Positions 1 through 64,000 of a stretch of DNA of 64,000 nucleotides are shown piece after piece (within the stretch, counting starts at the first letter, position 1; every line of letters starts with the position of its first letter). This DNA is from an uncultured Lachnospiraceae bacterium. Lineage in GTDB: Bacteria > Bacillota > Clostridia > Lachnospirales > Lachnospiraceae. The stretch spans positions 62,001-126,000 of the forward strand of contig CACWRR010000002.1 in the NCBI GenBank assembly GCA_902763335.1, in the 5' to 3' direction. The translations under genes and the position numbers were made by a program. The notes under the pieces were generated by a model that was not told where the DNA came from, did not search any database, and saw nothing but the letters and a program-made list of their open reading frames with translations.

Positions 1-1
1 A

Positions 2-1351
2 CAGAGTGAAGAAAAATTAAAAGAAAATGACAGACTGGTAAATTTTTTCAGAGATAACGAGGAAGTAAGAAATAAAATTCAGGAAATTTTTTATTCCATG
101 GGAAGAACAAAATCCATTTCCCTTATGGAGTTTGTGGACAGGCTATATGATGTGGAGGAAAAGAGTAATGCAAAGGATTATATACTTGACATTTTGTTAT
201 TATTATCCATTGTATCATTTGCCTTCAGTCCGGTTTTCGGAATAATTGCATTTGTTGTAATGATTTCGGTAAACGTGTTTACTTATTACAGCAGAAAAGC
301 AGAGATAGAGAGCTATTTTATATGTTTCAGATATCTTGTGTATATGCAGGAATGTGCAGAGAAATTGGTGAAACTTGATATAAAGGAATTATCAGATTAC
401 AATGACAAACTTATAAATGCAGGCAAAAAACTTATGCCCGTAAGAAAAGGTGCATTTTTACTCTCATCCGGTGTAAATGGTTCAGCATCTGAGATGGTAA
501 TGGAATATTTAAGAATGATAACACATGTCGATCTGATAAAATTCAACTCTATGCTGAAAACAGTGAAAAAATCCGGTGATGATATAGAAGAAATGTTTTC
601 AGTGCTTGGTAAAACAGAGGCAATGATAGCTGTTGCATCATTCAGGGAAAGTCTTTCATATTATTGTATTCCTGAGTTTGAAACTGACAGTGATAAGACG
701 GTTATGGATTTTACGGATATATATCATCCACTTATCAGTGAACCGGTTGTAAATTCAATGTGTGAGGAAAGAAGTGTGCTTATAACAGGCTCTAATGCTT
801 CAGGAAAATCCACATTTTTAAAGACGGTGGCCATAAACAGTATTCTTGCGCAGACTATATATACATGCACAGCAAAAAAGTTTAGAACATGTTTTTACAG
901 TATTTATTCTTCAATGGCATTAAGAGATAATCTTATGGGACAGGAGAGTTATTATATAGTCGAGATAAAATCATTAAAGAGGGTTATAGATAGCATAACA
1001 GACGGAAATAAAGTTTTGTGTTTTGTGGATGAGGTTTTAAGAGGAACAAATACCATAGAGAGAATAGCCGCATCGTCGAAAATCCTTGAAAGCATGGCAG
1101 ATAAGGGTGCGATGTGTTTTGCGGCTACTCATGACGTTGAGCTTACCCATATACTGGAAAAAATATATGCAAATTATCATTTCCAGGAAGAAGTTAAGGA
1201 AGATGATATTATATTTAATTATAAATTGTACAGTGGACGGGCTGTGTCAAGAAATGCCATAAAATTATTAGGAGTAATGGGATACGATAAAAAGATTGTA
1301 ACTGACGCTGAAAAAGCGGCTGAAAGTTTCATCGCAACGGGAACATGGTAA
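2..1351 (+). CDS. MutS-family ATPase with membrane segments (5'-truncated by window edge)
   Basis: The reading frame is open from base 2, so the gene starts outside the window; 449 codons are visible. The C-terminal half is a MutS domain V ABC-type ATPase: a Walker A loop (GSNASGKST, near base 790), a Walker B/signature region with VDEVLRGTNT (near 1025) and a TATHD-like switch (AATHDVEL, near 1120). Upstream is a strongly hydrophobic stretch of roughly 40 residues (bases 175-290) that predicts one or two membrane segments. Canonical mismatch-repair MutS lacks this. It belongs to the group of short MutS-like proteins in Clostridia and Bacteroidetes whose function is not established; a role in mismatch repair should not be assumed. 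It is followed by a separate tyrS promoter. Confidence 0.85.
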   Translation, partial: QSEEKLKENDRLVNFFRDNEEVRNKIQEIFYSMGRTKSISLMEFVDRLYDVEEKSNAKDYILDILLLLSIVSFAFSPVFGIIAFVVMISVNVFTYYSRKAEIESYFICFRYLVYMQECAEKLVKLDIKELSDYNDKLINAGKKLMPVRKGAFLLSSGVNGSASEMVMEYLRMITHVDLIKFNSMLKTVKKSGDDIEEMFSVLGKTEAMIAVASFRESLSYYCIPEFETDSDKTVMDFTDIYHPLISEPVVNSMCEERSVLITGSNASGKSTFLKTVAINSILAQTIYTCTAKKFRTCFYSIYSSMALRDNLMGQESYYIVEIKSLKRVIDSITDGNKVLCFVDEVLRGTNTIERIAASSKILESMADKGAMCFAATHDVELTHILEKIYANYHFQEEVKEDDIIFNYKLYSGRAVSRNAIKLLGVMGYDKKIVTDAEKAAESFIATGTW

Positions 1352-1358
1352 AAATCCA

Positions 1359-1387
1359 TTGAACATATATTAAATTTGTGTTAAAAT
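1359..1387 (+). promoter_or_regulatory. Sigma-A-type promoter for tyrS
   Basis: TTGAAC (1359-1364), 17-base spacer, TAAAAT (1382-1387). No T-box leader fits in the remaining short leader, so tyrS does not appear to be tRNA-regulated here. Confidence 0.6.
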
Positions 1388-1431
1388 AACATGATTAGTA
1401 AAAGAGTATGTAAGAAACGGAGGAAATAAAA

Positions 1432-2661
1432 ATGTCACAGAATGTTTATGACGTTTTAGTTGAGCGTGGATATATAAAACAGCTTACCCACGAAAAAGAA
1501 ATAAAAGAATTATTAGAGAATGAGAAAATAACATTTTATATCGGCTTTGATCCTACGGCAGACAGCCTTCATGTAGGACATTTCATAGCCATGATGTTTA
1601 TGAGATATATGCAGCAGTACGGACACAGACCTATAGCTCTTATCGGCGGAGGAACAGCCATGATAGGCGATCCTAGCGGTAAGAATGATATGCGTAAGAT
1701 GATGACTAAAGAGACAATTCAGCATAATGTTGACTCTATAAAGAAACAGATGGAAAAATTCATCGATTTCAGTGATGGTAAGGCACTTATCGTAAATAAT
1801 GCCGACTGGCTGATGGATTTGAATTATGTTGATTTCTTAAGAGAAGTAGGAGTTCATTTCTCTGTAAACAGAATGCTTACGGCAGAGTGCTTTAAGCAGA
1901 GAATGGAAAAAGGACTTACATTTCTTGAATTTAACTATATGCTCATGCAGGGATACGATTTCTATGTTCTTAATAAAAAGTACGGTTGTAAGATGGAGCT
2001 TGGCGGTGATGACCAGTGGTCGAACATGATTGCAGGTGTTGAACTTGTCCGCAGAAAGGAACAGAAGGAAGCGTATGCGATGACCTGTACACTTCTTACA
2101 AACAGTCAGGGACAGAAGATGGGAAAAACTGTTGGAGGAGCATTATGGCTTGATCCTGAGAAGACTTCCCCATATGATTTCTACCAGTATTGGAGAAATG
2201 TAGACGATGCAGATGTAGAAAAGTGTCTGTCACTTCTCACATTTGTACCTATGGATGAGGTTAGAAGACTCGGTGCATTAGAAGGTGCTGAAATAAATAA
2301 GGCAAAAGAAGTTCTTGCTTATGAGGTTACAAAGATTGTTCACGGTGAAGAGGAGGCAGCTAAGGCACAGGAAGCTGCAAGAGCCGTGTTTGCCAGTGGC
2401 GGTAAGAGTGAGAATATGCCTACATCTGAAATTGATGCGGCAGAATTTGAATCAAAGGATATTCTGGCATTACTTGTAGATACAAATCTTGCAAAGAACC
2501 GTTCAGAGGCAAGAAGACTTGTTATTCAGGGTGGTGTATCTGCAAATGATGTAAAGGTAACAGAGATTGATAAGAAATTTACTGCAGATGATTTAGATGA
2601 TGAAAATGCACTTGTTCTTAAAAAGGGAAAGAAAGGTTTCCGTCAGATTAAAGTAAAATAA
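1432..2661 (+). CDS. tyrS: Tyrosyl-tRNA synthetase
   Basis: Class I aminoacyl-tRNA synthetase that charges tRNA-Tyr in the cytoplasm. At 409 residues it has the usual bacterial length. The HIGH motif appears as HVGHF (about residue 48), the KMSKS loop as KMGKT (about residue 230), and the C-terminal 65 residues form an S4-type RNA-binding domain ([17 protein letters not shown]). The ATG is preceded by ACGGAGGAAAT. It is followed 19 bases later by a small membrane peptide gene and then alaS, probably in one transcript. No specific odd features. Confidence 0.97.
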
Positions 2662-2680
2662 TAGATAGGAGCGATGAAGT

Positions 2681-2824
2681 ATGACATTATTACAGGCAGT
2701 TATATGGTATCCGGTAGTTTTTATTTTAATGATATTAGTTATAGTAAGTGCAGTGTTTACAGGAAAGAAACTTCGTGATAAGAAAGATGCAAAGAATGCA
2801 AACAGTGCAGAGAATGCAGATTAA
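2681..2824 (+). CDS. 47-residue single-pass membrane peptide, unknown function
   Basis: Short gene of 47 codons between tyrS and alaS. The ATG follows an AGGAGCG ribosome site at about 10 bases. The product begins MTLLQAVIWYPV, has one membrane segment (about residues 8-28), then a basic stretch (GKKLRDKKDAK) and a short polar Ala/Asn tail. Positive charges after the helix suggest the tail is cytoplasmic. I do not recognise a family. Its position with 19-base gaps on both sides, good ribosome site and clear membrane/charge pattern support a real gene. The peptide could be a membrane regulator or simply an uncharacterised small protein. Confidence 0.65.
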   Translation: MTLLQAVIWYPVVFILMILVIVSAVFTGKKLRDKKDAKNANSAENAD

Positions 2825-2843
2825 ATGAAAGGAACAGACAACG

Positions 2844-5480
2844 ATGCAGAAGTATGGAGTTAATGAATTAAGAAGAATGTTTTTGGAATTCTTTGAAAGC
2901 AAAGGTCATTTAAAAATGAACAGCTTTTCACTGGTTCCCCACAATGATAACAGTTTATTGCTGATAAATTCAGGAATGGCACCTTTAAAGCCTTATTTTA
3001 CAGGGCAGGAGATTCCGCCAAGAAGAAGAGTGACAACATGTCAGAAATGTATTCGTACAGGAGATATAGAGAATATAGGTAAAACAGCACGTCACGGTAC
3101 ATTTTTTGAAATGCTTGGTAATTTTTCATTTGGTGATTACTTTAAGACAGAGGCAATTCACTGGTCATGGGAATTTCTTACAGAGGTTGTAGGACTCGAT
3201 GCAGACAGACTGTATCCTTCTGTATATCAGGATGATGATGAGGCATTTGAAATCTGGAATAAAGAGATAGGTATTGCAGAGGACAGAATATTCAGATTTG
3301 GAAAAGAAGATAATTTCTGGGAGCATGGAGCAGGACCTTGCGGACCATGTTCAGAGATTTATTATGACAGAGGCGAGAAGTACGGATGTGGAAAGCCGGG
3401 ATGTACTGTAGGATGCGAATGTGACAGATATATGGAAATATGGAACAACGTATTTACACAGTTTGAGAATGACGGCAAGGGAAATTATACAGAACTTGTT
3501 CAGAAAAACATTGATACAGGAATGGGACTTGAGCGTCTTGCAAGTGTAGTTCAGGACGTTGATTCTATTTTTGATGTTGATACTGTATGTGCACTTAGAA
3601 ATAAAGTTTGTGAATTTGCAGGAACAACATATCAGACAGATGACAAAAAGGATGTATCAATCCGTATAGTTACGGATCATATAAGATCGGCAACATTTAT
3701 GATATCAGATGGAATCATGCCTTCAAATGAAGGAAGAGGATATGTTTTAAGAAGACTTATAAGACGTGCGGCTCGTCACGGAAAATTACTCGGTATTGAC
3801 GGAAAATTCCTTGCAAAACTCAGTGAAACTGTTATAGAGGGTTCAAAGGACGGATATCCGGAACTTGATGAGAAGAAAGATATGATATTTACTGTTCTTA
3901 CTGAGGAAGAAAATAAATTCAGCAAGACTATTGACCAGGGACTTAGTATTCTGGCTGACATGGAAAAAGAAATGAATGAAAAAGGAAGCAGCCAGTTATC
4001 GGGAGAGAATGCATTTAAGCTTTATGATACATATGGATTCCCATATGATCTTACAATGGAAATTCTCGAAGAAAAGGGAATGACAATTGACGAAGAAGGC
4101 TTTAAGGCAGCAATGAATGCACAGAAAGAGAAAGCAAGAAATGCCCGTAAAGTGACAAACTATATGGGAGCTGATGTTACTGTATATGAGTCGATTGATC
4201 CGTCAATAACAACAGAGTTCGTAGGATACGACAGATTAGAGGCAGACAGTAAGATAACAGTACTCACTACTGAAACAGAACTTACACAGGCATTGGCAGA
4301 TGGTGATGTAGGAACAATAATCGTGGAGCAGACACCGTTCTATGCAAGCATGGGTGGTCAGGAAGCTGATACAGGTATAATATATACAGACAGTGCAGAA
4401 TTTAAAGTACTTGATACTATAAAACTTCTTGGCGGTAAAGTCGGACATGTCGGAAAAGTAACAAAGGGTATGTTCAAAGTAGGAGATACAGTAACACTTA
4501 AAGTTGATGCTGATGTGAGAAGTGCTACAGCAAAGAACCACAGTGCAACACATCTTCTTCAGAAGGCATTAAGAGAAATTCTCGGAACACATGTTGAGCA
4601 GGCAGGTTCCCTTGTAAATAAAGATCATTTAAGATTTGACTTTACACATTTTCAGGCTATGACAGATGAAGAAATTAAAGCCGTTGAAAATATTGTAAAT
4701 GAAAAAATTGCTGAAACTATACCGGTAGTAACTGATATTATGACAATCGAAGAGGCAAGAAAGACAGGTGCCATGGCATTATTCGGCGAGAAGTACGGAG
4801 AAAAGGTACGAGTTGTATCGATGGGAGACTTCTCAAAGGAATTCTGTGGTGGAACACATGTTTCAAATACAAGTGTGATTTCGCAGTTTAAGATTATATC
4901 TGAGTCAGGTGTAGCGGCAGGAGTCAGAAGAATAGATGCCCTCACAGGAAAAGCTGTTACGGAATATTATAATAAGCTTGAAAAAGAGCTTGAAGATGCA
5001 GCAAAGGCAGCTAAGACAGAACCACAGAAACTTACTCTTAAGATACAGTCATTATATGACGAGATTAAGAGTTTAAAGAGTGAGAATGAAAGTCTTAAAA
5101 AGAAACTTGCCAACAACTCTCTCGGTGATGTAATGAATCAGGTTAAAGAGGTTAAAGGTGTAAAACTTCTTGCTTCAAAGATTGCCGATATGGATATGAA
5201 CGGATTGCGTGATTTAGGTGACAGCCTTAAGGATAAGATTGGAAGCGGCGTTATCGTTTTGGCGGCAGAGAATGACGGAAAGGTTAATCTTGTTGTAATG
5301 GCAACTGATGATGTTATATCTAAGGGAGCACACGCAGGAAATCTCGTAAAAGCCATAGCACCTGTTGTAGGCGGTGGCGGCGGTGGTCGTCCAAATATGG
5401 CTCAGGCAGGCGGTAAGAATCCGGCAGGAATAGATGATGCGTTAAAGAAAGCAGAAGAAGTACTTGCAGAGCAGGTATAG
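2844..5480 (+). CDS. alaS: Alanyl-tRNA synthetase
   Basis: Class II synthetase for tRNA-Ala with its own editing domain; 878 residues is full length. N-terminal catalytic core (residues 1-250, with TCQKCIRTGDIENIG and the GLERLA motif). Editing domain with zinc-binding HSATH (about residue 564) and CGGTH (about residue 667), a coiled coil near residues 720-760, and a C-terminal DHHA1 domain with a glycine run GGGGGGRP. A four-cysteine insert (CGKPGCTVGCEC, about residue 190) is seen in many bacterial AlaRS. Start ATG follows AAAGGAACAG. No T-box upstream, and no terminator before the next promoter. Confidence 0.97.
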   Translation: MQKYGVNELRRMFLEFFESKGHLKMNSFSLVPHNDNSLLLINSGMAPLKPYFTGQEIPPRRRVTTCQKCIRTGDIENIGKTARHGTFFEMLGNFSFGDYFKTEAIHWSWEFLTEVVGLDADRLYPSVYQDDDEAFEIWNKEIGIAEDRIFRFGKEDNFWEHGAGPCGPCSEIYYDRGEKYGCGKPGCTVGCECDRYMEIWNNVFTQFENDGKGNYTELVQKNIDTGMGLERLASVVQDVDSIFDVDTVCALRNKVCEFAGTTYQTDDKKDVSIRIVTDHIRSATFMISDGIMPSNEGRGYVLRRLIRRAARHGKLLGIDGKFLAKLSETVIEGSKDGYPELDEKKDMIFTVLTEEENKFSKTIDQGLSILADMEKEMNEKGSSQLSGENAFKLYDTYGFPYDLTMEILEEKGMTIDEEGFKAAMNAQKEKARNARKVTNYMGADVTVYESIDPSITTEFVGYDRLEADSKITVLTTETELTQALADGDVGTIIVEQTPFYASMGGQEADTGIIYTDSAEFKVLDTIKLLGGKVGHVGKVTKGMFKVGDTVTLKVDADVRSATAKNHSATHLLQKALREILGTHVEQAGSLVNKDHLRFDFTHFQAMTDEEIKAVENIVNEKIAETIPVVTDIMTIEEARKTGAMALFGEKYGEKVRVVSMGDFSKEFCGGTHVSNTSVISQFKIISESGVAAGVRRIDALTGKAVTEYYNKLEKELEDAAKAAKTEPQKLTLKIQSLYDEIKSLKSENESLKKKLANNSLGDVMNQVKEVKGVKLLASKIADMDMNGLRDLGDSLKDKIGSGVIVLAAENDGKVNLVVMATDDVISKGAHAGNLVKAIAPVVGGGGGGRPNMAQAGGKNPAGIDDALKKAEEVLAEQV

Positions 5481-5517
5481 GTATATTAAAAAGAGGGGAG
5501 ATAAATAAAAAATAGGC

Positions 5518-5545
5518 TTGACGTATGAAGAAAATATGATATAAT
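5518..5545 (+). promoter_or_regulatory. Sigma-A promoter for rpsU
   Basis: TTGACG (5518-5523), 16-base spacer, TATAAT (5540-5545). It gives a leader of about 70 bases. Confidence 0.75.
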
Positions 5546-5573
5546 ATTCTCTAGTGCAAAAAAAATACCCAAA

Positions 5574-5601
5574 CAGTTGTATTATGCACATTCCACAACT
5601 G
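5574..5601 (+). promoter_or_regulatory. Hairpin in the rpsU leader, abutting the ribosome site
   Basis: CAGTTGT (5574-5580) pairs perfectly with ACAACTG (5595-5601) over a 14-base loop. The last paired base is the first G of the ribosome site GGAGGGAGG, so the fold could tune S21 translation. No known riboswitch class is recognised. Confidence 0.45.
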
Positions 5602-5623
5602 GAGGGAGGTTAGGTGTGAGACT

Positions 5624-5800
5624 ATGTCGAATGTAATCGTTAAAGAAAACGAGTCTTTAGATAGTGCTTTACGCAGATTCAAAAGAAACTGTGCTAAGGC
5701 AGGCATTCAGCAGGAAATTCGTAAAAGAGAACATTACGAAAAGCCAAGCGTGAAGCGTAAGAAAAAGTCTGAAGCAGCAAGAAAACGTAAATATAATTAA
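5624..5800 (+). CDS. rpsU: 30S ribosomal protein S21
   Basis: 58-residue basic protein beginning [20 protein letters not shown] and ending in an Arg/Lys-rich helix ([15 protein letters not shown]), the typical S21 pattern. S21 sits on the 30S platform and helps mRNA base-pair with the 16S 3' end. A strong GGAGGGAGG ribosome site lies about 14 bases upstream of the ATG, with a second, weaker purine stretch nearer. It has its own promoter and terminator, so it is a monocistronic unit between alaS and trpS. Confidence 0.97.
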
Positions 5801-5810
5801 TGTGCTAAAG

Positions 5811-5836
5811 GAGATACCGCAAGGTATCTCTTTTTT
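5811..5836 (+). terminator. Intrinsic terminator of rpsU
   Basis: Perfect 8-base-pair stem GAGATACC/GGTATCTC closed by a GCAA tetraloop and followed by six T. Confidence 0.92.
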
Positions 5837-5840
5837 AAGT

Positions 5841-5869
5841 TTGACTTATGAGCATTTGGAATATATAAT
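5841..5869 (+). promoter_or_regulatory. Sigma-A promoter for trpS
   Basis: TTGACT (5841-5846), 17-base spacer, TATAAT (5864-5869), close to consensus. Predicted start of transcription near 5876. Confidence 0.8.
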
Positions 5870-5903
5870 AGACACTATGGTATTTAAAGGAGGAAATGAC
5901 AAA

Positions 5904-6986
5904 ATGGATAAAATCATATTGACCGGAGACAGACCTACAGGAAGACTTCATGTAGGCCATTATGTAGGTTCTCTGAAAAGAAGAGTAGAATTACAGAATT
6001 CCGGAGATTATAAAAAGATATTTATAATGATAGCTGATGCACAGGCACTTACAGATAATGCAGATAACCCTGAAAAGGTAAGACAGAATATTATAGAGGT
6101 TGCACTTGATTACTTATCATGCGGACTTGATCCTGCAAAATCAAATATACTTATACAGTCGCAGATATCTGAGCTGTGTGAATTATCATTTTATTATATG
6201 AACCTTGTTACTGTGTCAAGACTTCAGAGAAATCCGACAGTTAAGTCTGAGATTCAGATGAGAAATTTTGAGGCAAGTATTCCAGTTGGATTTTTCACAT
6301 ATCCTATAAGTCAGGCGGCTGACATAACAGCATTTAAAGCCACAACAGTGCCGGTAGGAGATGACCAGCTTCCTATGATTGAACAGACACGAGAGATAGT
6401 GAGAAAATTTAACTCAGTATATGGAGAGGCACTTGTGGAGCCGGATGCACTTCTGCCACAGAATAAAGCATGTATGAGACTTCCGGGAACTGATGGAAAG
6501 GCTAAAATGAGCAAATCCCTTGGAAACTGTATATATCTTTCGGATACACCTGATGAGGTAAAAAAGAAGATTATGAGCATGTTTACTGATCCGAACCATA
6601 TACAGGTAAGTGATCCGGGAAAAGTCGACGGCAATCCGGTATTCATATATCTTGATGCTTTTTGTAAGGATGAACATTTCGAGAGATACTGTCCTGATTA
6701 TGCATGTCTTGATGAAATGAAAGAACATTATAAGAGAGGCGGACTGGGTGACGTAAAGGTTAAAAAATTCCTTAACAACGTAATTCAGGAAGAACTTGAA
6801 CCTATAAGAAACAGACGTAAGGAATTAGAAAAAGATATTCCGGCAGTATATGAGATACTTAAAAAGGGAAGTGAGACAGCAAGAGAGGTTGCTGCAAATA
6901 CACTTGCCGAAGTGAAATCAAAAATGAAAATAAATTATTTTGATGATGTAGAACTTATTAATTCGCAGGCTGAAAAATATAAGTAG
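5904..6986 (+). CDS. trpS: Tryptophanyl-tRNA synthetase
   Basis: Class I synthetase for tRNA-Trp; 360 residues. HIGH-type motif HVGHY is at about residue 16 and KMSKS is exact at about residue 199. I chose the ATG at 5904 because it follows AAAGGAGGAAATG with proper spacing and lies just downstream of a strong promoter. A longer in-frame start at 5802 would run through the rpsU terminator and the promoter. The gene is monocistronic, closed by a terminator shared with the convergent flippase gene. Confidence 0.96.
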
Positions 6987-7010
6987 TATATCAGAAATAT
7001 ATGATTTAGG

Positions 7011-7046
7011 CCTCACAGACAGGTAAAGTGAAATCTGTCTGTGAGG
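7011..7046. terminator. Bidirectional terminator between trpS and the SpoVB-like gene
   Basis: 12-base-pair perfect stem CCTCACAGACAG/CTGTCTGTGAGG with a 12-base loop, followed by TTTATTTTAT on the forward strand and preceded by A/T-rich sequence for the reverse direction. Confidence 0.8.
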
Positions 7047-7052
7047 TTTATT

Positions 7053-8534
7053 TTATATATCAATATCCTTTTTTAATATAAATAAATATGTACCTGAGAA
7101 AAACAAAACTGATGTAATCACACAGCAAAACATTAACATATATAGTCCGTTAAAATGTAACAGTGTACACAAAGCGTCAGATAGAAATTCAGAAATAAAT
7201 ATAAGCAGCACCGGAAGAATAATGGCATCTGCCATGTGCAAATCGGGGTGAACATAGCACAAAAGGTTTTTGTACTGTGTCAGACACAATATGAACTGGC
7301 TTACCAAAATTCCACACAGGTATGCCGAGATACCTAGGGTCGGGACGGCAAATATTGTAAATATAATACGGATGGCTATGGACAAAATATTAAATAAAAA
7401 GGTTGCGGTTGTATGTCCGAGTCCGTTCAGTATGCTTGATAATGTTGTATTGAGATAAAGAAACGGACAAAGCCATGCAAGGATGATAAGATAATATCCC
7501 GATGTTTTGTTATTAAAAATGATTAATCCTATGTCATTTCCATAATTATAGAATATTCCGGTACAGAATATTCCGAGTATCAGGCTTATCATAATGGTTT
7601 TTTCTGACGATAATTTGATTTTTTCAGTATTATTTCCGGCATCGGCTTTGGCAATGGCAGGCAGAAGCAGAGTTGCCATGGCATTGGTTATTGTTGCGGG
7701 AAACATTATAAAAGGCAGTGCCATGCCGGTAAGAATTCCGTATATACTTAAGGCATCAGATGATGACATGCCGGATTTCCTGAGAAAAAATGGCAGAAGT
7801 ATTGCCTCAGCACTTTGAAATACACTTAAAAGGAGTCTGTTTGAGATGAGGGGAATCGAACCTCTGGCTATATTTTTAATGATTGATATATCAGGTTTAT
7901 GCATTCTGGTTACATTAAGTGTGTACATGCAGTATGCGGATGAGACAAGTTCACCGGCAACCGCACCTATTACGGCACTTGTGGGACTGAAAACTTCGCC
8001 GTTACGGCATAGTATTATCCACACACAGTATGTGGCAAGTACTCTTGCAATCTGTTCGAGAAATTGTGAAAATGCCGGTATTCCGGCTTTGTTAAGACCA
8101 TAATAATATCCGCATATACAAGTATGAATAGAAGAAAAAGGTATTGAATATGATAGATATTGAAGAGGGACTGTACATCTTTTTTCAGAGAGTAATACGG
8201 AGGAAATAAAACCGGCATTCTTATATAATGTGACGGCAGTTAATACGGAAAGAATAAATGATAAAATCATACCACATTTTAAAATGGTTCTGGGAGAGGT
8301 TTCATTTGAGATAACACTTGCAGCCACCTGTTGGGAAATAACGGTCTGGATTCCGGCAGCACAGAATGCATAGCAGAGTCCCTGAATCGGGAAAATGAGC
8401 TGATATATGCCTATTCCGTCGGCTCCCAGTGTGCGCGATAAAAATATTCTGAAGAAGAACCCTATTATTCTCGCTGCTATGCCGGCAAGAACCAGTATAA
8501 AAGTACCTTTGATAAATGAACTTTTTTTGTTCAT
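7053..8534 (-). CDS. spoVB: SpoVB-like polysaccharide/lipid flippase (MOP superfamily)
   Basis: 493-residue polytopic membrane protein with 12-14 predicted helices, beginning MNKKSSFIKGTFILVLAGI and continuing with ARIIGFFFRIFLSRTLGADG, the family signature of SpoVB/MurJ/Wzx-like exporters. SpoVB in Bacillus is needed for spore cortex synthesis, and related clostridial proteins are thought to flip undecaprenyl-linked precursors. The start ATG is preceded (on the reverse strand) by GGGAGGATTGAC. It is transcribed alone, convergent with trpS and divergent from a cysteine desulfurase gene. A general oligosaccharide flippase role is the main alternative. Confidence 0.85.
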   Translation of the reverse strand: MNKKSSFIKGTFILVLAGIAARIIGFFFRIFLSRTLGADGIGIYQLIFPIQGLCYAFCAAGIQTVISQQVAASVISNETSPRTILKCGMILSFILSVLTAVTLYKNAGFISSVLLSEKRCTVPLQYLSYSIPFSSIHTCICGYYYGLNKAGIPAFSQFLEQIARVLATYCVWIILCRNGEVFSPTSAVIGAVAGELVSSAYCMYTLNVTRMHKPDISIIKNIARGSIPLISNRLLLSVFQSAEAILLPFFLRKSGMSSSDALSIYGILTGMALPFIMFPATITNAMATLLLPAIAKADAGNNTEKIKLSSEKTIMISLILGIFCTGIFYNYGNDIGLIIFNNKTSGYYLIILAWLCPFLYLNTTLSSILNGLGHTTATFLFNILSIAIRIIFTIFAVPTLGISAYLCGILVSQFILCLTQYKNLLCYVHPDLHMADAIILPVLLIFISEFLSDALCTLLHFNGLYMLMFCCVITSVLFFSGTYLFILKKDIDI

Positions 8535-8669
8535 GTCAATCCTCCCATCATAAAAACTGTTTTATAGCAAAATTCATATTTAGAATTGCTATCAGGTTTC
8601 AAAAACAAAAGTTTATCATAATATATTCTTAAGATATAAAAAAGATAACCGGTAATGGGGGTAAAAGGA

Positions 8670-9821
8670 ATGGAGAAGCTTATATATTTGGATAATGCAG
8701 CAACGACAAAGATATATTCAGATGTACTGAGAGAAATGTTGCCATATTTTTCTAAGATATATAGCAATCCTTCAGGAATATATGAATTTTCTTCAAAGGC
8801 CAGAGAGGCAACAGAGTTGGCGCGTAGTAGGATTGCGAAATTAATCAATGCGGATGCAGATGAAATATTTTTTACTTCCGGAGGAACTGAAGCAGATAAC
8901 TGGGCTTTAAAATGTGCTGCTAAGGCAAACAGAAAAAAAGGAAAACATATCGTAACGACAAAGATAGAACATCACGCAATACTAAATACATGCCGGTCAC
9001 TGGAAAATGAGGGATATGAAGTGACATATCTTGAGGTAGATAAAGACGGGATGGTGAATCCGGAGCATGTAATGGATGTTGTAAAAAAAGGAACTATAAT
9101 TATTTCAGTGATGACTGCAAATAACGAAGTGGGAACTATACAGAATATAGCCCAGATAGGCAGAATTGCAAGGGCAAATAATGTTTTGTTTCATACAGAT
9201 GCAGTTCAGGCGTTTGGACAAATACCGATAGACGTTAAAAAAATGAACATAGATATGTTAAGTGCCAGTGCCCATAAACTGCACGGCCCCAAAGGGGTAG
9301 GATGCCTTTATATAAATAAAAATGTGGGAATAGAACCTTTCATGCATGGCGGTTCCCAGGAAAAAAAGCTGCGTGCAGGCACACTGAATGTACCGGGAAT
9401 TGTGGGATTTGGTAAGGCGGCAGATATTGCCTTAAATGAAATGGATGAAAAAATAAAAAAAGAAACAGAGTTAAGGGATTATCTGATAAACGGAATGATG
9501 GAAAATGTACCGGAGTGCACTCTTAACGGACATAAGACAATGAGACTTCCAAATAATACGAATTTCTGTTTTAAACACATTGAAGGAGAATCATTAGTTA
9601 TAATTCTCGATACGATGGGAATATGCTGTTCAAGCGGTTCGGCATGCAGCGCAGGGTCAAAGAACCCGAGTCATGTTCTTGTGGCAATGGGGCAAACTGA
9701 TGACGATGCACATGGGGCACTAAGGCTTACTTTATCAGAAAATACGACAATAGAGGAACTCGATTATACAATAGCGGCGGTAAAGAAGTCGGTAAACGGT
9801 TTAAGAACAATGTCATCTTAA
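8670..9821 (+). CDS. Cysteine desulfurase (IscS/NifS family)
   Basis: PLP enzyme that takes sulfur from cysteine for Fe-S clusters or tRNA thiolation; about 383 residues. It starts LIYLDNAATT, has the PLP lysine in SASAHKLHGPKG (about residue 202) and the catalytic cysteine in the loop SSGSACSAGSK (about residue 325), typical of group I enzymes. I prefer the ATG at 8670 over that at 8655, because GGGGGT lies about 8 bases before it and family members begin just before LDNAATT. No iscU or thiI lies next to it; the next gene has its own promoter. Confidence 0.93.
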   Translation: MEKLIYLDNAATTKIYSDVLREMLPYFSKIYSNPSGIYEFSSKAREATELARSRIAKLINADADEIFFTSGGTEADNWALKCAAKANRKKGKHIVTTKIEHHAILNTCRSLENEGYEVTYLEVDKDGMVNPEHVMDVVKKGTIIISVMTANNEVGTIQNIAQIGRIARANNVLFHTDAVQAFGQIPIDVKKMNIDMLSASAHKLHGPKGVGCLYINKNVGIEPFMHGGSQEKKLRAGTLNVPGIVGFGKAADIALNEMDEKIKKETELRDYLINGMMENVPECTLNGHKTMRLPNNTNFCFKHIEGESLVIILDTMGICCSSGSACSAGSKNPSHVLVAMGQTDDDAHGALRLTLSENTTIEELDYTIAAVKKSVNGLRTMSS

Positions 9822-9839
9822 TATATTCATAAATCCAAA

Positions 9840-9867
9840 TTGACAAAATAATCTGATTTGATATAAT
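9840..9867 (+). promoter_or_regulatory. Sigma-A promoter of the EAL/receptor operon
   Basis: TTGACA (9840-9845), 16-base spacer, TATAAT (9862-9867): both boxes are consensus. Confidence 0.78.
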
Positions 9868-9891
9868 TAATTCAAAAGAAAATTGATTGCA

Positions 9892-9925
9892 CCCGGCAGT
9901 TGGAATTGGTATTAAAACTGTCGGG
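9892..9925 (+). promoter_or_regulatory. Leader hairpin upstream of the EAL gene
   Basis: CCCGGCAGTT (9892-9901) pairs with AACTGTCGGG (9916-9925) in a 10-base-pair stem with one G-U pair. It lies about 20 bases after the predicted transcription start. There is no U-tract, so it is not a normal terminator; it lacks the conserved core of c-di-GMP riboswitches. Confidence 0.5.
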
Positions 9926-9967
9926 GCTATTTATATATAATGTGACAGCAGAATGGAGTGATGGATA

Positions 9968-11368
9968 GTGTTCGGGACCGGAATTACAGACATGAAAACA
10001 TTTCTTGATGTATATCCACATTTCCAGTTCAGATTTCTTCTTGTTGTAGTTTTATTTGTAATATTTTTTATTGTTGTGATGAAACTCAGAGAGAAAGAAT
10101 ATATTAAAATGGTCACGGGTAAGGATTCTGTGACCGGACTTATGAATTGGGAAAAATTCAAAGAAAATGTACGTGAGGCTATATCGAAAAGTTCAGAAAA
10201 AAATTATGCACTGATACAGTTTGACGTTGATAAATTTAAGGTAATTAACGATATGTACGGAATAGACGGTGGAAACAGTACACTGAGAGGAATCGCCGGA
10301 GAACTTGTAGGTCTTATTGATAAAAATGAGCTGGCAACAAGATTTTATGCAGATGTGTTCTGCGTGTTGATTTCGTATAAAAATGACGATGAGATTACCG
10401 GATTTATCAATACATTAAGTGAACGGATAAAGAACGGCGTGGCAGCCGGAAATGTATCACTTATATTTGGAATATATAAGATAGAAGAGGAAAATTTATC
10501 CGTGGATCTTATGGTTGACAGAGCCGGATTTGCAAGAAACAGTGTAAAGGGAAACAGTGTTATAAGATATTCTTTCTTTGACGGAAGAATGCTTGACAAG
10601 GTCTTAAAAGAGAAAAACATAGAGAACAACATGCAGTCTGCACTGGATGCCGGAGAATTCGAGGCGTATCTTCAGCCACAGTATTCGGTTAAGAATGAGA
10701 GGATAGTTTCGGCGGAGGCTCTTGTGAGATGGCATGACCCTATAAGAAAACTCATTCCTCCGGGTGAATACATAGAACTGTTTGAGAGAAATAACTTTAT
10801 AACAAAACTTGATGTGTATGTGTGGAAACAGGTATTTAAAATAATAACCAAATGGATTGAACAGGGAAGAGAACCATATCCTGTATCAATAAACGTATCT
10901 CCGGTACACTTTAGAAACCGTACGATTATAGATGAGATAATAGATGTGATAAATGAGTACAACATCCCTCTCAAATATATAGAACTGGAAATAACGGAGA
11001 GTGTTCTTTTGGATGATTTGCAGTATGCAATTGATACGATGGAAGAGCTGCATAATCTTGGTTTCAGGATTGCGATGGATGACTTTGGTTCGGGATATTC
11101 ATCTCTTAATATTTTGAATAAACTGTCACTGGATGTTTTAAAACTTGACAAGGAATTTTTAAATGATGCATCCAATTCCGAAAAAGGAAAAATAGTTATA
11201 AATGATATTATAACCATGGCAAAACATCTGAATATGGAGGTTATCTGTGAAGGAGTAGAGACAAGGGAACAGGTAGAGTATTTGCAGACTACTGAATGCG
11301 ATAAGATTCAGGGATATTATTATGCAAAGCCGATGTCATTAATTAACTTTGAAAAGGAGTATTATTGA
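9968..11368 (+). CDS. Membrane-anchored c-di-GMP phosphodiesterase (degenerate GGDEF + EAL)
   Basis: One N-terminal membrane helix (about residues 20-43), a degenerate GGDEF domain (about 50-205) where the signature reads YADVF, then an EAL domain (about 222-466). The EAL domain keeps the metal and catalytic motifs: EALVRW (about 250), NVSP, ELEITES, MDDFGSGYSS (about 371), KLDKEF, CEGVE and QGYYYAKP (about 448). This predicts an active phosphodiesterase with an inactive, possibly GTP-sensing, GGDEF module. The start is GTG at 9968 with GGAG about 9 bases upstream; ATG at 9992 is an alternative. One base separates it from the Cache-PAS gene, so the two are co-transcribed. Confidence 0.9.
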   Translation: MFGTGITDMKTFLDVYPHFQFRFLLVVVLFVIFFIVVMKLREKEYIKMVTGKDSVTGLMNWEKFKENVREAISKSSEKNYALIQFDVDKFKVINDMYGIDGGNSTLRGIAGELVGLIDKNELATRFYADVFCVLISYKNDDEITGFINTLSERIKNGVAAGNVSLIFGIYKIEEENLSVDLMVDRAGFARNSVKGNSVIRYSFFDGRMLDKVLKEKNIENNMQSALDAGEFEAYLQPQYSVKNERIVSAEALVRWHDPIRKLIPPGEYIELFERNNFITKLDVYVWKQVFKIITKWIEQGREPYPVSINVSPVHFRNRTIIDEIIDVINEYNIPLKYIELEITESVLLDDLQYAIDTMEELHNLGFRIAMDDFGSGYSSLNILNKLSLDVLKLDKEFLNDASNSEKGKIVINDIITMAKHLNMEVICEGVETREQVEYLQTTECDKIQGYYYAKPMSLINFEKEYY

Positions 11369-11369
11369 T

Positions 11370-12716
11370 ATGAAAAATGTGAGGAAATTTTTAAAGAAAA
11401 TCAATATGAAATTTGTACTCCTGTTTATGATTATTATATTTGTTTCTGTATCTTTCAGTTACTACAGGGAAAATATAGAGACAGTCGTTAATAATAATAC
11501 ATCAGAACTGTTACAGCAGATTATAGATGAGGGAACAGATTTTATAAGCATAAAAGTAGATGATTCATTTAGCAAGATGGAAGCAATGGCATCATTTATA
11601 GGTCAGTATGACGATATACAGTGCAAAGAAGTGTTAGATGCCCTTTCTGCACAAAATGAGAATGACCTTCTCATGTTCAGCGGAGTAATTAAGCTTGACG
11701 GTTCGGGAGTAACCATAAACGGAGAAACATTTCAGGCAGACTTTCAGGACTGGTACTTTGAGGAGGCATTAAGTGGTGAAAGAAGTATATCGGGAGTATT
11801 AAAATCTGATTCGCTTAATGGAGAGTACATTATTCTTGCAGTTCCGATATCACAAAACGGAAGTATCACAGGAGTTCTTCAGTGTGCCTATGATATAAAA
11901 ATGTTTACGGGACTTATAGGTGAGACCACCATAGGTAAAAAAGGTACTACATTTATAGCACAGAGTGACGGCACGCTTGTTTCACGTCCTGATGCCATAG
12001 GTAAATATACGAATCTTTTTGACCTGTTAGACAGTTTTAGCAATGACAAGGCAAGGATAGAAAAGCTTAAAAAGCAGATACAGAAGAATGAATCAGATAT
12101 TTTAACATTCAACACGGGAAAATATAAGAGATATGTCTGCTATTCAACTATTCCGTCAACGGAGTGGCATGCAGTATCCATAGTATCTGCAAGTGAAATA
12201 GAGGATGTTACGGATAAAATAACAAGATATGCGTTGATTTTAAGTGTTGGCATTACGGTGGTATTTACCATTTACATAGCTTACTGGTTTATTGTCAATT
12301 ATATAAACGGTAAAAGGATGCATATGAAGGAGCAGAGGTATCATATCGTTGCGAACCAGTCAGACAGTATAGTGTTTGAGTGCAACTGGATTGATAAGAC
12401 TGTTTATCACACGCATAAGTGGGAAGAAAAATTCGGCTATCCTCCTGTGACGGAAAATTATCTGGAAAATATGATTGAACAGGGAATAGTTTATGATGAA
12501 GATAAAGACAGATTTCTTGGAATATTCAAGCGGCTTGAGGAAGACGGTTCAGAATATGAAGAGGATTTTGTAAGAATAAATAATGCAGATAAAAAGCCTG
12601 TTCAGTGTAAGATAAGGGCAACTGCCATAAGAAACAGAAAAAATAAGATAATCAGGGTCGTAGGTAAAGTTCTTGAGATTAAGAATTTCTCTGAAGATAA
12701 TAAAAAACAGGTATGA
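11370..12716 (+). CDS. Cache-PAS membrane receptor without output domain
   Basis: 448 residues. First membrane helix about residues 14-31; extracytoplasmic region about 35-285 with Cache-type pattern (GTTFIAQSDGTLVSRPD); second helix about 287-311; cytoplasmic PAS domain about 324-440 (SDSIVFECNWIDKTVYHTHK ... KPVQCKIRATAI). It then stops, with no GGDEF, EAL, histidine kinase or methyl-accepting module. Start at 11370 is chosen because AAGGAGT lies about 12 bases upstream. It directly follows the EAL phosphodiesterase gene, so I infer it is the sensor half of a two-protein c-di-GMP module. Ligand unknown. Confidence 0.8.
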   Translation: MKNVRKFLKKINMKFVLLFMIIIFVSVSFSYYRENIETVVNNNTSELLQQIIDEGTDFISIKVDDSFSKMEAMASFIGQYDDIQCKEVLDALSAQNENDLLMFSGVIKLDGSGVTINGETFQADFQDWYFEEALSGERSISGVLKSDSLNGEYIILAVPISQNGSITGVLQCAYDIKMFTGLIGETTIGKKGTTFIAQSDGTLVSRPDAIGKYTNLFDLLDSFSNDKARIEKLKKQIQKNESDILTFNTGKYKRYVCYSTIPSTEWHAVSIVSASEIEDVTDKITRYALILSVGITVVFTIYIAYWFIVNYINGKRMHMKEQRYHIVANQSDSIVFECNWIDKTVYHTHKWEEKFGYPPVTENYLENMIEQGIVYDEDKDRFLGIFKRLEEDGSEYEEDFVRINNADKKPVQCKIRATAIRNRKNKIIRVVGKVLEIKNFSEDNKKQV

Positions 12717-12720
12717 TTAT

Positions 12721-12766
12721 AAAAACCTCCAGAAGTCAGAATTGATTCGGACTTTTGGAGGTTTTT
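12721..12766. terminator. Bidirectional terminator
   Basis: 17-base-pair stem (12721-12737 with 12750-12766, one G-U pair), A5 on one side and T5 on the other. It serves both the receptor gene and the convergent PHP phosphatase. Confidence 0.92.
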
Positions 12767-12767
12767 C

Positions 12768-13568
12768 TTACAATGGTATAAACTGAGGTTTTCTGTTTTT
12801 AAAAACAGTATAGTATTTGAATCCACATTCTTTTAATACCGCTTCGGCTTTGTCAAAATCAGCACCGATTCTGTCGGTGGTATGAGCATCTGAACCTACG
12901 GTAATTATCTCACCACCAAGTTCCCTATAGCGTCTTATTATATCAGGAGAAGGGTTTGGAGCATTTAAGCCGGCGGCATATCCTCCGGTGTTTATTTCTA
13001 TTCCTTTACCTGAAGTTATAAGTCTTTTTAATATTTCATCTATCATATCTGAGTAGTCAGAATAATAAAATTTCTGGTCTTTATACGGTGTGTAGCGTAT
13101 TACATAATCTAAATGTCCGTAAACATCAAAATTGTGACATGTTTCCAGACATTCAAGTATAGAAGTAAAGTACTCCGTATAGGCCTCTTTGTTCGTACGG
13201 GTGTCAAAAAAGGATTTATAATACGGGTCCATACCGTTTACAATATGTGAAGAACCTATTATGAAGTCAAAATCATGACGGTTTATTTTCTCGTCAAGCC
13301 TTTTTGCAAGATGAGGTTCAAGTCCGGTTTCAATACCGATTCTTATATCTAACCGGTCTGAATAATTTTCCCGTAAAATGTTAATATTATCATAATAGCT
13401 GTCAACATCAAGATCAAAGTCACAGTCAGGCTCAGGATAATCAAGGTCAAGATGGTCTGTAAAACAGATACAGTTCATCCCTCTTGATATCGCTGTGGAT
13501 ATTATTTCATTGGGATCCGCCTCAGAATCGCCGGAAAATTTTGAGTGCATATGAAAATCAGATATCAT
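12768..13568 (-). CDS. PHP-domain histidinol-phosphatase family protein
   Basis: 266-residue metal-dependent phosphoesterase. PHP motifs in order: DFHMHSKFSGD (residues 4-14), FTDHLD (about 36), an ETGLEPH metal ligand (about 80), IIGSSHIVNG (about 105), VYGHLDYV (about 150), and a C-terminal GSDAHT (about 225). This matches the HisJ/HisK-type histidinol phosphatases that perform the penultimate step of histidine synthesis. No other his gene is nearby, so a different phosphoester substrate is possible. Transcribed alone from a consensus promoter upstream at 13597-13625. Confidence 0.85.
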   Translation of the reverse strand: MISDFHMHSKFSGDSEADPNEIISTAISRGMNCICFTDHLDLDYPEPDCDFDLDVDSYYDNINILRENYSDRLDIRIGIETGLEPHLAKRLDEKINRHDFDFIIGSSHIVNGMDPYYKSFFDTRTNKEAYTEYFTSILECLETCHNFDVYGHLDYVIRYTPYKDQKFYYSDYSDMIDEILKRLITSGKGIEINTGGYAAGLNAPNPSPDIIRRYRELGGEIITVGSDAHTTDRIGADFDKAEAVLKECGFKYYTVFKNRKPQFIPL

Positions 13569-13596
13569 AAAGTGTCACCTCCGTGCATTTTTAATT

Positions 13597-13625
13597 ATAA
13601 TAATTCATGTTATGAATATTGTCAA
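13597..13625 (-). promoter_or_regulatory. Sigma-A promoter of the PHP phosphatase gene
   Basis: Reverse strand: TTGACA (13625-13620), 17-base spacer, TATTAT (13602-13597). Confidence 0.7.
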
Positions 13626-13703
13626 TTTGTTTGATTTAAAGGGGGAATGGTAATTTTATACGAAAAAAAAATTAATGTAATTAAAAATTTGGTAAAAATG
13701 TTC

Positions 13704-13732
13704 TTGATATTTTTGGAATAATTCGGTAGAAT
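13704..13732 (+). promoter_or_regulatory. Sigma-A promoter of gap
   Basis: TTGATA (13704-13709), 17-base spacer, TAGAAT (13727-13732). Leaves a leader of about 85 bases with no obvious riboswitch. Confidence 0.65.
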
Positions 13733-13822
13733 ATTGCGTAGGTTGAGTTTTGCGTAGACAACTATGACAAAAATTTAACAATCTTACAAAATTATTATTT
13801 ATTTTTAGGAGGAATTAAAATC

Positions 13823-14839
13823 ATGGCAGTAAGAGTAGCAATCAATGGTTTTGGACGTATCGGTCGTCTTGCATTCAGACAGATGTTTGGTGCTGAAGGA
13901 TATGAAGTAGTAGCTATCAACGATTTAACAAGCCCTAAGATGTTAGCACACTTATTAAAGTATGACTCATCACAGGGAAAATATGAATTAGCTGATAAGG
14001 TTTCAGCTGGTGAAGATTCAATCACAGTTGATGGTAAAGAGATTAAGATCTACGCTTTCCCAGATGCAAACAACTGCCCATGGGGTGACTTAAAGGTTGA
14101 CGTTGTATTAGAGTGTTCAGGATTCTATACATCTAAGGAAAAAGCACAGGCTCATATCAATGCAGGTGCAAGAAAAGTTGTTATCTCAGCTCCAGCTGGA
14201 AACGACCTTCCTACAATCGTTTACAACACAAACCATGAGACATTAAAAGCTGATGATACAATCATCTCAGCAGCTTCATGTACAACAAACTGCTTAGCAC
14301 CTATGGCTGATGCACTTAACAAGTATGCAGCTATCCAGTCTGGTATCATGGTAACAATCCATGCTTACACAGGTGATCAGATGACACTTGACGGACCACA
14401 GAGAAAAGGTGATTTAAGAAGATCTAGAGCAGCAGCAGTTAATATCGTTCCTAACTCAACAGGAGCAGCTAAAGCTATCGGTTTAGTTATTCCAGAGTTA
14501 AACGGAAAATTAATCGGATCTGCACAGCGTGTACCAACTCCTACAGGATCAACAACAATCCTTACAGCAGTTGTTAAGAAAGCTGACGTTACAGTTGAAG
14601 GAATCAATGCAGCTATGAAGGCAGCAGCTAACGAGTCATTCGGATACAACGAAGACGAAATCGTATCTAGCGATATCGTTGGAATGAGATTTGGTTCATT
14701 ATTCGATGCTACACAGACAATGGTTAGCAAGATTTCTGATGACCTTTATGAGGTTCAGGTTGTTTCTTGGTATGATAACGAGAACAGCTACACAAGCCAG
14801 ATGGTTAGAACAATCAAATACTTCTCAGAGTTAGCTTAA
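13823..14839 (+). CDS. gap: Glyceraldehyde-3-phosphate dehydrogenase
   Basis: NAD-dependent glycolytic enzyme; 338 residues. Rossmann motif INGFGRIGR at residues 7-15, catalytic cysteine in SCTTNCLAP (about residue 155), and the family signature near WYDNENSY at the C-terminus. ATG follows TTAGGAGGAATTAAAATC. Codon choice is visibly more restricted (many TTA/CTT, GCA/GCT, few rare codons) than in neighbouring regulatory genes, as expected for a highly expressed gene. It heads the lower-glycolysis block but has its own terminator before pgk. Confidence 0.98.
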
Positions 14840-14886
14840 TTCTCAGATTTTATAAATCGAAATATTAAGAACTACGGGAATATTCA

Positions 14887-14915
14887 GGTCCGGCCTTGTT
14901 TGGGCCGGACCTTTT
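14887..14915 (+). terminator. Intrinsic terminator of gap
   Basis: GGTCCGGCC/GGCCGGACC perfect 9-base-pair GC-rich stem, 7-base loop, followed by TTTT. It probably makes gap a stronger or separate transcript from pgk-tpiA. Confidence 0.88.
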
Positions 14916-14953
14916 ATAATTTTATTTGCTAAATAAGCGGAATGGAGGCAATA

Positions 14954-16153
14954 ATGTTAAACAAGAAATCAGTTGATGACATTAATGTTAAAGGACAGAG
15001 AGTATTAGTACGTTGTGATTTTAACGTACCTTTAGATGAAAATCTTAATATCACAGACGAGAACCGTCTTGTAGCAGCACTTCCTACAATCAAGAAACTT
15101 ATTTCTGATGGTGGAAAGGTTATTCTTTGCTCACACTTAGGTAAGCCAAAGGGAGAGCCAAAGCCTGAGTTATCTTTAGCACCGGTTGCTAAGAGACTTA
15201 CAGAGTTATTAGGTCAGGAAGTTAAATTTGCAGCTGACAATGAAGTAGTAGGACCAAATGCAAAAGCAGCTGTTGAGGCTATGAAAGATGGCGATGTTGT
15301 ATTACTTGAGAATACACGTTACAGAGCAGAAGAGACAAAGAACGGAGAAGAGTTCAGCAAAGAACTTGCTTCACTTTGTGATGTGTTCGTTAACGATGCA
15401 TTCGGTACAGCTCACAGAGCTCACTGCTCAAATGTTGGTGTTACAAAATTTGTTGATACAGCAGTAGTTGGATACTTAATGCAGAAAGAAATCGATTTCC
15501 TTGGAAATGCAGTAAATAATCCTGTAAGACCTTTCGTTGCAATTCTTGGTGGTGCAAAGGTTTCTTCAAAGATTCCTGTTATTGAGAACCTCTTAGACAA
15601 GGTTGATACATTAATCATCGGTGGTGGTATGGCATATACATTCATGGCAGCACATGGTGAAGAAGTAGGAAAATCACTTCTTGAGGAAGATTACAAGCAG
15701 TATGCACTTGACATGGAGAAGAAAGCAGCAGATAAGGGTGTTAAATTATTAATCCCTATCGATACAGTAGTAGCTGATGACTTCTCAAATGATGCAAATT
15801 ACAAAGAAGTTGGTCGTGGAGACATCCCTGCAGACATGGAAGGTCTTGATATAGGACCAAAGACAAGAAAATTATTTGCAGACGCAATCAAGGGTGCTAA
15901 GACAGTAGTATGGAACGGACCAATGGGATGTTTCGAGATGCCTAACTTTGCAAAGGGTACAATTGCAATCGCTGAAGCTTTAGCAGAACTTGAAGATGCT
16001 ACAACTATTATCGGTGGTGGTGATTCAGCAGCAGCTGTAAACAACCTTGGATATGGTGACAAGATGACACATATCTCAACAGGTGGTGGAGCATCACTTG
16101 AATTCCTTGAAGGAAAAGAATTACCGGGTGTTGCAGCAGCAAACGATAAATAA
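14954..16153 (+). CDS. pgk: Phosphoglycerate kinase
   Basis: Makes ATP and 3-phosphoglycerate from 1,3-bisphosphoglycerate. 399 residues from the ATG at 14954, which follows GGAGG with 4-5 bases less than the in-frame ATG at 14942 would allow; family proteins begin close to [16 protein letters not shown]. Signature [12 protein letters not shown] (about residue 18), substrate loop [10 protein letters not shown] (about 60), and the C-terminal glycine-rich nucleotide loop GGGDSAAAV. tpiA follows after 29 bases with no terminator, so the two form one operon. Confidence 0.97.
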
Positions 16154-16182
16154 ATAATAAATTCAAAAGGAGAATTTGTCTT

Positions 16183-16932
16183 ATGCGTAAGAAAATTATA
16201 GCAGGCAACTGGAAAATGAATAAAACTCCAAGTGAGGCAGTTGCTCTTGTAAATGAATTAAAACCTTTAGTTGCAAATGATGATGTTGACGTAGTATTCT
16301 GCGTACCGGCTATAGACATTATTCCTGTTATGGAAGCTACAAAAGGAACAAATATCCAGGTTGGTGCTGAAAATATGTACTTCGAGGAAAGTGGCGCTTA
16401 TACAGGCGAGATTTCACCTGCAATGCTCACAGACGTTGGAGTTAAATATGTAATCATCGGACATTCAGAGAGAAGAGAGTACTTCGCTGAAACAGACGAA
16501 ACAGTAAATAAGAAAGTATTAAAAGCTTTTGAACATGGTATTACTCCTATCGTTTGCTGTGGAGAGACATTAACACAGAGAGAACAGGGAATTACTATTG
16601 ACTGGATTCGTCAGCAGATTAAGGTTGCATTCTTAAATGTTACAGCAGATCAGGCTAAGACAGCAGTCATCGCATATGAGCCAATTTGGGCAATCGGTAC
16701 AGGTAAGACAGCTACATCTGACCAGGCTGAGGAAGTATGCGGAGCTATTCGTAAGTGCATAGCAGAAATCTATGATGATGCTACAGCATCAGAAATCCGT
16801 ATACAGTACGGCGGATCTGTAGGAGCTGCAAATGCAGCAGAGTTGTTCGCAAAACCTGATATTGACGGTGGATTAGTAGGAGGAGCTTCCTTAAAGGCTG
16901 ATTTTGGTAAGATTGTTAATTACAATAAATAA
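16183..16932 (+). CDS. tpiA: Triose-phosphate isomerase
   Basis: 249 residues, full length. It starts with the family N-terminus (GNWKMN, residues 8-13), has catalytic histidine in IIGHSERRE (about residue 96) and glutamate in [12 protein letters not shown] (about residue 166), and a phosphate-binding YGGSVG (about residue 210). Start ATG follows AAAGGAGAATTTG. It is the last gene of the pgk-tpiA unit, followed by a terminator. Confidence 0.98.
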
Positions 16933-16948
16933 TATAAGTTAAATTTAA

Positions 16949-16991
16949 GGGCTATCTGGTCAGTAGAGATACTGATGAGGTGGCTCTTTTT
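16949..16991 (+). terminator. Terminator of pgk-tpiA
   Basis: Long stem of about 17 pairs with several G-U pairs and one mismatch (GGGCTATCT... paired with ...GAGGTGGCTC), followed by TTTTT. Confidence 0.78.
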
Positions 16992-17058
16992 GATTTGCCA
17001 TCTATACACACATATGCTATAATTTAAGAAATATTAAAGAATTGGATTGGTTGTCAGC

Positions 17059-17733
17059 ATGAAATATAAAAAAGTTATAAATGGAACTTTTGTTGAACGT
17101 ATAAACAGGTTCATTGCACTGGTGAAAATAGACAATGTGATAGAAAAAGTACATGTGAAGAATACAGGAAGATGCAGAGAACTGCTGATTCAGGGAGCAA
17201 TGGTGAGTCTGGAACAATCCGATAATCCGGACAGAAAAACAAAATATGATTTAATATCAGTTTACAAAAATGAAATCGGATGGGTAAATATTGACAGTCA
17301 GGTTCCTAATAAGGCAGTAAAGGAATGGCTTGATTCGAAAGAGTATGACATTGTCCGGCCGGAGTATACATATGGTAAATCTCGTATAGATTTTTACATG
17401 GAAAGAGAAAACAAAAAGTACCTGATGGAAGTTAAAGGATGTACGTTGGAGAAGAATGGCATTGGTTATTTTCCGGATGCACCGACTGAGCGTGGTGTTA
17501 AGCATTTAAGAGAACTGATACAGGCACAGCACGCAGGATATGAATGTTCCATTGCATTTGTTATTCAAATGAACGGAATAAATGAGGTACGTCCAAATAT
17601 TGAGACACATCCTGAATTTGGAAAAGTCTTATCGGATGCCAAAGCAGAAGGAGTAAAGGTCTTCTTTATGACATGTAAAGTGACATGTGATACTTTGAAA
17701 GTCACAGGGCAGATAGAAAATGAACAGATATAA
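17059..17733 (+). CDS. sfsA: SfsA-family protein (sugar fermentation stimulation / DNA-RNA nuclease fold)
   Basis: About 224 residues with the whole SfsA pattern: HVKNTGRCRELLIQGA (about 32-47), a PD-(D/E)XK-like core SRIDFYMERENKKYLMEVKG (about 108-128), and FPDAPTERGVKHLREL (about 134-149). SfsA binds DNA, and some members have nuclease activity, but the cellular role is uncertain. The start is unclear: TTG at 17047 and ATG at 17059 are both preceded by weak ribosome sites; I chose ATG. The next gene starts 15 bases after the stop. Confidence 0.88.
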   Translation: MKYKKVINGTFVERINRFIALVKIDNVIEKVHVKNTGRCRELLIQGAMVSLEQSDNPDRKTKYDLISVYKNEIGWVNIDSQVPNKAVKEWLDSKEYDIVRPEYTYGKSRIDFYMERENKKYLMEVKGCTLEKNGIGYFPDAPTERGVKHLRELIQAQHAGYECSIAFVIQMNGINEVRPNIETHPEFGKVLSDAKAEGVKVFFMTCKVTCDTLKVTGQIENEQI

Positions 17734-17748
17734 GGAGAAAAAATAAAA

Positions 17749-18678
17749 ATGGAAATAAAGACTGTTGCGGTTTTGGGAGCAGGAGCTGTAGGTTCTTATG
17801 TTATATGGGGACTTTCAGAACGTGAGGGAATAAGACTTGGTATTGTAGCTGAAGGAGAACGGGCTGACAGACTTAAACGTGATGGATGCATTATTAATAA
17901 TGTAACATATCGACCTGAGGTATGGTCACCGGAGGAGGCGTGTGGAGCAGATTTACTTATAGTTGCGCTAAAATACGGTGCATTGCCCGGAGCAATAGAG
18001 ACTATTTGCCGTGTGGTAAAGGAAAATACAGTTGTGATGAGTCTTATGAACGGTGTTGACAGTGAAGAACTGATAGCAGAGAAGATTGGAGCTGGACATA
18101 TAGTGTATTCACTTATAAAGGTGGCTTCACACAAGGAAGAAAAAGGATATTTCTTTGATCCGGATATTACAATAGGCATTATATTTGGTGAACTTGAGCC
18201 GCCTTATACAAGTGAAAGAGTAGGTGCTATAGAAAATCTTTTTTCAGGAACGGGAATACATTTTCGTGCTACAAAATACATTCGTGAGGAAATGTGGTGC
18301 AAGTTCAGACTTAATGTGTGCAATAATCTGCCGCAGGCAATTTTAGGAGCCGGAGTAGGATGCTATAGTGACAGCGTTCATATGAAAGCTATAAGTGACG
18401 GCTTGAAATATGAATTGGAGAGCATAGCAGCCGCTAAGGGGATTGATATGAGCAAATCAGATGAGCCATCAGGACGTGGAAGTGCAGTACCGCCTTCAGC
18501 ACGTTATTCAACATTACAGGATCTGGATGCCGGCAGACATACAGAGATTGATATGTTTTCGGGAGCACTGATTAAAATGGGAAAAGAACTTGGGATACCG
18601 ACACCTTATAATGAGTACACTTACCATATGATTAAGGCTATGGAAGAAAAAAATGATGGAGTTTTTAATTATGACTGA
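17749..18678 (+). CDS. Ketopantoate reductase family oxidoreductase
   Basis: 309-residue NADP-dependent reductase of the PanE/ApbA family. N-terminal Rossmann fold with GAGAVGSYV (residues 10-18), LLIVALKY (about 68), and C-terminal helical domain with EEMWCKFRLNVCNN (about 180) holding the catalytic lysine and asparagine region. PanE makes pantoate for coenzyme A, but paralogues act on other 2-oxo acids, and no panB or panC lies nearby. It follows sfsA by 15 bases and precedes an amidase gene. The ATG follows AAGGAGAAAAAATAAA. Confidence 0.85.
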   Translation: MEIKTVAVLGAGAVGSYVIWGLSEREGIRLGIVAEGERADRLKRDGCIINNVTYRPEVWSPEEACGADLLIVALKYGALPGAIETICRVVKENTVVMSLMNGVDSEELIAEKIGAGHIVYSLIKVASHKEEKGYFFDPDITIGIIFGELEPPYTSERVGAIENLFSGTGIHFRATKYIREEMWCKFRLNVCNNLPQAILGAGVGCYSDSVHMKAISDGLKYELESIAAAKGIDMSKSDEPSGRGSAVPPSARYSTLQDLDAGRHTEIDMFSGALIKMGKELGIPTPYNEYTYHMIKAMEEKNDGVFNYD

Positions 18679-18731
18679 TACATGAGCCTGTTAAACAGAT
18701 AAAATCAGCATATCCGTAAAGGAGGTAAGAA

Positions 18732-19724
18732 GTGGACAGAAAATATATAAAGTACATGGTTATAGTGTGTATGGCAGTGGCTGTGTTTATAATACTTATA
18801 TATAGTCTGAAACCTGACAAAAAGGCAGATAATAATATAGAAGAAATCAGGTCAGAAAAAACTACAGAAGAATCCGTTACAACTGAAGAACAGGCAGAAT
18901 CTGTTATGGAGACAGCAACGGAATCTGTTACAGAGTCTGAGAGTGAAACATCAACAGAAGAGACAACAACTGTTGAACAGACTACTGATAACAATAACAA
19001 CGAAACAGAAGAAACAGCTGTACCACATGGAGAGCCTGCCACAGAAATTTTGGGAGCGGCAGGAACCGGTATATTATATAATAATTATGACGGAGCACCG
19101 CTTATTGCAATAGATGCAGGACATCAGCTTAGTGGAAACAGTGATACGGAGCCTATAGGTCCTGGGGCAGCTCAGTCAAAACCTAAGGTAGCATCAGGAA
19201 CTCACGGAAACTGGAGCGGACTGAATGAATATGAACTTACACTTATGGTGTCAATGAAATTAAAGGATGCATTATTAAATGCAGGGTATAATGTAGTTAT
19301 GATAAGGGAGACAAATGATGTGAGCATCAGTAATGCCGAGCGTGCAGAGATAGCTAACAGTTATAATGCGGATGCATTTTTAAGGATTCATGCAAATGGT
19401 ATGGATGATACTTCAGTAAGCGGAGTGCTTACAATGTGTCAGACTGCATCAAATCCATATTGTGGAGAATACTATACAAGCAGCAGAAGACTTTCGGATG
19501 ATATTGTAAATGCCATATCAGGTGCGACGGGAGCAAAGAACAGGGGAGTATTAGAATCGGATACCATGAGCGGAATTAACTGGTGTAGTGTACCGGTGAC
19601 AATAATTGAGATGGGATTCATGACAAATGAGACAGAGGATACTCTTATGGCAACAGAGGATTATCAGAATAAAATAGTTGAGGGAATAGTGAGTGGAGTT
19701 AAGCAGTATATTGCGGGTAATTGA
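18732..19724 (+). CDS. Membrane-anchored N-acetylmuramoyl-L-alanine amidase (Amidase_3)
   Basis: 330 residues. N-terminal membrane anchor (about residues 8-27), then a low-complexity Thr/Glu/Ser linker of about 70 residues, then an Amidase_3 zinc domain (about 115-328). Zinc and catalytic residues visible: H in IDAGHQ, E in [15 protein letters not shown] in FLRIHANG, and catalytic E in IIEMGFMTN. It cleaves the bond between muramic acid and the stem peptide, outside the membrane. GTG start at 18732 with GGAGG at 18721. No SPOR or SLH module is visible, so the linker probably only spaces the enzyme from the membrane. Confidence 0.9.
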
Positions 19725-19745
19725 TAAGCTTTTTTATAAACTTAA

Positions 19746-19774
19746 TTGACGCGAATATCGAATAATGGTATATT
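19746..19774 (+). promoter_or_regulatory. Sigma-A promoter for gpmI
   Basis: TTGACG (19746-19751), 17-base spacer, TATATT (19769-19774). Confidence 0.65.
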
Positions 19775-19820
19775 ATATGTGAATTTTGACAAGTAAACAA
19801 AATATAAAGGAGACATAGAT

Positions 19821-21362
19821 ATGAGTAAGAAACCAACAGTATTAATGATTCTTGATGGTTATGGATTGAATGACAGGACAGAAGGCAATGCGGTTGCACT
19901 TGCAAAAACACCTGTTATGGATAAACTTATGAAAGAATATCCGTTTGTTAAAGGATATGCAAGCGGAATGGCAGTAGGACTTCCTGACGGACAGATGGGT
20001 AACTCAGAAGTAGGACACCTTAACATGGGTGCAGGAAGAATTGTATATCAGGAACTTACAAGAATTACAAAATCTATTCAGGATGGCGATTTCTTTGAAA
20101 ATGAAGGATTAATGGCAGCCATGAATAATGTAAAGGTAAATAATTCTGCACTTCATCTTTTCGGTTTATTATCAGACGGAGGAGTTCACAGTCATAATAC
20201 ACATTTATACGGACTTCTTGAGATGGCAAAGAAAAATGGCATTGATAAAGTATATGTACATGCATTCTTAGACGGTAGAGATACAGCACCGACATCAGGT
20301 AAAGGTTTTATGCAGGAACTCTGTGATAAAATGCAGGAAATCGGTGTAGGACAGGTTGCAACTGTATCGGGACGTTATTATGCCATGGACAGAGATAATA
20401 ACTGGGACAGAATAGAAAAGGCATATGATGCCATAACAAAGGGCGAGGGTGATAAAGCATCAGACCCTGTTCAGGCTATTGCAGATTCATATGCAAAAGA
20501 TGTTAATGACGAATTTGTTGTACCTGTTGTTATCGAGAATGACGGAAAGCCTGTAGCTACTGTAAATGATAAGGATTCGATTATATTCTTTAATTTCAGA
20601 CCGGACAGAGCAAGACAGATGACAAGAGCATTCTGTATTGATGACTTTGACGGATTCAACAGAGGAGCAAGAAAAGATGTAACATTCGTATGCTTTACAG
20701 AGTATGATGTTACTATTCCTAATAAAGAGATTGCATTTAAGAAGGTATCTATAACAAACACATTTGGTGAATTTATTGCAAATAACGGAATGAAACAGGC
20801 GAGAATAGCAGAGACAGAGAAATATGCTCATGTAACCTTCTTCTTTAACGGTGGTGTCGAGGAACCGAACGCTAATGAGGACAGAATACTTGTAAATTCT
20901 CCTAAATATGTACCGACATATGATAAGAAGCCGAGAATGAGTGCTTATACAGTTTGTGATAAATTGTGTGAAGCAATTACAGGTGGCGAATATGATGTTA
21001 TTATCTGTAATTTTGCAAACCCTGATATGGTAGGACATACAGGTGTTGTAGAGGCAGCAATAAATGCCATTGAGGTTATAGACCAGTGTGTTGGTGAAGT
21101 TGTAGAATTTATCAAACAGGTTGACGGACAGTTATTTATCTGTGCTGATCATGGTAATGCAGAGCAGCTTATTGATTATGAGACAGGCGGAAGCTATACG
21201 GCACATACAACAAATCCTGTTCCTTTTATTCTTGTAAATGCAGATTCGGCATACAAGCTTCGTGAAGGCGGATGCCTTGCTGATATTGCACCTACACTTA
21301 TTGAACTTATGGGAATGGAACAGCCTGAGGAAATGACAGGAAAATCTCTTCTTGTAAAATAA
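19821..21362 (+). CDS. gpmI: Phosphoglycerate mutase, cofactor-independent
   Basis: 513-residue metal-dependent mutase of the alkaline phosphatase superfamily that converts 3- to 2-phosphoglycerate. First metal motif MILDGYG (about residue 9), the phosphoserine site GNSEVGHLNMGAGR (about residue 60), HSHNTHLYGL (about 120), RPDRARQMTRAF (about 258), and C-terminal ICADHGNAEQL (about 440). Length is normal. ATG preceded by AAAGGAGACATAG. Precedes eno by 85 bases. Confidence 0.98.
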   Translation: MSKKPTVLMILDGYGLNDRTEGNAVALAKTPVMDKLMKEYPFVKGYASGMAVGLPDGQMGNSEVGHLNMGAGRIVYQELTRITKSIQDGDFFENEGLMAAMNNVKVNNSALHLFGLLSDGGVHSHNTHLYGLLEMAKKNGIDKVYVHAFLDGRDTAPTSGKGFMQELCDKMQEIGVGQVATVSGRYYAMDRDNNWDRIEKAYDAITKGEGDKASDPVQAIADSYAKDVNDEFVVPVVIENDGKPVATVNDKDSIIFFNFRPDRARQMTRAFCIDDFDGFNRGARKDVTFVCFTEYDVTIPNKEIAFKKVSITNTFGEFIANNGMKQARIAETEKYAHVTFFFNGGVEEPNANEDRILVNSPKYVPTYDKKPRMSAYTVCDKLCEAITGGEYDVIICNFANPDMVGHTGVVEAAINAIEVIDQCVGEVVEFIKQVDGQLFICADHGNAEQLIDYETGGSYTAHTTNPVPFILVNADSAYKLREGGCLADIAPTLIELMGMEQPEEMTGKSLLVK

Positions 21363-21384
21363 ATAATTAGCATAAATTGAACTT

Positions 21385-21445
21385 AAACAGGTCATACTTA
21401 TTTTGTGATATTACATTATTTTATCTAAAATAAGGAGGCCTGTTT
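21385..21445 (+). promoter_or_regulatory. Long-range hairpin that takes in the eno ribosome site
   Basis: AAACAGGTC (21385-21393) can pair with GGCCTGTTT (21437-21445), 9 pairs including one G-U. The 3' arm overlaps the last two G of the eno GGAGG (21434-21438), and TTTTT runs into the ATG. It could be a translation-blocking fold or an attenuator; the 43-base loop makes it uncertain. Confidence 0.4.
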
Positions 21446-21447
21446 TT

Positions 21448-22731
21448 ATGTATAAATATTGCGAAATTATTGATGTACATGGAAGAGAAGTACTTGATTC
21501 CAGAGGAAATCCCACTGTGGAGGCAGAAGTTATAATTGATGGCGGATATTGTGGGAGTGCGTGTGTTCCGTCAGGAGCTTCTACAGGAAGATTCGAGGCA
21601 GTAGAACTGAGAGATGACAAAAAGAGATATAATGGTAAAGGTGTTGAGAAGGCCGTTTTAAATGTGAATATGGAGCTTGCAGAATCTATTATACATGAGA
21701 ATGCACTTAACCAGTTTCAGATAGACAGAATGTTAATCGAGGCTGATGGATCTTCAAATAAGGAGCATCTTGGTGCAAATGCCGTGCTCGGTGTTTCAAT
21801 GGCAGTAGCACATGCGGCAGCAAAGGCAATGGACATTCCATTATACAGATATCTTGGAGGGGTGTCGGCAAGAAGACTGCCGGTACCAATGATGAATATT
21901 ATAAACGGAGGGGCACATTCTGATAATTCGATTGACTGTCAGGAATTTATGATATTGCCTATGGGAGCATCATGTTTTAGAGAGGGATTAAGGTGGTGTG
22001 CTGAGGTATATCAGGTATTAAAGGAACTGTTAAAGAAAAACGGAATGTCTGTCTCTGTAGGAGATGAAGGTGGATTTGCGCCTAATCTTTCCGGCGAGGA
22101 AGAGGCACTTGAATATATAATAAAGGCAATTGAGAGTGCCGGATATACTGCCGGCAGGGGAAAAGATTTTATGATATCGCTTGACGTGGCGGCATCAGAG
22201 TGGAAAAGTGATGTAAAAGGAAGATATGTACTGCCAAAACAGAATACAACATTTGAAACGGATGAATTAATAGAAATATGGTCAAACATGTGTGATAAAT
22301 ATCCTATTTTTTCGATTGAGGACCCGTTAGACGAGGAGGACTGGGATGGCTGGAAAAAAATCACACAAAAACTCGGAAGTAAAATCAGGCTTGTTGGTGA
22401 CGATTTGTTTGTAACGAATACTAAAAGGCTGAAAAAAGGAATAAAAGAAAAATCAGGCAATGCAATTCTTATAAAGCCGAATCAGATAGGAACGGTTATG
22501 GAGACCTTTAAGGCTGTGCAGATGGCACAGAGACACGGATTTATTGGGATAATGTCACACCGTTCGGGAGAAACAGAGGATACGACCATAGCGGATATGG
22601 CAGTGGCATTAAATACAGGGTATATAAAAACAGGTGCTCCATGCAGAGGTGAAAGGACTGCCAAATACAACAGACTTCTTAGGATAGAGGAGGAACTCGG
22701 AGACATGGCAGTATACGGTACAGGAAAGTAA
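21448..22731 (+). CDS. eno: Enolase
   Basis: Converts 2-phosphoglycerate to phosphoenolpyruvate. 427 residues. N-terminal signature [13 protein letters not shown] (about 14-26), GASTG substrate loop, metal ligands D in [11 protein letters not shown] in [11 protein letters not shown] and D in VGDDLFVTN, catalytic lysine in [10 protein letters not shown] (about 340) and SHRSGETED (about 370). Start follows AAGGAGGCCTG. It is a later-diverged member in style: codon use is less biased than in gap or pgk. A longer 3' end than many enolases is not seen. Confidence 0.97.
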
Positions 22732-22749
22732 ATATACAGTAAAATATGC

Positions 22750-22781
22750 ACACGCAGACCCGGATAAGGAGTTCTGCGTGT
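22750..22781 (+). terminator. Possible terminator-like hairpin after eno
   Basis: ACACGCAGA/TCTGCGTGT, 9 pairs, 14-base loop. No U-tract follows (ATTAAAAAT), so termination may be weak or factor-assisted. Confidence 0.5.
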
Positions 22782-22810
22782 ATTAAAAATAAATAATTTA
22801 CATATTTTCC

Positions 22811-22839
22811 TTGCCTATGGCTTAAATGTGTGCTATACT
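22811..22839 (+). promoter_or_regulatory. Sigma-A promoter of the aldolase-family gene
   Basis: TTGCCT (22811-22816), 17-base spacer, TATACT (22834-22839). Confidence 0.6.
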
Positions 22840-22888
22840 TTAACACGTTAAAGGAACAAAGAATAAAAAGTAATAAACGGAGGACAAC

Positions 22889-23860
22889 ATGGGACAGAAA
22901 GGTGATTTATTAACTGTTAGAGAAGACGTGAGAGTATTGGATGCCACTATAAGAGATGGTGGACTTGTAAATGATTTTTATTTTTCAGATGAATTCGTTA
23001 AGGCACTTTATGAAATGAACGTAAAGGCCGGCGTTGATTATATGGAATTAGGATATAAGGCTTCAAAGGATCAGTTTGATGTTAATAAATTTGGTAAGTG
23101 GAAGTTCTGTAATGACGATGATATCAGAGCAATAGTCGGAGAAAATGATACAAAACTTAAATTATCCATTATGGCAGATGTAGGAAGATGCGATTATAAG
23201 GAAGATATACATTCAAGGGATGAAAGTCCGCTTGACATGATAAGAGTTGCTACATATATCAACACAATGCCTGAGGCACTTTCTATGATAGAGGATGCTT
23301 ATAACAAAGGTTACGAGACTACATGTAACATTATGGCTATTTCAAATGCACAGGAAGCTGATGTGAAGAAAGCACTTGAGATGCTTGGAAAATCTCCGGT
23401 TGATGCAATTTACATCGTAGACAGCTATGGTTCATTATATCCGGAACAGATAAGAAGAATAAGTGATTTATATTTAGAAGAAACTGAAAAATACGGTAAA
23501 AAGATTGGAATTCATGCGCATAACAATCAGCAGTGTGCCTTTGCAAATACTATAGAGTCACTTGCACAGGGTGTAAGTTTCCTTGATGCCACAGTATGCG
23601 GAATGGGTCGTGGAGCAGGTAACTGTGCTCTTGAAGCACTTGTAGGATTCCTTAAAAATCCGGAATACAGACTTGATCCGATTCTTAGATTTATGGAAAA
23701 ATATATGGTAGAGACAAGAAAGAAATCTGTATGGGGATATGATATTCCTTATCTTCTTACAGGTCTTACAGATCAGCACCCGCGTACAGCAATTGCAGCA
23801 GTAAAAGAGGGAGATACAAAGTATCTTGATTTTTACAATATGATTCTTGAGAGAGATTAA
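22889..23860 (+). CDS. DRE-TIM metallolyase/aldolase-family protein
   Basis: 323 residues. The N-terminal VLDATIRDGGLVND (about 18-31) is the metal/catalytic start of the HMG-CoA lyase/oxovalerate aldolase superfamily; IGIHAHNNQQCAFAN (about 211-225) gives the two metal histidines and GMGRGAGN (about 239) the glycine loop. This predicts a divalent-metal Claisen-type aldolase or lyase. It lacks an LeuA-like regulatory domain, and no acetaldehyde dehydrogenase partner is adjacent, so catabolic 4-hydroxy-2-oxovalerate cleavage is unlikely. Substrate unknown. Monocistronic with own promoter and terminator. Confidence 0.82.
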   Translation: MGQKGDLLTVREDVRVLDATIRDGGLVNDFYFSDEFVKALYEMNVKAGVDYMELGYKASKDQFDVNKFGKWKFCNDDDIRAIVGENDTKLKLSIMADVGRCDYKEDIHSRDESPLDMIRVATYINTMPEALSMIEDAYNKGYETTCNIMAISNAQEADVKKALEMLGKSPVDAIYIVDSYGSLYPEQIRRISDLYLEETEKYGKKIGIHAHNNQQCAFANTIESLAQGVSFLDATVCGMGRGAGNCALEALVGFLKNPEYRLDPILRFMEKYMVETRKKSVWGYDIPYLLTGLTDQHPRTAIAAVKEGDTKYLDFYNMILERD

Positions 23861-23869
23861 TAACACATG

Positions 23870-23907
23870 GCGGTTTGTGACAGAGATGTTACAAACCGCT
23901 TTTTTTT
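23870..23907 (+). terminator. Intrinsic terminator of the aldolase-family gene
   Basis: GCGGTTTGT/ACAAACCGC, 9 pairs, followed by eight T. Confidence 0.92.
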
Positions 23908-23958
23908 ATGCGTTCCCTGTGATATACTTTTATAAAAACAAAAGCAGGTGAATGGAAA

Positions 23959-25161
23959 ATGTCAGAGGACAGAGATAAAGTAGAAGAATTGTTAAATAAG
24001 ATTATTGATAAAGATTTTGTATCTGCTACAATTAGCGGAAAACGAGCAAAATCGTATGAAACTGACAAGGTTAAATTAAGATTAATATCAGTAAAAGATA
24101 AATATTTAATACAGATAACGGAATATACGGGTACAAAAGTTTTTCATAAAAATGTAGAATTTCCGGATGCAGTCCGGTATATAACCGAAAATATAACGGG
24201 TAATTTCAGACAGTGCCAGATTGATACCAAAACCAACAGTTACAGTATAATATCAAGTAAAAAAGGAAAAATTAATGTAAAAGCAAGAAAGCAGGATAAA
24301 GTGACAGGCGATGTAAATGTATCGCATAACAAGAAAAAGAATTATTTACTGCCGGAAGGCGAACCGGTAGACTTTCTTGTTGAACTCGGCGTAATGAATA
24401 ATGAGGGGTATGTTATCAAGGCTAAATATGACAAGTTCAGACAGATAAACAGATTTATAGAATTTGTTGAAGATGTTGTAAAAAAACTTCCGGCAAAGAG
24501 AGAGGTTAAAATAATTGATTTCGGATGTGGAAAGTCATATCTTACATTTGCATTATATTATTATCTTAAGGTAAAAAAGCAGATGGATGTTAATATTACG
24601 GGACTTGACCTTAAGGCAGACGTAATAGAAAAATGTAATAATCTTGCCAAGAAGCTTGGCTATGAAAAGCTGGAATTTTTAAATGGAGATATAGCGAACT
24701 ATGAGGGAACGGACAGCGTTGACATGGTTGTTACACTACATGCATGTGATACTGCCACGGATTATGCACTGGCAAAGGCCGTAAAGTGGAATGTAAGAGT
24801 TATAATGTCTGTTCCGTGCTGCCAGCATGAGATTAACAGACAGATAAAAAATGATTTATTAAATCCTGTTTTAAAATACGGAATATTAAAGGAAAGAATG
24901 TCGGCACTTATAACAGACGGTATCAGGGCGGGATTGCTTGAAGAGAATGGTTATGACACGCAGATACTTGAATTTATTGATATGGAGCATACCCCTAAGA
25001 ATCTTCTGATAAGGGCAGTGAGGAGAAATCTATCAATTGGCATGAAAGAAGGAAAAACAGTATCTGACAGAGAAAAAAATTCAGCCGGTTTAATTGAAAT
25101 GATGAATGAACTTCATGTGACACCTACACTTGCCGGTCTGTTGAATGATGATTTAAAATAA
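23959..25161 (+). CDS. SAM-dependent methyltransferase (Methyltransf_32-like)
   Basis: 400 residues with an N-terminal extension of about 160 residues and a class I methyltransferase core: motif I VKIIDFGCGKSYLTFAL (about 189-205), acidic post-II ITGLDLKADVIEKC (about 215), and VVTLHACDTATDYAL (about 257) followed by MSVPCCQHEIN (about 283). The HACD and PCCQH motifs match the family that includes eukaryotic METTL25/RRNAD1 (established family knowledge); substrate in bacteria is unknown, possibly RNA or protein. ATG is preceded by AGCAGGTGAATGG. The gene precedes secG, which has its own promoter. Confidence 0.85.
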   Translation: MSEDRDKVEELLNKIIDKDFVSATISGKRAKSYETDKVKLRLISVKDKYLIQITEYTGTKVFHKNVEFPDAVRYITENITGNFRQCQIDTKTNSYSIISSKKGKINVKARKQDKVTGDVNVSHNKKKNYLLPEGEPVDFLVELGVMNNEGYVIKAKYDKFRQINRFIEFVEDVVKKLPAKREVKIIDFGCGKSYLTFALYYYLKVKKQMDVNITGLDLKADVIEKCNNLAKKLGYEKLEFLNGDIANYEGTDSVDMVVTLHACDTATDYALAKAVKWNVRVIMSVPCCQHEINRQIKNDLLNPVLKYGILKERMSALITDGIRAGLLEENGYDTQILEFIDMEHTPKNLLIRAVRRNLSIGMKEGKTVSDREKNSAGLIEMMNELHVTPTLAGLLNDDLK

Positions 25162-25164
25162 GAC

Positions 25165-25193
25165 TTGCTATATGTATATGAATGTGGTACAAT
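25165..25193 (+). promoter_or_regulatory. Sigma-A promoter for secG
   Basis: TTGCTA (25165-25170), 17-base spacer, TACAAT (25188-25193). Confidence 0.65.
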
Positions 25194-25248
25194 ATATCTG
25201 TTGCTTTTTAAAAAAATATAGAACATGTATCTTATAGGAGGTGTAATT

Positions 25249-25485
25249 GTGGTTAAAACAATTTTGACAATAGTTTTCGTTATTATCGGACTTATTCTTA
25301 CAGTTATTGTATTAATGCAGGAGAGTAAATCTGCAGGTCTTACAGGAGCTATCAGTGGAGTTGCTGATACATATTGGGGCAAGAATAAGGGACGTTCGAT
25401 GGAAGGTGCTTTAGAGAAGGCAACTAAGATTCTTGCAGTACTTTTCCTTGTGATAGCGCTTGTACTTAATTGCAAATTCTTATAA
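25249..25485 (+). CDS. secG: Protein translocase subunit SecG
   Basis: 78 residues with two membrane helices (about 4-22 and 55-75) linked by a polar loop (ESKSAGLTGAISG) that is the family hallmark. It joins SecY and SecE in the export channel. I chose the GTG at 25249, which follows AGGAGG with 7-base spacing, over the ATG at 25225, which lies upstream of the ribosome site. Unlike many Firmicutes, no rnr or smpB follows; a terminator ends the unit. Confidence 0.92.
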   Translation: MVKTILTIVFVIIGLILTVIVLMQESKSAGLTGAISGVADTYWGKNKGRSMEGALEKATKILAVLFLVIALVLNCKFL

Positions 25486-25498
25486 GATTGGGAATATA

Positions 25499-25530
25499 GC
25501 AGTTCTGAATTATCAGAGCTGCTTTTTTTT
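25499..25530 (+). terminator. Intrinsic terminator of secG
   Basis: GCAGTTCTG/CAGAGCTGC stem (one G-U pair), short loop, eight T. Confidence 0.92.
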
Positions 25531-25666
25531 ATGCAACGGACAAAATGAACCACAATGCTTTTATGATGGAAAAATTTATCAACCTGAATTTGATTTTAAT
25601 TGTATAAATAAATCTTAATCCGTAAATCATTTTTATTATGAAACGATAAGACGGAGGAAATGTAAA

Positions 25667-26443
25667 ATGGCACTTTATAAGGTTGAAATATGTGGTGTTA
25701 ACACATCAAAACTCCCACTACTGAAAAATGAGGAAAAAGAACAATTATGGGACAGAATTGATAATGGTGATACAGCAGCAAGAGAAACATTTATAAAGGG
25801 CAACTTAAGACTTGTTCTGAGCATTATACAGAGATTTTCCAATAGTAATGAAAACGTTGATGATTTATTTCAGATTGGATGTATAGGACTTATGAAAGCT
25901 ATTGATAATTTTGACCGTACCCTTAATGTGAAATTCTCAACATATGCAGTTCCTATGATAATAGGTGAAATCAGAAGGTATTTAAGAGATAACAATTCAA
26001 TACGAGTAAGCCGTTCTCTCAGGGATACAGCATATAAGGCAATATATGCAAAGGAGAACTTTGTAAGAAAAAATCAGAAAGAACCTACAGTAACTGAAAT
26101 TGCCAGTGAAATAGGTATAGCAAAAGAAGAAGTTGTATATGCTCTTGATGCCATACAGAGTCCGGTGTCATTATATGAACCCGTTTATTCGGAGGGAGGA
26201 GACACACTGTATGTTATGGATCAGATTAGCGATAAGAAGAGCAGGGAAGATAACTGGGTTCAGAATCTGGCATTGAGTGATGCCATAAAACGACTGCCTG
26301 AACGTGAAAAAAATATTATAGAGCTTCGTTTTTATAAAGGCAGAACACAGATGGAAGTTGCGGATGAGATAGGAATATCGCAGGCACAGGTGAGCAGACT
26401 TGAAAAAAATGCATTAAAAAGTATGAAAAATTATCTGTCATAA
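25667..26443 (+). CDS. sigG: RNA polymerase sporulation sigma factor SigG
   Basis: 258 residues. The N-terminus KVEICGVNTSKLPLLKNEEK is the SigG signature, distinguishing it from SigF. Region 2 contains NLRLVLSIIQRFSN, DDLFQIGCIGLMKAIDNFD and FSTYAVPMIIGEIRRYLRDN; region 4 ends TQMEVADEIGISQAQVSRLE, the helix-turn-helix for the -35 box. SigG drives late forespore transcription, so the organism is a spore former. ATG follows ACGGAGGAAATG. ylmC and nrdR follow in the order known from Clostridia, but sigE is not in the immediate upstream region. Confidence 0.97.
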   Translation: MALYKVEICGVNTSKLPLLKNEEKEQLWDRIDNGDTAARETFIKGNLRLVLSIIQRFSNSNENVDDLFQIGCIGLMKAIDNFDRTLNVKFSTYAVPMIIGEIRRYLRDNNSIRVSRSLRDTAYKAIYAKENFVRKNQKEPTVTEIASEIGIAKEEVVYALDAIQSPVSLYEPVYSEGGDTLYVMDQISDKKSREDNWVQNLALSDAIKRLPEREKNIIELRFYKGRTQMEVADEIGISQAQVSRLEKNALKSMKNYLS

Positions 26444-26470
26444 TATACTGTAAAAAAAGGATTGCTTTTC

Positions 26471-26731
26471 ATGAGAATATATGATTTAAAGCAAAAGGAA
26501 GTAATAAACGAATGTGACTGTAAACGGCTGGGATATGTAAATGACATTATATTTAATGAATGTACAGGGTGCATAGAAGCAATAGTTGTACCGGGACCGG
26601 GAAAGATATGTGGAGTTTTTGGACGTGATACAGAGTACATTATACCATTTAAATGCATATGTCAGATAGGTGATGATATTGTTCTTGTGAATGTGTGTGT
26701 TGAAGAGGTTCTAAAAAAATGTAAGTATTAG
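26471..26731 (+). CDS. ylmC: YlmC/YmxH family sporulation protein (PRC-barrel)
   Basis: 86 residues, a PRC-barrel fold protein beginning MRIYDLKQKEVINECDCKRLG. In Bacillus it lies next to sigG; its role is unknown but linked to sporulation (family knowledge). The ATG at 26471 follows AAAGGATTGC and is preferred to a TTG 9 bases earlier. It lies 27 bases after sigG, so co-transcription is likely. Confidence 0.9.
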   Translation: MRIYDLKQKEVINECDCKRLGYVNDIIFNECTGCIEAIVVPGPGKICGVFGRDTEYIIPFKCICQIGDDIVLVNVCVEEVLKKCKY

Positions 26732-26815
26732 CTTGACCAAAATATAAATTCAAATTATAATCCTCATTAGAAAATATGCATAAGCATTGAATTATAATAT
26801 ATGGAGGAAAAGTAA

Positions 26816-27268
26816 ATGAAATGTCCGTTTTGTGGTCAGGAAGATACAAAGGTTATAGATTCAAGACCGGCTGATGACAACTGTTCAATCAGACGAAGAA
26901 GACAGTGTGAAAAGTGCAAAAAAAGGTTTACAACATATGAGAAAATAGAAACAATACCGTTGGTAGTAATCAAAAAAGATAATACAAGGGAACCGTATGA
27001 CCGGTCGAAAATAGAGGCGGGAATATTCAGATCATGCCATAAACGACCGGTTTCGGTTGAAGAAATAAATAAGCTTATAGACGAAATTGAGAATGAAATA
27101 TTTAATCTGGAGCAGAGAGAAGTAAAGAGTTCTGATATAGGTGAGATAGTTATGGACAAGCTGAAGAATTTTGAAGCCGTTGCATATGTGAGATTTGCAT
27201 CTGTATACAGAGAATTTAAGGATGTAAACACATTTATGGATGAGCTGAAAAAACTTTTAGATAAATAA
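26816..27268 (+). CDS. nrdR: Transcriptional repressor NrdR
   Basis: 150 residues. N-terminal zinc ribbon (CPFC at residues 3-6 and CEKC at 31-34, with RRRRQCEKC preceding it) and a C-terminal ATP-cone domain (about 46-140). NrdR represses ribonucleotide reductase genes by binding NrdR boxes when dATP is high. Its own targets are not in this window. ATG follows GGAGGAAAAGTAA. Conserved neighbour of sigG-ylmC in Clostridia. Confidence 0.97.
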
Positions 27269-27301
27269 CAGTCATAAATATATGAAAGGAACAGGAAAAA
27301 T

Positions 27302-27811
27302 ATGAGTATATTATCCCGCTTTTATCCGGATGAATGCAGAGAATCTGTATACACAATGGATTTTGAAGGATATTATCATGAAGGATATAAAGGAATATTG
27401 TTTGATATAGACAATACACTTGTGCCTCATGGAGCACCTTCACAGAAAAAGGCTGAACAGTTGTTTGAAAAATTAAGAAAAATCGGATTTGATACATGTC
27501 TTATTTCAAACAATAAAGAGCCGAGGGTTAAACCCTTTGCGGATGCCGTAAAATCAAAGTACATATTTAATGCACACAAGCCTTCGGCAAAAAATTATAT
27601 AAAAGCAATGAAAATTATGGGTACGACGGCAGAAAATACACTTTTTGTAGGAGATCAGATATTTACAGATGTTTACGGGGCAAAAAAAGCCGGAATACAT
27701 TCTGTTCTTGTAAAGCCGATTCATCCTAAGGAAGAAATCCAGATAGTCCTTAAGAGAAAGCTTGAAAAAATCGTTCTGACATCTTATAACAGGCATTTAA
27801 ATAAAGTTTAA
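27302..27811 (+). CDS. yqeG: YqeG family HAD IIIA phosphatase
   Basis: 169 residues, HAD superfamily. The catalytic loop is GILFDIDNTLVP (about 31-42), then a Thr/Ser motif CLISNNKE (about 68), K in AKNYIKAM, and the acidic GDQIFTDVYGAKKAG motif (about 118-132). Substrate unknown; the family resembles phosphatidylglycerophosphatase GEP4. In Bacillus it sits with yqeH and aroE; here it sits just before a giant surface protein, then aroE. Confidence 0.9.
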   Translation: MSILSRFYPDECRESVYTMDFEGYYHEGYKGILFDIDNTLVPHGAPSQKKAEQLFEKLRKIGFDTCLISNNKEPRVKPFADAVKSKYIFNAHKPSAKNYIKAMKIMGTTAENTLFVGDQIFTDVYGAKKAGIHSVLVKPIHPKEEIQIVLKRKLEKIVLTSYNRHLNKV

Positions 27812-27835
27812 TCCTATAATTTTTTTATTATATTC

Positions 27836-27864
27836 TTGTATAAATTGGCTGTATTGTGTATAAT
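27836..27864 (+). promoter_or_regulatory. Sigma-A promoter of the Ig-like giant protein gene
   Basis: TTGTAT (27836-27841), 17-base spacer, TATAAT (27859-27864). Confidence 0.65.
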
Positions 27865-27914
27865 TAAAGAGCGTAGTTTGTTAAAAATCAATATAAAATT
27901 AAAGGAGGAAAATA

Positions 27915-30900
27915 ATGAACAAAAAAAGATTTATTTCAGCATTGCTCGTTGTTGTGATGGTATTTACATCTCTTCATCTTGACAGTATAGATGTAAAGGC
28001 AATGACTGAAGCAGATAACAGTATCGTATATTCATATAATGATACTGACAAAACAGCTACCGTTACAGGCTATAATGATGATTCATCAAATCCTGTGACG
28101 AGTATAGTAATTCCGGAAACAGTTACAAAGGATAATGTTTCTTATACTGTAAGCAGTATAGAATCCGGCGCACTGACACAGGATAAATGCAGTGCACTCA
28201 AAGAAGTGGCTGTACTCGGAGATAAGGTAGAAATCCAGCAAGATGCTTTTGGTAAAGCAGCAGTAGATGGAGAGACTACAGGCGGATTTGTTGTATGGTG
28301 TAATGCAGGAAGTACTGCTGAAACATATGGTAATTCTATCGGTGCTACAGTAAAATATCTGAATGTTAAGGATATAGAGATACCGCAGCCGGTAAAAACT
28401 TATTTTTCAGGATGTGAGCCGTTTACAATTACAACAACAATAGCTGCGAAAGATTCAGCTACAGCTACTGAAGACATCTTATTTACAATTCCAAAGGAAA
28501 GTATGAAATATATATACTTTGTTGGAAATGACGGAAACCCAACCAATACCACAACAGGTACAATCACACAGAATAGTGATGGAACTGCAAAAGTAGAAGC
28601 AATGGTTCAGGTATGTACTACAGAAAACATGGATGTACAGGATGCCGAAGTTACAATAACGGCATCATCAAGAGGTACAGGTGAAAATGCTACAAATACA
28701 TACAATATATATAAGGCTACTTCAACAATCTCACAGGAGATAAGAGTTTTTAAGGTTATCAGAGAATATGATGAAGCTAAAAAGCAGTATATTACACAGG
28801 CAGTTGAATCAGACGAAGGTGTATTGATTAAGGTAGAAGAAGTGCCTTTAGAAGAACTTGAATCAAACGGATATTTTTCAAACAACACATTATATGTAGA
28901 TAAAGATTACATATTTGCAATAAAAGGTCTTACGGATAATGTATCAGCATATGATTCTATAGGATCTACATGGAATATTTCAACACAGAAAGCTGTTGAA
29001 AGTCTTGTTGGAAAAACATTCAATTTTACCAGTGTGTCAGACAAGCAGCTGGAGGCTTATGGTATAGCAGACACAAATGGTAATGAGATAGTAGATGTTG
29101 ATGCCGGGTTATTAAAATATGCCAATTCAGTCGGTACTACATATACAAGACTTTTCAGTAAAAACAACACATTATCAAAGAATATAAATGTTCAGGTATG
29201 TCAGCCAGCAGAATCACTTAAAATGAAATTGAATGGTGCTGAAGTTGAGTATGGTTCATATATATCAGGACTGGTTCAGACATCATATCAGTTATCACAT
29301 GAATTCACACCTACAAATTCAACAGATACAGTTGTATGGTCATCAGATAACCCGGGTGTTGCTTCGGTAAATGATGGTACAAGCCTTTATCTGAATACAG
29401 CGGGTGATGCGACAATAACATGTACTGTAAAAGATTCAAAAAGTGGAAAAAGAAATCTTGCAGGCTGGTTTAAAATCAAGAGTCTTGCAAAATATCAGTA
29501 CAAGGAAATCGTTTTTGCAAAGGATGATAACAAAAATGAGACCATTACAAAATGTGATATACCTGTAAATGGTGAATATAAAATAATAGTATGTGATGCA
29601 AGGGATGGAGTTATATATACACCGGCTGACAGCGAAACGGCTGCTAATGAACCATGTACGTTTAAATCTTCCAATGAATCTGTTGCAAAGGTAGATGAAT
29701 ATGGAACAATAACAGCAGGAGCAAAGGCAGGAACAGCAAAGATCACTGTAATATCTGAAAGTGGTGTAAGCAATATTCTTGAGGTAAATGTATATGCCCC
29801 TGTAACGGATATTGTGGCTAATACAATATTTACAGTTCCTATGGGACAGACAAGAGAACTTTCATATTCGTTTAAACCTGCTACAGCTACAGAGGACGTT
29901 GTATGGTCAAGTGAGAATAATTCAATATGTGTCGCAGAGGATTATGTAAATGATAACGGAGAGAGAAGCGTAAAAATCAGCGGATTAAAAGAAGGAAAAG
30001 CAATGCTTACCGGAAAAACAGTTCAATCCGGTGCAACAGTCAGAATAAATGTTGAAGTTGCAAAACCTATAAATACAGATAAGATATCATTAAATTCAGA
30101 TCTTAATGATGTTACAACAGATGAAGAGGGAAATACAGTATATAATGTTGCCAAGGGTAATTCGTTTTATGTAAAACCTGTAATTACAAGCAACGACCCT
30201 GAGAATCCTACACCAAATGATCTTACAAAATGGACAATTGAGGCAGGACAGGATGTGTGCAATGTATCTTCAGATGGAGGTAATACAGTTACATTTACTG
30301 CTAAAAAAACAGGAAAGATTAAAGCTACATTCACCGCATACGGAAAAACACCGGCTGGTGATGAATTTGAGAAAAATGTTTCATTTTATATAAATGTTTA
30401 TGTTCCTGCGACAAGCGTGGATATAAAGGCCAATAATGCAAGCACTGATGTGGTAAATGTTGAACTTGGAAATACTGCACAGATTTCGGCAATTCTTACA
30501 CCGAGTGACAGTACAGACAGTATTTCATGGACTCAGGATAATGATAATGTTGAATTGTCAGTTGATAAAACAGCTTCCGGTGTATCAACGATATTAACGG
30601 GAAAAAAAGTCGGTACAACAACATTGACAGCGACTTCTGATTCAGGAAAAGTTGACACAATTAAAGTAAATGTCATCATAAAGGCAGAGAAGATATCTTT
30701 CTATCAGCATGGACAGGAAGCTACAAAGGCATATGTTCCGCTTAAAGGTACAGCTGATATTTCTTTAAGTGTATCAAATGATGATGTTACAACAGATAAA
30801 ACATTTACATGGAGTACCACAGGTAATTCAACATATATTAACATTAAGCCATCAGAAGATGGAAAAAGTGCAGTTATAGAAGGACTTGCTAAAGGAACAC

Positions 30901-32717
30901 AGAAAATTACGGTTACGGCACCGTCGGGTGCAACAGCATCAATTGATGTGGAGGTTGTGGTACCTGCTGAAAGCATAGAACTTAATAATACTGAATTTTC
31001 AATATTTAAGGGAGATTCTCCTATAAATGTATTTGCCAGTATTTCACCGGCAGAGACAACGGATGTAGTAACATGGAGTGTGGATAAAGAAGGTATTATT
31101 AAGATAGCAGAGGATAAAGCTAACACAACAACAACTAAGAAGAGCATAACAGTTCAGGGTGTTGAAGTTGGAGAAGTAACGCTTACAGCTACAACGGTTG
31201 ACGGACTTACTGCAAGTATGAAGATTACGGTTACTGCAAGAGATGTTGATGATACAACTATATCGGCCATACCTGATCAGACATACAGTGGCAGAGAGAT
31301 TACACCGGGATTCAATGTAGTAAGTGGAAATAAGTCATTAAGATTAAATGCAGATTACACAGTCAAATACACCGATAATATAAATGCCGGTACAGCTACA
31401 ATTACAGTAGAAGGTATAGGAATATATGCGGGTACAAAGACAACAACATTTAAGATTAATCCAAAACAGATCAGCCAGACACAGAATCAGGCACTAACTG
31501 CTGTTAAATATAACGGACAGGCACAGACACCGGAACTTGCACTTACAGATTCAGCAAGCGGAACTGCCGTAACATTGGTTGAAGGTAAGGATTATACTGT
31601 TGAATATCTCAATAATACAAATGTTGGAAATGGTATAATCAAATTTACAGGTATGGGTAATTATACAGGTGAGAAGAGTGTTAATTTCCAGATAACAGCA
31701 AAGGATATAAGTACGGCAGAAGATGTTGTTATTGAAGATATTCCGTCTGTAACATATAACGGAACAGGTCAGATACCGAATGTTGTTGTGAAAGATGGAG
31801 ATAAGGTGCTTGAGCTTAACAAAGATTATATTGTTGCAGCTGCAGACAATGTAAATGCCGGTACAGCTACAGTAACAATAACAGGAAGAGGTAATTATAC
31901 AGGTATACTTAAATCACAGTTTACTATCAACAGAAAGTCATTAAGTAAGGCAAAATTACCGGTATTTAATAACCAGACATATTGCGGAAATGCTTTTACC
32001 ATAACGAACATGACAGTTGTTGTTGATAATAGAACATTATCTATGAATAATGATTTCAAGGTTACATGTACTAATAATAAATATCCTGGAAAAGTAACAG
32101 TTAAGATAACAGGTATTGGAAACTATAAGTCATCAGCTACAACATCATATATAATATTACCGGCAGCACCTACACAGCCAAAGATTTCATCAAATACAAG
32201 CAGTAGTGTAAAATTAAGCTGGAAAAAGTCTGTTAAGGCTACAGGATATTATATATACAAATATGACCAGAAAAAGAATAAATATGTTAAGGCAGCTTCT
32301 ACAACAAAGAATTCTGTTACAGTAAGCAAGCTTGCTTCAGGAACTAACACAACATTCCAGATATATTCATATGTTAAAGTTGGTTCTAAAGTATATAAGA
32401 GTGCTCAGTATGCTACTATTGTTGCAGGAACAAAGACTAAGACACCTTCTATCAAGAAAGTTAAATCTCAGGTTTCTAAGAGTGCAACAGTTGAGTGGAA
32501 AACAGTAACAGGTGCTGAAGGATATGAGATATACTATTCAACTTCAAAAAATGGTAAATACAAGTTATTTGGAAAAGTTAATGGTGTGTCTTCAAATGTC
32601 ACAGGCCTTAAAGCAAAGAAAACATATTATTTCAAAATCAGAACATATAGAACAATAAACGGAAAGGTTTACTATAGTTCATACTCTTCAGTAAAGAGTG
32701 CAAAAATTAAAAAATAA
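27915..32717 (+). CDS. 1600-residue secreted Ig-like/Fn3 repeat protein
   Basis: Signal peptide (residues 1-30, cut after VKA). N-terminal 120 residues look like one BspA-type leucine-rich unit. Residues about 430-1115 are Big_2/Ig-like domains with the repeat pattern VVWSSDNPGVASVN... and VTWSVDKEGI.... Four further Ig-like modules lie at about 1108-1185, 1186-1266, 1267-1344 and 1345-1420, each with a YNG or TYSG motif and an N-Y-T-G/K loop, resembling adhesin or S-layer-associated domains. Two fibronectin type III domains end the protein (about 1425-1510 and 1515-1595). I see no LPxTG sortase signal, SLH motif or choline repeat, so how it is held at the surface is unclear. ATG follows AAAGGAGGAAAATA. 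Probably an adhesin or wall-associated matrix protein. Confidence 0.88.
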   Translation: MNKKRFISALLVVVMVFTSLHLDSIDVKAMTEADNSIVYSYNDTDKTATVTGYNDDSSNPVTSIVIPETVTKDNVSYTVSSIESGALTQDKCSALKEVAVLGDKVEIQQDAFGKAAVDGETTGGFVVWCNAGSTAETYGNSIGATVKYLNVKDIEIPQPVKTYFSGCEPFTITTTIAAKDSATATEDILFTIPKESMKYIYFVGNDGNPTNTTTGTITQNSDGTAKVEAMVQVCTTENMDVQDAEVTITASSRGTGENATNTYNIYKATSTISQEIRVFKVIREYDEAKKQYITQAVESDEGVLIKVEEVPLEELESNGYFSNNTLYVDKDYIFAIKGLTDNVSAYDSIGSTWNISTQKAVESLVGKTFNFTSVSDKQLEAYGIADTNGNEIVDVDAGLLKYANSVGTTYTRLFSKNNTLSKNINVQVCQPAESLKMKLNGAEVEYGSYISGLVQTSYQLSHEFTPTNSTDTVVWSSDNPGVASVNDGTSLYLNTAGDATITCTVKDSKSGKRNLAGWFKIKSLAKYQYKEIVFAKDDNKNETITKCDIPVNGEYKIIVCDARDGVIYTPADSETAANEPCTFKSSNESVAKVDEYGTITAGAKAGTAKITVISESGVSNILEVNVYAPVTDIVANTIFTVPMGQTRELSYSFKPATATEDVVWSSENNSICVAEDYVNDNGERSVKISGLKEGKAMLTGKTVQSGATVRINVEVAKPINTDKISLNSDLNDVTTDEEGNTVYNVAKGNSFYVKPVITSNDPENPTPNDLTKWTIEAGQDVCNVSSDGGNTVTFTAKKTGKIKATFTAYGKTPAGDEFEKNVSFYINVYVPATSVDIKANNASTDVVNVELGNTAQISAILTPSDSTDSISWTQDNDNVELSVDKTASGVSTILTGKKVGTTTLTATSDSGKVDTIKVNVIIKAEKISFYQHGQEATKAYVPLKGTADISLSVSNDDVTTDKTFTWSTTGNSTYINIKPSEDGKSAVIEGLAKGTQKITVTAPSGATASIDVEVVVPAESIELNNTEFSIFKGDSPINVFASISPAETTDVVTWSVDKEGIIKIAEDKANTTTTKKSITVQGVEVGEVTLTATTVDGLTASMKITVTARDVDDTTISAIPDQTYSGREITPGFNVVSGNKSLRLNADYTVKYTDNINAGTATITVEGIGIYAGTKTTTFKINPKQISQTQNQALTAVKYNGQAQTPELALTDSASGTAVTLVEGKDYTVEYLNNTNVGNGIIKFTGMGNYTGEKSVNFQITAKDISTAEDVVIEDIPSVTYNGTGQIPNVVVKDGDKVLELNKDYIVAAADNVNAGTATVTITGRGNYTGILKSQFTINRKSLSKAKLPVFNNQTYCGNAFTITNMTVVVDNRTLSMNNDFKVTCTNNKYPGKVTVKITGIGNYKSSATTSYIILPAAPTQPKISSNTSSSVKLSWKKSVKATGYYIYKYDQKKNKYVKAASTTKNSVTVSKLASGTNTTFQIYSYVKVGSKVYKSAQYATIVAGTKTKTPSIKKVKSQVSKSATVEWKTVTGAEGYEIYYSTSKNGKYKLFGKVNGVSSNVTGLKAKKTYYFKIRTYRTINGKVYYSSYSSVKSAKIKK

Positions 32718-32724
32718 ATATACA

Positions 32725-32760
32725 AAAAACGGTTGTCATGTTAAAGTGGCAACCGTTTTT
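32725..32760. terminator. Bidirectional terminator after the giant gene and aroE
   Basis: AAAAACGGTTGTC (32725-32737) pairs with GGCAACCGTTTTT (32748-32760), one G-U; T-rich on both strands. Confidence 0.85.
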
Positions 32761-32799
32761 TTGCATAATTATAAATGTGCTATATGGTAATTTTGTTGA

Positions 32800-33669
32800 T
32801 TATCTTGTAAAATATTTCTCTTTAATTATATCGACAGGCATTTCTTTGCCGGTCCATATCTTAAATGCTTCAGCACCCTGATATAAAAGCATGTATAATC
32901 CGTTGAAAACAGGACAACCGTGTGATTTTGCAATCTTTAATAACTTTGTTTCTTCAGGATTGTATATGACATCAGATACTATTAAGTCGCTTCTGAATAC
33001 ATCCTCGTTATCTATGATGCATGCATCAACATTTGGAGCCATTCCGACCGGGGTTCCGTTTGTAAGAATGTCAGATGAGTTTATTGAGTCATACAGAGCG
33101 TTTTTGTCCTCTAAATCATATAGAGTTGCTTTACAGCTGGTTTTCTTATTAATCTGTTCAATCAGATGTTCAGCTCTTGGATAAAAAGCGTCCTTTAAAC
33201 TGAACACATTTATTTCAGCCACACCATCGAGAGCTGCCTGGGTACATACTGCAGTAGCAGCGCCACCGGCACCCATTAATGTCATTTTCTTGCCGATAAT
33301 ATCATGACCTGCATCTTTTACTGCTCTCATATAACCGATACCGTCAGTATTATATCCTATAAGTTTTCCATTATCATTAAGAACCGTGTTTACGGCACCT
33401 ATTATCTGGGCAGCCGGATTAGCTTCATCAACTAATTCAAACATACGGTTTTTAACAGGCATTGTACAGTTAAATCCTTTGACATTGAGCGTCTTCAAAC
33501 CGTTTACAGCATTTTCAAGATTTTCTACATTTACATCAAAACATAAATATACATAATCAAGACCAAGCTGTCTGAAAGCTTCGTTATGCATCATAGGTGA
33601 TATGCTGTGTGCCACAGGTGAACCTAAAAGACCGGTAAGACCTGTATGTCCGGTAATTGTATATTCCAT
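32800..33669 (-). CDS. aroE: Shikimate dehydrogenase
   Basis: 289 residues, NADP-dependent reduction of 3-dehydroshikimate. Shikimate site LLGSPVAHSISPMMHNEAF (about 14-32), catalytic lysine/polar motif MPVKNRMFE (about 69), YNTDGIGYMRA (about 108) and glycine motif GAGGAATAV (about 130). Reverse strand, opposite to aroD-aroK, which is unusual compared with the common co-directional yqeG-aroE order. ATG is preceded by AGAGGAAGTTAC on its strand. Its own divergent promoter lies at 33752-33780. Confidence 0.96.
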   Translation of the reverse strand: MEYTITGHTGLTGLLGSPVAHSISPMMHNEAFRQLGLDYVYLCFDVNVENLENAVNGLKTLNVKGFNCTMPVKNRMFELVDEANPAAQIIGAVNTVLNDNGKLIGYNTDGIGYMRAVKDAGHDIIGKKMTLMGAGGAATAVCTQAALDGVAEINVFSLKDAFYPRAEHLIEQINKKTSCKATLYDLEDKNALYDSINSSDILTNGTPVGMAPNVDACIIDNEDVFRSDLIVSDVIYNPEETKLLKIAKSHGCPVFNGLYMLLYQGAEAFKIWTGKEMPVDIIKEKYFTR

Positions 33670-33751
33670 GTAACTTCCTCTTTTCTGTGTACATATTTTG
33701 AAGTATTTACAGAATGTACACTGTTAAAATTATAAATACTATATAAATATC

Positions 33752-33780
33752 ATAGTAATTCAAAAAAAATAATAAGTCAA
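33752..33780 (-). promoter_or_regulatory. Sigma-A promoter of aroE
   Basis: Reverse strand TTGACT (33780-33775), 17-base spacer, TACTAT (33757-33752). Confidence 0.65.
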
Positions 33781-33791
33781 TATGATTTGAT

Positions 33792-33820
33792 TTGCTAATC
33801 GGATTTTATTATGGTACAAT
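33792..33820 (+). promoter_or_regulatory. Sigma-A promoter of aroD-aroK
   Basis: TTGCTA (33792-33797), 17-base spacer, TACAAT (33815-33820). Only 11 bases separate this -35 box from the divergent aroE -35 box, so the two could be regulated together. Confidence 0.65.
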
Positions 33821-33857
33821 AATAGTATATGTGAATGTATTGAGGAGGTTTGATTAT

Positions 33858-34625
33858 ATGAATTCTGTCATTGCAAGAGGAGTGGAAATAGGAACAGGAC
33901 GTCCGAAAATCTGCGTTTCCATTACAGGTAGAAACAGAGCAGAAATTCTGCATCAAATAAATCAAATCAGTAATATGCCATTTGATATGGTAGAATGGAG
34001 AGTTGACTTTTTTGAGGAATTGACGGATTATATAGCTGTAAAAGAGATGGTTTTGGATATAGACAGGCTGCTGATTAATAAGCCGATTATATTTACATTT
34101 CGTTCGTCTATGGAAGGCGGTCAAAAGTGGATTCCGGCGGAACAATACAGTGATCTTATACATACAGCGGTAGGTACGGGAGCAGTTGATATTGTAGATA
34201 TAGAACTATTTATGGGTGATAAATTTGTTGAAAATCTAATATCAGCAGTTCACAGGCTGGGCGTAAAGGTGTTGGTGTCAAACCACGATTTTGATAAAAC
34301 ACCGTCGAGGGACAAGATTTTTGACAGACTTAAAAATATGGTTTATATCGGTGCGGATATTGCAAAGATAGCCGTTATGCCAAAGAACAAAAGTGATGTT
34401 CTTGAGCTGCTTTCAGCGACACTTGAGGCAGAGGAAAAGATTGATATACCTGTAGTTACCATGTCGATGGGTAAGTGGGGAATGATATCAAGAATTTCAG
34501 GTGAATTTTTCGGCTCTGCTATTACATTTGGAGCAGGTTCTTCTGCATCAGCACCGGGGCAGATTCCATCGGCGGATTTAAACAAAGTATTAAATATATT
34601 ACATACCAATCTGGAGGTTAATTAA
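33858..34625 (+). CDS. aroD: 3-Dehydroquinate dehydratase, type I
   Basis: 255 residues. Schiff-base lysine in ADIAKIAVMPKN (about residue 168), catalytic histidine in SNHDFDKTP (about 143), substrate-binding MVEWRVDFF (about 44) and GSSASAPGQIP near the end. Start at 33858 is chosen because GAGGAGG lies about 8 bases upstream, whereas the in-frame start at 33792 falls inside the promoter. It forms an operon with aroK (1 base apart). Confidence 0.95.
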   Translation: MNSVIARGVEIGTGRPKICVSITGRNRAEILHQINQISNMPFDMVEWRVDFFEELTDYIAVKEMVLDIDRLLINKPIIFTFRSSMEGGQKWIPAEQYSDLIHTAVGTGAVDIVDIELFMGDKFVENLISAVHRLGVKVLVSNHDFDKTPSRDKIFDRLKNMVYIGADIAKIAVMPKNKSDVLELLSATLEAEEKIDIPVVTMSMGKWGMISRISGEFFGSAITFGAGSSASAPGQIPSADLNKVLNILHTNLEVN

Positions 34626-34626
34626 A

Positions 34627-35142
34627 TTGAATTACAATATTATGTTAATAGGGTTTATGGGAACAGGTAAAACAACTGTTTCCAGAAAATTATCAGAGAC
34701 CATGAACATAAAAGAAGTTGACATGGATGCCTATATAGTGGAACATGAAGGCAGAAGTATCAATGATATATTTAAGGATGATGGTGAAGAGACATTCAGG
34801 AACATAGAGACAGCGTGTCTGGTTGAGATACAGAAAACTACAGGGAAAATAGTATCCTGTGGAGGCGGTGCTGTTTTAAAAGATGAAAATGTAGAACTGA
34901 TGAAGCAGAATGGTAAAATAGTGTTACTTACCGCAAAGCCTGAAACAGTTTACAAAAGGGTGAAAAACAGTAAAGACAGACCGATATTAAATGGAAATAT
35001 GAATGTGGAATTTATATCTGAACTGATGGCAAAAAGAGATTCGAGATATCATGAAGTTGCAGATATTATAATAGCTACAGATGATAAGTCTCCGGATGAG
35101 ATTTGCAGTGAAATCAAAATAAATTTGGATAAAATGGTATAA
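34627..35142 (+). CDS. aroK: Shikimate kinase
   Basis: 171 residues, P-loop kinase that makes shikimate 3-phosphate. Walker A GFMGTGKTT (about 9-17), D in EVDMDAYI (shikimate), Walker B-like VSCGGGAVL (about 78) and the lid arginine region KRDSRYHEVADI (about 137). The start is TTG at 34627 with GGAGG 9 bases upstream, giving NYNIMLIGFMG as in family members. It starts 1 base after aroD's stop, consistent with coupling. Confidence 0.95.
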   Translation: MNYNIMLIGFMGTGKTTVSRKLSETMNIKEVDMDAYIVEHEGRSINDIFKDDGEETFRNIETACLVEIQKTTGKIVSCGGGAVLKDENVELMKQNGKIVLLTAKPETVYKRVKNSKDRPILNGNMNVEFISELMAKRDSRYHEVADIIIATDDKSPDEICSEIKINLDKMV

Positions 35143-35157
35143 AAAAGCAAAAAATAG

Positions 35158-35184
35158 TTGAAAAATAATAGATATTATTATAAA
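35158..35184 (+). promoter_or_regulatory. Possible promoter of efp
   Basis: TTGAAA (35158-35163), 15-base spacer, TATAAA (35179-35184); the spacer is short. Confidence 0.4.
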
Positions 35185-35218
35185 CTGTATTGTATGAAGT
35201 TTAAGGAGGACAATTAGA

Positions 35219-35776
35219 ATGATATCAGCAGGCGATTTTAGAAATGGAATGACCATTGAGTTAGACAGCAATATATATCAGATTATTGAATTTCAGCATG
35301 TTAAGCCTGGAAAGGGTGCTGCGTTCGTAAGAACAAAATTAAAAAATATTAAAGATGGTGGAGTAGTAGAGAAAACATTCAGACCTACAGAGAAATGTCC
35401 ACAGGCAAGAATCGACAGAAATGATATGCAGTATCTGTACAATGATGGTGATTTATATTATTTCATGGACAACACAACATATGAGCAGATTGCATTAGGT
35501 GTAGAGCAGATTGGTGATTCACTTAAGTTTGTTAAGGAAAATGAGATGGTTAAGATTTGTTCACATAACGGAAATGTATTTGCGATTGAGCCACCTTTAT
35601 TCGTTGAGTTAGAGATTACAGAGACAGAGCCTGGATTCAAGGGTGATACAGCTACAGGTGCTACAAAGCCGGCTATAGTTGAGACAGGTGCTCAGGTTAA
35701 TGTTCCTTTATTCATCGAGCAGGGTGAGAAGATTAAGATTGATACAAGAACAGGTGAATATTTATCACGAGTTTAA
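35219..35776 (+). CDS. efp: Translation elongation factor P
   Basis: 185 residues, three beta-barrel OB-like domains. It relieves ribosome stalling at polyproline. The modifiable lysine is in VKPGKGAAF at residue 32, followed by [19 protein letters not shown]. The C-terminal part reads YLSRV. ATG follows AAGGAGGACAATTAG. Conserved end of the aro block in Firmicutes. No YmfI/EarP modification gene is near, so the modification state cannot be inferred. Confidence 0.97.
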
Positions 35777-35841
35777 ATCTGATATTAATTTGAATTTTAT
35801 ATATGTAATAGGCATTGATGATTGCGGTGCTTATAACATTG

Positions 35842-35879
35842 AAAAACGGCAGGACAATTATTTGAACTGCCGTTTTTTT
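35842..35879 (+). terminator. Intrinsic terminator of efp
   Basis: AAAAACGGCAG/CTGCCGTTTTT stem, 14-base loop and seven T. Confidence 0.9.
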
Positions 35880-35883
35880 AACT

Positions 35884-35911
35884 TGATTATTTTTTTAATC
35901 TATTATAGAAT
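35884..35911 (+). promoter_or_regulatory. Promoter of the tRNA-Arg gene
   Basis: TTGATT (35884-35889), 16-base spacer, TAGAAT (35906-35911), about 10 bases before the mature tRNA 5' end. Confidence 0.6.
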
Positions 35912-35920
35912 AATAGAGAT

Positions 35921-35992
35921 GCATCCGTAGCTCAGTGGATAGAGCACTGGCCTCCGGAGCCAGGTGCGTGAGTTCGACTCTCATCGGATGCA
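35921..35992 (+). tRNA. tRNA-Arg (anticodon CCG)
   Basis: Full cloverleaf. Acceptor GCATCCG/CGGATGC (7 pairs), D-arm with GCTC...GAGC, anticodon stem CTGGC/GCCAG with loop CTCCGGA (anticodon CCG at 35954-35956, reads CGG), T-arm GTGAG-TTCGACT-CTCAT with one G-U pair. Discriminator A; the 3' CCA is not encoded. It stands alone. Confidence 0.95.
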
Positions 35993-36010
35993 TTCAATAA
36001 ATCAAATCAT

Positions 36011-36970
36011 TTAGGTCACAATTTTGTCGATATTTCTTTTGTATATGTATACGTGGTTTGACAAAACCTCACTGTCTGTGACTTCTTCACGATTCACATC
36101 CTGAACCATAAGAGAAAGCTCGTTTTTTAATAATCCCTCTACAATAGGAACAAGAATAACTTCATGTACACTGCTTGGTAATATATATAAATCGGATTTT
36201 ACTTTTTCGGCGAAATCTTTTAAGACATTTTTGTAGAAAATGCAGGCAGCACCGTACATTTTTTGAGAATTTGTGAGAACATACATTTCAACAGGCTTGT
36301 TAGCCATGTTCAGAGTATCAAGAATTTTATCAGCTTCATCCTCAACTGAAATATCCATAGGTATTTTCCCTTCAATTTGCTGGCGTTGTAAATCGCTTGC
36401 AAACATTTCGCGTATAATATCATTCATGTTACGTATTTCTGCCGGAAGTATCCTTGGTGTATTCTGGTAGGATGCCTTTACAATATCTTCTGTTGTGACA
36501 TTCCACATATCCATGTGACTGTTATGAATAAGAGCAGTAGCACTTCCGAGATAATCACTGTCTATTATACAGTAAAATACAAGAGCCAGATCCATGTTTA
36601 GTACATGGGGAATATCGTTTAAAAGCCGTATATTCTTTTTGGCATTGATAACCTTATATACAATATGACTGCTTATATTTTGAAAATTTTTAAACAGTTC
36701 TATATCAAATTCAAGCTCATTGCTGTGTTCTTCATACAGTGAAAATATTTCATGTATAATATCACCGAGAGGTTTCCCGTTTTTATAATCATCATAGTAC
36801 TGATTGAGATAGATGGTCGGCGAGATGTTTGAAATATCATCTGTAATGGTAAGTGCATCATATTCAATGTCGTTTGTTTTAAGAATCTTACTTATATTAA
36901 CATTTTTCTCCTTTCCTAATATTTTGATAATGCTGGATTTTACGTAATCCAGAAATTCAGAGTAATTCAT
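36011..36970 (-). CDS. DUF5688 family protein
   Basis: 319 residues, soluble. I recognise the family pattern of Lachnospiraceae DUF5688 proteins: an N-terminal helical region (MNYSEFLDYVKSSI), a central ANMVLFY-like part, and a C-terminal KMYGAACIFYKNVLKDFAE ... LPSSVHEVILVP region. Function is unknown. Start at 36970 has AAGGAG about 10 bases upstream on its strand; longer in-frame starts reach into the promoter at 37092-37120. It converges on the tRNA-Arg gene 18 bases away, without a visible terminator. Confidence 0.8.
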   Translation of the reverse strand: MNYSEFLDYVKSSIIKILGKEKNVNISKILKTNDIEYDALTITDDISNISPTIYLNQYYDDYKNGKPLGDIIHEIFSLYEEHSNELEFDIELFKNFQNISSHIVYKVINAKKNIRLLNDIPHVLNMDLALVFYCIIDSDYLGSATALIHNSHMDMWNVTTEDIVKASYQNTPRILPAEIRNMNDIIREMFASDLQRQQIEGKIPMDISVEDEADKILDTLNMANKPVEMYVLTNSQKMYGAACIFYKNVLKDFAEKVKSDLYILPSSVHEVILVPIVEGLLKNELSLMVQDVNREEVTDSEVLSNHVYIYKRNIDKIVT

Positions 36971-37091
36971 ATCCCCTGTTCTCCTTTTCTTTGTATTTGC
37001 AACCATTTTATATGGGTATGCACTTGGAAATTGATCGATTCTGATCGTGAAATAATTTGAAATTAAATTAGATCTGACTAGATACAAAATA

Positions 37092-37120
37092 TTTATATCA
37101 CACAACATAAACAATGTCAA
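37092..37120 (-). promoter_or_regulatory. Sigma-A promoter of the DUF5688 gene
   Basis: Reverse strand TTGACA (37120-37115), 17-base spacer, TATAAA (37097-37092). A leader of about 115 bases results. Confidence 0.7.
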
Positions 37121-37135
37121 GCACAAAAAACATTA

Positions 37136-37164
37136 TTGCAATTTTAACTTTGATTTGATAGAAT
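37136..37164 (+). promoter_or_regulatory. Sigma-A-like promoter of the acidic membrane protein gene
   Basis: TTGCAA (37136-37141), 17-base spacer, TAGAAT (37159-37164). Confidence 0.55.
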
Positions 37165-37233
37165 TATTAAGGTTTTATATAGCTGAAAATGTAGAATAAA
37201 GACAAATGAAATTGTTCAGAAATGGAGAATAGT

Positions 37234-38352
37234 ATGAGTTCAAAAAAATCGAAAAAGAGAAATAATTCCAGATCACAGAATTTAAAAAACAACAGATTGA
37301 AATATATGGAAGATGAAGATAAGGAGCTTGATGAATTGGAAGAGATAATTTCTAAATCAGAAGCTGAAAGCAAAGAAAATGAAAACAGTGATGATAATGA
37401 AGAAAATTATATAACAGATGGTTATCTTAACGACGAATCATATGAAGATATAGAGGAGAGCGTTGAGGAGACATCTGATGAAAATTCTTTGGAGGATGAG
37501 GAAGAGGAGAATGAAGATTTTTTTGCTTCACTTGACGCAAAGGATGAAGAAGTAAAGACGTTTAAAGAGAGAAAATCAAAAAATACAAAGAAAATTTTAC
37601 CGGATAATTTAAATGAATTTATAAAGGATAATCTTAAATGTGTAATATGTGGTTCTATAATAGGTGTTCTGACTATTGCATTAATTATCGCACTTGCATT
37701 TGACAGATCCGGCAAAGATTCATCAGGAGATGCAAAAGTTCATACCAGCGGAAACATTACAAAAGATATGCTGCAGGAGACAGGTGACAAGGCAATAGTG
37801 GAACTGGTAAATAATTATTTTACTGCCCTTACAGAGGGAAACCTTAATAAACTCTCAGAAATTATGGATTCAGTTGACGGCATATCGGCTGATACATTAA
37901 AGGCAGAGGGTGAATATATAGAAGAATATAAAAATGTGAAATGTTATGTTAAGGACGGCTTAAATAAAAATGAGTATGTTGTTTATGTTTATTATGAAAA
38001 TAAAATATTAAACATTGATACATTAGCACCGGGAGCTATAATTTTATATGTCAAAAAAGATGCGGCATCAAATGAATATAAAATTCAGAGCAACATAAAT
38101 GATGATAAAATTTCAAAATATATAAAGAAACTTTCAAAGGAAAAGGATATTATTAATTTCAATAAAGAAGTTGATGATAAACTTGATAAGGCGTGCATTG
38201 AAGATCCGGATTTAAAAGCATTGCGAGATGCGCTTATTTCGTCAGGAAATGAAGAGGCTTCATCAGAGAGCGGTTCTGATTCACAGGAGACACAGCCACA
38301 GAATGAGACAACCGTACCGGAGCAGACAACATCTGTAGCCGCAGGTGAGTAA
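37234..38352 (+). CDS. Acidic single-pass membrane protein, unknown function
   Basis: 372 residues. A basic N-terminal 25 residues, then a very acidic disordered stretch (about 30-110, rich in D/E/S), one membrane helix (about 138-157), and an extracytoplasmic domain of about 160 residues with repeated LSEIMDSVDG and YKNVKCYVKDGLNKNEYVVYVYY, resembling NTF2-like folds. It ends in a Ser/Gln/Glu/Thr-rich tail. I do not recognise a family. Start at 37234 with GGAG upstream. The large acidic cytoplasmic segment is the notable feature; it could bind a basic partner or be a cell-envelope scaffold. Confidence 0.7.
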   Translation: MSSKKSKKRNNSRSQNLKNNRLKYMEDEDKELDELEEIISKSEAESKENENSDDNEENYITDGYLNDESYEDIEESVEETSDENSLEDEEEENEDFFASLDAKDEEVKTFKERKSKNTKKILPDNLNEFIKDNLKCVICGSIIGVLTIALIIALAFDRSGKDSSGDAKVHTSGNITKDMLQETGDKAIVELVNNYFTALTEGNLNKLSEIMDSVDGISADTLKAEGEYIEEYKNVKCYVKDGLNKNEYVVYVYYENKILNIDTLAPGAIILYVKKDAASNEYKIQSNINDDKISKYIKKLSKEKDIINFNKEVDDKLDKACIEDPDLKALRDALISSGNEEASSESGSDSQETQPQNETTVPEQTTSVAAGE

Positions 38353-38380
38353 ATTTACCAATTGATGTATTAAGAGTTTC

Positions 38381-38409
38381 TTGACATTATTATGCATAAA
38401 ACTTATAAT
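38381..38409 (+). promoter_or_regulatory. Sigma-A promoter of gdhA
   Basis: TTGACA (38381-38386), 17-base spacer, TATAAT (38404-38409), consensus; it leaves a leader of about 145 bases (38416-38559) with possible stem-loops (AACATT...AATGTGTT near 38468-38495) but no recognised riboswitch. Confidence 0.8.
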
Positions 38410-38547
38410 ATATTCATGGAATTTACAGATAAAATTTCATAAGCTAAATACACTGCTTTCCCTGCAAAACATTCGATAAAGATAATAATGTGTTTGATGT
38501 TAGGTCAGAAGAGTGGTGCATAAATATGTAAAATTTATAAAAATTAA

Positions 38548-39894
<1,347 letters not shown>

Positions 39895-39950
39895 TATCTG
39901 ATAAACTATGAGAAATGCGGACTTTGGTCCGTTGCTCGCATAAATTTAAG

Positions 39951-39984
39951 ATGCCCCGTAGTTGTAATACTCACGGGGCATTTT
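39951..39984 (+). terminator. Intrinsic terminator of gdhA
   Basis: ATGCCCCGT/ACGGGGCAT perfect stem, 13-base loop, then TTTTG. A smaller hairpin (TGCGGACTTTGGTCCG) precedes it at 39916-39931. Confidence 0.88.
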
Positions 39985-40028
39985 GAGTTTATATAAACCG
40001 GTGAAAAAAGGAATTTGTGAGGTGCATT

Positions 40029-41312
40029 ATGAATAAAGAGAAAGGGTTGTTTACCGAATTATTAGTAATAACTGTAATACCTCTCATGATATTGGCAATT
40101 ACAGTTACTGTCTTATGCAATGAAAGATTCACAAAAACTATATATGGACAGGTTGAAAAGGAATTAAAAGATATAGCAGTTTCGGTACTGGATACATATG
40201 ATATGGCATATCCGGGAAATTATACAATGGTGGAAGATGAGAAAACTATCCGGGTGTATAAAGGTAAAAATGAAATAACAGGGGACAATACATTTATTGA
40301 TTCGTTAAAAGAAGATACGGGAATAGACATTACTATATATTATTATAATACGAGAATACTTACGACACTGTATAATGATGGCAAACGGCTTGTTGGAACT
40401 TATTGCAGTTCAGTTGTCGAAAATGATGTACTTGAAAAGAAAAAATCAAATTTTTATAAAAGTGTTTATTTAGGTGAAGAAGAATATTTTGCGTATTATC
40501 AGCCTGTTTTTAATGCTGATAATGAGTGCGTCGGAATTGTTTTTACAGGGAAACCTGTAGCTAAAATAAAAAAAGAAATAAATATGAATTTGATTCCGCT
40601 TGTTACGGTTATCATCATATTTATATTAATAATCGTGATATTGTGTTTGAGATATACAAACAGAATTTTAAAATACATTAAAAGTTTAAAAAATTTTATG
40701 GGACAGATTGCAAATGGAAATCTGTCTACGGAACTTAACGCTGAAATTTTGAAAAGAAATGATGAAATCGGAACTATGGGACGTTCTGCCGTGGAAATGC
40801 AAAATTCTCTCAGAGTTTATGTAGAACAGGATGTTCTTACAAAAATTAATAACAGGCGTTATGGTGAGAAGATGTTGTCTAAGATATTGCGTGAATCACA
40901 AAAAAATGGTGTAAAATTTACAGTTGCAATAGGAGACATAGATTATTTTAAGAAAGTTAATGATACATATGGACATGAATGTGGAGACATGGTGTTAAAA
41001 AAGGTGGCTTTTGTTTTAAGAAAAAATATGCAGTCAAACGGATTTGTCGCACGTTGGGGCGGGGAAGAATTTTTGCTGGTGTTTTATGATTGCGATTTGG
41101 AAAAGTCAGTTGAAATATTGAAAAATATTTCAGAAGAGATAAATAATATGAATATGTTTTATGACGGAAAGGAAGTCAGCATAACCATGACATTCGGGGT
41201 GACTCAGGGTGACAGTTCAAAGAAGGAACATATCATAATAAAAGAGGCTGATGACAGGCTGTATGTCGGAAAGAAAACAGGAAGAAACAGGATAATTGAT
41301 AGAAATGTATAA
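40029..41312 (+). CDS. Membrane diguanylate cyclase with extracytoplasmic sensor
   Basis: 427 residues. Helix 1 (residues 9-30), an extracytoplasmic Cache-like sensor (about 32-185), helix 2 (about 187-208), a HAMP-like linker (about 210-265) and a GGDEF domain (about 280-427). The catalytic motif is intact (RWGGEEF at about 341-347) and IGDIDYFKKVNDTYGH carries the metal site, so it should make c-di-GMP. The inhibitory I-site RxxD is not visible upstream of the GGEEF motif (residues read QSNG), so product inhibition may be absent. The start ATG follows GTGAGGTGC. Its end overlaps the next gene by 8 bases, so it leads that operon. Confidence 0.92.
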   Translation: MNKEKGLFTELLVITVIPLMILAITVTVLCNERFTKTIYGQVEKELKDIAVSVLDTYDMAYPGNYTMVEDEKTIRVYKGKNEITGDNTFIDSLKEDTGIDITIYYYNTRILTTLYNDGKRLVGTYCSSVVENDVLEKKKSNFYKSVYLGEEEYFAYYQPVFNADNECVGIVFTGKPVAKIKKEINMNLIPLVTVIIIFILIIVILCLRYTNRILKYIKSLKNFMGQIANGNLSTELNAEILKRNDEIGTMGRSAVEMQNSLRVYVEQDVLTKINNRRYGEKMLSKILRESQKNGVKFTVAIGDIDYFKKVNDTYGHECGDMVLKKVAFVLRKNMQSNGFVARWGGEEFLLVFYDCDLEKSVEILKNISEEINNMNMFYDGKEVSITMTFGVTQGDSSKKEHIIIKEADDRLYVGKKTGRNRIIDRNV

Positions 41313-42303
41313 TAAATTTTTTTCACATATTTATGTTGAGAGACAGGCTTTAGAATACGAAACAACAGGACTTATACTTAAAAAATTTAAAAATTCGGAA
41401 ATAATATATATAGACCACTATAAGGATGTGTTTTCAAGAAAGCATCAGGATTTCATGCACCAGAAAAACTGTCAGTCAATTATACTGGCGGTTAATAATG
41501 AGAAAAGCGTATATAAGGGTGCGCCTGTATGCCAGAGCTTTGGAAATGAACATTTTTACTATTGCTCCAATATAAAAAATTGTATATTTGATTGTGAGTA
41601 CTGTTATCTTCAGGGCATGTATACTTCGGCAAATATTGTTATATATGTAAATATTGAAGACATATTTAAAGAAGTTGACAGTATTGCAGAAAAACATCCG
41701 GTGTATCTGTGTATATCATATGATACGGATCTGATTGCGCTTGATGGAATAACCGGATTTCTGGCAAAATGGAACGATTATGTGTGTAAGCGTAAAAATA
41801 TTACCATTGAACTCAGGACGAAATGCGGATACAGCAGTTTTATAGAAAATTTCAGTAATTACATAAATGATAATATGATTTTTGCATGGACATTATCACC
41901 AGATTTTGTTATTAACAGGTACGAACATAAAACAGCGCAATTAAAACAAAGATTAAAAGCCGTAAATTATGTGATAAATAACGGAGGCAGGATTCATTTG
42001 TGCTTTGACCCTTTAATTTATTGCGAAGACTTTGAACAGGTTTATGGGGAAATGTTTAAAGAGGTATTTTCAGCCATTGACAGTACGAAGGTTGAGGGTG
42101 TGAGTATAGGTACATTCAGAATATCAAAGGCCTACCTCAAAAATATGCGAAAAAACAGGGTCAGTGCGGTTACATACTATCCCTATGAATGTCATAACGG
42201 TGTATATGAATATGGTGATGAAATAAACAGTAAAATGCTGGGATTTGCGAGAGAAAAAATAGAGGAATATATTTCAGCAGATATAATATTTGAAGGAAAT
42301 TAA
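41305..42303 (+). CDS. splB: Spore photoproduct lyase-like radical SAM protein
   Basis: 332 residues. Radical SAM cluster motif CIFDCEYCYLQ (cysteines 93, 97 and 100; CX3CX2C). A later cysteine at about residue 136 (YLCISYD) sits where SPL has its hydrogen-donor cysteine. This pattern is that of spore photoproduct lyase, which repairs UV thymine dimers in germinating spores. Known members are around 340 residues. It overlaps the preceding GGDEF gene, and a short-chain dehydrogenase gene follows 27 bases downstream. Repair function is a strong family inference; the operon context is unusual. Confidence 0.85.
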   Translation: MYNKFFSHIYVERQALEYETTGLILKKFKNSEIIYIDHYKDVFSRKHQDFMHQKNCQSIILAVNNEKSVYKGAPVCQSFGNEHFYYCSNIKNCIFDCEYCYLQGMYTSANIVIYVNIEDIFKEVDSIAEKHPVYLCISYDTDLIALDGITGFLAKWNDYVCKRKNITIELRTKCGYSSFIENFSNYINDNMIFAWTLSPDFVINRYEHKTAQLKQRLKAVNYVINNGGRIHLCFDPLIYCEDFEQVYGEMFKEVFSAIDSTKVEGVSIGTFRISKAYLKNMRKNRVSAVTYYPYECHNGVYEYGDEINSKMLGFAREKIEEYISADIIFEGN

Positions 42304-42330
42304 AAAAGAGAAATTTGTGTGGAGGCAAAT

Positions 42331-43041
42331 ATGAAGGCAGCGATTGTTACGGGTGTCACATCCGGTATAGGAAAGGCAATTTCAGGGATGCTTATAAAAC
42401 AGGGCTATGATGTGTATGGATTTGGACGTGATTTCAGTAAAATCGAACATGATAAAGAGCTGAATCAGATGAAGAAGTTTCAAATCGATTTGACAGATAT
42501 AGGTTTGCTGACAGAAACCTTAAAGAAAATAAAAAAAGAAGCTGACATATTTCTGGTTGTAAATAATGCCGGAGTAGCATATTTTTCATTGCATGAGGAA
42601 ATGAATCCTCAAAAAATACATGAAATGGTATGTGTGAATCTGGAAGTGCCTATGGTAATCAGCCAGCTTTTAATGCGTGATTTAAAGAAAAATAAGGGAA
42701 CGATAATAAATATTTCTTCAGTCACGGCAAAGAAAACTAATACCTATGGCTGCTGCTATGGAGCTACTAAGGCGGGAATCACAAGCTTTTCAAACAGTTT
42801 ATTTGAGGAGAACAGAAAATATGGTGTCAGGGTGATTACAATACATCCTGATATGACCATGTCTGAATTGTACAGAAACGCAGATTTTGATGTGGGAGAA
42901 TCAGCGGATTCATATATTTTACCGGAGGAAGTTGCTTCTACGGTGAAATGGGTATTAGAACAGAGAGACGGACTGGTAGTCACGGATATTACCGTGCGTC
43001 CGCAGAAGCATTTATTATCCAAAGGGAAAAGACGAAAATGA
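42331..43041 (+). CDS. Short-chain dehydrogenase/reductase
   Basis: 236 residues, classical SDR. Cofactor loop TGVTSGIGKAIS (about 7-18), NNAGVAY (about 83-89), catalytic S in ISSVTAKK, YxxxK as YGATK (about 148-152). Substrate unknown. Start at 42331 has TGGAGG about 9 bases upstream. The stop overlaps the ATG of the next gene (ATGA, 4 bases), so the two are translationally coupled. Confidence 0.9.
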   Translation: MKAAIVTGVTSGIGKAISGMLIKQGYDVYGFGRDFSKIEHDKELNQMKKFQIDLTDIGLLTETLKKIKKEADIFLVVNNAGVAYFSLHEEMNPQKIHEMVCVNLEVPMVISQLLMRDLKKNKGTIINISSVTAKKTNTYGCCYGATKAGITSFSNSLFEENRKYGVRVITIHPDMTMSELYRNADFDVGESADSYILPEEVASTVKWVLEQRDGLVVTDITVRPQKHLLSKGKRRK

Positions 43042-43847
43042 ATATATATGACAGAATAATTGAATTGAAACAAATGAGAAACTGTTATGAAATGTGGGAG
43101 GAATACAGGGGAAATCTTACTTCATATATTATAAAACATGTGTCGGCAGGAGATGAGATAGCAGTATTTGGAGCAGGAAGGTGCGGAGACATAGATTTAA
43201 AATTACTTTCGGATGCCGGAGCGCGTATCAGTCTTTTTGATAATGATTATGATGCCATGTCAGAGGCGGTAGAGTATTATGGTATTGATGCGGAATGTAT
43301 CCTATGTGATTTTGTCGGTATATTTCCGGATGAATACAGAGAGATTCAGGATATAGTCGTTCACGAATTGAGAAGACATAACTCTATAGAAAAGGCTGCG
43401 TGCGAAGTGTATAAATATCTTCAGGGAGTGTATGCAGCACTTTCTGATAAAACACCTGCATTTGGTGAACAGTGCTTTGATATGGGCATATGTGCCGGAG
43501 TATGCAGCCAGATAAATAATACGGCAGCGTGGATATGGGAGGCAGTGTGTAACACATTTCAATATACAGATGATGAAATATTTAATCTGATTAAAGAAAA
43601 TAATTCTAAATGTGTGGAAAAATTTCACGGTGCAATAATTAATTCTGTAAAAGGAAAATTTATAGCGGTAAATGAGATTGAAAGATATGGAGTACAGGGC
43701 AGCGTTGAGGGAGCGTGGCAGGCTATAAATGATATAAAAAAATCAGATAAAATTAAAGTAATAGATGAAAAAATGTGTGACTGGATTTATAATAATAATA
43801 TAAAATATAGGATGCTTATACAGTATGCAGAAAAATGCATTAGATAA
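43038..43847 (+). CDS. Methyltransferase-fold protein of unknown function
   Basis: 269 residues. A class I SAM-binding fold is suggested by EIAVFGAGRCGDIDLKLL (about 33-50, glycine-rich motif I), ISLFDNDYDAM (acidic motif II, about 56-66) and ECILCDFVG (about 78). The C-terminal half is helical and cysteine-containing (CFDMGICAGVCSQ). I do not recognise a named family; it could be a methyltransferase, or another nucleotide-binding Rossmann-like enzyme. It overlaps the SDR gene by 4 bases and precedes a PfkB-like gene by 26 bases. Confidence 0.65.
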   Translation: MNIYDRIIELKQMRNCYEMWEEYRGNLTSYIIKHVSAGDEIAVFGAGRCGDIDLKLLSDAGARISLFDNDYDAMSEAVEYYGIDAECILCDFVGIFPDEYREIQDIVVHELRRHNSIEKAACEVYKYLQGVYAALSDKTPAFGEQCFDMGICAGVCSQINNTAAWIWEAVCNTFQYTDDEIFNLIKENNSKCVEKFHGAIINSVKGKFIAVNEIERYGVQGSVEGAWQAINDIKKSDKIKVIDEKMCDWIYNNNIKYRMLIQYAEKCIR

Positions 43848-43873
43848 TTGTGAAATTAGAAATGAGGGTTAAT

Positions 43874-44794
43874 ATGAAAAATACAAATAATTTTTTGGTT
43901 GCAGGAATTTTGCAAATGGAAACAATTGTAAGAGTGCAGAATGTACCTGTTGAGTACAGGTCTCTTACAAGCAGGGCAAATACAATATTTACGGATGTCG
44001 GTGGAGATGCCTACAATACGGCAAAGGCACTTAAATGGCTTGGAAATGATGTGGACCTTCTGTCGATGATAGAGAAAAACACTTCGCCGGATATTATAAA
44101 CAATCAGAACGATTCCATAGAACTGTCTACAGACTACATATTAAACCGGTTAGATGCCATGCCGTCTGCGGTGACATTTTATGCGGATAATAAAAAACAG
44201 CAGGTATTTGAGGATACAAAAGATCTTATTAATAATGAATATGATATGGACGTGTACAAAAAGAGACTTGAAACGGCAGATATGGTTGTGCTGTCTAATG
44301 TACATTTTTGTAAACCGATGATAGATGAGGCACTTGAAAGACAGATACCGGTTGCAGTCAATATCAGAGACTTCGGTAAAGAGGATTTGAAATTTAATGA
44401 TGCATTTTTAAGTGTTGCAGATATTATTTACATAAGTGATGATGATCTGACTAAAAATCATTATGAGTTTGTTAAGGAGATAGCAGATATTTATTCACCA
44501 AAAATCATTATTTTAGGAAGAGGTGCAAATGGTGTACTTTTATATTCGGCTGAAGATAATATATTTGCAGAGTATAAGAGTGTGAGAACGCTTGAAGTGG
44601 TAAATACTGTCGGAGCCGGAAATGCGCTTTTTTCCTGCTTTTTGCATTACTATGTAAAAACAGGAGATGCAGTTTTATCAATTAAAAATGCACTCCTGTT
44701 TGCTTCTTATAAAATCGGTTTTGTAGGTACGTCAAATGGATTTATGACGGAAGAGCAGATTGAACATTGGCATAATATTATCTGGAACAGATAG
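43874..44794 (+). CDS. PfkB-family sugar kinase-like protein with altered catalytic motif
   Basis: 306 residues of ribokinase fold. It has the DVGGDAYNTAKALKWLG motif near residues 37-53 (the usual GG sugar/ATP region), an acidic lid segment, and near residue 245 NTVGAGNALF. In active PfkB kinases this anion-hole motif reads GAGD, the Asp being the catalytic base; here that residue is N (codon AAT at 44621-44623). The protein may be catalytically poor or a sugar/nucleoside-binding regulator. It is the last gene of the GGDEF-splB-SDR-MTase series. Start at 43874 follows GAGGG. Confidence 0.82.
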   Translation: MKNTNNFLVAGILQMETIVRVQNVPVEYRSLTSRANTIFTDVGGDAYNTAKALKWLGNDVDLLSMIEKNTSPDIINNQNDSIELSTDYILNRLDAMPSAVTFYADNKKQQVFEDTKDLINNEYDMDVYKKRLETADMVVLSNVHFCKPMIDEALERQIPVAVNIRDFGKEDLKFNDAFLSVADIIYISDDDLTKNHYEFVKEIADIYSPKIIILGRGANGVLLYSAEDNIFAEYKSVRTLEVVNTVGAGNALFSCFLHYYVKTGDAVLSIKNALLFASYKIGFVGTSNGFMTEEQIEHWHNIIWNR

Positions 44795-44801
44795 AATTAC
44801 T

Positions 44802-45314
44802 TTACAATGTCATATTTATCTTTGAAACGGATTTTTTAATCTGTTTCATAAAATCACTGGAATTTGAAAATAAATTCTTCACGTCATCAATTTTGGCATT
44901 TTTGAGTTTATTCTCATCAATTTCAAGAGTTGAATCACTTTTTACGGTAATTCCGATTTTTTCAAGTGCTTTGCTCTGACTCTTTGTAAGTTTGCTTATT
45001 TTGTCAGCTCTGTATGTTACATCATATGATGTAGATTTGGCAGTTGAGGATTTAAAATTGTTATATATTGATACAAAGGCACCGACTTTACCTTTCAGAT
45101 TTGAGTCGGCATTTGACTGCTCGGCATTAAAATTTAAAGTGCGGACATCTTTTATAAATTTGTTCAGTGCCTTTGTATCGTATGATACCAACAGGCTGTC
45201 AGAGATATCGGTTCTTCCTGAAGATTTTTTTGCTTCTCTGTTTGGAGAATAGTATTTTCCAAGGTAAAATGATGATGATAATGAAGAATTACTTGTATCT
45301 ATTGATGAACTCAT
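44802..45314 (-). CDS. Small FliD C-terminal-like protein
   Basis: 170 residues, no signal peptide or membrane helix; Ser/Lys/Asn-rich. The C-terminal half (KALEKIGITVKSDSTLEIDE, then NKLKNAKIDDVKNLFSNSS) strongly resembles the C-terminal region of flagellar cap protein FliD, but the rest of FliD (about 300 residues) is absent. An alternative is an independent secreted or structural protein that shares the motif. Start at 45314 has GGAGGG about 7 bases upstream on its strand. Its promoter looks like a flagellar sigma type (see separate entry). The 3' end lies 7 bases from the convergent PfkB gene. Confidence 0.68.
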   Translation of the reverse strand: MSSSIDTSNSSLSSSFYLGKYYSPNREAKKSSGRTDISDSLLVSYDTKALNKFIKDVRTLNFNAEQSNADSNLKGKVGAFVSIYNNFKSSTAKSTSYDVTYRADKISKLTKSQSKALEKIGITVKSDSTLEIDENKLKNAKIDDVKNLFSNSSDFMKQIKKSVSKINMTL

Positions 45315-45357
45315 AATTTTTCCCTCCATAAAATAAAATTAATTTTATATATTGTAT

Positions 45358-45385
45358 GTATCGGTAAATAAACAGAAAAACATTA
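45358..45385 (-). promoter_or_regulatory. Possible SigD (flagellar) promoter of the FliD-like gene
   Basis: Reverse strand: TAATGTTT (45385-45378; SigD consensus TAAAGTTT) , 12-base gap, ACCGATAC (45365-45358; consensus GCCGATAA/T). It lies about 45 bases before the gene. Confidence 0.5.
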
Positions 45386-45393
45386 GCTGTTTA

Positions 45394-45422
45394 TTGACAA
45401 TATATAGCATTAAGTGTTAAAC
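45394..45422 (+). promoter_or_regulatory. Possible promoter of the HAD-thiC operon
   Basis: TTGACA (45394-45399), 17-base spacer, TTAAAC (45417-45422); -10 is weak. Confidence 0.45.
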
Positions 45423-45450
45423 TGTATGTTCAGACTGGAGGATTAAAGTA

Positions 45451-46089
45451 ATGAATATAAAAGGTGCAATATTTGATCTTGACGGAACACTTATTGACTC
45501 GACGTGGATATGGAACCGGATTGATATGGATTTTCTGGGAAAAAGAGGTTATGATGTTCCTGAAGATTATGTTCATCATATAGCACCTCTCGGGGTTGAT
45601 GAAACGGCCATTTATACAAAGGAAAGATTTCATTTGACGGAGACGACGGATGAAATAAAAAAAGAGTGGTATGATATGGCAATTGATGCATATACAAACG
45701 AGATATTATTAAAACCGGGTGTATATGATTATCTGCATATTTTACATAATAAAGGTATAAGCCTTGCTGTTGCAACGGCATCGGATAAGGAGCTTGTTGT
45801 GCCGGTATTGCGAAGAAATAAAGTACTTGAATTGTTTAATAATATAACTACAATAAAAGAAGTAAGCAGAGGTAAAGGATATCCTGACATATATATTTTG
45901 GCGGCGGAAAAGATGAATTTAGGTCCCGCAGAATGTGTTGTTTATGAGGATATTATACAGGGTGTAACCGGCAGCAAAAAGGGTGGATTTTACACAGTGG
46001 CAGTAAATGATAATCATTCTGCCGAATATAAGGAAAATCTGATTAATATGGCAGATAAATATATAAATAGTTTTGAAGAATTAATATAA
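45451..46089 (+). CDS. HAD-family hydrolase (beta-phosphoglucomutase-like)
   Basis: 212 residues. HAD motif I IFDLDGTLIDST (about 7-18), motif II VATASDKEL (about 109-117), lysine and acidic motif III CVVYEDIIQGVTGSKKGG (about 166-183), with a helical cap between. It belongs to the IA subfamily of phosphatases or phosphomutases acting on small phosphorylated metabolites. It lies 17 bases before thiC, so a role in thiamine precursor dephosphorylation is possible but not shown. Confidence 0.85.
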   Translation: MNIKGAIFDLDGTLIDSTWIWNRIDMDFLGKRGYDVPEDYVHHIAPLGVDETAIYTKERFHLTETTDEIKKEWYDMAIDAYTNEILLKPGVYDYLHILHNKGISLAVATASDKELVVPVLRRNKVLELFNNITTIKEVSRGKGYPDIYILAAEKMNLGPAECVVYEDIIQGVTGSKKGGFYTVAVNDNHSAEYKENLINMADKYINSFEELI

Positions 46090-46106
46090 CATTTTAGGAG
46101 GATAAG

Positions 46107-47420
46107 ATGAGAGAATATTATACACAGATGGAAGCAGCAAAGAAAGGAATTGCTACTCCGGAGATGGAGATAGTTGCTGCCAAAGAAAATATGGATGTAA
46201 ATAAACTTATGGAGTATGTTGCATCAGGTCAGGTTGCAATTCCGGCAAATGTTAAGCATACATCATTATCGGCAGAAGGTATAGGTACAGGATTAAAGAC
46301 TAAAATAAATGTAAATCTCGGTATCTCAGGTGACTGCAAAGATTATGATATGGAAATGGAAAAAGTTAAGATGGCTATAGATTATGGATGTGAAGCCATT
46401 ATGGATCTTAGTAATTATGGTAAGACAAACACGTTCAGAACAAAACTTATTGATATGTCACCTGCAATGATAGGAACCGTTCCAATGTATGATGCCATAG
46501 GATATCTTGAGAAGGATTTGCTTGAAATCACGGCAAAGGATTTTTTAAGAGTAGTTGAGGCACATGCAAAAGAAGGTGTGGATTTTATGACTATTCATGC
46601 AGGAATCAACAGACGTGCAGTAGAAGCATTTAAGAGACAGGGACGAGTTATGAATATCGTTTCAAGAGGAGGTTCTCTTCTTTTTGCATGGATGGAAATG
46701 ACAGGAAATGAAAATCCGTTCTATGAATTTTATGATGATGTATTGGGAATATTACATGAGTATGATGTTACAATAAGTCTCGGAGATGCATTAAGACCGG
46801 GATGTATAGCTGACAGTACTGATGCAGGACAGATTAGCGAGCTTATAGAACTCGGAGCTCTTACAAAACGTGCATGGGATAAAGACGTTCAGGTAATGGT
46901 TGAGGGACCGGGACACATGGCAATGAATGAAATAGAAGCTAACATGAAGCTTCAGAAGAGAATATGTCATAACGCACCATTTTATGTATTAGGACCATTA
47001 GTTACAGATATTGCACCGGGCTATGATCATATTACTTCTGCAATAGGCGGAGCAATAGCTGCTGCAAGCGGAGCTGATTTCTTATGTTATGTTACACCGG
47101 CAGAACATTTAAGACTCCCTGATGTAAATGATGTTAAAGAAGGAATCATTGCATCTAAGATAGCTGCCCATGCTGCTGATATTGCAAAGGGTGTTCCGCA
47201 TGCCCGCGATATTGACAATAAGATGGCTGCTGCAAGACATAAACTTGACTGGGATGAAATGTTTAAATATGCCATAGACCCTGAGAAGGCACAGAGATAT
47301 TTTGAAAGTGTTCCACCGGAAGACAGACATTCATGCTCTATGTGTGGTAAAATGTGTGCGGTAAGAACCACTAATAAAATTCTTGCCGGTGAAAAGGTTG
47401 AATTTTGTTCTGAATTATAG
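46107..47420 (+). CDS. thiC: Phosphomethylpyrimidine synthase ThiC
   Basis: 437 residues, short anaerobe-type ThiC. It converts aminoimidazole ribotide to HMP-P in thiamine synthesis by radical SAM chemistry. Visible: [73 protein letters not shown] and a C-terminal cluster motif [13 protein letters not shown] with cysteines at residues 410, 413 and 417 (CX2CX3C; the textbook motif is CX2CX4C). BzaA/B/F, which make the B12 lower ligand from the same substrate, are relatives and cannot be fully excluded. No TPP riboswitch lies in the 17 bases upstream or in the HAD leader. Confidence 0.9.
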
Positions 47421-47431
47421 GAATAATAAAC

Positions 47432-48178
47432 ATGGTAACGAAAAATAATATTAAAAACTTTGATACGAATGAAACTGTAAGAATAAATAAATATTTAAGT
47501 GATGCAGGTGTGTGTTCAAGACGTGAGGCTGACAGATTAATTGAAGCGGGTAAAATAACCGTTGATGGAAAAAAAGCCGTGGCGGGAATGAAGGTTACAC
47601 CCGATATGAGAATTGTGTGTAACGGAAAACCGGTAAAACGTGAAAAAGAATTTATTCTGATTGCACTTAACAAACCGGTTGGAATAGAATGTACATCCGA
47701 CAGAAATAATCCTGATAATATTATTGATTTTGTGAATTATCCTAAACGTATATATACTATCGGAAGACTTGATAAGAACTCAGAGGGACTTATACTGATG
47801 ACTAATGACGGTGATATTGTAAATAAGATATCCAAATCATCAAATGTCCATGAGAAAGAGTATGTTGTAAGGGTTAATAAACCTATAACCGGTGAGTTTG
47901 TAAAAAACATGCAGGATGGAGTGAAAATATTAGACAGAGTTACACGTCCGTGCAAAGTATATCAGGAAAATAAAGATACGTTTAGAATTATTCTTACACA
48001 GGGACTGAACAGACAGATAAGAAGGATGTGTGAAGCATTAGGTTACAGAGTGTTGGAGCTTAAACGTATACGTGTCATGAATATCAGACTTGGACGATTG
48101 AAAACCGGCACTTACAGAAACGTGACAAAAAAAGAAAGAGAAGAATTGCTTGAGATGATTAAGGATTCAAAAAATTAG
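47432..48178 (+). CDS. rluF: RluF-like 23S rRNA pseudouridine synthase
   Basis: 248 residues: an N-terminal S4 RNA-binding domain (about 15-70, INKYLSDAGVCSRREADRLI) and a RsuA/RluB/E/F-type catalytic domain with the aspartate in IGRLDKNSEGLILM (about 112) and GLNRQIRRMCEALGYRVLEL near 190. Family name RluF is based on the S4 plus IGRLD layout; RluB or RsuA are alternatives. It starts 12 bases after thiC and is followed by ligA 16 bases on. Confidence 0.87.
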   Translation: MVTKNNIKNFDTNETVRINKYLSDAGVCSRREADRLIEAGKITVDGKKAVAGMKVTPDMRIVCNGKPVKREKEFILIALNKPVGIECTSDRNNPDNIIDFVNYPKRIYTIGRLDKNSEGLILMTNDGDIVNKISKSSNVHEKEYVVRVNKPITGEFVKNMQDGVKILDRVTRPCKVYQENKDTFRIILTQGLNRQIRRMCEALGYRVLELKRIRVMNIRLGRLKTGTYRNVTKKEREELLEMIKDSKN

Positions 48179-48193
48179 AGCTGAGGTATTATG

Positions 48194-50149
48194 ATGGAAC
48201 AACAATATCAGAGATTAAAAGAACTCGTAGATCTGCTTAATGAAGCATCCAGAGCTTATTATCAGGAAAGCCGTGAGATAATGAGCAACTTTGAATATGA
48301 TAAACTGTATGATAAATTGGTGGAATTAGAGAAAAATACAGGTATTGTTTTGTCAGACAGTCCGACAGTACATGTAGGATATGAGGTATTAAGCCAACTT
48401 CCTAAGGAGACCCATGAATCCCCGATGCTATCTCTTGATAAGACAAAGAAAGTTGAGGGTTTAGCTTCATTTCTCGGAGGAAGAAAAGGTGTATTATCGT
48501 GGAAACTTGACGGTCTTACAATAGTTCTTACATACAACAACGGAGAACTTATAAAGGCTGTTACAAGAGGAAACGGAATTGAAGGAGAAGTGGTTACAAA
48601 CAATGCAAAAGTATTTAAGAATATACCACTTAAGATTTCTTATAAAGATGAGCTGATAATACGTGGTGAGGCTGTAATTACCTATCCGGATTTTGAGAAG
48701 ATTAATCAGAGCATTGGTGAGATAGATGCCAAATATAAAAATCCGAGAAACTTATGTGCAGGTTCGGTAAGACAGTTGAGTAACGAGGTAACAGCCAAAA
48801 GAAATGTAAAATTTTATGCATTTTCCCTGATTAAAGCAGATGGTGTGGACTTTAACAATTCTATAGAATATCAGTTTCAATGGCTTGAAAAACAGGGATT
48901 TCAGGTAGTGGAATCCAGAATGGTCAGTGCAGAAGATATTGCGGAAAATGTAGAATATTTTGCGGAGAAAATAAAGACCTACGAAGTTCCGTCAGACGGA
49001 CTGGTGCTTATGTACGATGATATTGAGTATGGATTGTCTTTAGGAACTACTGCAAAATTTCCAAGAAACGGTATTGCATTTAAATGGAAAGATGAAATTG
49101 CAGTGACTACATTAAGAGAGATTGAGTGGAGTGCCTCAAGAACAGGACTTATAAATCCGGTTGCCATATTTGATCCGGTAGAGTTAGAGGGCACGACAGT
49201 TTCAAGGGCCAGCATTCATAACTTAAGTATAATAGATGAACTTGAGCTTGGAATAGGTGATGAGATAGAAGTATATAAGGCAAACATGATTATACCTCAG
49301 ATTGCCGAAAATCATACAAGAAGCAGAAAGCTTGACATACCGGAGGTCTGTCCTGTGTGTGGTGGCAAAACGGAGATTCAGAGTATAAACAGTACAAAAA
49401 CTTTATACTGTACAAATCCTGAGTGTCAGGCAAAAAAGATAAAACTGTATACACATTTTGTAGGCCGTGATGCAATGAATATAGATGGTCTGTCAGAGGA
49501 AACATTAGAGAAATTTATTGACATGGGATATATACACGAGTTTGCTGACATATATCATCTTGACAGATTTGAAAGTGAGATAGTAGGGACTAAGGGATTT
49601 GGACAGAAATCCTTTGATAATATTATTGATGCAGTGAACAATTCAAGAAAGACAAACGTTATCAGAGTTTTATACAGCCTCGGAATATCAAATATCGGTC
49701 TGTCAAATGCCAGATTAATATGCAGGGAATTTAACTATGATATTGAGCTGATAAGAAATGCAACAACAGATTCTCTTGTATGTATAGATGGAGTCGGTGG
49801 TGTCATAGCCGATACATTTACTGCTTATTTTAATTCTGATGAGAATAACAGACATCTTGACAATCTGTTAAAAGAGCTTAATATAGAAAAGATAGAGGAA
49901 TCAGATAAAGAGCAGATTTTTAACGGTAAAACATTTGTAATCACCGGAAAGGTGAATCATTTTGCCAACAGAAATGAAGTCAAGGCAAAGATAGAAGAAC
50001 TTGGCGGAAAGGTAACCGGAAGTGTAACATCAAATACTGATTATCTTATTAATAATGATTCAATGTCTAATTCTTCCAAAAACAAAAAAGCAAAAGAATT
50101 GGGTATAGATATAATAACTGAAGAAGAGTTTATCAGTATGTATTCATAA
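48194..50149 (+). CDS. ligA: NAD-dependent DNA ligase
   Basis: 651 residues, full-length bacterial LigA. Adenylation lysine in SWKLDGLT (about residue 104), OB fold, four-cysteine zinc finger (CPVCGG ... CTNPEC, about 391-414), helix-hairpin-helix domain, and a C-terminal BRCT domain (NGKTFVITGK, about 575-650). It joins DNA ends using NAD+. Start: GAGGT lies about 7 bases before the ATG at 48194, and about 4 before the ATG at 48191; both give a similar protein. Sits between rluF-like and metA. Confidence 0.96.
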   Translation: MEQQYQRLKELVDLLNEASRAYYQESREIMSNFEYDKLYDKLVELEKNTGIVLSDSPTVHVGYEVLSQLPKETHESPMLSLDKTKKVEGLASFLGGRKGVLSWKLDGLTIVLTYNNGELIKAVTRGNGIEGEVVTNNAKVFKNIPLKISYKDELIIRGEAVITYPDFEKINQSIGEIDAKYKNPRNLCAGSVRQLSNEVTAKRNVKFYAFSLIKADGVDFNNSIEYQFQWLEKQGFQVVESRMVSAEDIAENVEYFAEKIKTYEVPSDGLVLMYDDIEYGLSLGTTAKFPRNGIAFKWKDEIAVTTLREIEWSASRTGLINPVAIFDPVELEGTTVSRASIHNLSIIDELELGIGDEIEVYKANMIIPQIAENHTRSRKLDIPEVCPVCGGKTEIQSINSTKTLYCTNPECQAKKIKLYTHFVGRDAMNIDGLSEETLEKFIDMGYIHEFADIYHLDRFESEIVGTKGFGQKSFDNIIDAVNNSRKTNVIRVLYSLGISNIGLSNARLICREFNYDIELIRNATTDSLVCIDGVGGVIADTFTAYFNSDENNRHLDNLLKELNIEKIEESDKEQIFNGKTFVITGKVNHFANRNEVKAKIEELGGKVTGSVTSNTDYLINNDSMSNSSKNKKAKELGIDIITEEEFISMYS

Positions 50150-50191
50150 ATAAAAACTTATATTATAAACGCTTCGGAAATGGAGGAAAAA

Positions 50192-51100
50192 ATGCCAATT
50201 AAAGTTCAGGGCGATTTGCCCGCAAAAGCAGTTATTGAAAGCGAAAATATTTTCATAATGGATGAGAACAGAGCAATAATGCAGGATATACGTCCGCTGC
50301 AGGTTGCTATTCTTAATCTCATGCCACTTAAACATGAAACAGAAATTCAATTACTCAGAGCATTATCTAATACTCCGCTGCAGGTTGATGTGACATTTGT
50401 GTTTGTAAAAAATCATGTGTCAAAAAACACACCTGAAAGTCACTTGAATAAGTTTTATACAACATTTAGTGAAATTAAAGATAAAAAGTTTGATGGATTC
50501 ATTATTACAGGTGCACCTATAGAACTTATGGAATACGAAGAGGTTGAATATTGGGATGAAATTGAGGAGATAATGGAGTGGACCAAGACAAATGTAACGT
50601 CAACGTTGCATGTATGCTGGGGCGCACAGGCAGGTCTTTATCATCATTTTGGGATTCAGAAACATCTTCTCAAAGAAAAAATGTTTGGTATATATGAACA
50701 TGAAGTAATACATAGAAAAGTACCTCTTATGAGAGGATTTGACGATGTATTTCTGGCTCCACATTCAAGACATACAGAGGTGAGAACAGAGGATATTAAA
50801 AATACACCTGAACTTACAGTACTTGCAGAATCAAAGAAAGCCGGCGTGCTTATATCCATGACAGAAAATGGAAAGCAGATATTCCTTATGGGACATCCTG
50901 AGTACGATAGGATAACACTTGATACAGAATATAAACGTGACAAGGCAAAAGGCATGGATATACAGATTCCATATAACTATTATAAGGATGACAATCCTGA
51001 CAATCCGCCGTTATTGACATGGCGTGCACATGCCAATGCGTTCTATACCAATTGGCTTAATTATTACGTTTATCAGAGTACGCCTTACGAATGGTGCTAA
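50192..51100 (+). CDS. metA: Homoserine O-acyltransferase MetA (probably acetyl-specific)
   Basis: 302 residues. First committed step of methionine synthesis. Catalytic cysteine in HVCWGAQAGLY (about residue 142), histidine/glutamate in GHPEYDR (about 235). The residue that selects the acyl donor in this family is 111: Gly in the succinyl enzyme of E. coli and Glu in acetyl-using enzymes. Here it is E in TGAPIELME, so O-acetylhomoserine is predicted. Start at 50192 with GGAGG 6 bases upstream. No SAM riboswitch is visible in the short upstream region. Confidence 0.95.
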   Translation: MPIKVQGDLPAKAVIESENIFIMDENRAIMQDIRPLQVAILNLMPLKHETEIQLLRALSNTPLQVDVTFVFVKNHVSKNTPESHLNKFYTTFSEIKDKKFDGFIITGAPIELMEYEEVEYWDEIEEIMEWTKTNVTSTLHVCWGAQAGLYHHFGIQKHLLKEKMFGIYEHEVIHRKVPLMRGFDDVFLAPHSRHTEVRTEDIKNTPELTVLAESKKAGVLISMTENGKQIFLMGHPEYDRITLDTEYKRDKAKGMDIQIPYNYYKDDNPDNPPLLTWRAHANAFYTNWLNYYVYQSTPYEWC

Positions 51101-51113
51101 ATACCGCACAATA

Positions 51114-51133
51114 GCCGTTTTGACGGTGTTTTG
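51114..51133 (+). terminator. Weak terminator after metA
   Basis: GCCGT-TTTG-ACGGT hairpin of about 5 pairs followed by GTTTT. Short stem, so termination may be weak. Confidence 0.4.
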
Positions 51134-51150
51134 CAGGAAGTCAATAAACT

Positions 51151-51319
51151 ATGAAATTCTATGAAATTCTATGTATTTCAATGGCAAAAGTGTGTAGTAA
51201 GTGTGTAGTAAATGCTTTTAAAGTGTGTAGTATATTAAAAATAATAAAGAGCTATTATAAGTGTGTAGTAAATGCTTTTAAAGTGTGTAGTATATTAAAA
51301 ATAATAAAGAGCTATTATA
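51151..51319. repeat. Tandem direct repeats downstream of metA
   Basis: A 10-base unit ATGAAATTCT occurs twice in tandem at 51151-51170. Downstream, a 60-base unit is duplicated: 51198-51259 is identical to 51258-51319 (62-base match, 60-base period). Within and next to it the decamer GTGTGTAGTA occurs five times (51190s, 51201, 51223, 51261 and 51283). The region has no gene and looks like a duplication scar or the remnant of an integrated element. Confidence 0.85.
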
Positions 51320-51331
51320 TGCAATAAATAC

Positions 51332-51357
51332 GAGTAGGACAGTGAAATGTCCTTCTC
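51332..51357 (+). terminator. Hairpin before the HicB 3' end
   Basis: GAGTAGGACA (51332-51341) pairs with TGTCCTTCTC (51348-51357) with one mismatch. Followed by ATATTTTGTT on the forward strand. It may be the end of metA readthrough or a terminator for either side. Confidence 0.5.
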
Positions 51358-51399
51358 ATATTTTGTTAAAATTGAAGTTATGGCATTTTTATAATGTAG

Positions 51400-51672
51400 T
51401 TATGTATAATAAGCATTTATGTCAAATACAAGTAAATTTATAAATGAACCTTCATCATATTCCACATCTTCAGGTTTGCTTGCCATAGGAAAATCATTAC
51501 CAGCTTCTAGTTCGCCAAGAATCCAGCCGCTGGCGGCATCAATTCCCATATCAATTGCATTTATAAGAGAATCACCCTGGGTTAAACATTCGGGAAAATC
51601 AGGAAATGAAATCCAAAATCCACCTTCTTCAGCTTTGTGGAATATTGCGGGATAAAATAATTTATTACACAT
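51400..51672 (-). CDS. Truncated HicB-type antitoxin, orphan
   Basis: 90 residues with the HicB core: FYPAIFHKAEEGGFWISFPD (about 6-25), FPECLTQGDSLINAIDMGID (about 25-45). The usual C-terminal DNA-binding tail (about 45 more residues in family members) is missing: the frame stops after VFDINAYYT. No hicA toxin is visible on either side. Ribosome site CCTCC-complement (GGAGG at 51681-51685) precedes the ATG at 51672. It could be a decayed toxin-antitoxin remnant. Codon use is similar to the rest. Confidence 0.75.
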   Translation of the reverse strand: MCNKLFYPAIFHKAEEGGFWISFPDFPECLTQGDSLINAIDMGIDAASGWILGELEAGNDFPMASKPEDVEYDEGSFINLLVFDINAYYT

Positions 51673-51686
51673 AGGGCATACCTCCG

Positions 51687-51794
51687 TTTGATGTGATTAC
51701 ATTATAATACGTAATAATATATATGCCAATAATAAACTTGAAATTTTATCAGAACAATTAAAGCTGGATTTGACATCCTCTAAATCACATCAAA
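51687..51794. repeat. 12-base perfect inverted repeat upstream of hicB-like gene
   Basis: TTTGATGTGATT (51687-51698) and AATCACATCAAA (51783-51794) are exact reverse complements, enclosing 84 bases. The left copy lies next to the HicB ribosome site, and the span includes its promoter, so it may be operators or the ends of a small mobile element. Confidence 0.75.
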
Positions 51795-51798
51795 ACAT

Positions 51799-51828
51799 GA
51801 ATAGTGTCTAAGCTGCCGCACATATACT
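51799..51828 (+). promoter_or_regulatory. Possible SigE-type promoter of yqfC
   Basis: GAATAGT (51799-51805), 15-base spacer, CATATACT (51821-51828), resembling the SigE mother-cell consensus (about ATATT and CATACANT). yqfCD in Bacillus are SigE-dependent (established). Confidence 0.45.
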
Positions 51829-51856
51829 ATAAAAAATGTATGGTGGCCAGTTTATC

Positions 51857-52114
51857 ATGATATTAGAATCGGCAGCATCAGAATTAAATCTTCCAAAGGA
51901 TGTTTTACTGGGTGCATCACTTATGCATTTGACAGGACATTATGAGGCTGTTATTGAAAATTACAAAAATATTGTGGAATATAATAATAGTGTGTTAATC
52001 GTAAATACTAAAACCGGAAGGATTAAAATTTCAGGTGAAAACCTGCAAATAGAGTACTTTACCGGAGATGATATGAAAGTAGTAGGGCTTATTAAAGAAA
52101 TAACCATTATATAA
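51857..52114 (+). CDS. yqfC: Sporulation protein YqfC
   Basis: 85 residues. The pattern ELNLPKDVLLGASLMHLTGH, then YKNIVEYNNSVLIVNTKTGR, with ISGENLQI, is that of the YqfC family of mother-cell sporulation proteins; molecular role unknown. Start at 51857 is inferred because the ATG at 51836 is at the predicted transcription start; the ribosome site here is weak (GGTGG). yqfD follows, and its ribosome site overlaps the yqfC stop (TAAGGGGGG). Confidence 0.85.
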   Translation: MILESAASELNLPKDVLLGASLMHLTGHYEAVIENYKNIVEYNNSVLIVNTKTGRIKISGENLQIEYFTGDDMKVVGLIKEITII

Positions 52115-52133
52115 GGGGGGATGTGAAACGAAC

Positions 52134-53378
52134 ATTTTATTAAGATATATAAAAGGATATCTTATAGTTCGGATAAGCGGGATTAATAAAGAACGTTTCC
52201 TTAATTTGTGCAGAAATCATAAATTTGAAATATGGAATGTAAAACAGACAGACAATAATGAATATTTGTTTTACATAGATATTGAAGATTTCAGGCTGTT
52301 AAAGGATATAAGGAGAAAGACATCATGTAAGATAAAAATTTTAAATAAGTCCGGGTTGCCGTTTTTTATATATAAGTATAAAACCAGAGTACTGTTTGTA
52401 GTCGGTGTTATTTTATTCTTTCTTATTTCAAATATTATGTCACGATATATATGGAATATTTCGCTGGACGGAAATTACAGTTATACCAGTGAAAAAATTA
52501 TAAATATGCTTGAAAAAAACGGAATAAAACATGGCATAAATAAAAATAAAATTGTGGGAAGTGAAATAGAAACACTCATAAGAAATACATATCCTGATAT
52601 CACATGGGTTTCGGTTGAACTTAAAGGGACCCGGCTTATAGTTCATATAAAGGAGAATTTTGACCGGACGATAGTCGAAAAGGAGGATAAACCGTACAAT
52701 CTGCTTGCGGGTAAAGAGGCGGTTATTACAGGCATTGTAACCAGAAATGGGACACCTAAAGTGAAAACGGGTGATAAAGTAATGCCGGATACTGAACTTG
52801 TGTCGGGAATGCTTGAAATAATCGGTGACGATGGAAGTGTAGTGTCAAGAAAATATGTGTTATCAGATGCGGATGTATTTGGAAATGTTGTATATGATTA
52901 TTCGGATAAATTTCCATTAATCCATGAAATAAAGCAATATACCGGAAAATATAAAAGGGCATTATCAATAGAGGTATGTACAGCCGGAATAAATCTGATT
53001 GGCTTACCTGTTAAATATGATTCATTCGATATTGTTTCTGACACATCGCAGTTATGTATTTTTGATAATTTTTATTTGCCGGCGTATCTGGTGAAATATA
53101 AATATAATGAGTATATTACTTTGAAAGAAAAATATACAAAAAAAGAGGCTGAAGAGGTAGCAAACGAAAAAATATCTCGTTTTTTAAAAGATTTGGAAGA
53201 AAAGGGTATTCAAATTATACAAAATAATGTTAAAATAGAAGTTAATGAAAACGACTGTTGTTCATCCGGGAACATTGTTGGAAATGAAAGGCTCGGAAAA
53301 ATACAGTACATTACTGAGGATATGAAAAATCAAAATGACATAGAAGAAGGGACTGATATAGCAGATGAGCGTGATTGA
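52134..53378 (+). CDS. yqfD: Sporulation protein YqfD (non-AUG or disrupted start)
   Basis: About 414 residues as a continuous frame beginning near base 52134 (or earlier). Family-like N-terminus LLRYIKGYLIVRISG is followed by one membrane helix (about residues 83-103, FVVGVILFFLISNIM) and a large extracellular region. There is no ATG, GTG or TTG in frame between yqfC and LLRYIKGY: candidates are ATT (52134) or ACG (52128). The ribosome-site-like AAGGGGGG (52113-52120) is followed immediately by ATG TGA (52121). A TTG at 52206 would delete the first 24 residues. In Bacillus, YqfD is a SigE-controlled protein of about 400 residues. Overlaps phoH by 14 bases. Confidence 0.82.
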   Translation: MLLRYIKGYLIVRISGINKERFLNLCRNHKFEIWNVKQTDNNEYLFYIDIEDFRLLKDIRRKTSCKIKILNKSGLPFFIYKYKTRVLFVVGVILFFLISNIMSRYIWNISLDGNYSYTSEKIINMLEKNGIKHGINKNKIVGSEIETLIRNTYPDITWVSVELKGTRLIVHIKENFDRTIVEKEDKPYNLLAGKEAVITGIVTRNGTPKVKTGDKVMPDTELVSGMLEIIGDDGSVVSRKYVLSDADVFGNVVYDYSDKFPLIHEIKQYTGKYKRALSIEVCTAGINLIGLPVKYDSFDIVSDTSQLCIFDNFYLPAYLVKYKYNEYITLKEKYTKKEAEEVANEKISRFLKDLEEKGIQIIQNNVKIEVNENDCCSSGNIVGNERLGKIQYITEDMKNQNDIEEGTDIADERD

Positions 53379-54330
53379 GAGTATAATGGATATTCCGGCA
53401 GGACATGAGCAGAATGTATTTGGACAATTTGATTCGCACCTGAAAAAAATTGAAAAAACACTTCATGTTACGGTTATTGCAAGAAATTCAGAATTAAAAA
53501 TAATAGGAAATGAAGTAAGTGCAAAAAGGGCTAAGGATGTATTTAATGAACTTATTGAATTGTCAAAAAGAGGTAACGCTATTTCAGAGCAGGATGTAAA
53601 CTATGCCCTCAGTCTTTCGATGGAAGGAATGACGGAGACAATGTCAGCTCTTGATGATGAGATAATATGCCGGACCATAAGCGGAAAGCCGGTAAAACCT
53701 AAAACTCATGGACAGAAGAAATATATAGATGAGATTCGTGATAAAATGATAGTGTTTGGTATCGGACCGGCAGGTACGGGAAAAACATATCTTGCGATGG
53801 CAATGGCTATAACGGCTTTTAAAAATAACGAAGTAAATCGTATTATTCTTACACGTCCGGCTATAGAGGCCGGCGAAAATCTGGGATTTCTTCCCGGAGA
53901 TTTGCAGAGTAAAGTTGACCCGTATCTGCGGCCGCTTTATGATGCGTTGTATCAGATAATGGGAGCTGAAAGTTATTTAAGTAACTCAGAAAAAGGACTT
54001 ATAGAAGTTGCACCTTTAGCATACATGCGTGGACGAACCCTTGATAATGCGTATATTATACTTGATGAAGCACAGAACACTACTCCGGCGCAGATGAAAA
54101 TGTTTTTGACACGTATCGGATTTGGCTCAAAAGTTATAATAACCGGAGACTTAACACAGAAAGATTTACCGGGAAATGCAGTGTCAGGACTTGATACAGC
54201 AATAAAGGTTTTAAAAAATATAGATGAGGTAGCATTTGTACAGCTGACGAGTCAGGACGTTGTCCGTCACCCTCTTGTACAGAAAATAGTAAAAGCTTAT
54301 GAAGAATATGAGAAAAAACGCAAAAATTAA
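53365..54330 (+). CDS. phoH: PhoH family ATPase (YbeZ-like)
   Basis: 321 residues. Walker A GIGPAGTGKTYL (about 132-143), Walker B YIILDEAQN (about 229-237), sensor motif ITGDLTQKD (about 262). PhoH-like ATPases are often RNase/helicase-associated and next to ybeY (RNA metabolism, established context). ATG overlaps the yqfD stop (14 bases); its 3' end overlaps the next gene by 32 bases. Confidence 0.95.
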   Translation: MSVIESIMDIPAGHEQNVFGQFDSHLKKIEKTLHVTVIARNSELKIIGNEVSAKRAKDVFNELIELSKRGNAISEQDVNYALSLSMEGMTETMSALDDEIICRTISGKPVKPKTHGQKKYIDEIRDKMIVFGIGPAGTGKTYLAMAMAITAFKNNEVNRIILTRPAIEAGENLGFLPGDLQSKVDPYLRPLYDALYQIMGAESYLSNSEKGLIEVAPLAYMRGRTLDNAYIILDEAQNTTPAQMKMFLTRIGFGSKVIITGDLTQKDLPGNAVSGLDTAIKVLKNIDEVAFVQLTSQDVVRHPLVQKIVKAYEEYEKKRKN

Positions 54331-55477
54331 ATATATTATATTATTCACAGCTTTTGTGTACACTGTGGTTTTTTCACAATACTTTATAAACAGGCAGCCG
54401 TTGTTTGAATATGAAAAGCAATCGGTTGTTGCACTTGTTGCATTTTCGGCACTGTTTTTTCTTATGTGTATGTTAAAATATTCTCCATCCCAAAGCGGCT
54501 GGGGAATATTTTTGGTGCTATACTGTCTGTTTATTGGATTGCAGCTGGTGTTTATAAATATGCAGCCGGCATATGTTCCATTGTTTTTACCGGCAGTTAT
54601 TATAGCACTGATGTATAGACCGTATTGCGGTATGGCATTTCATCTCATGTATTGTATATTGTATTTTTATATAAGTAATCAGACTGATTTAAAGATGATT
54701 GTGTACTGGATACTTACAGGTATAATATTTTGTTTTGTAACAGAATTTATGACAGATTTAAACGGAATGATAAACAGCGGGCTTATATATATAATTACTT
54801 ATGCCATAATAACAATTTTAAGATTGCGTTATGAAGATAATAAAATTGATTATTTTATGATGCTTCCGGGTTTGTTACAAATATTTGTAACAATAATGAT
54901 ATGTTTTCTTGTAATTGTGGGAAAGAAATTTATTGATATAAGAAAGAAGCCTTCAAAAAGTAAGTATGTAAATTATTGTAATGAAGATTTTAAACCTATA
55001 GCTGAAATGCGTGATACGTCATTAAGGGTGTTTTACCATTCTCTTGAGGTTGCAGACTTATCGGCTGCTGCCGCATCTGCGATAAATGCTGATGCGATGC
55101 TGGCAAGAGCGGGGGCAATGTATCATGACATAGGAAAGACTATGAGCAGCAATTATGTAAAAGCAGGAGTTTTAGTTGCAAAAGAATATAATCTTCCAAA
55201 GGAAATAATAGACATAATAGAAGAACACAATGGTAAGATAAGAAAGCCGGCATCTAAAGAGGCGGCTATAGTATATCTTGCAGATACACTTGCATCAACC
55301 AGAGATTATATGATGAAGACAGGCAATCAGAAAATGGATGAAAAGAAGATTATAGATAATATTATGATGCTCAGACTTGACAGTGAAATGTTAGATGAAT
55401 CAGGACTTACACTTTCGGATTTCAGGGAAATAAAGAAAACTTTTATAGAAATAATGTGCGGAAATGAACGAAAATAA
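54299..55477 (+). CDS. yqfF: Short YqfF/PgpH-like HD phosphohydrolase with membrane domain
   Basis: 392 residues. Up to seven membrane helices occupy about residues 8-215, followed by an HD domain (about 235-390) with FYHSLEVADL and MYHDIGKTMSS and a distal D. In Bacillus and Listeria PgpH is about 700 residues, with a large N-terminal extracellular (7TMR-HDED) domain; that domain is missing here. PgpH degrades c-di-AMP in Listeria. The catalytic HD motif is intact, so phosphodiesterase activity is plausible. The start overlaps phoH by 32 bases with no clear ribosome site, so translation may be coupled. Confidence 0.85.
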   Translation: MKNMRKNAKIKYIILFTAFVYTVVFSQYFINRQPLFEYEKQSVVALVAFSALFFLMCMLKYSPSQSGWGIFLVLYCLFIGLQLVFINMQPAYVPLFLPAVIIALMYRPYCGMAFHLMYCILYFYISNQTDLKMIVYWILTGIIFCFVTEFMTDLNGMINSGLIYIITYAIITILRLRYEDNKIDYFMMLPGLLQIFVTIMICFLVIVGKKFIDIRKKPSKSKYVNYCNEDFKPIAEMRDTSLRVFYHSLEVADLSAAAASAINADAMLARAGAMYHDIGKTMSSNYVKAGVLVAKEYNLPKEIIDIIEEHNGKIRKPASKEAAIVYLADTLASTRDYMMKTGNQKMDEKKIIDNIMMLRLDSEMLDESGLTLSDFREIKKTFIEIMCGNERK

Positions 55478-55511
55478 CGCAAATTATCTGTGGAATGGAG
55501 AATGAGAATAA

Positions 55512-56009
55512 ATGAGTTTAGTGATTGAAAATGAAGTAGATGTAAAATTTGATTTTGATTATGAAAAATTAATAATGGATGTTGTTAATTATGCTCTTGA
55601 TTATATAAAGTGTCCGTATGAAAGTGAAGTAAATGTGACATTGACAAATAATGAGGAGATACATAAAATAAACAAAGAATTCAGGGAGATAGACAGACCT
55701 ACCGATGTACTGTCATTTCCGATGATTCAGTATGAAACACCGGGAGATTTTGATATTGTAGAATCCTGTGAAGATTTATATTTCAATCCGGATAGCGGAG
55801 AAATGATTTTGGGAGACATTATTATCTCGACAGATAAGGTGTTTTCACAGGCAGAAGAATATGGACATTCCCCTAAAAGGGAACTGGCATTTTTAGTGGC
55901 ACACAGTATGCTGCACCTTTTTGGGTTTGACCATATAGATGATGAAGAGAGAAAAGATATGGAAAAACGCCAGAATGAAATACTTGATGCACTTGGAATA
56001 TACAGGTAA
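55512..56009 (+). CDS. ybeY: Endoribonuclease YbeY
   Basis: 165 residues, zinc-dependent endoribonuclease for 16S rRNA 3' processing and ribosome quality control. Zinc motif HSMLHLFGFDH (HXXXHXXXXXH, about 136-146) and the conserved RPTDVLSFP (about 61-69). Family context phoH-ybeY is conserved. A short insert (about residues 75-95) is slightly longer than in Bacillus. dgkA, which usually follows, is absent. Confidence 0.95.
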   Translation: MSLVIENEVDVKFDFDYEKLIMDVVNYALDYIKCPYESEVNVTLTNNEEIHKINKEFREIDRPTDVLSFPMIQYETPGDFDIVESCEDLYFNPDSGEMILGDIIISTDKVFSQAEEYGHSPKRELAFLVAHSMLHLFGFDHIDDEERKDMEKRQNEILDALGIYR

Positions 56010-56033
56010 AGCATCTGCGAAATGGAGAACAGA

Positions 56034-56426
56034 ATGAATTATATAAAGTTTATTAATATGGCATATGATGCAACTAAATTTTCATATGCACCATATTCAA
56101 AATTTAAAGTCGGGGCAGTTGTAGTGACAGAGGATGAAAAACTATACACCGGATGCAATGTTGAAAATTCATCATACGGTGCAACTGTATGTGCTGAGAG
56201 AACTGCTGCGCTTAAGGCAATATCAGAGGGATATACTAAGTTCAAAGCTATAGTAATAGTTTCTGAATCAAAAAAATTCACATATCCATGTGGGATTTGC
56301 AGACAGTTTCTATCTGAATTTATGTCAGATGATGCAGAGATTATTTTACACTGCTACGATAATGATGAAAACCAGATGAAAATATATAAATTTTCGGAAT
56401 TGCTGCCTGAGGCATTTAAACTTTAA
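56034..56426 (+). CDS. cdd: Cytidine deaminase
   Basis: 130 residues. Zinc/proton-shuttle motif VCAERTAALKA (about 52-62) and PCGICRQFL (about 86-94); NVENSSYG binds the ribose. Converts cytidine to uridine. Start at 56034 has GGAG about 8 bases upstream (the in-frame ATG at 56022 is part of that site). In Bacillus, cdd follows dgkA and precedes era; here neither is present, and a BofC-like gene follows. Confidence 0.95.
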   Translation: MNYIKFINMAYDATKFSYAPYSKFKVGAVVVTEDEKLYTGCNVENSSYGATVCAERTAALKAISEGYTKFKAIVIVSESKKFTYPCGICRQFLSEFMSDDAEIILHCYDNDENQMKIYKFSELLPEAFKL

Positions 56427-56495
56427 TTTTTTGTATAAACATGTAAAATATGGCAGATACTTAGATTATATAAGTTAATTTAAGGAGGAAGCCAT

Positions 56496-57116
56496 ATGAA
56501 GAAGGCTGCGTATGTAATAACTTTTGTTGCTTTATCATTGATATTTGTAATGGCTTATTATTGTTGTTATTTTTATGCTACTAATAATATGAAATCAAAT
56601 CAGGTAAAAACTATTTATGATGAGATGGAAGAAAATCCGGTGCTTGATAACAGTTATACTGATGCCGGAAAGTCAGAGGAGGATATTATAAATGATAAGA
56701 CAAGATATGTACTTGAAATATATGATGTAAATACCGAAACGGTAACCACTGAGGAGAGAAGCATACCTATTGAATTTCTGGGACTTGACCGTGAGGGCAT
56801 GATTGAATATATATCAGAACATTCTAAAGATAATGTTGACGAAAACGTTACAAATGTACAACTTGTATCATTTTCAAGCACATGTATTGTTATTAGGAAA
56901 TCCATAGATAATCAGAAAAAATCTGATTATAATTATTGGATTATAGATGAATCAGGAATAATAAAAGTATATAAATCTGATAAAAAAGAACTGTATCTTG
57001 ATACCGGTATAGAAAGTGCCGGACTTGAAAAAGAGGACCGAAAGAAACTTCGTTCAGGATTTTATATAGAAGATATTAAAGCGTTATATAACTATCTTGA
57101 AACTATTACAAGCTGA
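56496..57116 (+). CDS. BofC C-terminal-domain-like membrane-anchored protein
   Basis: 206 residues. N-terminal signal anchor (about 6-27), acidic linker, then an extracytoplasmic domain. The C-terminal 60 residues (VKYKSDKKELYLDTGI-like, then LRSGFYIEDIKALYNYLETI) resemble the C-terminal domain of BofC, a forespore intermembrane protein that controls SigK checkpoint signalling in Bacillus. The resemblance is at the pattern level (tyrosine/threonine, ...LY.FLE...), so I am moderately sure. It is placed next to a sporulation operon. ATG follows AAGGAGGAAGCC. Confidence 0.6.
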   Translation: MKKAAYVITFVALSLIFVMAYYCCYFYATNNMKSNQVKTIYDEMEENPVLDNSYTDAGKSEEDIINDKTRYVLEIYDVNTETVTTEERSIPIEFLGLDREGMIEYISEHSKDNVDENVTNVQLVSFSSTCIVIRKSIDNQKKSDYNYWIIDESGIIKVYKSDKKELYLDTGIESAGLEKEDRKKLRSGFYIEDIKALYNYLETITS

Positions 57117-57149
57117 GTTTCTAATGGGTTATTTAGAAATGAGGAATTT

Positions 57150-58370
57150 ATGATTAACGATGTGATAATAATAGGCGGTGGTGCATCAGGAATGATGGCG
57201 GCAATAACTGCTGCTTCAAGAAATAAAAAAGTAACCATTATTGAACACTGTGAAAAAACCGGGAAAAAGATTTTGATGACCGGAAACGGCAAATGTAATT
57301 ATTCAAACACTTTACAAAATGTTGATTGTTATAGAAGTTCTGATGACAGCTTTGTGAATTCGGTATTGGAGAAATTTCCGCAAAAAGATGTGACGGATTT
57401 TTTTTTAAGAAATGGAATTGCGACTAAAAACAGAAACGGTTATCTTTATCCGCGTTCAGGACAGGCGGCTGTTATAAGCGAATTTCTAAGAGAAAAATGT
57501 GAGCATGCAGGTGTGAATATAATATGTGGACTAGAGTGTAAAAGTATAAAATGTGTAAACGGCATATTTAGCGTAAAATGCAGATATATGGAAAATGGAG
57601 AAAAATGTGTAATGTCTGCCCGTTCCGTAATCGTAAGTACCGGTGGAATGACATATCAGAAATCCGGTTCTGATGGAAGCGGATACAGGATACTCAGTGA
57701 ATTGGGTCATCATATTATAAAGCCGCTTCCGGCATTAACACCTTTGCACTGTAAGGAAAAGTTTTTTAAAGCGCTTAAGGGTGTACGATGTGATGCCAAA
57801 GTAAGTTTATATATAGACAATAAATTTACCGCATCTGACACAGGAGAACTTCAGCTTACGGATTATGGAGTCTCAGGTATTCCTGTATTTCAGATAAGCC
57901 GGTATGCGTCAAGAGCTTTAGATGAAGGCAGAAAAGTTACCGTAGATATTGATTTTGTACCGGAATATGATGAAAATACTGTAGGAGACATTTTATTAAG
58001 TGACAATGATTTAAGTATTTCCCAGACACTTAACGGCATTGTAAATAAGAAAATTTCTCAGGTTATATTAAAAATTACAGGTATATCTGAAAATATGGTT
58101 TCAAAAAAAATCAGTACAAATGATGTCCGTAAAATAGTAAGACATTTAAAATCAACAAAGGTAACCGTCACAAAAACAGGCGGATTTGAACAGGCACAGG
58201 TATGCTGTGGAGGTGTAAGTACAGACGAGATAGACAGTGGCACTATGCAGTCAAAGCTGATAGACAATTTATTTATAACAGGTGAAGTTATGGACGTAGA
58301 CGGTATATGCGGAGGATACAATCTTCAATGGGCATGGTCTACAGGTTATATAGCAGGCAGCAATTGTTAA
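57150..58370 (+). CDS. HI0933/BaiN family flavoprotein
   Basis: 406 residues. FAD-binding GGGASGMMAA (about 9-18), GKKILMTGNGKCNYSN (about 37-52), YPRSGQAA (about 100), and C-terminal TGEVMDVDGICGGYNLQWAW (about 373-392), the family signature of NAD(P)/FAD-dependent reductases called HI0933, YhiN or BaiN. Some members reduce bile-acid intermediates in Clostridium scindens, but most have unknown substrate. The ATG follows AATGAGGAATTT. A second flavoprotein gene starts 21 bases later. Confidence 0.9.
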   Translation: MINDVIIIGGGASGMMAAITAASRNKKVTIIEHCEKTGKKILMTGNGKCNYSNTLQNVDCYRSSDDSFVNSVLEKFPQKDVTDFFLRNGIATKNRNGYLYPRSGQAAVISEFLREKCEHAGVNIICGLECKSIKCVNGIFSVKCRYMENGEKCVMSARSVIVSTGGMTYQKSGSDGSGYRILSELGHHIIKPLPALTPLHCKEKFFKALKGVRCDAKVSLYIDNKFTASDTGELQLTDYGVSGIPVFQISRYASRALDEGRKVTVDIDFVPEYDENTVGDILLSDNDLSISQTLNGIVNKKISQVILKITGISENMVSKKISTNDVRKIVRHLKSTKVTVTKTGGFEQAQVCCGGVSTDEIDSGTMQSKLIDNLFITGEVMDVDGICGGYNLQWAWSTGYIAGSNC

Positions 58371-58391
58371 ACATAAAGGAAAGTGAAGACA

Positions 58392-59984
58392 ATGATAAGA
58401 ATAAATCAGATAAAGCTATCACCGGACCATTCAGGTGAAGATTTGATAAAGGCAATTACAAAGGCTTTACATATAAAAAGCTCTCAGATTTTGGAATATA
58501 AAATCGCAAAAAAATCAATAGATGCAAGAAAAGGCACCATTTCATTCTGCTATGCCGTGGATGTAAAAGTCGCAGAAGAAAAGAAGATAATTTCGAAAGT
58601 CAACAATAAAAATATTATGTCAACAAGCGTAGTGGAATATATTCCTGCTATCACGGGAACACAGGATGAAAAGTTGTCACCGGTAGTTGTAGGAAGTGGT
58701 CCTGCCGGATTTTTCTGCACATATCTGCTTGCAATGTACGGATACCGTCCGGTAATGATAGAACGGGGCGAAGATGTTGACAGCAGAACCGAGGCCGTAG
58801 AAAAGTTTTGGGAAACGGGAATACTTGACACTCATTCAAATGTGCAGTTTGGTGAAGGCGGTGCCGGCACATTTTCAGACGGTAAGCTTAATACACTTGT
58901 AAAAGACAAGTACGGACGGAACAGATTTGTATTAGAGACTTTTGTTAAGTTTGGCGCACCGGAAGATATTTTATATATTAATAAACCGCATATTGGTACG
59001 GATATATTAAGAAATGTTGTCAAAAACATGAGAATTGAGATTGAAAGACTTGGGGGCACGGTAAGATTTAATACATGTCTTACAGACATTCAGATAAAAA
59101 ATAATAAAGTGTGTTCAATAACTGTAAATGAAAATGAAAAAATAGAATGTGATACCCTTATTCTTGCCCTTGGTCACAGTTCAAGAGATACATTTAAAAT
59201 GCTTGATAAAAAGCAGCTTATCATGGAACCTAAAGCTTTTGCAGTAGGTGTGAGGGTTCAGCATCCGCAGGAAATGATAAATATGTCACAGTATAAAACT
59301 ATGGAGTACGAGGAATATCTTCCGGCGGCTGAATATAAACTGACGGCTAATCTTAAGTCCGGAAGAGGAGTGTATTCATTTTGCATGTGTCCGGGAGGTT
59401 ATGTTGTTAATTCTTCATCTGAAAATAAAATGACAGCAATAAACGGAATGAGTTACAGTAAGCGTGATGGAGAAAATGCAAACAGTGCAATAATTGTCAC
59501 TGTCACACCTTCGGATTTTGGTGGAGACGGCCCGCTTGCCGGCATAGAATTTCAAAGAAAGCTTGAAAGTGCAGCCTATACGGCAGGAAACGGAGCTGTA
59601 CCGGTACAGCTGTTAAAGGATTTTAAGGATTCAAAGGCTACAAAAGCATTTGGAGAGGTGAATCCACAGATAAAAGGAAATTATGAGTTTGCAAATTTAA
59701 GAGAAGTATTTCCTGAATATATTTCGGAATCGCTGATATCAGGAATGGATGTGTTTGCGGGAAAAATAAAGAACTTTAACAGGGATGATACCATTTTAGC
59801 GGGAGTTGAGAGCAGAACATCCTCACCGTTAAGAATCGTCAGAAATGATGTTCTCGAAAGTAATGTATCAGGAATATATCCATGCGGTGAAGGCGCGGGT
59901 TATGCCGGAGGTATAACTTCCGCAGCAATGGATGGCATAAAAGTTTTTGATGCAATTTCGGCAAAAATAAGACCATTTTTATAA
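58392..59984 (+). CDS. FAD-dependent oxidoreductase, COG2509-like
   Basis: 530 residues. N-terminal alpha-beta region of about 90 residues (INQIKLSPDHSGEDLIKAI), FAD-binding VVGSGPAGFFCTYLLAMYG (about 99-117), then VQFGEGGAGTFSDGKLNT (about 152-169), typical of this uncharacterised family; NAD(P)-binding middle part, and the C-terminal SNVSGIYPCGEGAGYAGGI. Substrate unknown. Start at 58392 rather than GTG at 58383, because GGA lies about 11 bases upstream of the ATG but only 3 before the GTG. Co-transcribed with the preceding flavoprotein, likely. Confidence 0.88.
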   Translation: MIRINQIKLSPDHSGEDLIKAITKALHIKSSQILEYKIAKKSIDARKGTISFCYAVDVKVAEEKKIISKVNNKNIMSTSVVEYIPAITGTQDEKLSPVVVGSGPAGFFCTYLLAMYGYRPVMIERGEDVDSRTEAVEKFWETGILDTHSNVQFGEGGAGTFSDGKLNTLVKDKYGRNRFVLETFVKFGAPEDILYINKPHIGTDILRNVVKNMRIEIERLGGTVRFNTCLTDIQIKNNKVCSITVNENEKIECDTLILALGHSSRDTFKMLDKKQLIMEPKAFAVGVRVQHPQEMINMSQYKTMEYEEYLPAAEYKLTANLKSGRGVYSFCMCPGGYVVNSSSENKMTAINGMSYSKRDGENANSAIIVTVTPSDFGGDGPLAGIEFQRKLESAAYTAGNGAVPVQLLKDFKDSKATKAFGEVNPQIKGNYEFANLREVFPEYISESLISGMDVFAGKIKNFNRDDTILAGVESRTSSPLRIVRNDVLESNVSGIYPCGEGAGYAGGITSAAMDGIKVFDAISAKIRPFL

Positions 59985-59990
59985 AAAAAC

Positions 59991-60019
59991 GTGACTTGCG
60001 TACAAATTTGTAGTAATAT
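59991..60019 (+). promoter_or_regulatory. Possible promoter of the proB operon
   Basis: GTGACT (59991-59996), 17-base spacer, TAATAT (60014-60019). Weak match. Confidence 0.4.
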
Positions 60020-60062
60020 GAAATGAGTTTATGGAAAAGAGGCACTTGAAATGGAGAGTTAT

Positions 60063-60905
60063 ATGAATAGCAGAGAAATATTAAAGGATAAAAAGAGAAT
60101 AGTAATAAAGATTGGTTCATCTTCCCTTACACATTCTTCTACCGGAAAAATTAATCTTACAAAGCTAGAAAAGCTGGTGAGAATTTTAACGGATTTGAAA
60201 AACAGCGGTAAAGAAGTGATACTTGTCTCATCAGGTGCCATAGCTGTAGGACGTAATAAAACACATATTACTGATTTTGAGAATACTACTCTTGCTGAAA
60301 AGCAGGCATTTGCAGCCATAGGTCAGGCACAGCTTATGATGATATATCAGAAATTATTTGCAGAATACGGACAGACGGCAGCACAGGTTTTGATGACTAA
60401 ATTTACTATTATGAATAATCTGAGCCGTAAAAATGCAGAAAATACATTTGAGGAGTTATTAAAGCTCGGTGCAATTCCAATAGTTAATGAAAATGATACT
60501 GTTTCAACATACGAAATAGAGTTTGGAGATAATGACAGACTTTCAGCCATGGTTTCCGCAGTGGTAGGTGCAGACCTGCTTATTTTGTTGTCGGATATTG
60601 ATGGATTATATACAGACGATCCAAACAGTAATCCTGATGCTGAATTTATAGATATTGTTCCTGAGATTACAGATGAATTTCTGAATATGGGAAAGGCCAC
60701 TTCGGGAAGTAATGTGGGAACAGGCGGCATGAGTGCGAAACTTGCAGCAGCAAAGATTGCCACAGAGTCAGGTGCAGATATGGTTATATCAAACGGTAAT
60801 GATCTGATGAATATATATAGGATAATTAATGGTGAGAATTGCGGAACACTTTTCTTATCCCATAAAAATGAAAATTTCTATCTCATGGATTACATAGAGG
60901 AGTGA
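60063..60905 (+). CDS. proB: Glutamate 5-kinase
   Basis: 280 residues, the amino acid kinase domain only: IVIKIGSSSLTHSS (about 13-26), VSSGAIAVG (about 57-65), VNENDTVST (about 142), LLSDIDGLYTDDP (about 176) and GTGGMSAKLAAAK (about 220). The C-terminal PUA domain of E. coli ProB (about 85 residues) is absent, as in some other Gram-positives. It phosphorylates glutamate for proline synthesis. Start at 60063 has GGAG about 8 bases upstream. proA lies 2.9 kb downstream, after four other genes. Confidence 0.95.
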   Translation: MNSREILKDKKRIVIKIGSSSLTHSSTGKINLTKLEKLVRILTDLKNSGKEVILVSSGAIAVGRNKTHITDFENTTLAEKQAFAAIGQAQLMMIYQKLFAEYGQTAAQVLMTKFTIMNNLSRKNAENTFEELLKLGAIPIVNENDTVSTYEIEFGDNDRLSAMVSAVVGADLLILLSDIDGLYTDDPNSNPDAEFIDIVPEITDEFLNMGKATSGSNVGTGGMSAKLAAAKIATESGADMVISNGNDLMNIYRIINGENCGTLFLSHKNENFYLMDYIEE

Positions 60906-60922
60906 TTGGAGACCAACTGCTT

Positions 60923-62116
60923 ATGAATATAAAAATTTTGAAAAACTTTGAAAATTACGAAGATTGTAAAGCTACGATGCTGAATGAAAATCTTGTTCTT
61001 GAAAAAGTGTATTCTGACATAGAAAACTCAGGATTAAAAAAAATCAGATATATATTGCTTGATATTTCTGATAATTCAAGACGTGAAATTCTTCCACAAT
61101 ATGATAAATATAATATTGGTGATGTGAAAAATGTTTCTTCCTCTTCGGATTATATTTATTTCTTTACTTTTAATCAGGATGGTGATGACAGTTCTGAAAT
61201 AAGACTGATGAGATACAACATTATAACAGGTGAACATGAAATTATTTTTAAGTACAGTGATGATATCACTATGTATTCCATAGTAAAAAAACTTAAAGTG
61301 TTTGTTTTAAATGAATTTTATCTGTTAGTTCAGCAGGAATATTTAAAAACAAATGCAGCGGAAAACTGTTCCGGTTTTTTTAAGTTTGAGTCCTTTTTAT
61401 ATAATATAAATGACCAGAAAATTTATTCAGTAGTAGATGAAAATCTTTCAACCAATGGAATAAATGATATTATACCCGTTTCTGAAAATCTATGTATAAT
61501 GAAAACAGGCTTTCCGCTTTTGCAGGATAACAGATACAGCCTTCTTGAGAAGGAAGAGGTAAGTGTAGAAGCAGTCAGTCTGGTAAACATCGGGCAGCTG
61601 ATATCTGATATATTAATTATGCAGACGTCGATTACATTTGATACGATTGATCAGGCTTATTATAACAAAACAATTCCTTATATCGAGGTTCAGGACAATT
61701 ATCTTATATATTCAGTGACGGATACTATAGAAAATTATGAAGAGGTTGTTTTTTATAATATAAATGATAAAGAATCTACCAGATGTATTAATAAAAATGT
61801 TTTCAAAATGGAAGATTTGGCAAAGCATTATATAATAAATGATGAGCCGTATATATGCATATCAAAGGCCACAGGAATAGAATTTGTCAACCTGAAGAAG
61901 GCAAAAATAGAGTATAAATTTGAAGAAAATCTGAAATTGGAAACAGTTGAAAAGAATATGTTTATATTTTCGGGTAAAAGTGAAAAAGGGTTACTTAGAA
62001 AAAGTTATCATTATTGCGAAGTATACGATTTACAGCAGAATATGATTCTGCGTGAAAAGGGAGATTATTTTGAATGTAAATGCTTTGGAGATAATCTTTA
62101 TCTTTTTATTATATAA
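60923..62116 (+). CDS. Unknown protein, beta-propeller-like
   Basis: 397 residues, soluble, no signal peptide or membrane helix. Alternating beta-strand pattern and repeated YIYFFTFNQDG / LLVQQEYLK / YLIYSVTDTIENYEEVVFYN motifs suggest a seven- or eight-bladed beta-propeller like those in WD-like sensors. I recognise no family. Start at 60923 is chosen because GGAG at 60907 lies 12 bases upstream; a GTG at 60902 and a CTG at 60917 are alternatives. It overlaps or abuts proB, so it is in the same operon. Function unknown. Confidence 0.6.
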   Translation: MNIKILKNFENYEDCKATMLNENLVLEKVYSDIENSGLKKIRYILLDISDNSRREILPQYDKYNIGDVKNVSSSSDYIYFFTFNQDGDDSSEIRLMRYNIITGEHEIIFKYSDDITMYSIVKKLKVFVLNEFYLLVQQEYLKTNAAENCSGFFKFESFLYNINDQKIYSVVDENLSTNGINDIIPVSENLCIMKTGFPLLQDNRYSLLEKEEVSVEAVSLVNIGQLISDILIMQTSITFDTIDQAYYNKTIPYIEVQDNYLIYSVTDTIENYEEVVFYNINDKESTRCINKNVFKMEDLAKHYIINDEPYICISKATGIEFVNLKKAKIEYKFEENLKLETVEKNMFIFSGKSEKGLLRKSYHYCEVYDLQQNMILREKGDYFECKCFGDNLYLFII

Positions 62117-62124
62117 AGTATCTG

Positions 62125-62142
62125 CGGAGCGATAAATCGCTC
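62125..62142 (+). promoter_or_regulatory. Short perfect hairpin before the patatin gene
   Basis: GAGCGAT/ATCGCTC, 7 pairs with an AA loop near 62127-62142, 17 bases before the next ATG. No U-tract; it may be a processing or attenuating structure. Confidence 0.45.
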
Positions 62143-62158
62143 AGAAATGAGGATTAGT

Positions 62159-63004
62159 ATGAAGAAAAGCGGAATTATTTTAGAAGGTGGCGGAACTCGT
62201 GGTGTTTTTACATCGGGCGTGCTTGATTATTTTATGGAGAAAGGATTATATTTTCCATATGTTATAGGTGTGTCTGCCGGTGCGTGCAATGCAGTCGGAT
62301 ATGCGTCAAAGCAGCCGTACAGGACGAGAAAATGTATGATAGACTATCTGTATTCAGACTCGTATCTCAGTATAAAAAATATGCTCTTAAATAAGGGACT
62401 GTTTGATTTGGATCTGATATTCGACAAATTTCCGAATGATTTAATACCGTTTGATTATGATACTTTCTTTTCAAAAGAGATAAGATGTATTATCACGGTT
62501 ACAAACTGCATAACCGGTAAGGCAGAGTACCTTGAAGAATATGAGGATAAAAAAAGACTTATGGATATCTGCAAGGCATCAAGCAGTCTGCCGTATATTT
62601 CACCGATAATAGAAATTGACGGTACGCCGTATCTTGATGGAGGACTTGCTGATTCAGTGCCGATAGTTAAAGCACTGCATGATGGTTGTAAGCGTCCGGT
62701 CATAATACTTACACGTAATAAAAATTATAGAAAAAAAGTTAAGGATTCGGTGGACTTTTCAAAGCTCGTATATCGTGATTATCCTAATTTAAATGAGACA
62801 ATATATAAAAGAAATGCAAGATACAACAGGATGATGGAATTTATCGAACATCTTGAAGAAAAAGGACACGTTATAGTTTTACGTCCTGAAATGCCGGCTA
62901 TAGACAGGGCAGAACAAAATACGGATGTACTTATGGATTTTTATCAGCACGGATATGAAATTGCAGAGAAATATTATGATTCAATCATAGAGTTTATAAA
63001 ATAA
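62159..63004 (+). CDS. Patatin-like phospholipase
   Basis: 281 residues. Serine lipase fold of the patatin family: oxyanion loop ILEGGGTRGVFTSG (about 6-19), nucleophile in VIGVSAGACNA (GXSXG, about 37-47) and catalytic aspartate in DGGLADSVP (about 160-168). No membrane anchor is seen, so it likely acts in the cytoplasm on phospholipids or acyl groups. Start at 62159 with GAGGATTAG upstream; no signal peptide. DUF896 and 5-FCL genes follow. Confidence 0.9.
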   Translation: MKKSGIILEGGGTRGVFTSGVLDYFMEKGLYFPYVIGVSAGACNAVGYASKQPYRTRKCMIDYLYSDSYLSIKNMLLNKGLFDLDLIFDKFPNDLIPFDYDTFFSKEIRCIITVTNCITGKAEYLEEYEDKKRLMDICKASSSLPYISPIIEIDGTPYLDGGLADSVPIVKALHDGCKRPVIILTRNKNYRKKVKDSVDFSKLVYRDYPNLNETIYKRNARYNRMMEFIEHLEEKGHVIVLRPEMPAIDRAEQNTDVLMDFYQHGYEIAEKYYDSIIEFIK

Positions 63005-63031
63005 AATCTGATTATATACAGGAGGAAACTG

Positions 63032-63235
63032 ATGGAAGATTCAAAATTAAAAAGAATAAATGAATTATATAAAAAGTCAAAGGCTGAAGGGCTTACTGAA
63101 GAAGAAAAAAAAGAGCAGAAAGCACTGCGTGAAGAATATGTAAGACTTGTCCATAATAATCTCAGAGGGCAGCTTGACAATATAAGCTTTGTAAATCCGG
63201 ACGGAAGTATAACTCCGGCAAAGCCAAGAAAGTAA
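63032..63235 (+). CDS. DUF896 family small protein (YnzC-like)
   Basis: 67 residues. Two-helix protein with the DUF896 motif LKRINELYKKSKAEGLTEEE (about 5-24) followed by EQKALREEYVRLVHNNLRGQ (about 27-46). Function unknown, though YnzC-type proteins are common in Firmicutes. ATG follows CAGGAGGAAACTG. Confidence 0.85.
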   Translation: MEDSKLKRINELYKKSKAEGLTEEEKKEQKALREEYVRLVHNNLRGQLDNISFVNPDGSITPAKPRK

Positions 63236-63253
63236 AAGACACAGGTGAGTGGA

Positions 63254-63811
63254 ATGACAAAAGCAGAGTTAAGAAGTCATATGATTAAGATGAGGTCATC
63301 AATGTCTGAAGAAGATGTTATTATTAAAAGCAATAGGATATTTAATAATCTTTCATCAATGAAAATATTTAAAAACGCAGATATTATATTGTGCTATGCA
63401 TCATATAATAAAGAGGTTATGACGAAGGAGATATTAAATTATTGTCTTTCAAACGGCAAGAAGATTGCATTTCCAAAAGTTGATGGCAAAAACATGGATT
63501 TTTATTATATTAATTCACCGGATGATTTAAAACAGGGATATAAAGGAATCTTAGAACCGGAGACATCTTTCATGGTAAGTGAAGAAGATGTTTTAAAATC
63601 CGTTCTGATATTGCCGGGAACATCTTTTGACAGAACGCTTAACAGAAACGGATATGGAGGTGGGTATTATGACCGCTATATTGATAGATACAGACCGGGA
63701 CATGTTATCGGGATAGCGTATGAATTTCAGATATTGACGTCAATACCACATGATGTTTATGATAAAAAGGCAGATTATATAGTTAGCGAGGTAAAGATAT
63801 ATGGAAAATAA
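63254..63811 (+). CDS. 5-Formyltetrahydrofolate cyclo-ligase
   Basis: 185 residues (also called Fau/YgfA, MTHFS). It uses ATP to turn 5-formyl-THF into 5,10-methenyl-THF. Visible: KAELRSHMIKMR at the N-terminus, a central region IILCYASYNKEV, and C-terminal substrate loop GYGGGYYDRYI (about 134-144) with VLILPGTSFDRTLNRNG before it. Start at 63254 has AGGTGAG about 5 bases upstream; a GTG at 63245 is an alternative. Overlaps the start of proA by 11 bases. Confidence 0.93.
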   Translation: MTKAELRSHMIKMRSSMSEEDVIIKSNRIFNNLSSMKIFKNADIILCYASYNKEVMTKEILNYCLSNGKKIAFPKVDGKNMDFYYINSPDDLKQGYKGILEPETSFMVSEEDVLKSVLILPGTSFDRTLNRNGYGGGYYDRYIDRYRPGHVIGIAYEFQILTSIPHDVYDKKADYIVSEVKIYGK

Positions 63812-64000
63812 ATATTTAGAGACACTTGGAAAGAATGCTGTTGCAGCAGCACCGATACTTACGGCTCTTGATACCGTTAAAAAGAATCAGGGATTAGAGG
63901 CAGTGGCAAAGGCACTGGTTAAGCGCAGTGAAGAAATACTTGCAGCCAATGCTATTGATATGGAAAATGCAAGAAAAAACAATATGAAGGAATCACTTCA
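63801..64000 (+). CDS. proA: Gamma-glutamyl phosphate reductase (3'-truncated by window edge)
   Basis: The first 66 codons of a frame open to the window end: ENKYLETLGKNAVAAAPILT followed by ALVKRSEEILAANAIDMENA, the N-terminus of ProA. It reduces glutamyl-5-phosphate to the semialdehyde, the step after ProB. Its ATG lies inside the 3' end of the 5-FCL gene (11-base overlap), so translation is coupled. Confidence 0.93.
   Translation, partial: MENKYLETLGKNAVAAAPILTALDTVKKNQGLEAVAKALVKRSEEILAANAIDMENARKNNMKESL

Follow-up and report, generated by a model that had tools for sequence, protein, structure and literature searches.

A membrane Cache-PAS receptor without an output domain, encoded beside a predicted EAL phosphodiesterase and retained in relatives where the EAL gene is absent

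We analyzed a stretch of 64,000 nucleotides (hereafter the window) from a gut-dwelling member of the Lachnospira group (genome G000). It contains a two-gene unit, in which the gene of a predicted c-di-GMP phosphodiesterase is followed by the gene of a membrane receptor lacking an output domain. The best-supported reading, to which we give about an even chance, is that this receptor is a free-standing sensor acting by contact and probably tuning the EAL enzyme as an optional partner.

The unit lies on the + strand and reads, in order, promoter-like site, EAL phosphodiesterase gene, dCache-TM-PAS receptor gene and terminator-like hairpin. The promoter-like site (9840-9867) is of the sigma-A type, TTGACA-16-TATAAT with TG before the -10 element, and matches the consensus at 12 out of 12 positions. 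As the promoter scan returned 17 sites with at least 9 matches, and shuffled sequences gave 14.1 on average, only the perfect score of this site and its recurrence count. TTGACA and TTTGATATAATTAA were also found directly before the receptor gene in two genomes of the same genus, G003 and G004, in the spacer that follows iscS. The iscS-EAL spacer of G001 contained TTTGATATAAT alone, and the 22-base mnmA-EAL spacer of G002 contained neither TTGACA nor TTTGATATAATTAA. The 5′ leader folds into a hairpin of 10 pairs (9892-9925) with no T-run after it, which corresponded to no Rfam family at the gathering threshold. A c-di-GMP riboswitch upstream of the unit was considered and rejected, the Rfam scan of the window at gathering thresholds having returned one tRNA elsewhere and nothing more. 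The EAL gene stops at 11368 and the receptor ATG lies at 11370, preceded by AAAAGGAG; the mechanical ORF list also proposed an upstream TTG at 11349, from which the receptor gene would overlap the EAL gene. Between the receptor gene and the convergent PHP gene, a hairpin with T-runs on both strands (12721-12766) resembles an intrinsic terminator, with folding energies of -25.8 (+ strand) and -22.6 kcal/mol (- strand). The consensus terminator scan, with its loop limit of 8, did not report it. This anatomy points to co-transcription of the EAL and receptor genes.

The first gene (9968-11368, GTG start) encodes a membrane-anchored protein of 466 amino acids. Hydropathy indicated a single transmembrane helix at residues 19-37 (10022-10078), followed by a GGDEF domain at residues 53-189 (10124-10534; Pfam 68 bits, cut-off 23.8) and an EAL domain at residues 220-455 (10625-11332; 220.6 bits, curated cut-off 31.3). 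The GGDEF domain is degenerate and reads RFYADVF at residues 125-131. YADVF in place of GGDEF is invariant in the 4 orthologues (G000, G001, G002, G128), none of which shows the active-cyclase signature GG(D/E)EF. Residues E250, N309, E341, D371, D372, K392, E428 and Q448, which we take to be the catalytic residues of EAL domains, are all present in the window protein, and these positions are likewise invariant in the 4 orthologues. The best matches among solved structures were the motility regulator entries 4rnh (E = 7e-82) and 4rnf (E = 2.2e-80). Thus, the protein is predicted to be a phosphodiesterase, and should destroy c-di-GMP. Its orthologues are 73% (G002), 63% (G001) and 51% (G128) identical to it, the other matches listed from outside the genus reaching at most 43%. 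Searches of its own genome gave 17 GGDEF matches and 8 EAL ones, of which the last fell below the cut-off, and the window enzyme is therefore one among several. Also, one EAL paralogue from this genome (L006, contig C11) has DN instead of DD before FGS, and may therefore be inactive; row L007 of that comparison was translated in a wrong frame and left out.

The second gene (11370-12716) encodes 448 amino acids organized as TM1-dCache-TM2-PAS, according to Pfam, hydropathy and a structure model. The extracytoplasmic sensor domain dCache_1 (residues 62-270, 11553-12179) was recognized at 74 bits (cut-off 45) and aligned with PctC; it lies between two helices proposed by hydropathy at residues 11-29 and 290-308 (TM2, 12237-12293). 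The C-terminal PAS domain occupies residues 345-432 (12402-12665). PAS_3 scored 21.1 bits in the window receptor, under the cut-off of 25.6, and the domain was assigned on three grounds. PAS_3 exceeded its cut-off in homologues at the aligned place (40.5 bits in G221, 28.4 in G340, and also G016 and G200; below the cut-off in G081), the profile search gave weak matches to 3eeh (E = 0.0011) and 3mr0 (E = 0.0046), both presumably PAS structures, and residues 351-430 of the structure model reached pLDDT values of 80-88. Outside the PAS domain the model was poor (mean pLDDT 54), and a fold search with this weak model, giving TM-scores of 0.13-0.37 among the 50 matches listed, carries no weight. 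The PDB search with a profile of 5 receptors gave no match at E up to 0.01. Only 16 residues follow the PAS domain, and no output family was detected by Pfam at E up to 1. At the TM2-PAS junction, MHMKEQRYHIVANQSDSIVFE is invariant in the 5 genus members, with or without the EAL gene. An earlier note on this DNA, written from the letters alone, had described the pair at 9840-12716 as two genes one base apart, with an intact EAL domain, a degenerate GGDEF domain (YADVF) and a receptor ending after its PAS domain with no known output module. These coordinates and this domain anatomy proved correct, 9840 being the first base of the promoter match.

Concerning the ligand, a profile of 13 receptors gave weak matches to dCache structures, namely 6iop (E = 3.7e-5), PctC (1.5e-4), McpH (4.5e-4) and PctA (0.016). 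One report gives R126, W128, Y144, D146 and D173 as the five-residue AI-2 set of PctA, and mentions that some AI-2 binders do not have the full set (PMC12503165). Using the PctC alignment by hand, in a weak register (23 bits), PctA residues R126, Y144, D146 and D173 correspond to D127, L144, S146 and A173 of the window receptor; when this alignment is shifted by one, the place of R126 is taken by Q126, which is still no arginine. Both the dCache_1AA amino-acid motif and the AI-2 set were therefore rejected for this receptor, as far as this weak register allows. Residues D127, Y129 and F130 of the receptor are invariant in the genus.

The receptor is present in all 5 genomes of the genus (G000 to G004), the other four being 60-74% identical to that of the window. 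The EAL gene stands directly before it in G000, G001 and G002, but not in G003 and G004, and the pair occurs in the same order in the distant G128, which brings it to 4 genomes. No EAL orthologue was found anywhere in G003 and G004 (assembly completeness 98 and 99%), where the best matching EAL proteins were 35% and 37% identical. In the tree, G003 and G004 group together (100/100) as sister to G000 and G002 (99/95). The simplest reading is that the EAL gene was lost once, in the ancestor shared by G003 and G004, because the outside rows G001 and G128 carry it. G185, placed between G128 and the genus (branch 80/68), has no EAL gene, and a single gain with later losses is thus just one possible reading of the wider pattern. 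Between G003 and G004, the receptor gene gave a dN of 0.077 and a dS of 1.35, that is a ratio of 0.057, compared with 0.085 for iscS and 0.042 for the PHP gene, all of these ratios being rough since dS is near saturation. None of the 5 receptor genes of the genus contains an internal stop. As judged from these rates, the receptor is under purifying selection in G003 and G004 despite the absence of the EAL gene.

Beyond the genus, at least 14 members of the receptor family were found by searching 397 family genomes, the genus, and around G133. Eleven members came from the top of the 397-genome list, for which at most 4 candidates per genome were scored, two from the genus search (G003, G004) and one (G399) from the search around G133; as members were chosen from the top of a list, more than 14 may exist. 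Their Cache domains scored 288-456 bits on the family profile and the 12 other Cache proteins of the tree at most 151. As 13 of the 14 members went into the profile, G399 (288.7 bits) alone tests it independently. G282 (L186), with a Cache score of 82.6 bits and no mnmA seen in 12 kb, was left out of the family because Cache proteins outside it score up to 151. Its gene (L186:5555-6853) encodes another output-less Cache-PAS protein and has a KDPG/KHG-type aldolase gene after it, an arrangement shared with G221. Also, 8 of the 20 fetched loci (L057-L064) contained no mnmA and were not counted as members.

Thirteen of the 14 members stand directly after iscS, after mnmA, or after the EAL gene that follows these, and the remaining one (G200) stands one gene after mnmA. 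The window iscS (8655-9821) has no adjoining mnmA; another IscS-like gene is located directly before mnmA on contig C47 (L145) of the same genome. In G002, iscS and the EAL gene are separated by mnmA. ORFs were also found between iscS and mnmA in G399 (L177:7206-8411; 401 amino acids, with a zinc-ribbon just above the cut-off and a sub-threshold acyltransferase) and in G133 (369 amino acids, no Pfam match at E up to 0.01). Association with mnmA was surveyed at 100 further loci (L065-L164), ordered by best mnmA score and thus not random, of which two gave no mnmA ORF; the 98 others include the window's own genome and G001. A family Cache gene was present within three ORFs downstream of mnmA at none of these 98 loci, and a PHP gene at 36, so the family gene accompanies mnmA in some lineages only. 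At L113 (G102), the fetched stretch around mnmA contains a Cache ORF matching the family profile (E = 5.3e-21), outside the three downstream ORFs.

The C-terminal ends of the members are diverse. Eight of the 14 found end after the PAS domain (the 5 genus members, G081, G200 and G221), four have a Cache domain without PAS and end 9-39 residues after TM2 (G185, G128, G133, G399), and two end in a GGDEF domain (G340, G016). The GGDEF domain of the latter two may have been either kept or regained, the fewest changes over the whole tree being 2, with a weak root branch (77/75). These GGDEF-bearing proteins (L049:6093-7931 and L050:6068-8008) read RAGDDEF for RxGGDEF, and their activity is uncertain. 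An EAL neighbour was found for 4 of the 14 members; the receptor is kept without it in G003, G004 and at 8 further loci.

Two of the Cache-only members come from G133 and G399. No GGDEF and no EAL domain was found in G133 (99% complete), and no GGDEF domain in its sister G399 (95% complete), when the other 12 genomes gave 6 to 22 matches each in the same GGDEF search. Both keep the Cache-only protein beside mnmA, 52% identical between them. Differences at codon positions 1, 2 and 3 were 0.36, 0.26 and 0.62 for this gene and 0.26, 0.22 and 0.62 for mnmA. Thus, a part of the receptor family appears, from these gene comparisons, to be maintained without a recognisable c-di-GMP synthase to serve.

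Domain fusions give another view of the pair. Ten long proteins were tested, comprising 7 Cache-GGDEF-EAL proteins (L030, L031, L032, L033, L038, L042, L043), from 4 genera, 2 Cache-GGDEF proteins with PAS and 1 PAS-GGDEF protein. The degenerate motif ..AD.F occurs in all 7 fused Cache-GGDEF-EAL proteins. The window enzyme aligns with them from its membrane helix on, with match starts at residues 4, 19, 23 and 23 for 4 of the 7, and this helix lines up with their TM2. These Lachnospiraceae proteins thus share domains and motif with the window pair, but each is one polypeptide where the window has two, and their Cache domains are only distantly related to that of the window (21-26% identity) and fall outside the locus clade in the tree (weak branch 77/75). 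Their existence supports, without proving, that Cache input and this type of EAL output belong together. The earlier note had read the pair as a split receptor for c-di-GMP turnover, had suggested searching for fused homologues, and would have given up this reading had receptor homologues always occurred without an EAL partner. The 4 members with an EAL neighbour and the fused homologues now found agree with it, as does the recurrence of an output-less receptor beside an intact EAL domain in G001, G002 and G128. As an obligate arrangement, the split receptor is not supported, given the 10 loci of 14 without EAL, the constrained receptor of G003 and G004, and the two Cache-only members in genomes where no GGDEF was found.

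Several explanations can be proposed for these observations. In the one that we favor, the dCache domain would sense an extracytoplasmic ligand. Since the receptor has no catalytic end, its transmembrane helices, together with the PAS domain in members that have one, would touch another membrane protein and so relay the signal. The most likely target in this genome would be the adjoining EAL enzyme, whose own helix aligns with TM2 of the fused relatives; we infer both this contact and the direction of the signal. The partner of the enzyme in G128 has only the Cache domain and transmembrane helices, ending 9 residues after TM2, so coupling in G128, if any, cannot need PAS. The sensor would then be the constant component, joined by the enzyme as an optional partner, and where the enzyme is gone the sensor presumably works with other proteins. 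Alternatively, the receptor would be independent of the enzyme, either as a sensor in its own right or as a dominant-negative or scaffold of other Cache or PAS proteins, the EAL gene being a passenger gained or lost between promoter and receptor. The selection acting on the receptor in G003 and G004, the majority of loci without EAL, and the Cache-only members of G133 and G399 all speak for this. We consider it a serious explanation, of somewhat less than even probability, as 4 genomes share the EAL-receptor order, with enzymes diverged to 51% identity, and fused relatives exist.

That the receptor is a functionless remnant of a Cache-PAS-GGDEF cyclase having lost its catalytic domain was suggested by the proteins of that type which G340 and G016 carry at this place, and by the 4 members from which the PAS domain is missing as well. 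Decay is largely refuted by sequence constraint, namely the ratio of about 0.06 between G003 and G004, the uninterrupted reading frames in the genus, and the difference between second (0.26) and third (0.62) codon positions in G133 and G399, and we regard this explanation as highly improbable. Regulatory roles are possible for degenerate GGDEF or EAL domains, and the degenerate GGDEF domain of the window protein would fit a sensor of c-di-GMP or GTP rather than an active phosphodiesterase. This is improbable in our opinion, as every residue checked at the EAL catalytic positions is present and the closest solved structures are those of the motility regulators. Returning to the contact-acting sensor, a wider formulation would be that of an output-less membrane Cache family beside iscS-mnmA, maintained by selection through the loss or exchange of its catalytic ends. 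It would serve as a portable co-receptor for whichever membrane partner is available, the EAL enzyme in Lachnospira and in G128, and would survive even the loss of c-di-GMP signalling. We propose this tentatively, as a possibility on the unlikely side.

Among known systems, PapA/PapB and the H-NOX partners come nearest, as described in one report (PMC8846402). There, the solo EAL protein PapA of Rhodopseudomonas palustris and the separate BLUF sensor PapB are reported to form a complex. As in that system, the window encodes together a separate output-less sensor and an EAL enzyme; PapB, however, is a short BLUF light protein, whereas the window receptor is a two-helix membrane dCache-PAS protein whose contact with the enzyme is a proposal. 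In SwH-NOX/SwDGC, and in other pairings of H-NOX proteins with GGDEF/EAL enzymes (PMC8846402), a c-di-GMP enzyme likewise has its activity set by a separate sensor protein. This sensor, H-NOX, is a nitric oxide binder and no dCache membrane receptor, and the GGDEF domain of SwDGC is functional where that of the window is degenerate. Also comparable are the Cache-PAS-GGDEF proteins of G340 and G016, with homologous Cache and PAS domains and a position directly after mnmA, but they carry the GGDEF domain before which the window protein stops. Our literature search, mostly of papers open without subscription, returned no description of the EAL-receptor pair, nor of a family of Cache proteins without output at mnmA. 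What is new here is the membrane dCache-PAS version of such an arrangement, together with evidence that the sensor can outlive its partner and its pathway.

These data also call for caution, as context alone is a poor ground for counting such proteins as c-di-GMP components. G000 and G002 on one side, and G003 and G004 on the other, provide natural plus/minus pairs for testing the use of a free-standing sensor. Cache sensors are usually interpreted through the domain to which they are fused; here, such a sensor is under selection without any output domain, both with and without an EAL neighbour.

Follow-up and report, generated by a model that had tools for sequence, protein, structure and literature searches.

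A spore photoproduct lyase-like gene of a Lachnospiraceae operon and its apparent partnership with an MTAN-like nucleosidase

The window analysed here is a stretch of 64,000 nucleotides from an uncultured Lachnospiraceae bacterium (contig CACWRR010000002.1). Between positions 40029 and 44794 it holds five co-directional genes, bounded on either side by a hairpin:

39945..39990, + strand, terminator-like hairpin between gdhA (38560-39894) and the operon; -24.2 kcal/mol, z -7.1 (RNA fold)
40029..41312, + strand, GGDEF gene (diguanylate cyclase), ATG start
41305..42303, + strand, spore photoproduct lyase (SPL)-like gene, ATG start, 332-aa product
42331..43041, + strand, SDR gene, ATG start
43038..43847, + strand, methyltransferase-fold gene, ATG start
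43874..44794, + strand, PfkB-like gene, ATG start
about 44823..44848, no strand assigned, hairpin 3' of the PfkB-like gene; -15 kcal/mol for 44790-44850, z -4.9 (RNA fold)

Taking the ATG starts, the cyclase and SPL-like genes overlap by 8 bases and the SDR and methyltransferase-fold genes by 4 (ATGA), and gaps of 27 and 26 bases separate the SPL-like gene from the SDR gene and the methyltransferase-fold gene from the PfkB-like gene, all as the first-pass annotation had described. That annotation also read the genes as an operon, and the five are indeed likely to form one, because strong hairpins follow both gdhA and the last gene; the overlaps and these bounding hairpins together point to co-transcription. 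The downstream hairpin sits within the 3' end of a convergent gene (44802-45329, - strand). The window holds no riboswitch, and a defence system was considered and set aside for want of a PADLOC match.

The product of the second gene matches the Pfam SPL family (PF20903, 74 bits) and falls under the NCBIfam equivalog cut-off of TIGR04070, with 84.5 versus 400 bits. Its AlphaFold2 model (pLDDT 89.9) matches SPL structure 4fhc over the full length with a TM of 0.82, versus at most 0.51 for other radical SAM proteins, and as modelled the protein keeps the SPL fold. The cluster motif CxxxCxxC (Cys93/97/100) is invariant. Sequence likeness to solved SPL stops near Geobacillus residue 276, an offset worked out by hand, before the C-terminal part. 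In SPL, this C-terminal part includes lesion-contacting residues.

The H-atom donor of B. subtilis SPL is Cys141 (PMC3742179). In an alignment to 4fhg and 4rh0, this residue (Cys140 in the Geobacillus enzyme) is matched by Tyr139 of the SPL-like protein (codon 41719..41721, + strand), and across the SPL-like sequences the position holds Tyr in 55/61, Phe in 6/61 and Cys in 0/61. Another cysteine, Cys76 (codon 41530..41532, + strand), is placed in a loop ahead of the cluster motif, is invariant (40/40 and 61/61 sequences) and may be a relocated H-atom donor replacing Cys141. Such a relocation is feasible, because the SPL of C. acetobutylicum reportedly works through a different conserved cysteine, C74, which lies across the pocket (PMC5368176), and because 4rh0 is a Geobacillus SPL with an engineered cysteine (C140A/S76C). 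The C. acetobutylicum enzyme and the SPL-like family share a catalytic or candidate catalytic cysteine away from the Cys141 place, conserved upstream of the cluster. However, Cys76 precedes the first cluster cysteine by 17 residues, versus 14 in two sequences taken as C. acetobutylicum-like (L253, L254), whose genes also have no adjoining nucleosidase. Because the spacing differs by three residues, equating Cys76 with C74 is a judgement of alignment.

About 65 of the 397 genomes of the bacterial family encode relatives of the SPL-like protein, mostly 40-63% identical to it, and SplB-type proteins stand clearly apart at 23-28% identity. A tree of 149 sequences separates the SPL-like and SplB groups with high support and pairs the window protein with that of genome G250. 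With SplB (PF20903, TIGR04070; PDB 4FHD), the SPL-like proteins share the fold, the CxxxCxxC motif, the neighbouring Tyr residues and a conserved Lys (TK). They differ in having Tyr or Phe at the Cys141 position, the invariant Cys76, a clade of their own, a C-terminal part that is unrecognisable by sequence, nucleosidase and SDR partners, and no link to spore genes.

The established role of SPL is DNA repair in spores. In a hand tally of genomes that are related to one another, 66 carry the SPL-like gene and SASP genes were detected in 35 of these, versus 225 of the 331 that lack it; the window's own genome has SASP genes. The upstream regions of the nucleosidase gene described below contain sigma-A-like promoter words. 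SOS control was also considered and rejected, LexA-type boxes upstream of the nucleosidase being no commoner than in shuffled sequence. Because Cys141 is replaced and the gene does not track SASP genes, the protein is not a standard spore SPL. We consider it unlikely that the family consists of true lyases of spore photoproduct (or dithymine) DNA that use a relocated cysteine and have the nucleosidase and SDR as helpers or passengers. The closeness of the modelled fold to SPL, the Tyr residues conserved by the cluster cysteines together with the TK motif, and the activity of C. acetobutylicum SPL with C74 instead of Cys141 (PMC5368176) agree with such an assignment, but the gene is found in Fusobacterium, which forms no spores, 31 of the 66 genomes have no detectable SASP genes, the clade is separate from canonical SPL with both types coexisting in one genome (G024), likeness to SPL ends near residue 276, and a nucleosidase is co-inherited.

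Gene neighborhoods identify this last partner. As read from them, the conserved set is an MTAN-like nucleosidase followed by the SPL-like radical SAM gene and an SDR gene, with the nucleosidase (~285 aa) encoded directly upstream of the SPL-like gene and overlapping or fused with it. Among 154 loci, mostly from Clostridia and including some genomes counted twice (the related-locus search took the best 80 of 542 relatives), the nucleosidase is linked in 139: next to the SPL-like gene in 124, fused to it in 14 and close by in 1. The two genes overlap in 92 of the 103 pairs measured. Fusobacterium vincentii carries a fused nucleosidase-SPL protein plus an SDR. There is no fourth conserved neighbor at these loci, the commonest being an ABC-transporter-like gene found in mixed places at 12 of 128 loci.

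The window has no nucleosidase gene; its genome carries one on another contig (G000:C30:2014-2808, 250 bits), and G250 likewise has a nucleosidase unlinked to its SPL-like gene. Across 250 genomes of the family, which are related and hence less independent than a Fisher P value takes them to be, the nucleosidase profile matches 31 of the 39 with an SPL-like gene versus 0 of the 211 others, and several of the 8/39 that it missed have a divergent or short copy adjoining the SPL-like gene. Within the genus, two genomes have both genes and three have neither. Nucleosidase matches in G014, G251 and G252, none of which has the SPL-like gene, are weak (<27 bits) and of the ordinary MTAN kind. This co-inheritance, which outlasts the loss of linkage, is the strongest evidence that the nucleosidase and the SPL-like protein work together.

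The nucleosidase belongs to the PNP/MTAN superfamily, and its profile matches solved MTAN chains. Aligned to 3bl6, it keeps the MTAN residues E12/E174/D197 as E11/E148/D173, of which E11 and E148 are invariant and D173 is present in at least 90%. It lacks the segment with the MTAN adenine-binding loop (GLIVSGDSFIGSVEQR in the S. aureus enzyme), which aligns as an insertion against the cassette profile. The catalytic Glu, Glu and Asp and the matches to MTAN chains are thus shared with MTA/SAH nucleosidase and futalosine hydrolase (PF01048), from which the cassette protein differs by the missing adenine-loop segment, an extra C-terminal part and its SPL-like partner or fusion.

These features bear on whether the nucleosidase merely clears 5'-deoxyadenosine released by an SPL-like enzyme whose SAM recycling went with Cys141. 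MTAN-like catalytic residues, the existence of nucleosidase-SPL fusions and the loss of SAM regeneration in the C141A variant of SPL (PMC3742179) would fit such a role. The absence of the adenine-loop segment argues against simple clearance, as does an ordinary MTAN-type protein encoded in the same genome as the window; we regard clearance as an improbable account of the pairing.

The SDR (adh_short, 126 bits, Pfam) is 43-61% identical to orthologues adjoining SPL-like genes, and most loci from Lachnospiraceae and Clostridiaceae have an SDR gene adjoining the SPL-like one. Because several outer families keep the nucleosidase-SPL pair and are missing the SDR, we regard the nucleosidase and the SPL-like gene as the core of the set, which the SDR often joins as a third member.

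The other three genes of the window have a much narrower distribution beside the SPL-like gene. The cyclase has an sCache_3_3-HAMP-GGDEF architecture (GGDEF 131 bits, sCache_3_3 95 bits; Pfam) and looks active, judged by its GGEEF motif (ARWGGEEF), an accepted form of GGDEF/GGEEF; an orthologue in the same place, 54% identical, is found only in G250. The methyltransferase-fold gene has no assigned Pfam or NCBIfam family. Its product contains the motif GAGRCGDID, Methyltransf_12 is weakly matched in 4/16 homologues, and SAM methyltransferases and spermidine/spermine synthases make up nearly all of the PDB matches listed for its model; the model is of low confidence (pLDDT 65) and suggests a class I SAM-methyltransferase fold. 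This family occurs in 15 of 250 genomes of the bacterial family, in mixed surroundings. The last product had been called metabolic-looking and PfkB-like, and Pfam bears out the family (PfkB, 62 bits; present in 25/250 genomes). A label of metabolic kinase is nonetheless doubtful, because the protein has lost the catalytic Asp: in place of DTxGAGD, the window and G250 have NTVGAGN. Ten close homologues have Asn (9/10, one within GVGN) or Glu (1/10) at this position, and two distant homologues retain the Asp. The protein is probably a pseudo-kinase.

A second species of the genus (L061/L133) has the five genes in the same order, 42-71% identical to those of the window, and because it keeps them the arrangement is not due to chance. 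Among the loci examined, it was not found outside the genus. The cyclase, methyltransferase-fold and PfkB genes lie beside the SPL-like gene in 2/5 genomes of the genus, and at no other examined locus do they accompany it. The diguanylate cyclase is a local addition, and a general coupling to c-di-GMP is not supported. That all five genes form one dedicated c-di-GMP-controlled pathway, as suggested at first pass, is very improbable: the sister species' same five genes, the overlaps and the bounding hairpins would suit it, but outside the genus the three added genes were not found with SPL-like genes, methyltransferase-fold and PfkB homologues occur in other contexts, a cyclase makes a signal that diffuses, and the operon products show no recognisable c-di-GMP-binding part.

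We favor, at a probability of roughly 60%, a reading in which the operon is a lineage-specific build on two of the three genes of a vegetative nucleosidase/radical SAM/SDR set, widespread in anaerobic Clostridia and Fusobacteria, whose substrate is a nucleoside or base that has been modified or damaged. The SPL-like enzyme would carry out a radical cleavage with Cys76 as H-atom donor, the nucleosidase would cleave either the substrate or the product at its N-glycosidic bond, and the SDR would act on a fragment by reducing or oxidising a carbonyl or hydroxyl group. The substrate would belong to the class of modified or damaged nucleosides or bases rather than being spore photoproduct in spores. 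In the window's genus, the nucleosidase gene sits elsewhere in the genome, and the cyclase, the methyltransferase-fold protein and the PfkB-fold pseudo-kinase would have joined the SPL-SDR pair. The first-pass annotation had suggested nucleoside or sugar chemistry under c-di-GMP control in an undescribed pathway. The co-inherited nucleosidase makes the nucleoside type likelier, the c-di-GMP control is not supported, and our search of open-licence papers found no description of a nucleosidase/SPL-like/SDR pathway, which may be published elsewhere.

Queuine salvage in C. difficile offers a working analogy, since QueL and QueK likewise pair a radical SAM lyase with a nucleosidase. QueK (IPR023186) and the cassette nucleosidase are, however, different protein families. 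The same lyase-plus-nucleosidase logic had made QueL itself a candidate for the SPL-like protein; it was rejected, the SPL-like profile having no meaningful match outside SPL. Against solved structures the profile finds SPL chains, with FMN/FAD synthetases as the only others (E about 0.8), and it has no sequence match to 6P78, presumably the solved QueL structure.

More tentatively, and with somewhat less than even confidence, the set may represent an anaerobe pathway for the repair or salvage of damaged or modified nucleosides in growing cells, combining a nucleosidase, an SPL-type enzyme with a relocated cysteine and a dehydrogenase. If so, the SPL fold serves beyond spores. The existence in gut Clostridia and Fusobacterium of a large SPL-fold family with a possibly relocated catalytic cysteine and a co-inherited nucleosidase partner suggests that radical chemistry on nucleosides is not confined to spores. 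Genes of gut genomes annotated as "spore photoproduct lyase" may be misnamed. The fused nucleosidase-SPL proteins make the partnership directly testable.

A mobile element was considered as a carrier of the cassette and rejected: one Fusobacterium record is filed as a plasmid yet is chromosome-sized, and two unannotated faecal "phage" contigs are probably bacterial DNA. At 22 cassette loci there is no riboswitch near the genes; the sole one met, of the FMN type, lies ~4 kb upstream at a single locus (L158).

Among clostridial SPL-type proteins (L124-L132 and L253-L254), Cys141, the catalytic H-atom donor of B. subtilis SPL, is missing in at least two further ways. One form reads GSNSD, while the other reads AATSD or SSSSD and carries an upstream Cys within CQPSAD or CKPSAH. 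Across these sequences, the catalytic Cys of SPL is more variable than work on B. subtilis indicates.

An SPL-like gene is present in two records labelled as phage, MT835514.1 and MT835770.1. In the former, the SDR-nucleosidase-SPL set sits among genes that do not appear phage-like, and this record is therefore probably mislabelled bacterial DNA.

In a Lachnospiraceae subfamily of the PfkB fold (window 43874-44794 and L256-L266), the catalytic Asp of GAGD is replaced by Asn and, once, by Glu. This subfamily, likely a family of pseudo-kinases, is independent of SPL-like genes.

Further features are:

G000:C30:2014-2808 (L287), unlinked nucleosidase partner in the window's own genome
window 27915-32717, gene for a protein of 1600 aa that contains Big_2 and fn3 domains
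window 35920-35993, tRNA-Arg gene
window 36011-37126, minus strand, DUF5688 protein gene, adjoining the tRNA-Arg gene

The 1600-aa product is a probable large surface protein. By eye, the unlinked nucleosidase gene is shortly preceded by a 343-aa membrane protein-like ORF and followed by a small PadR-like regulator gene.
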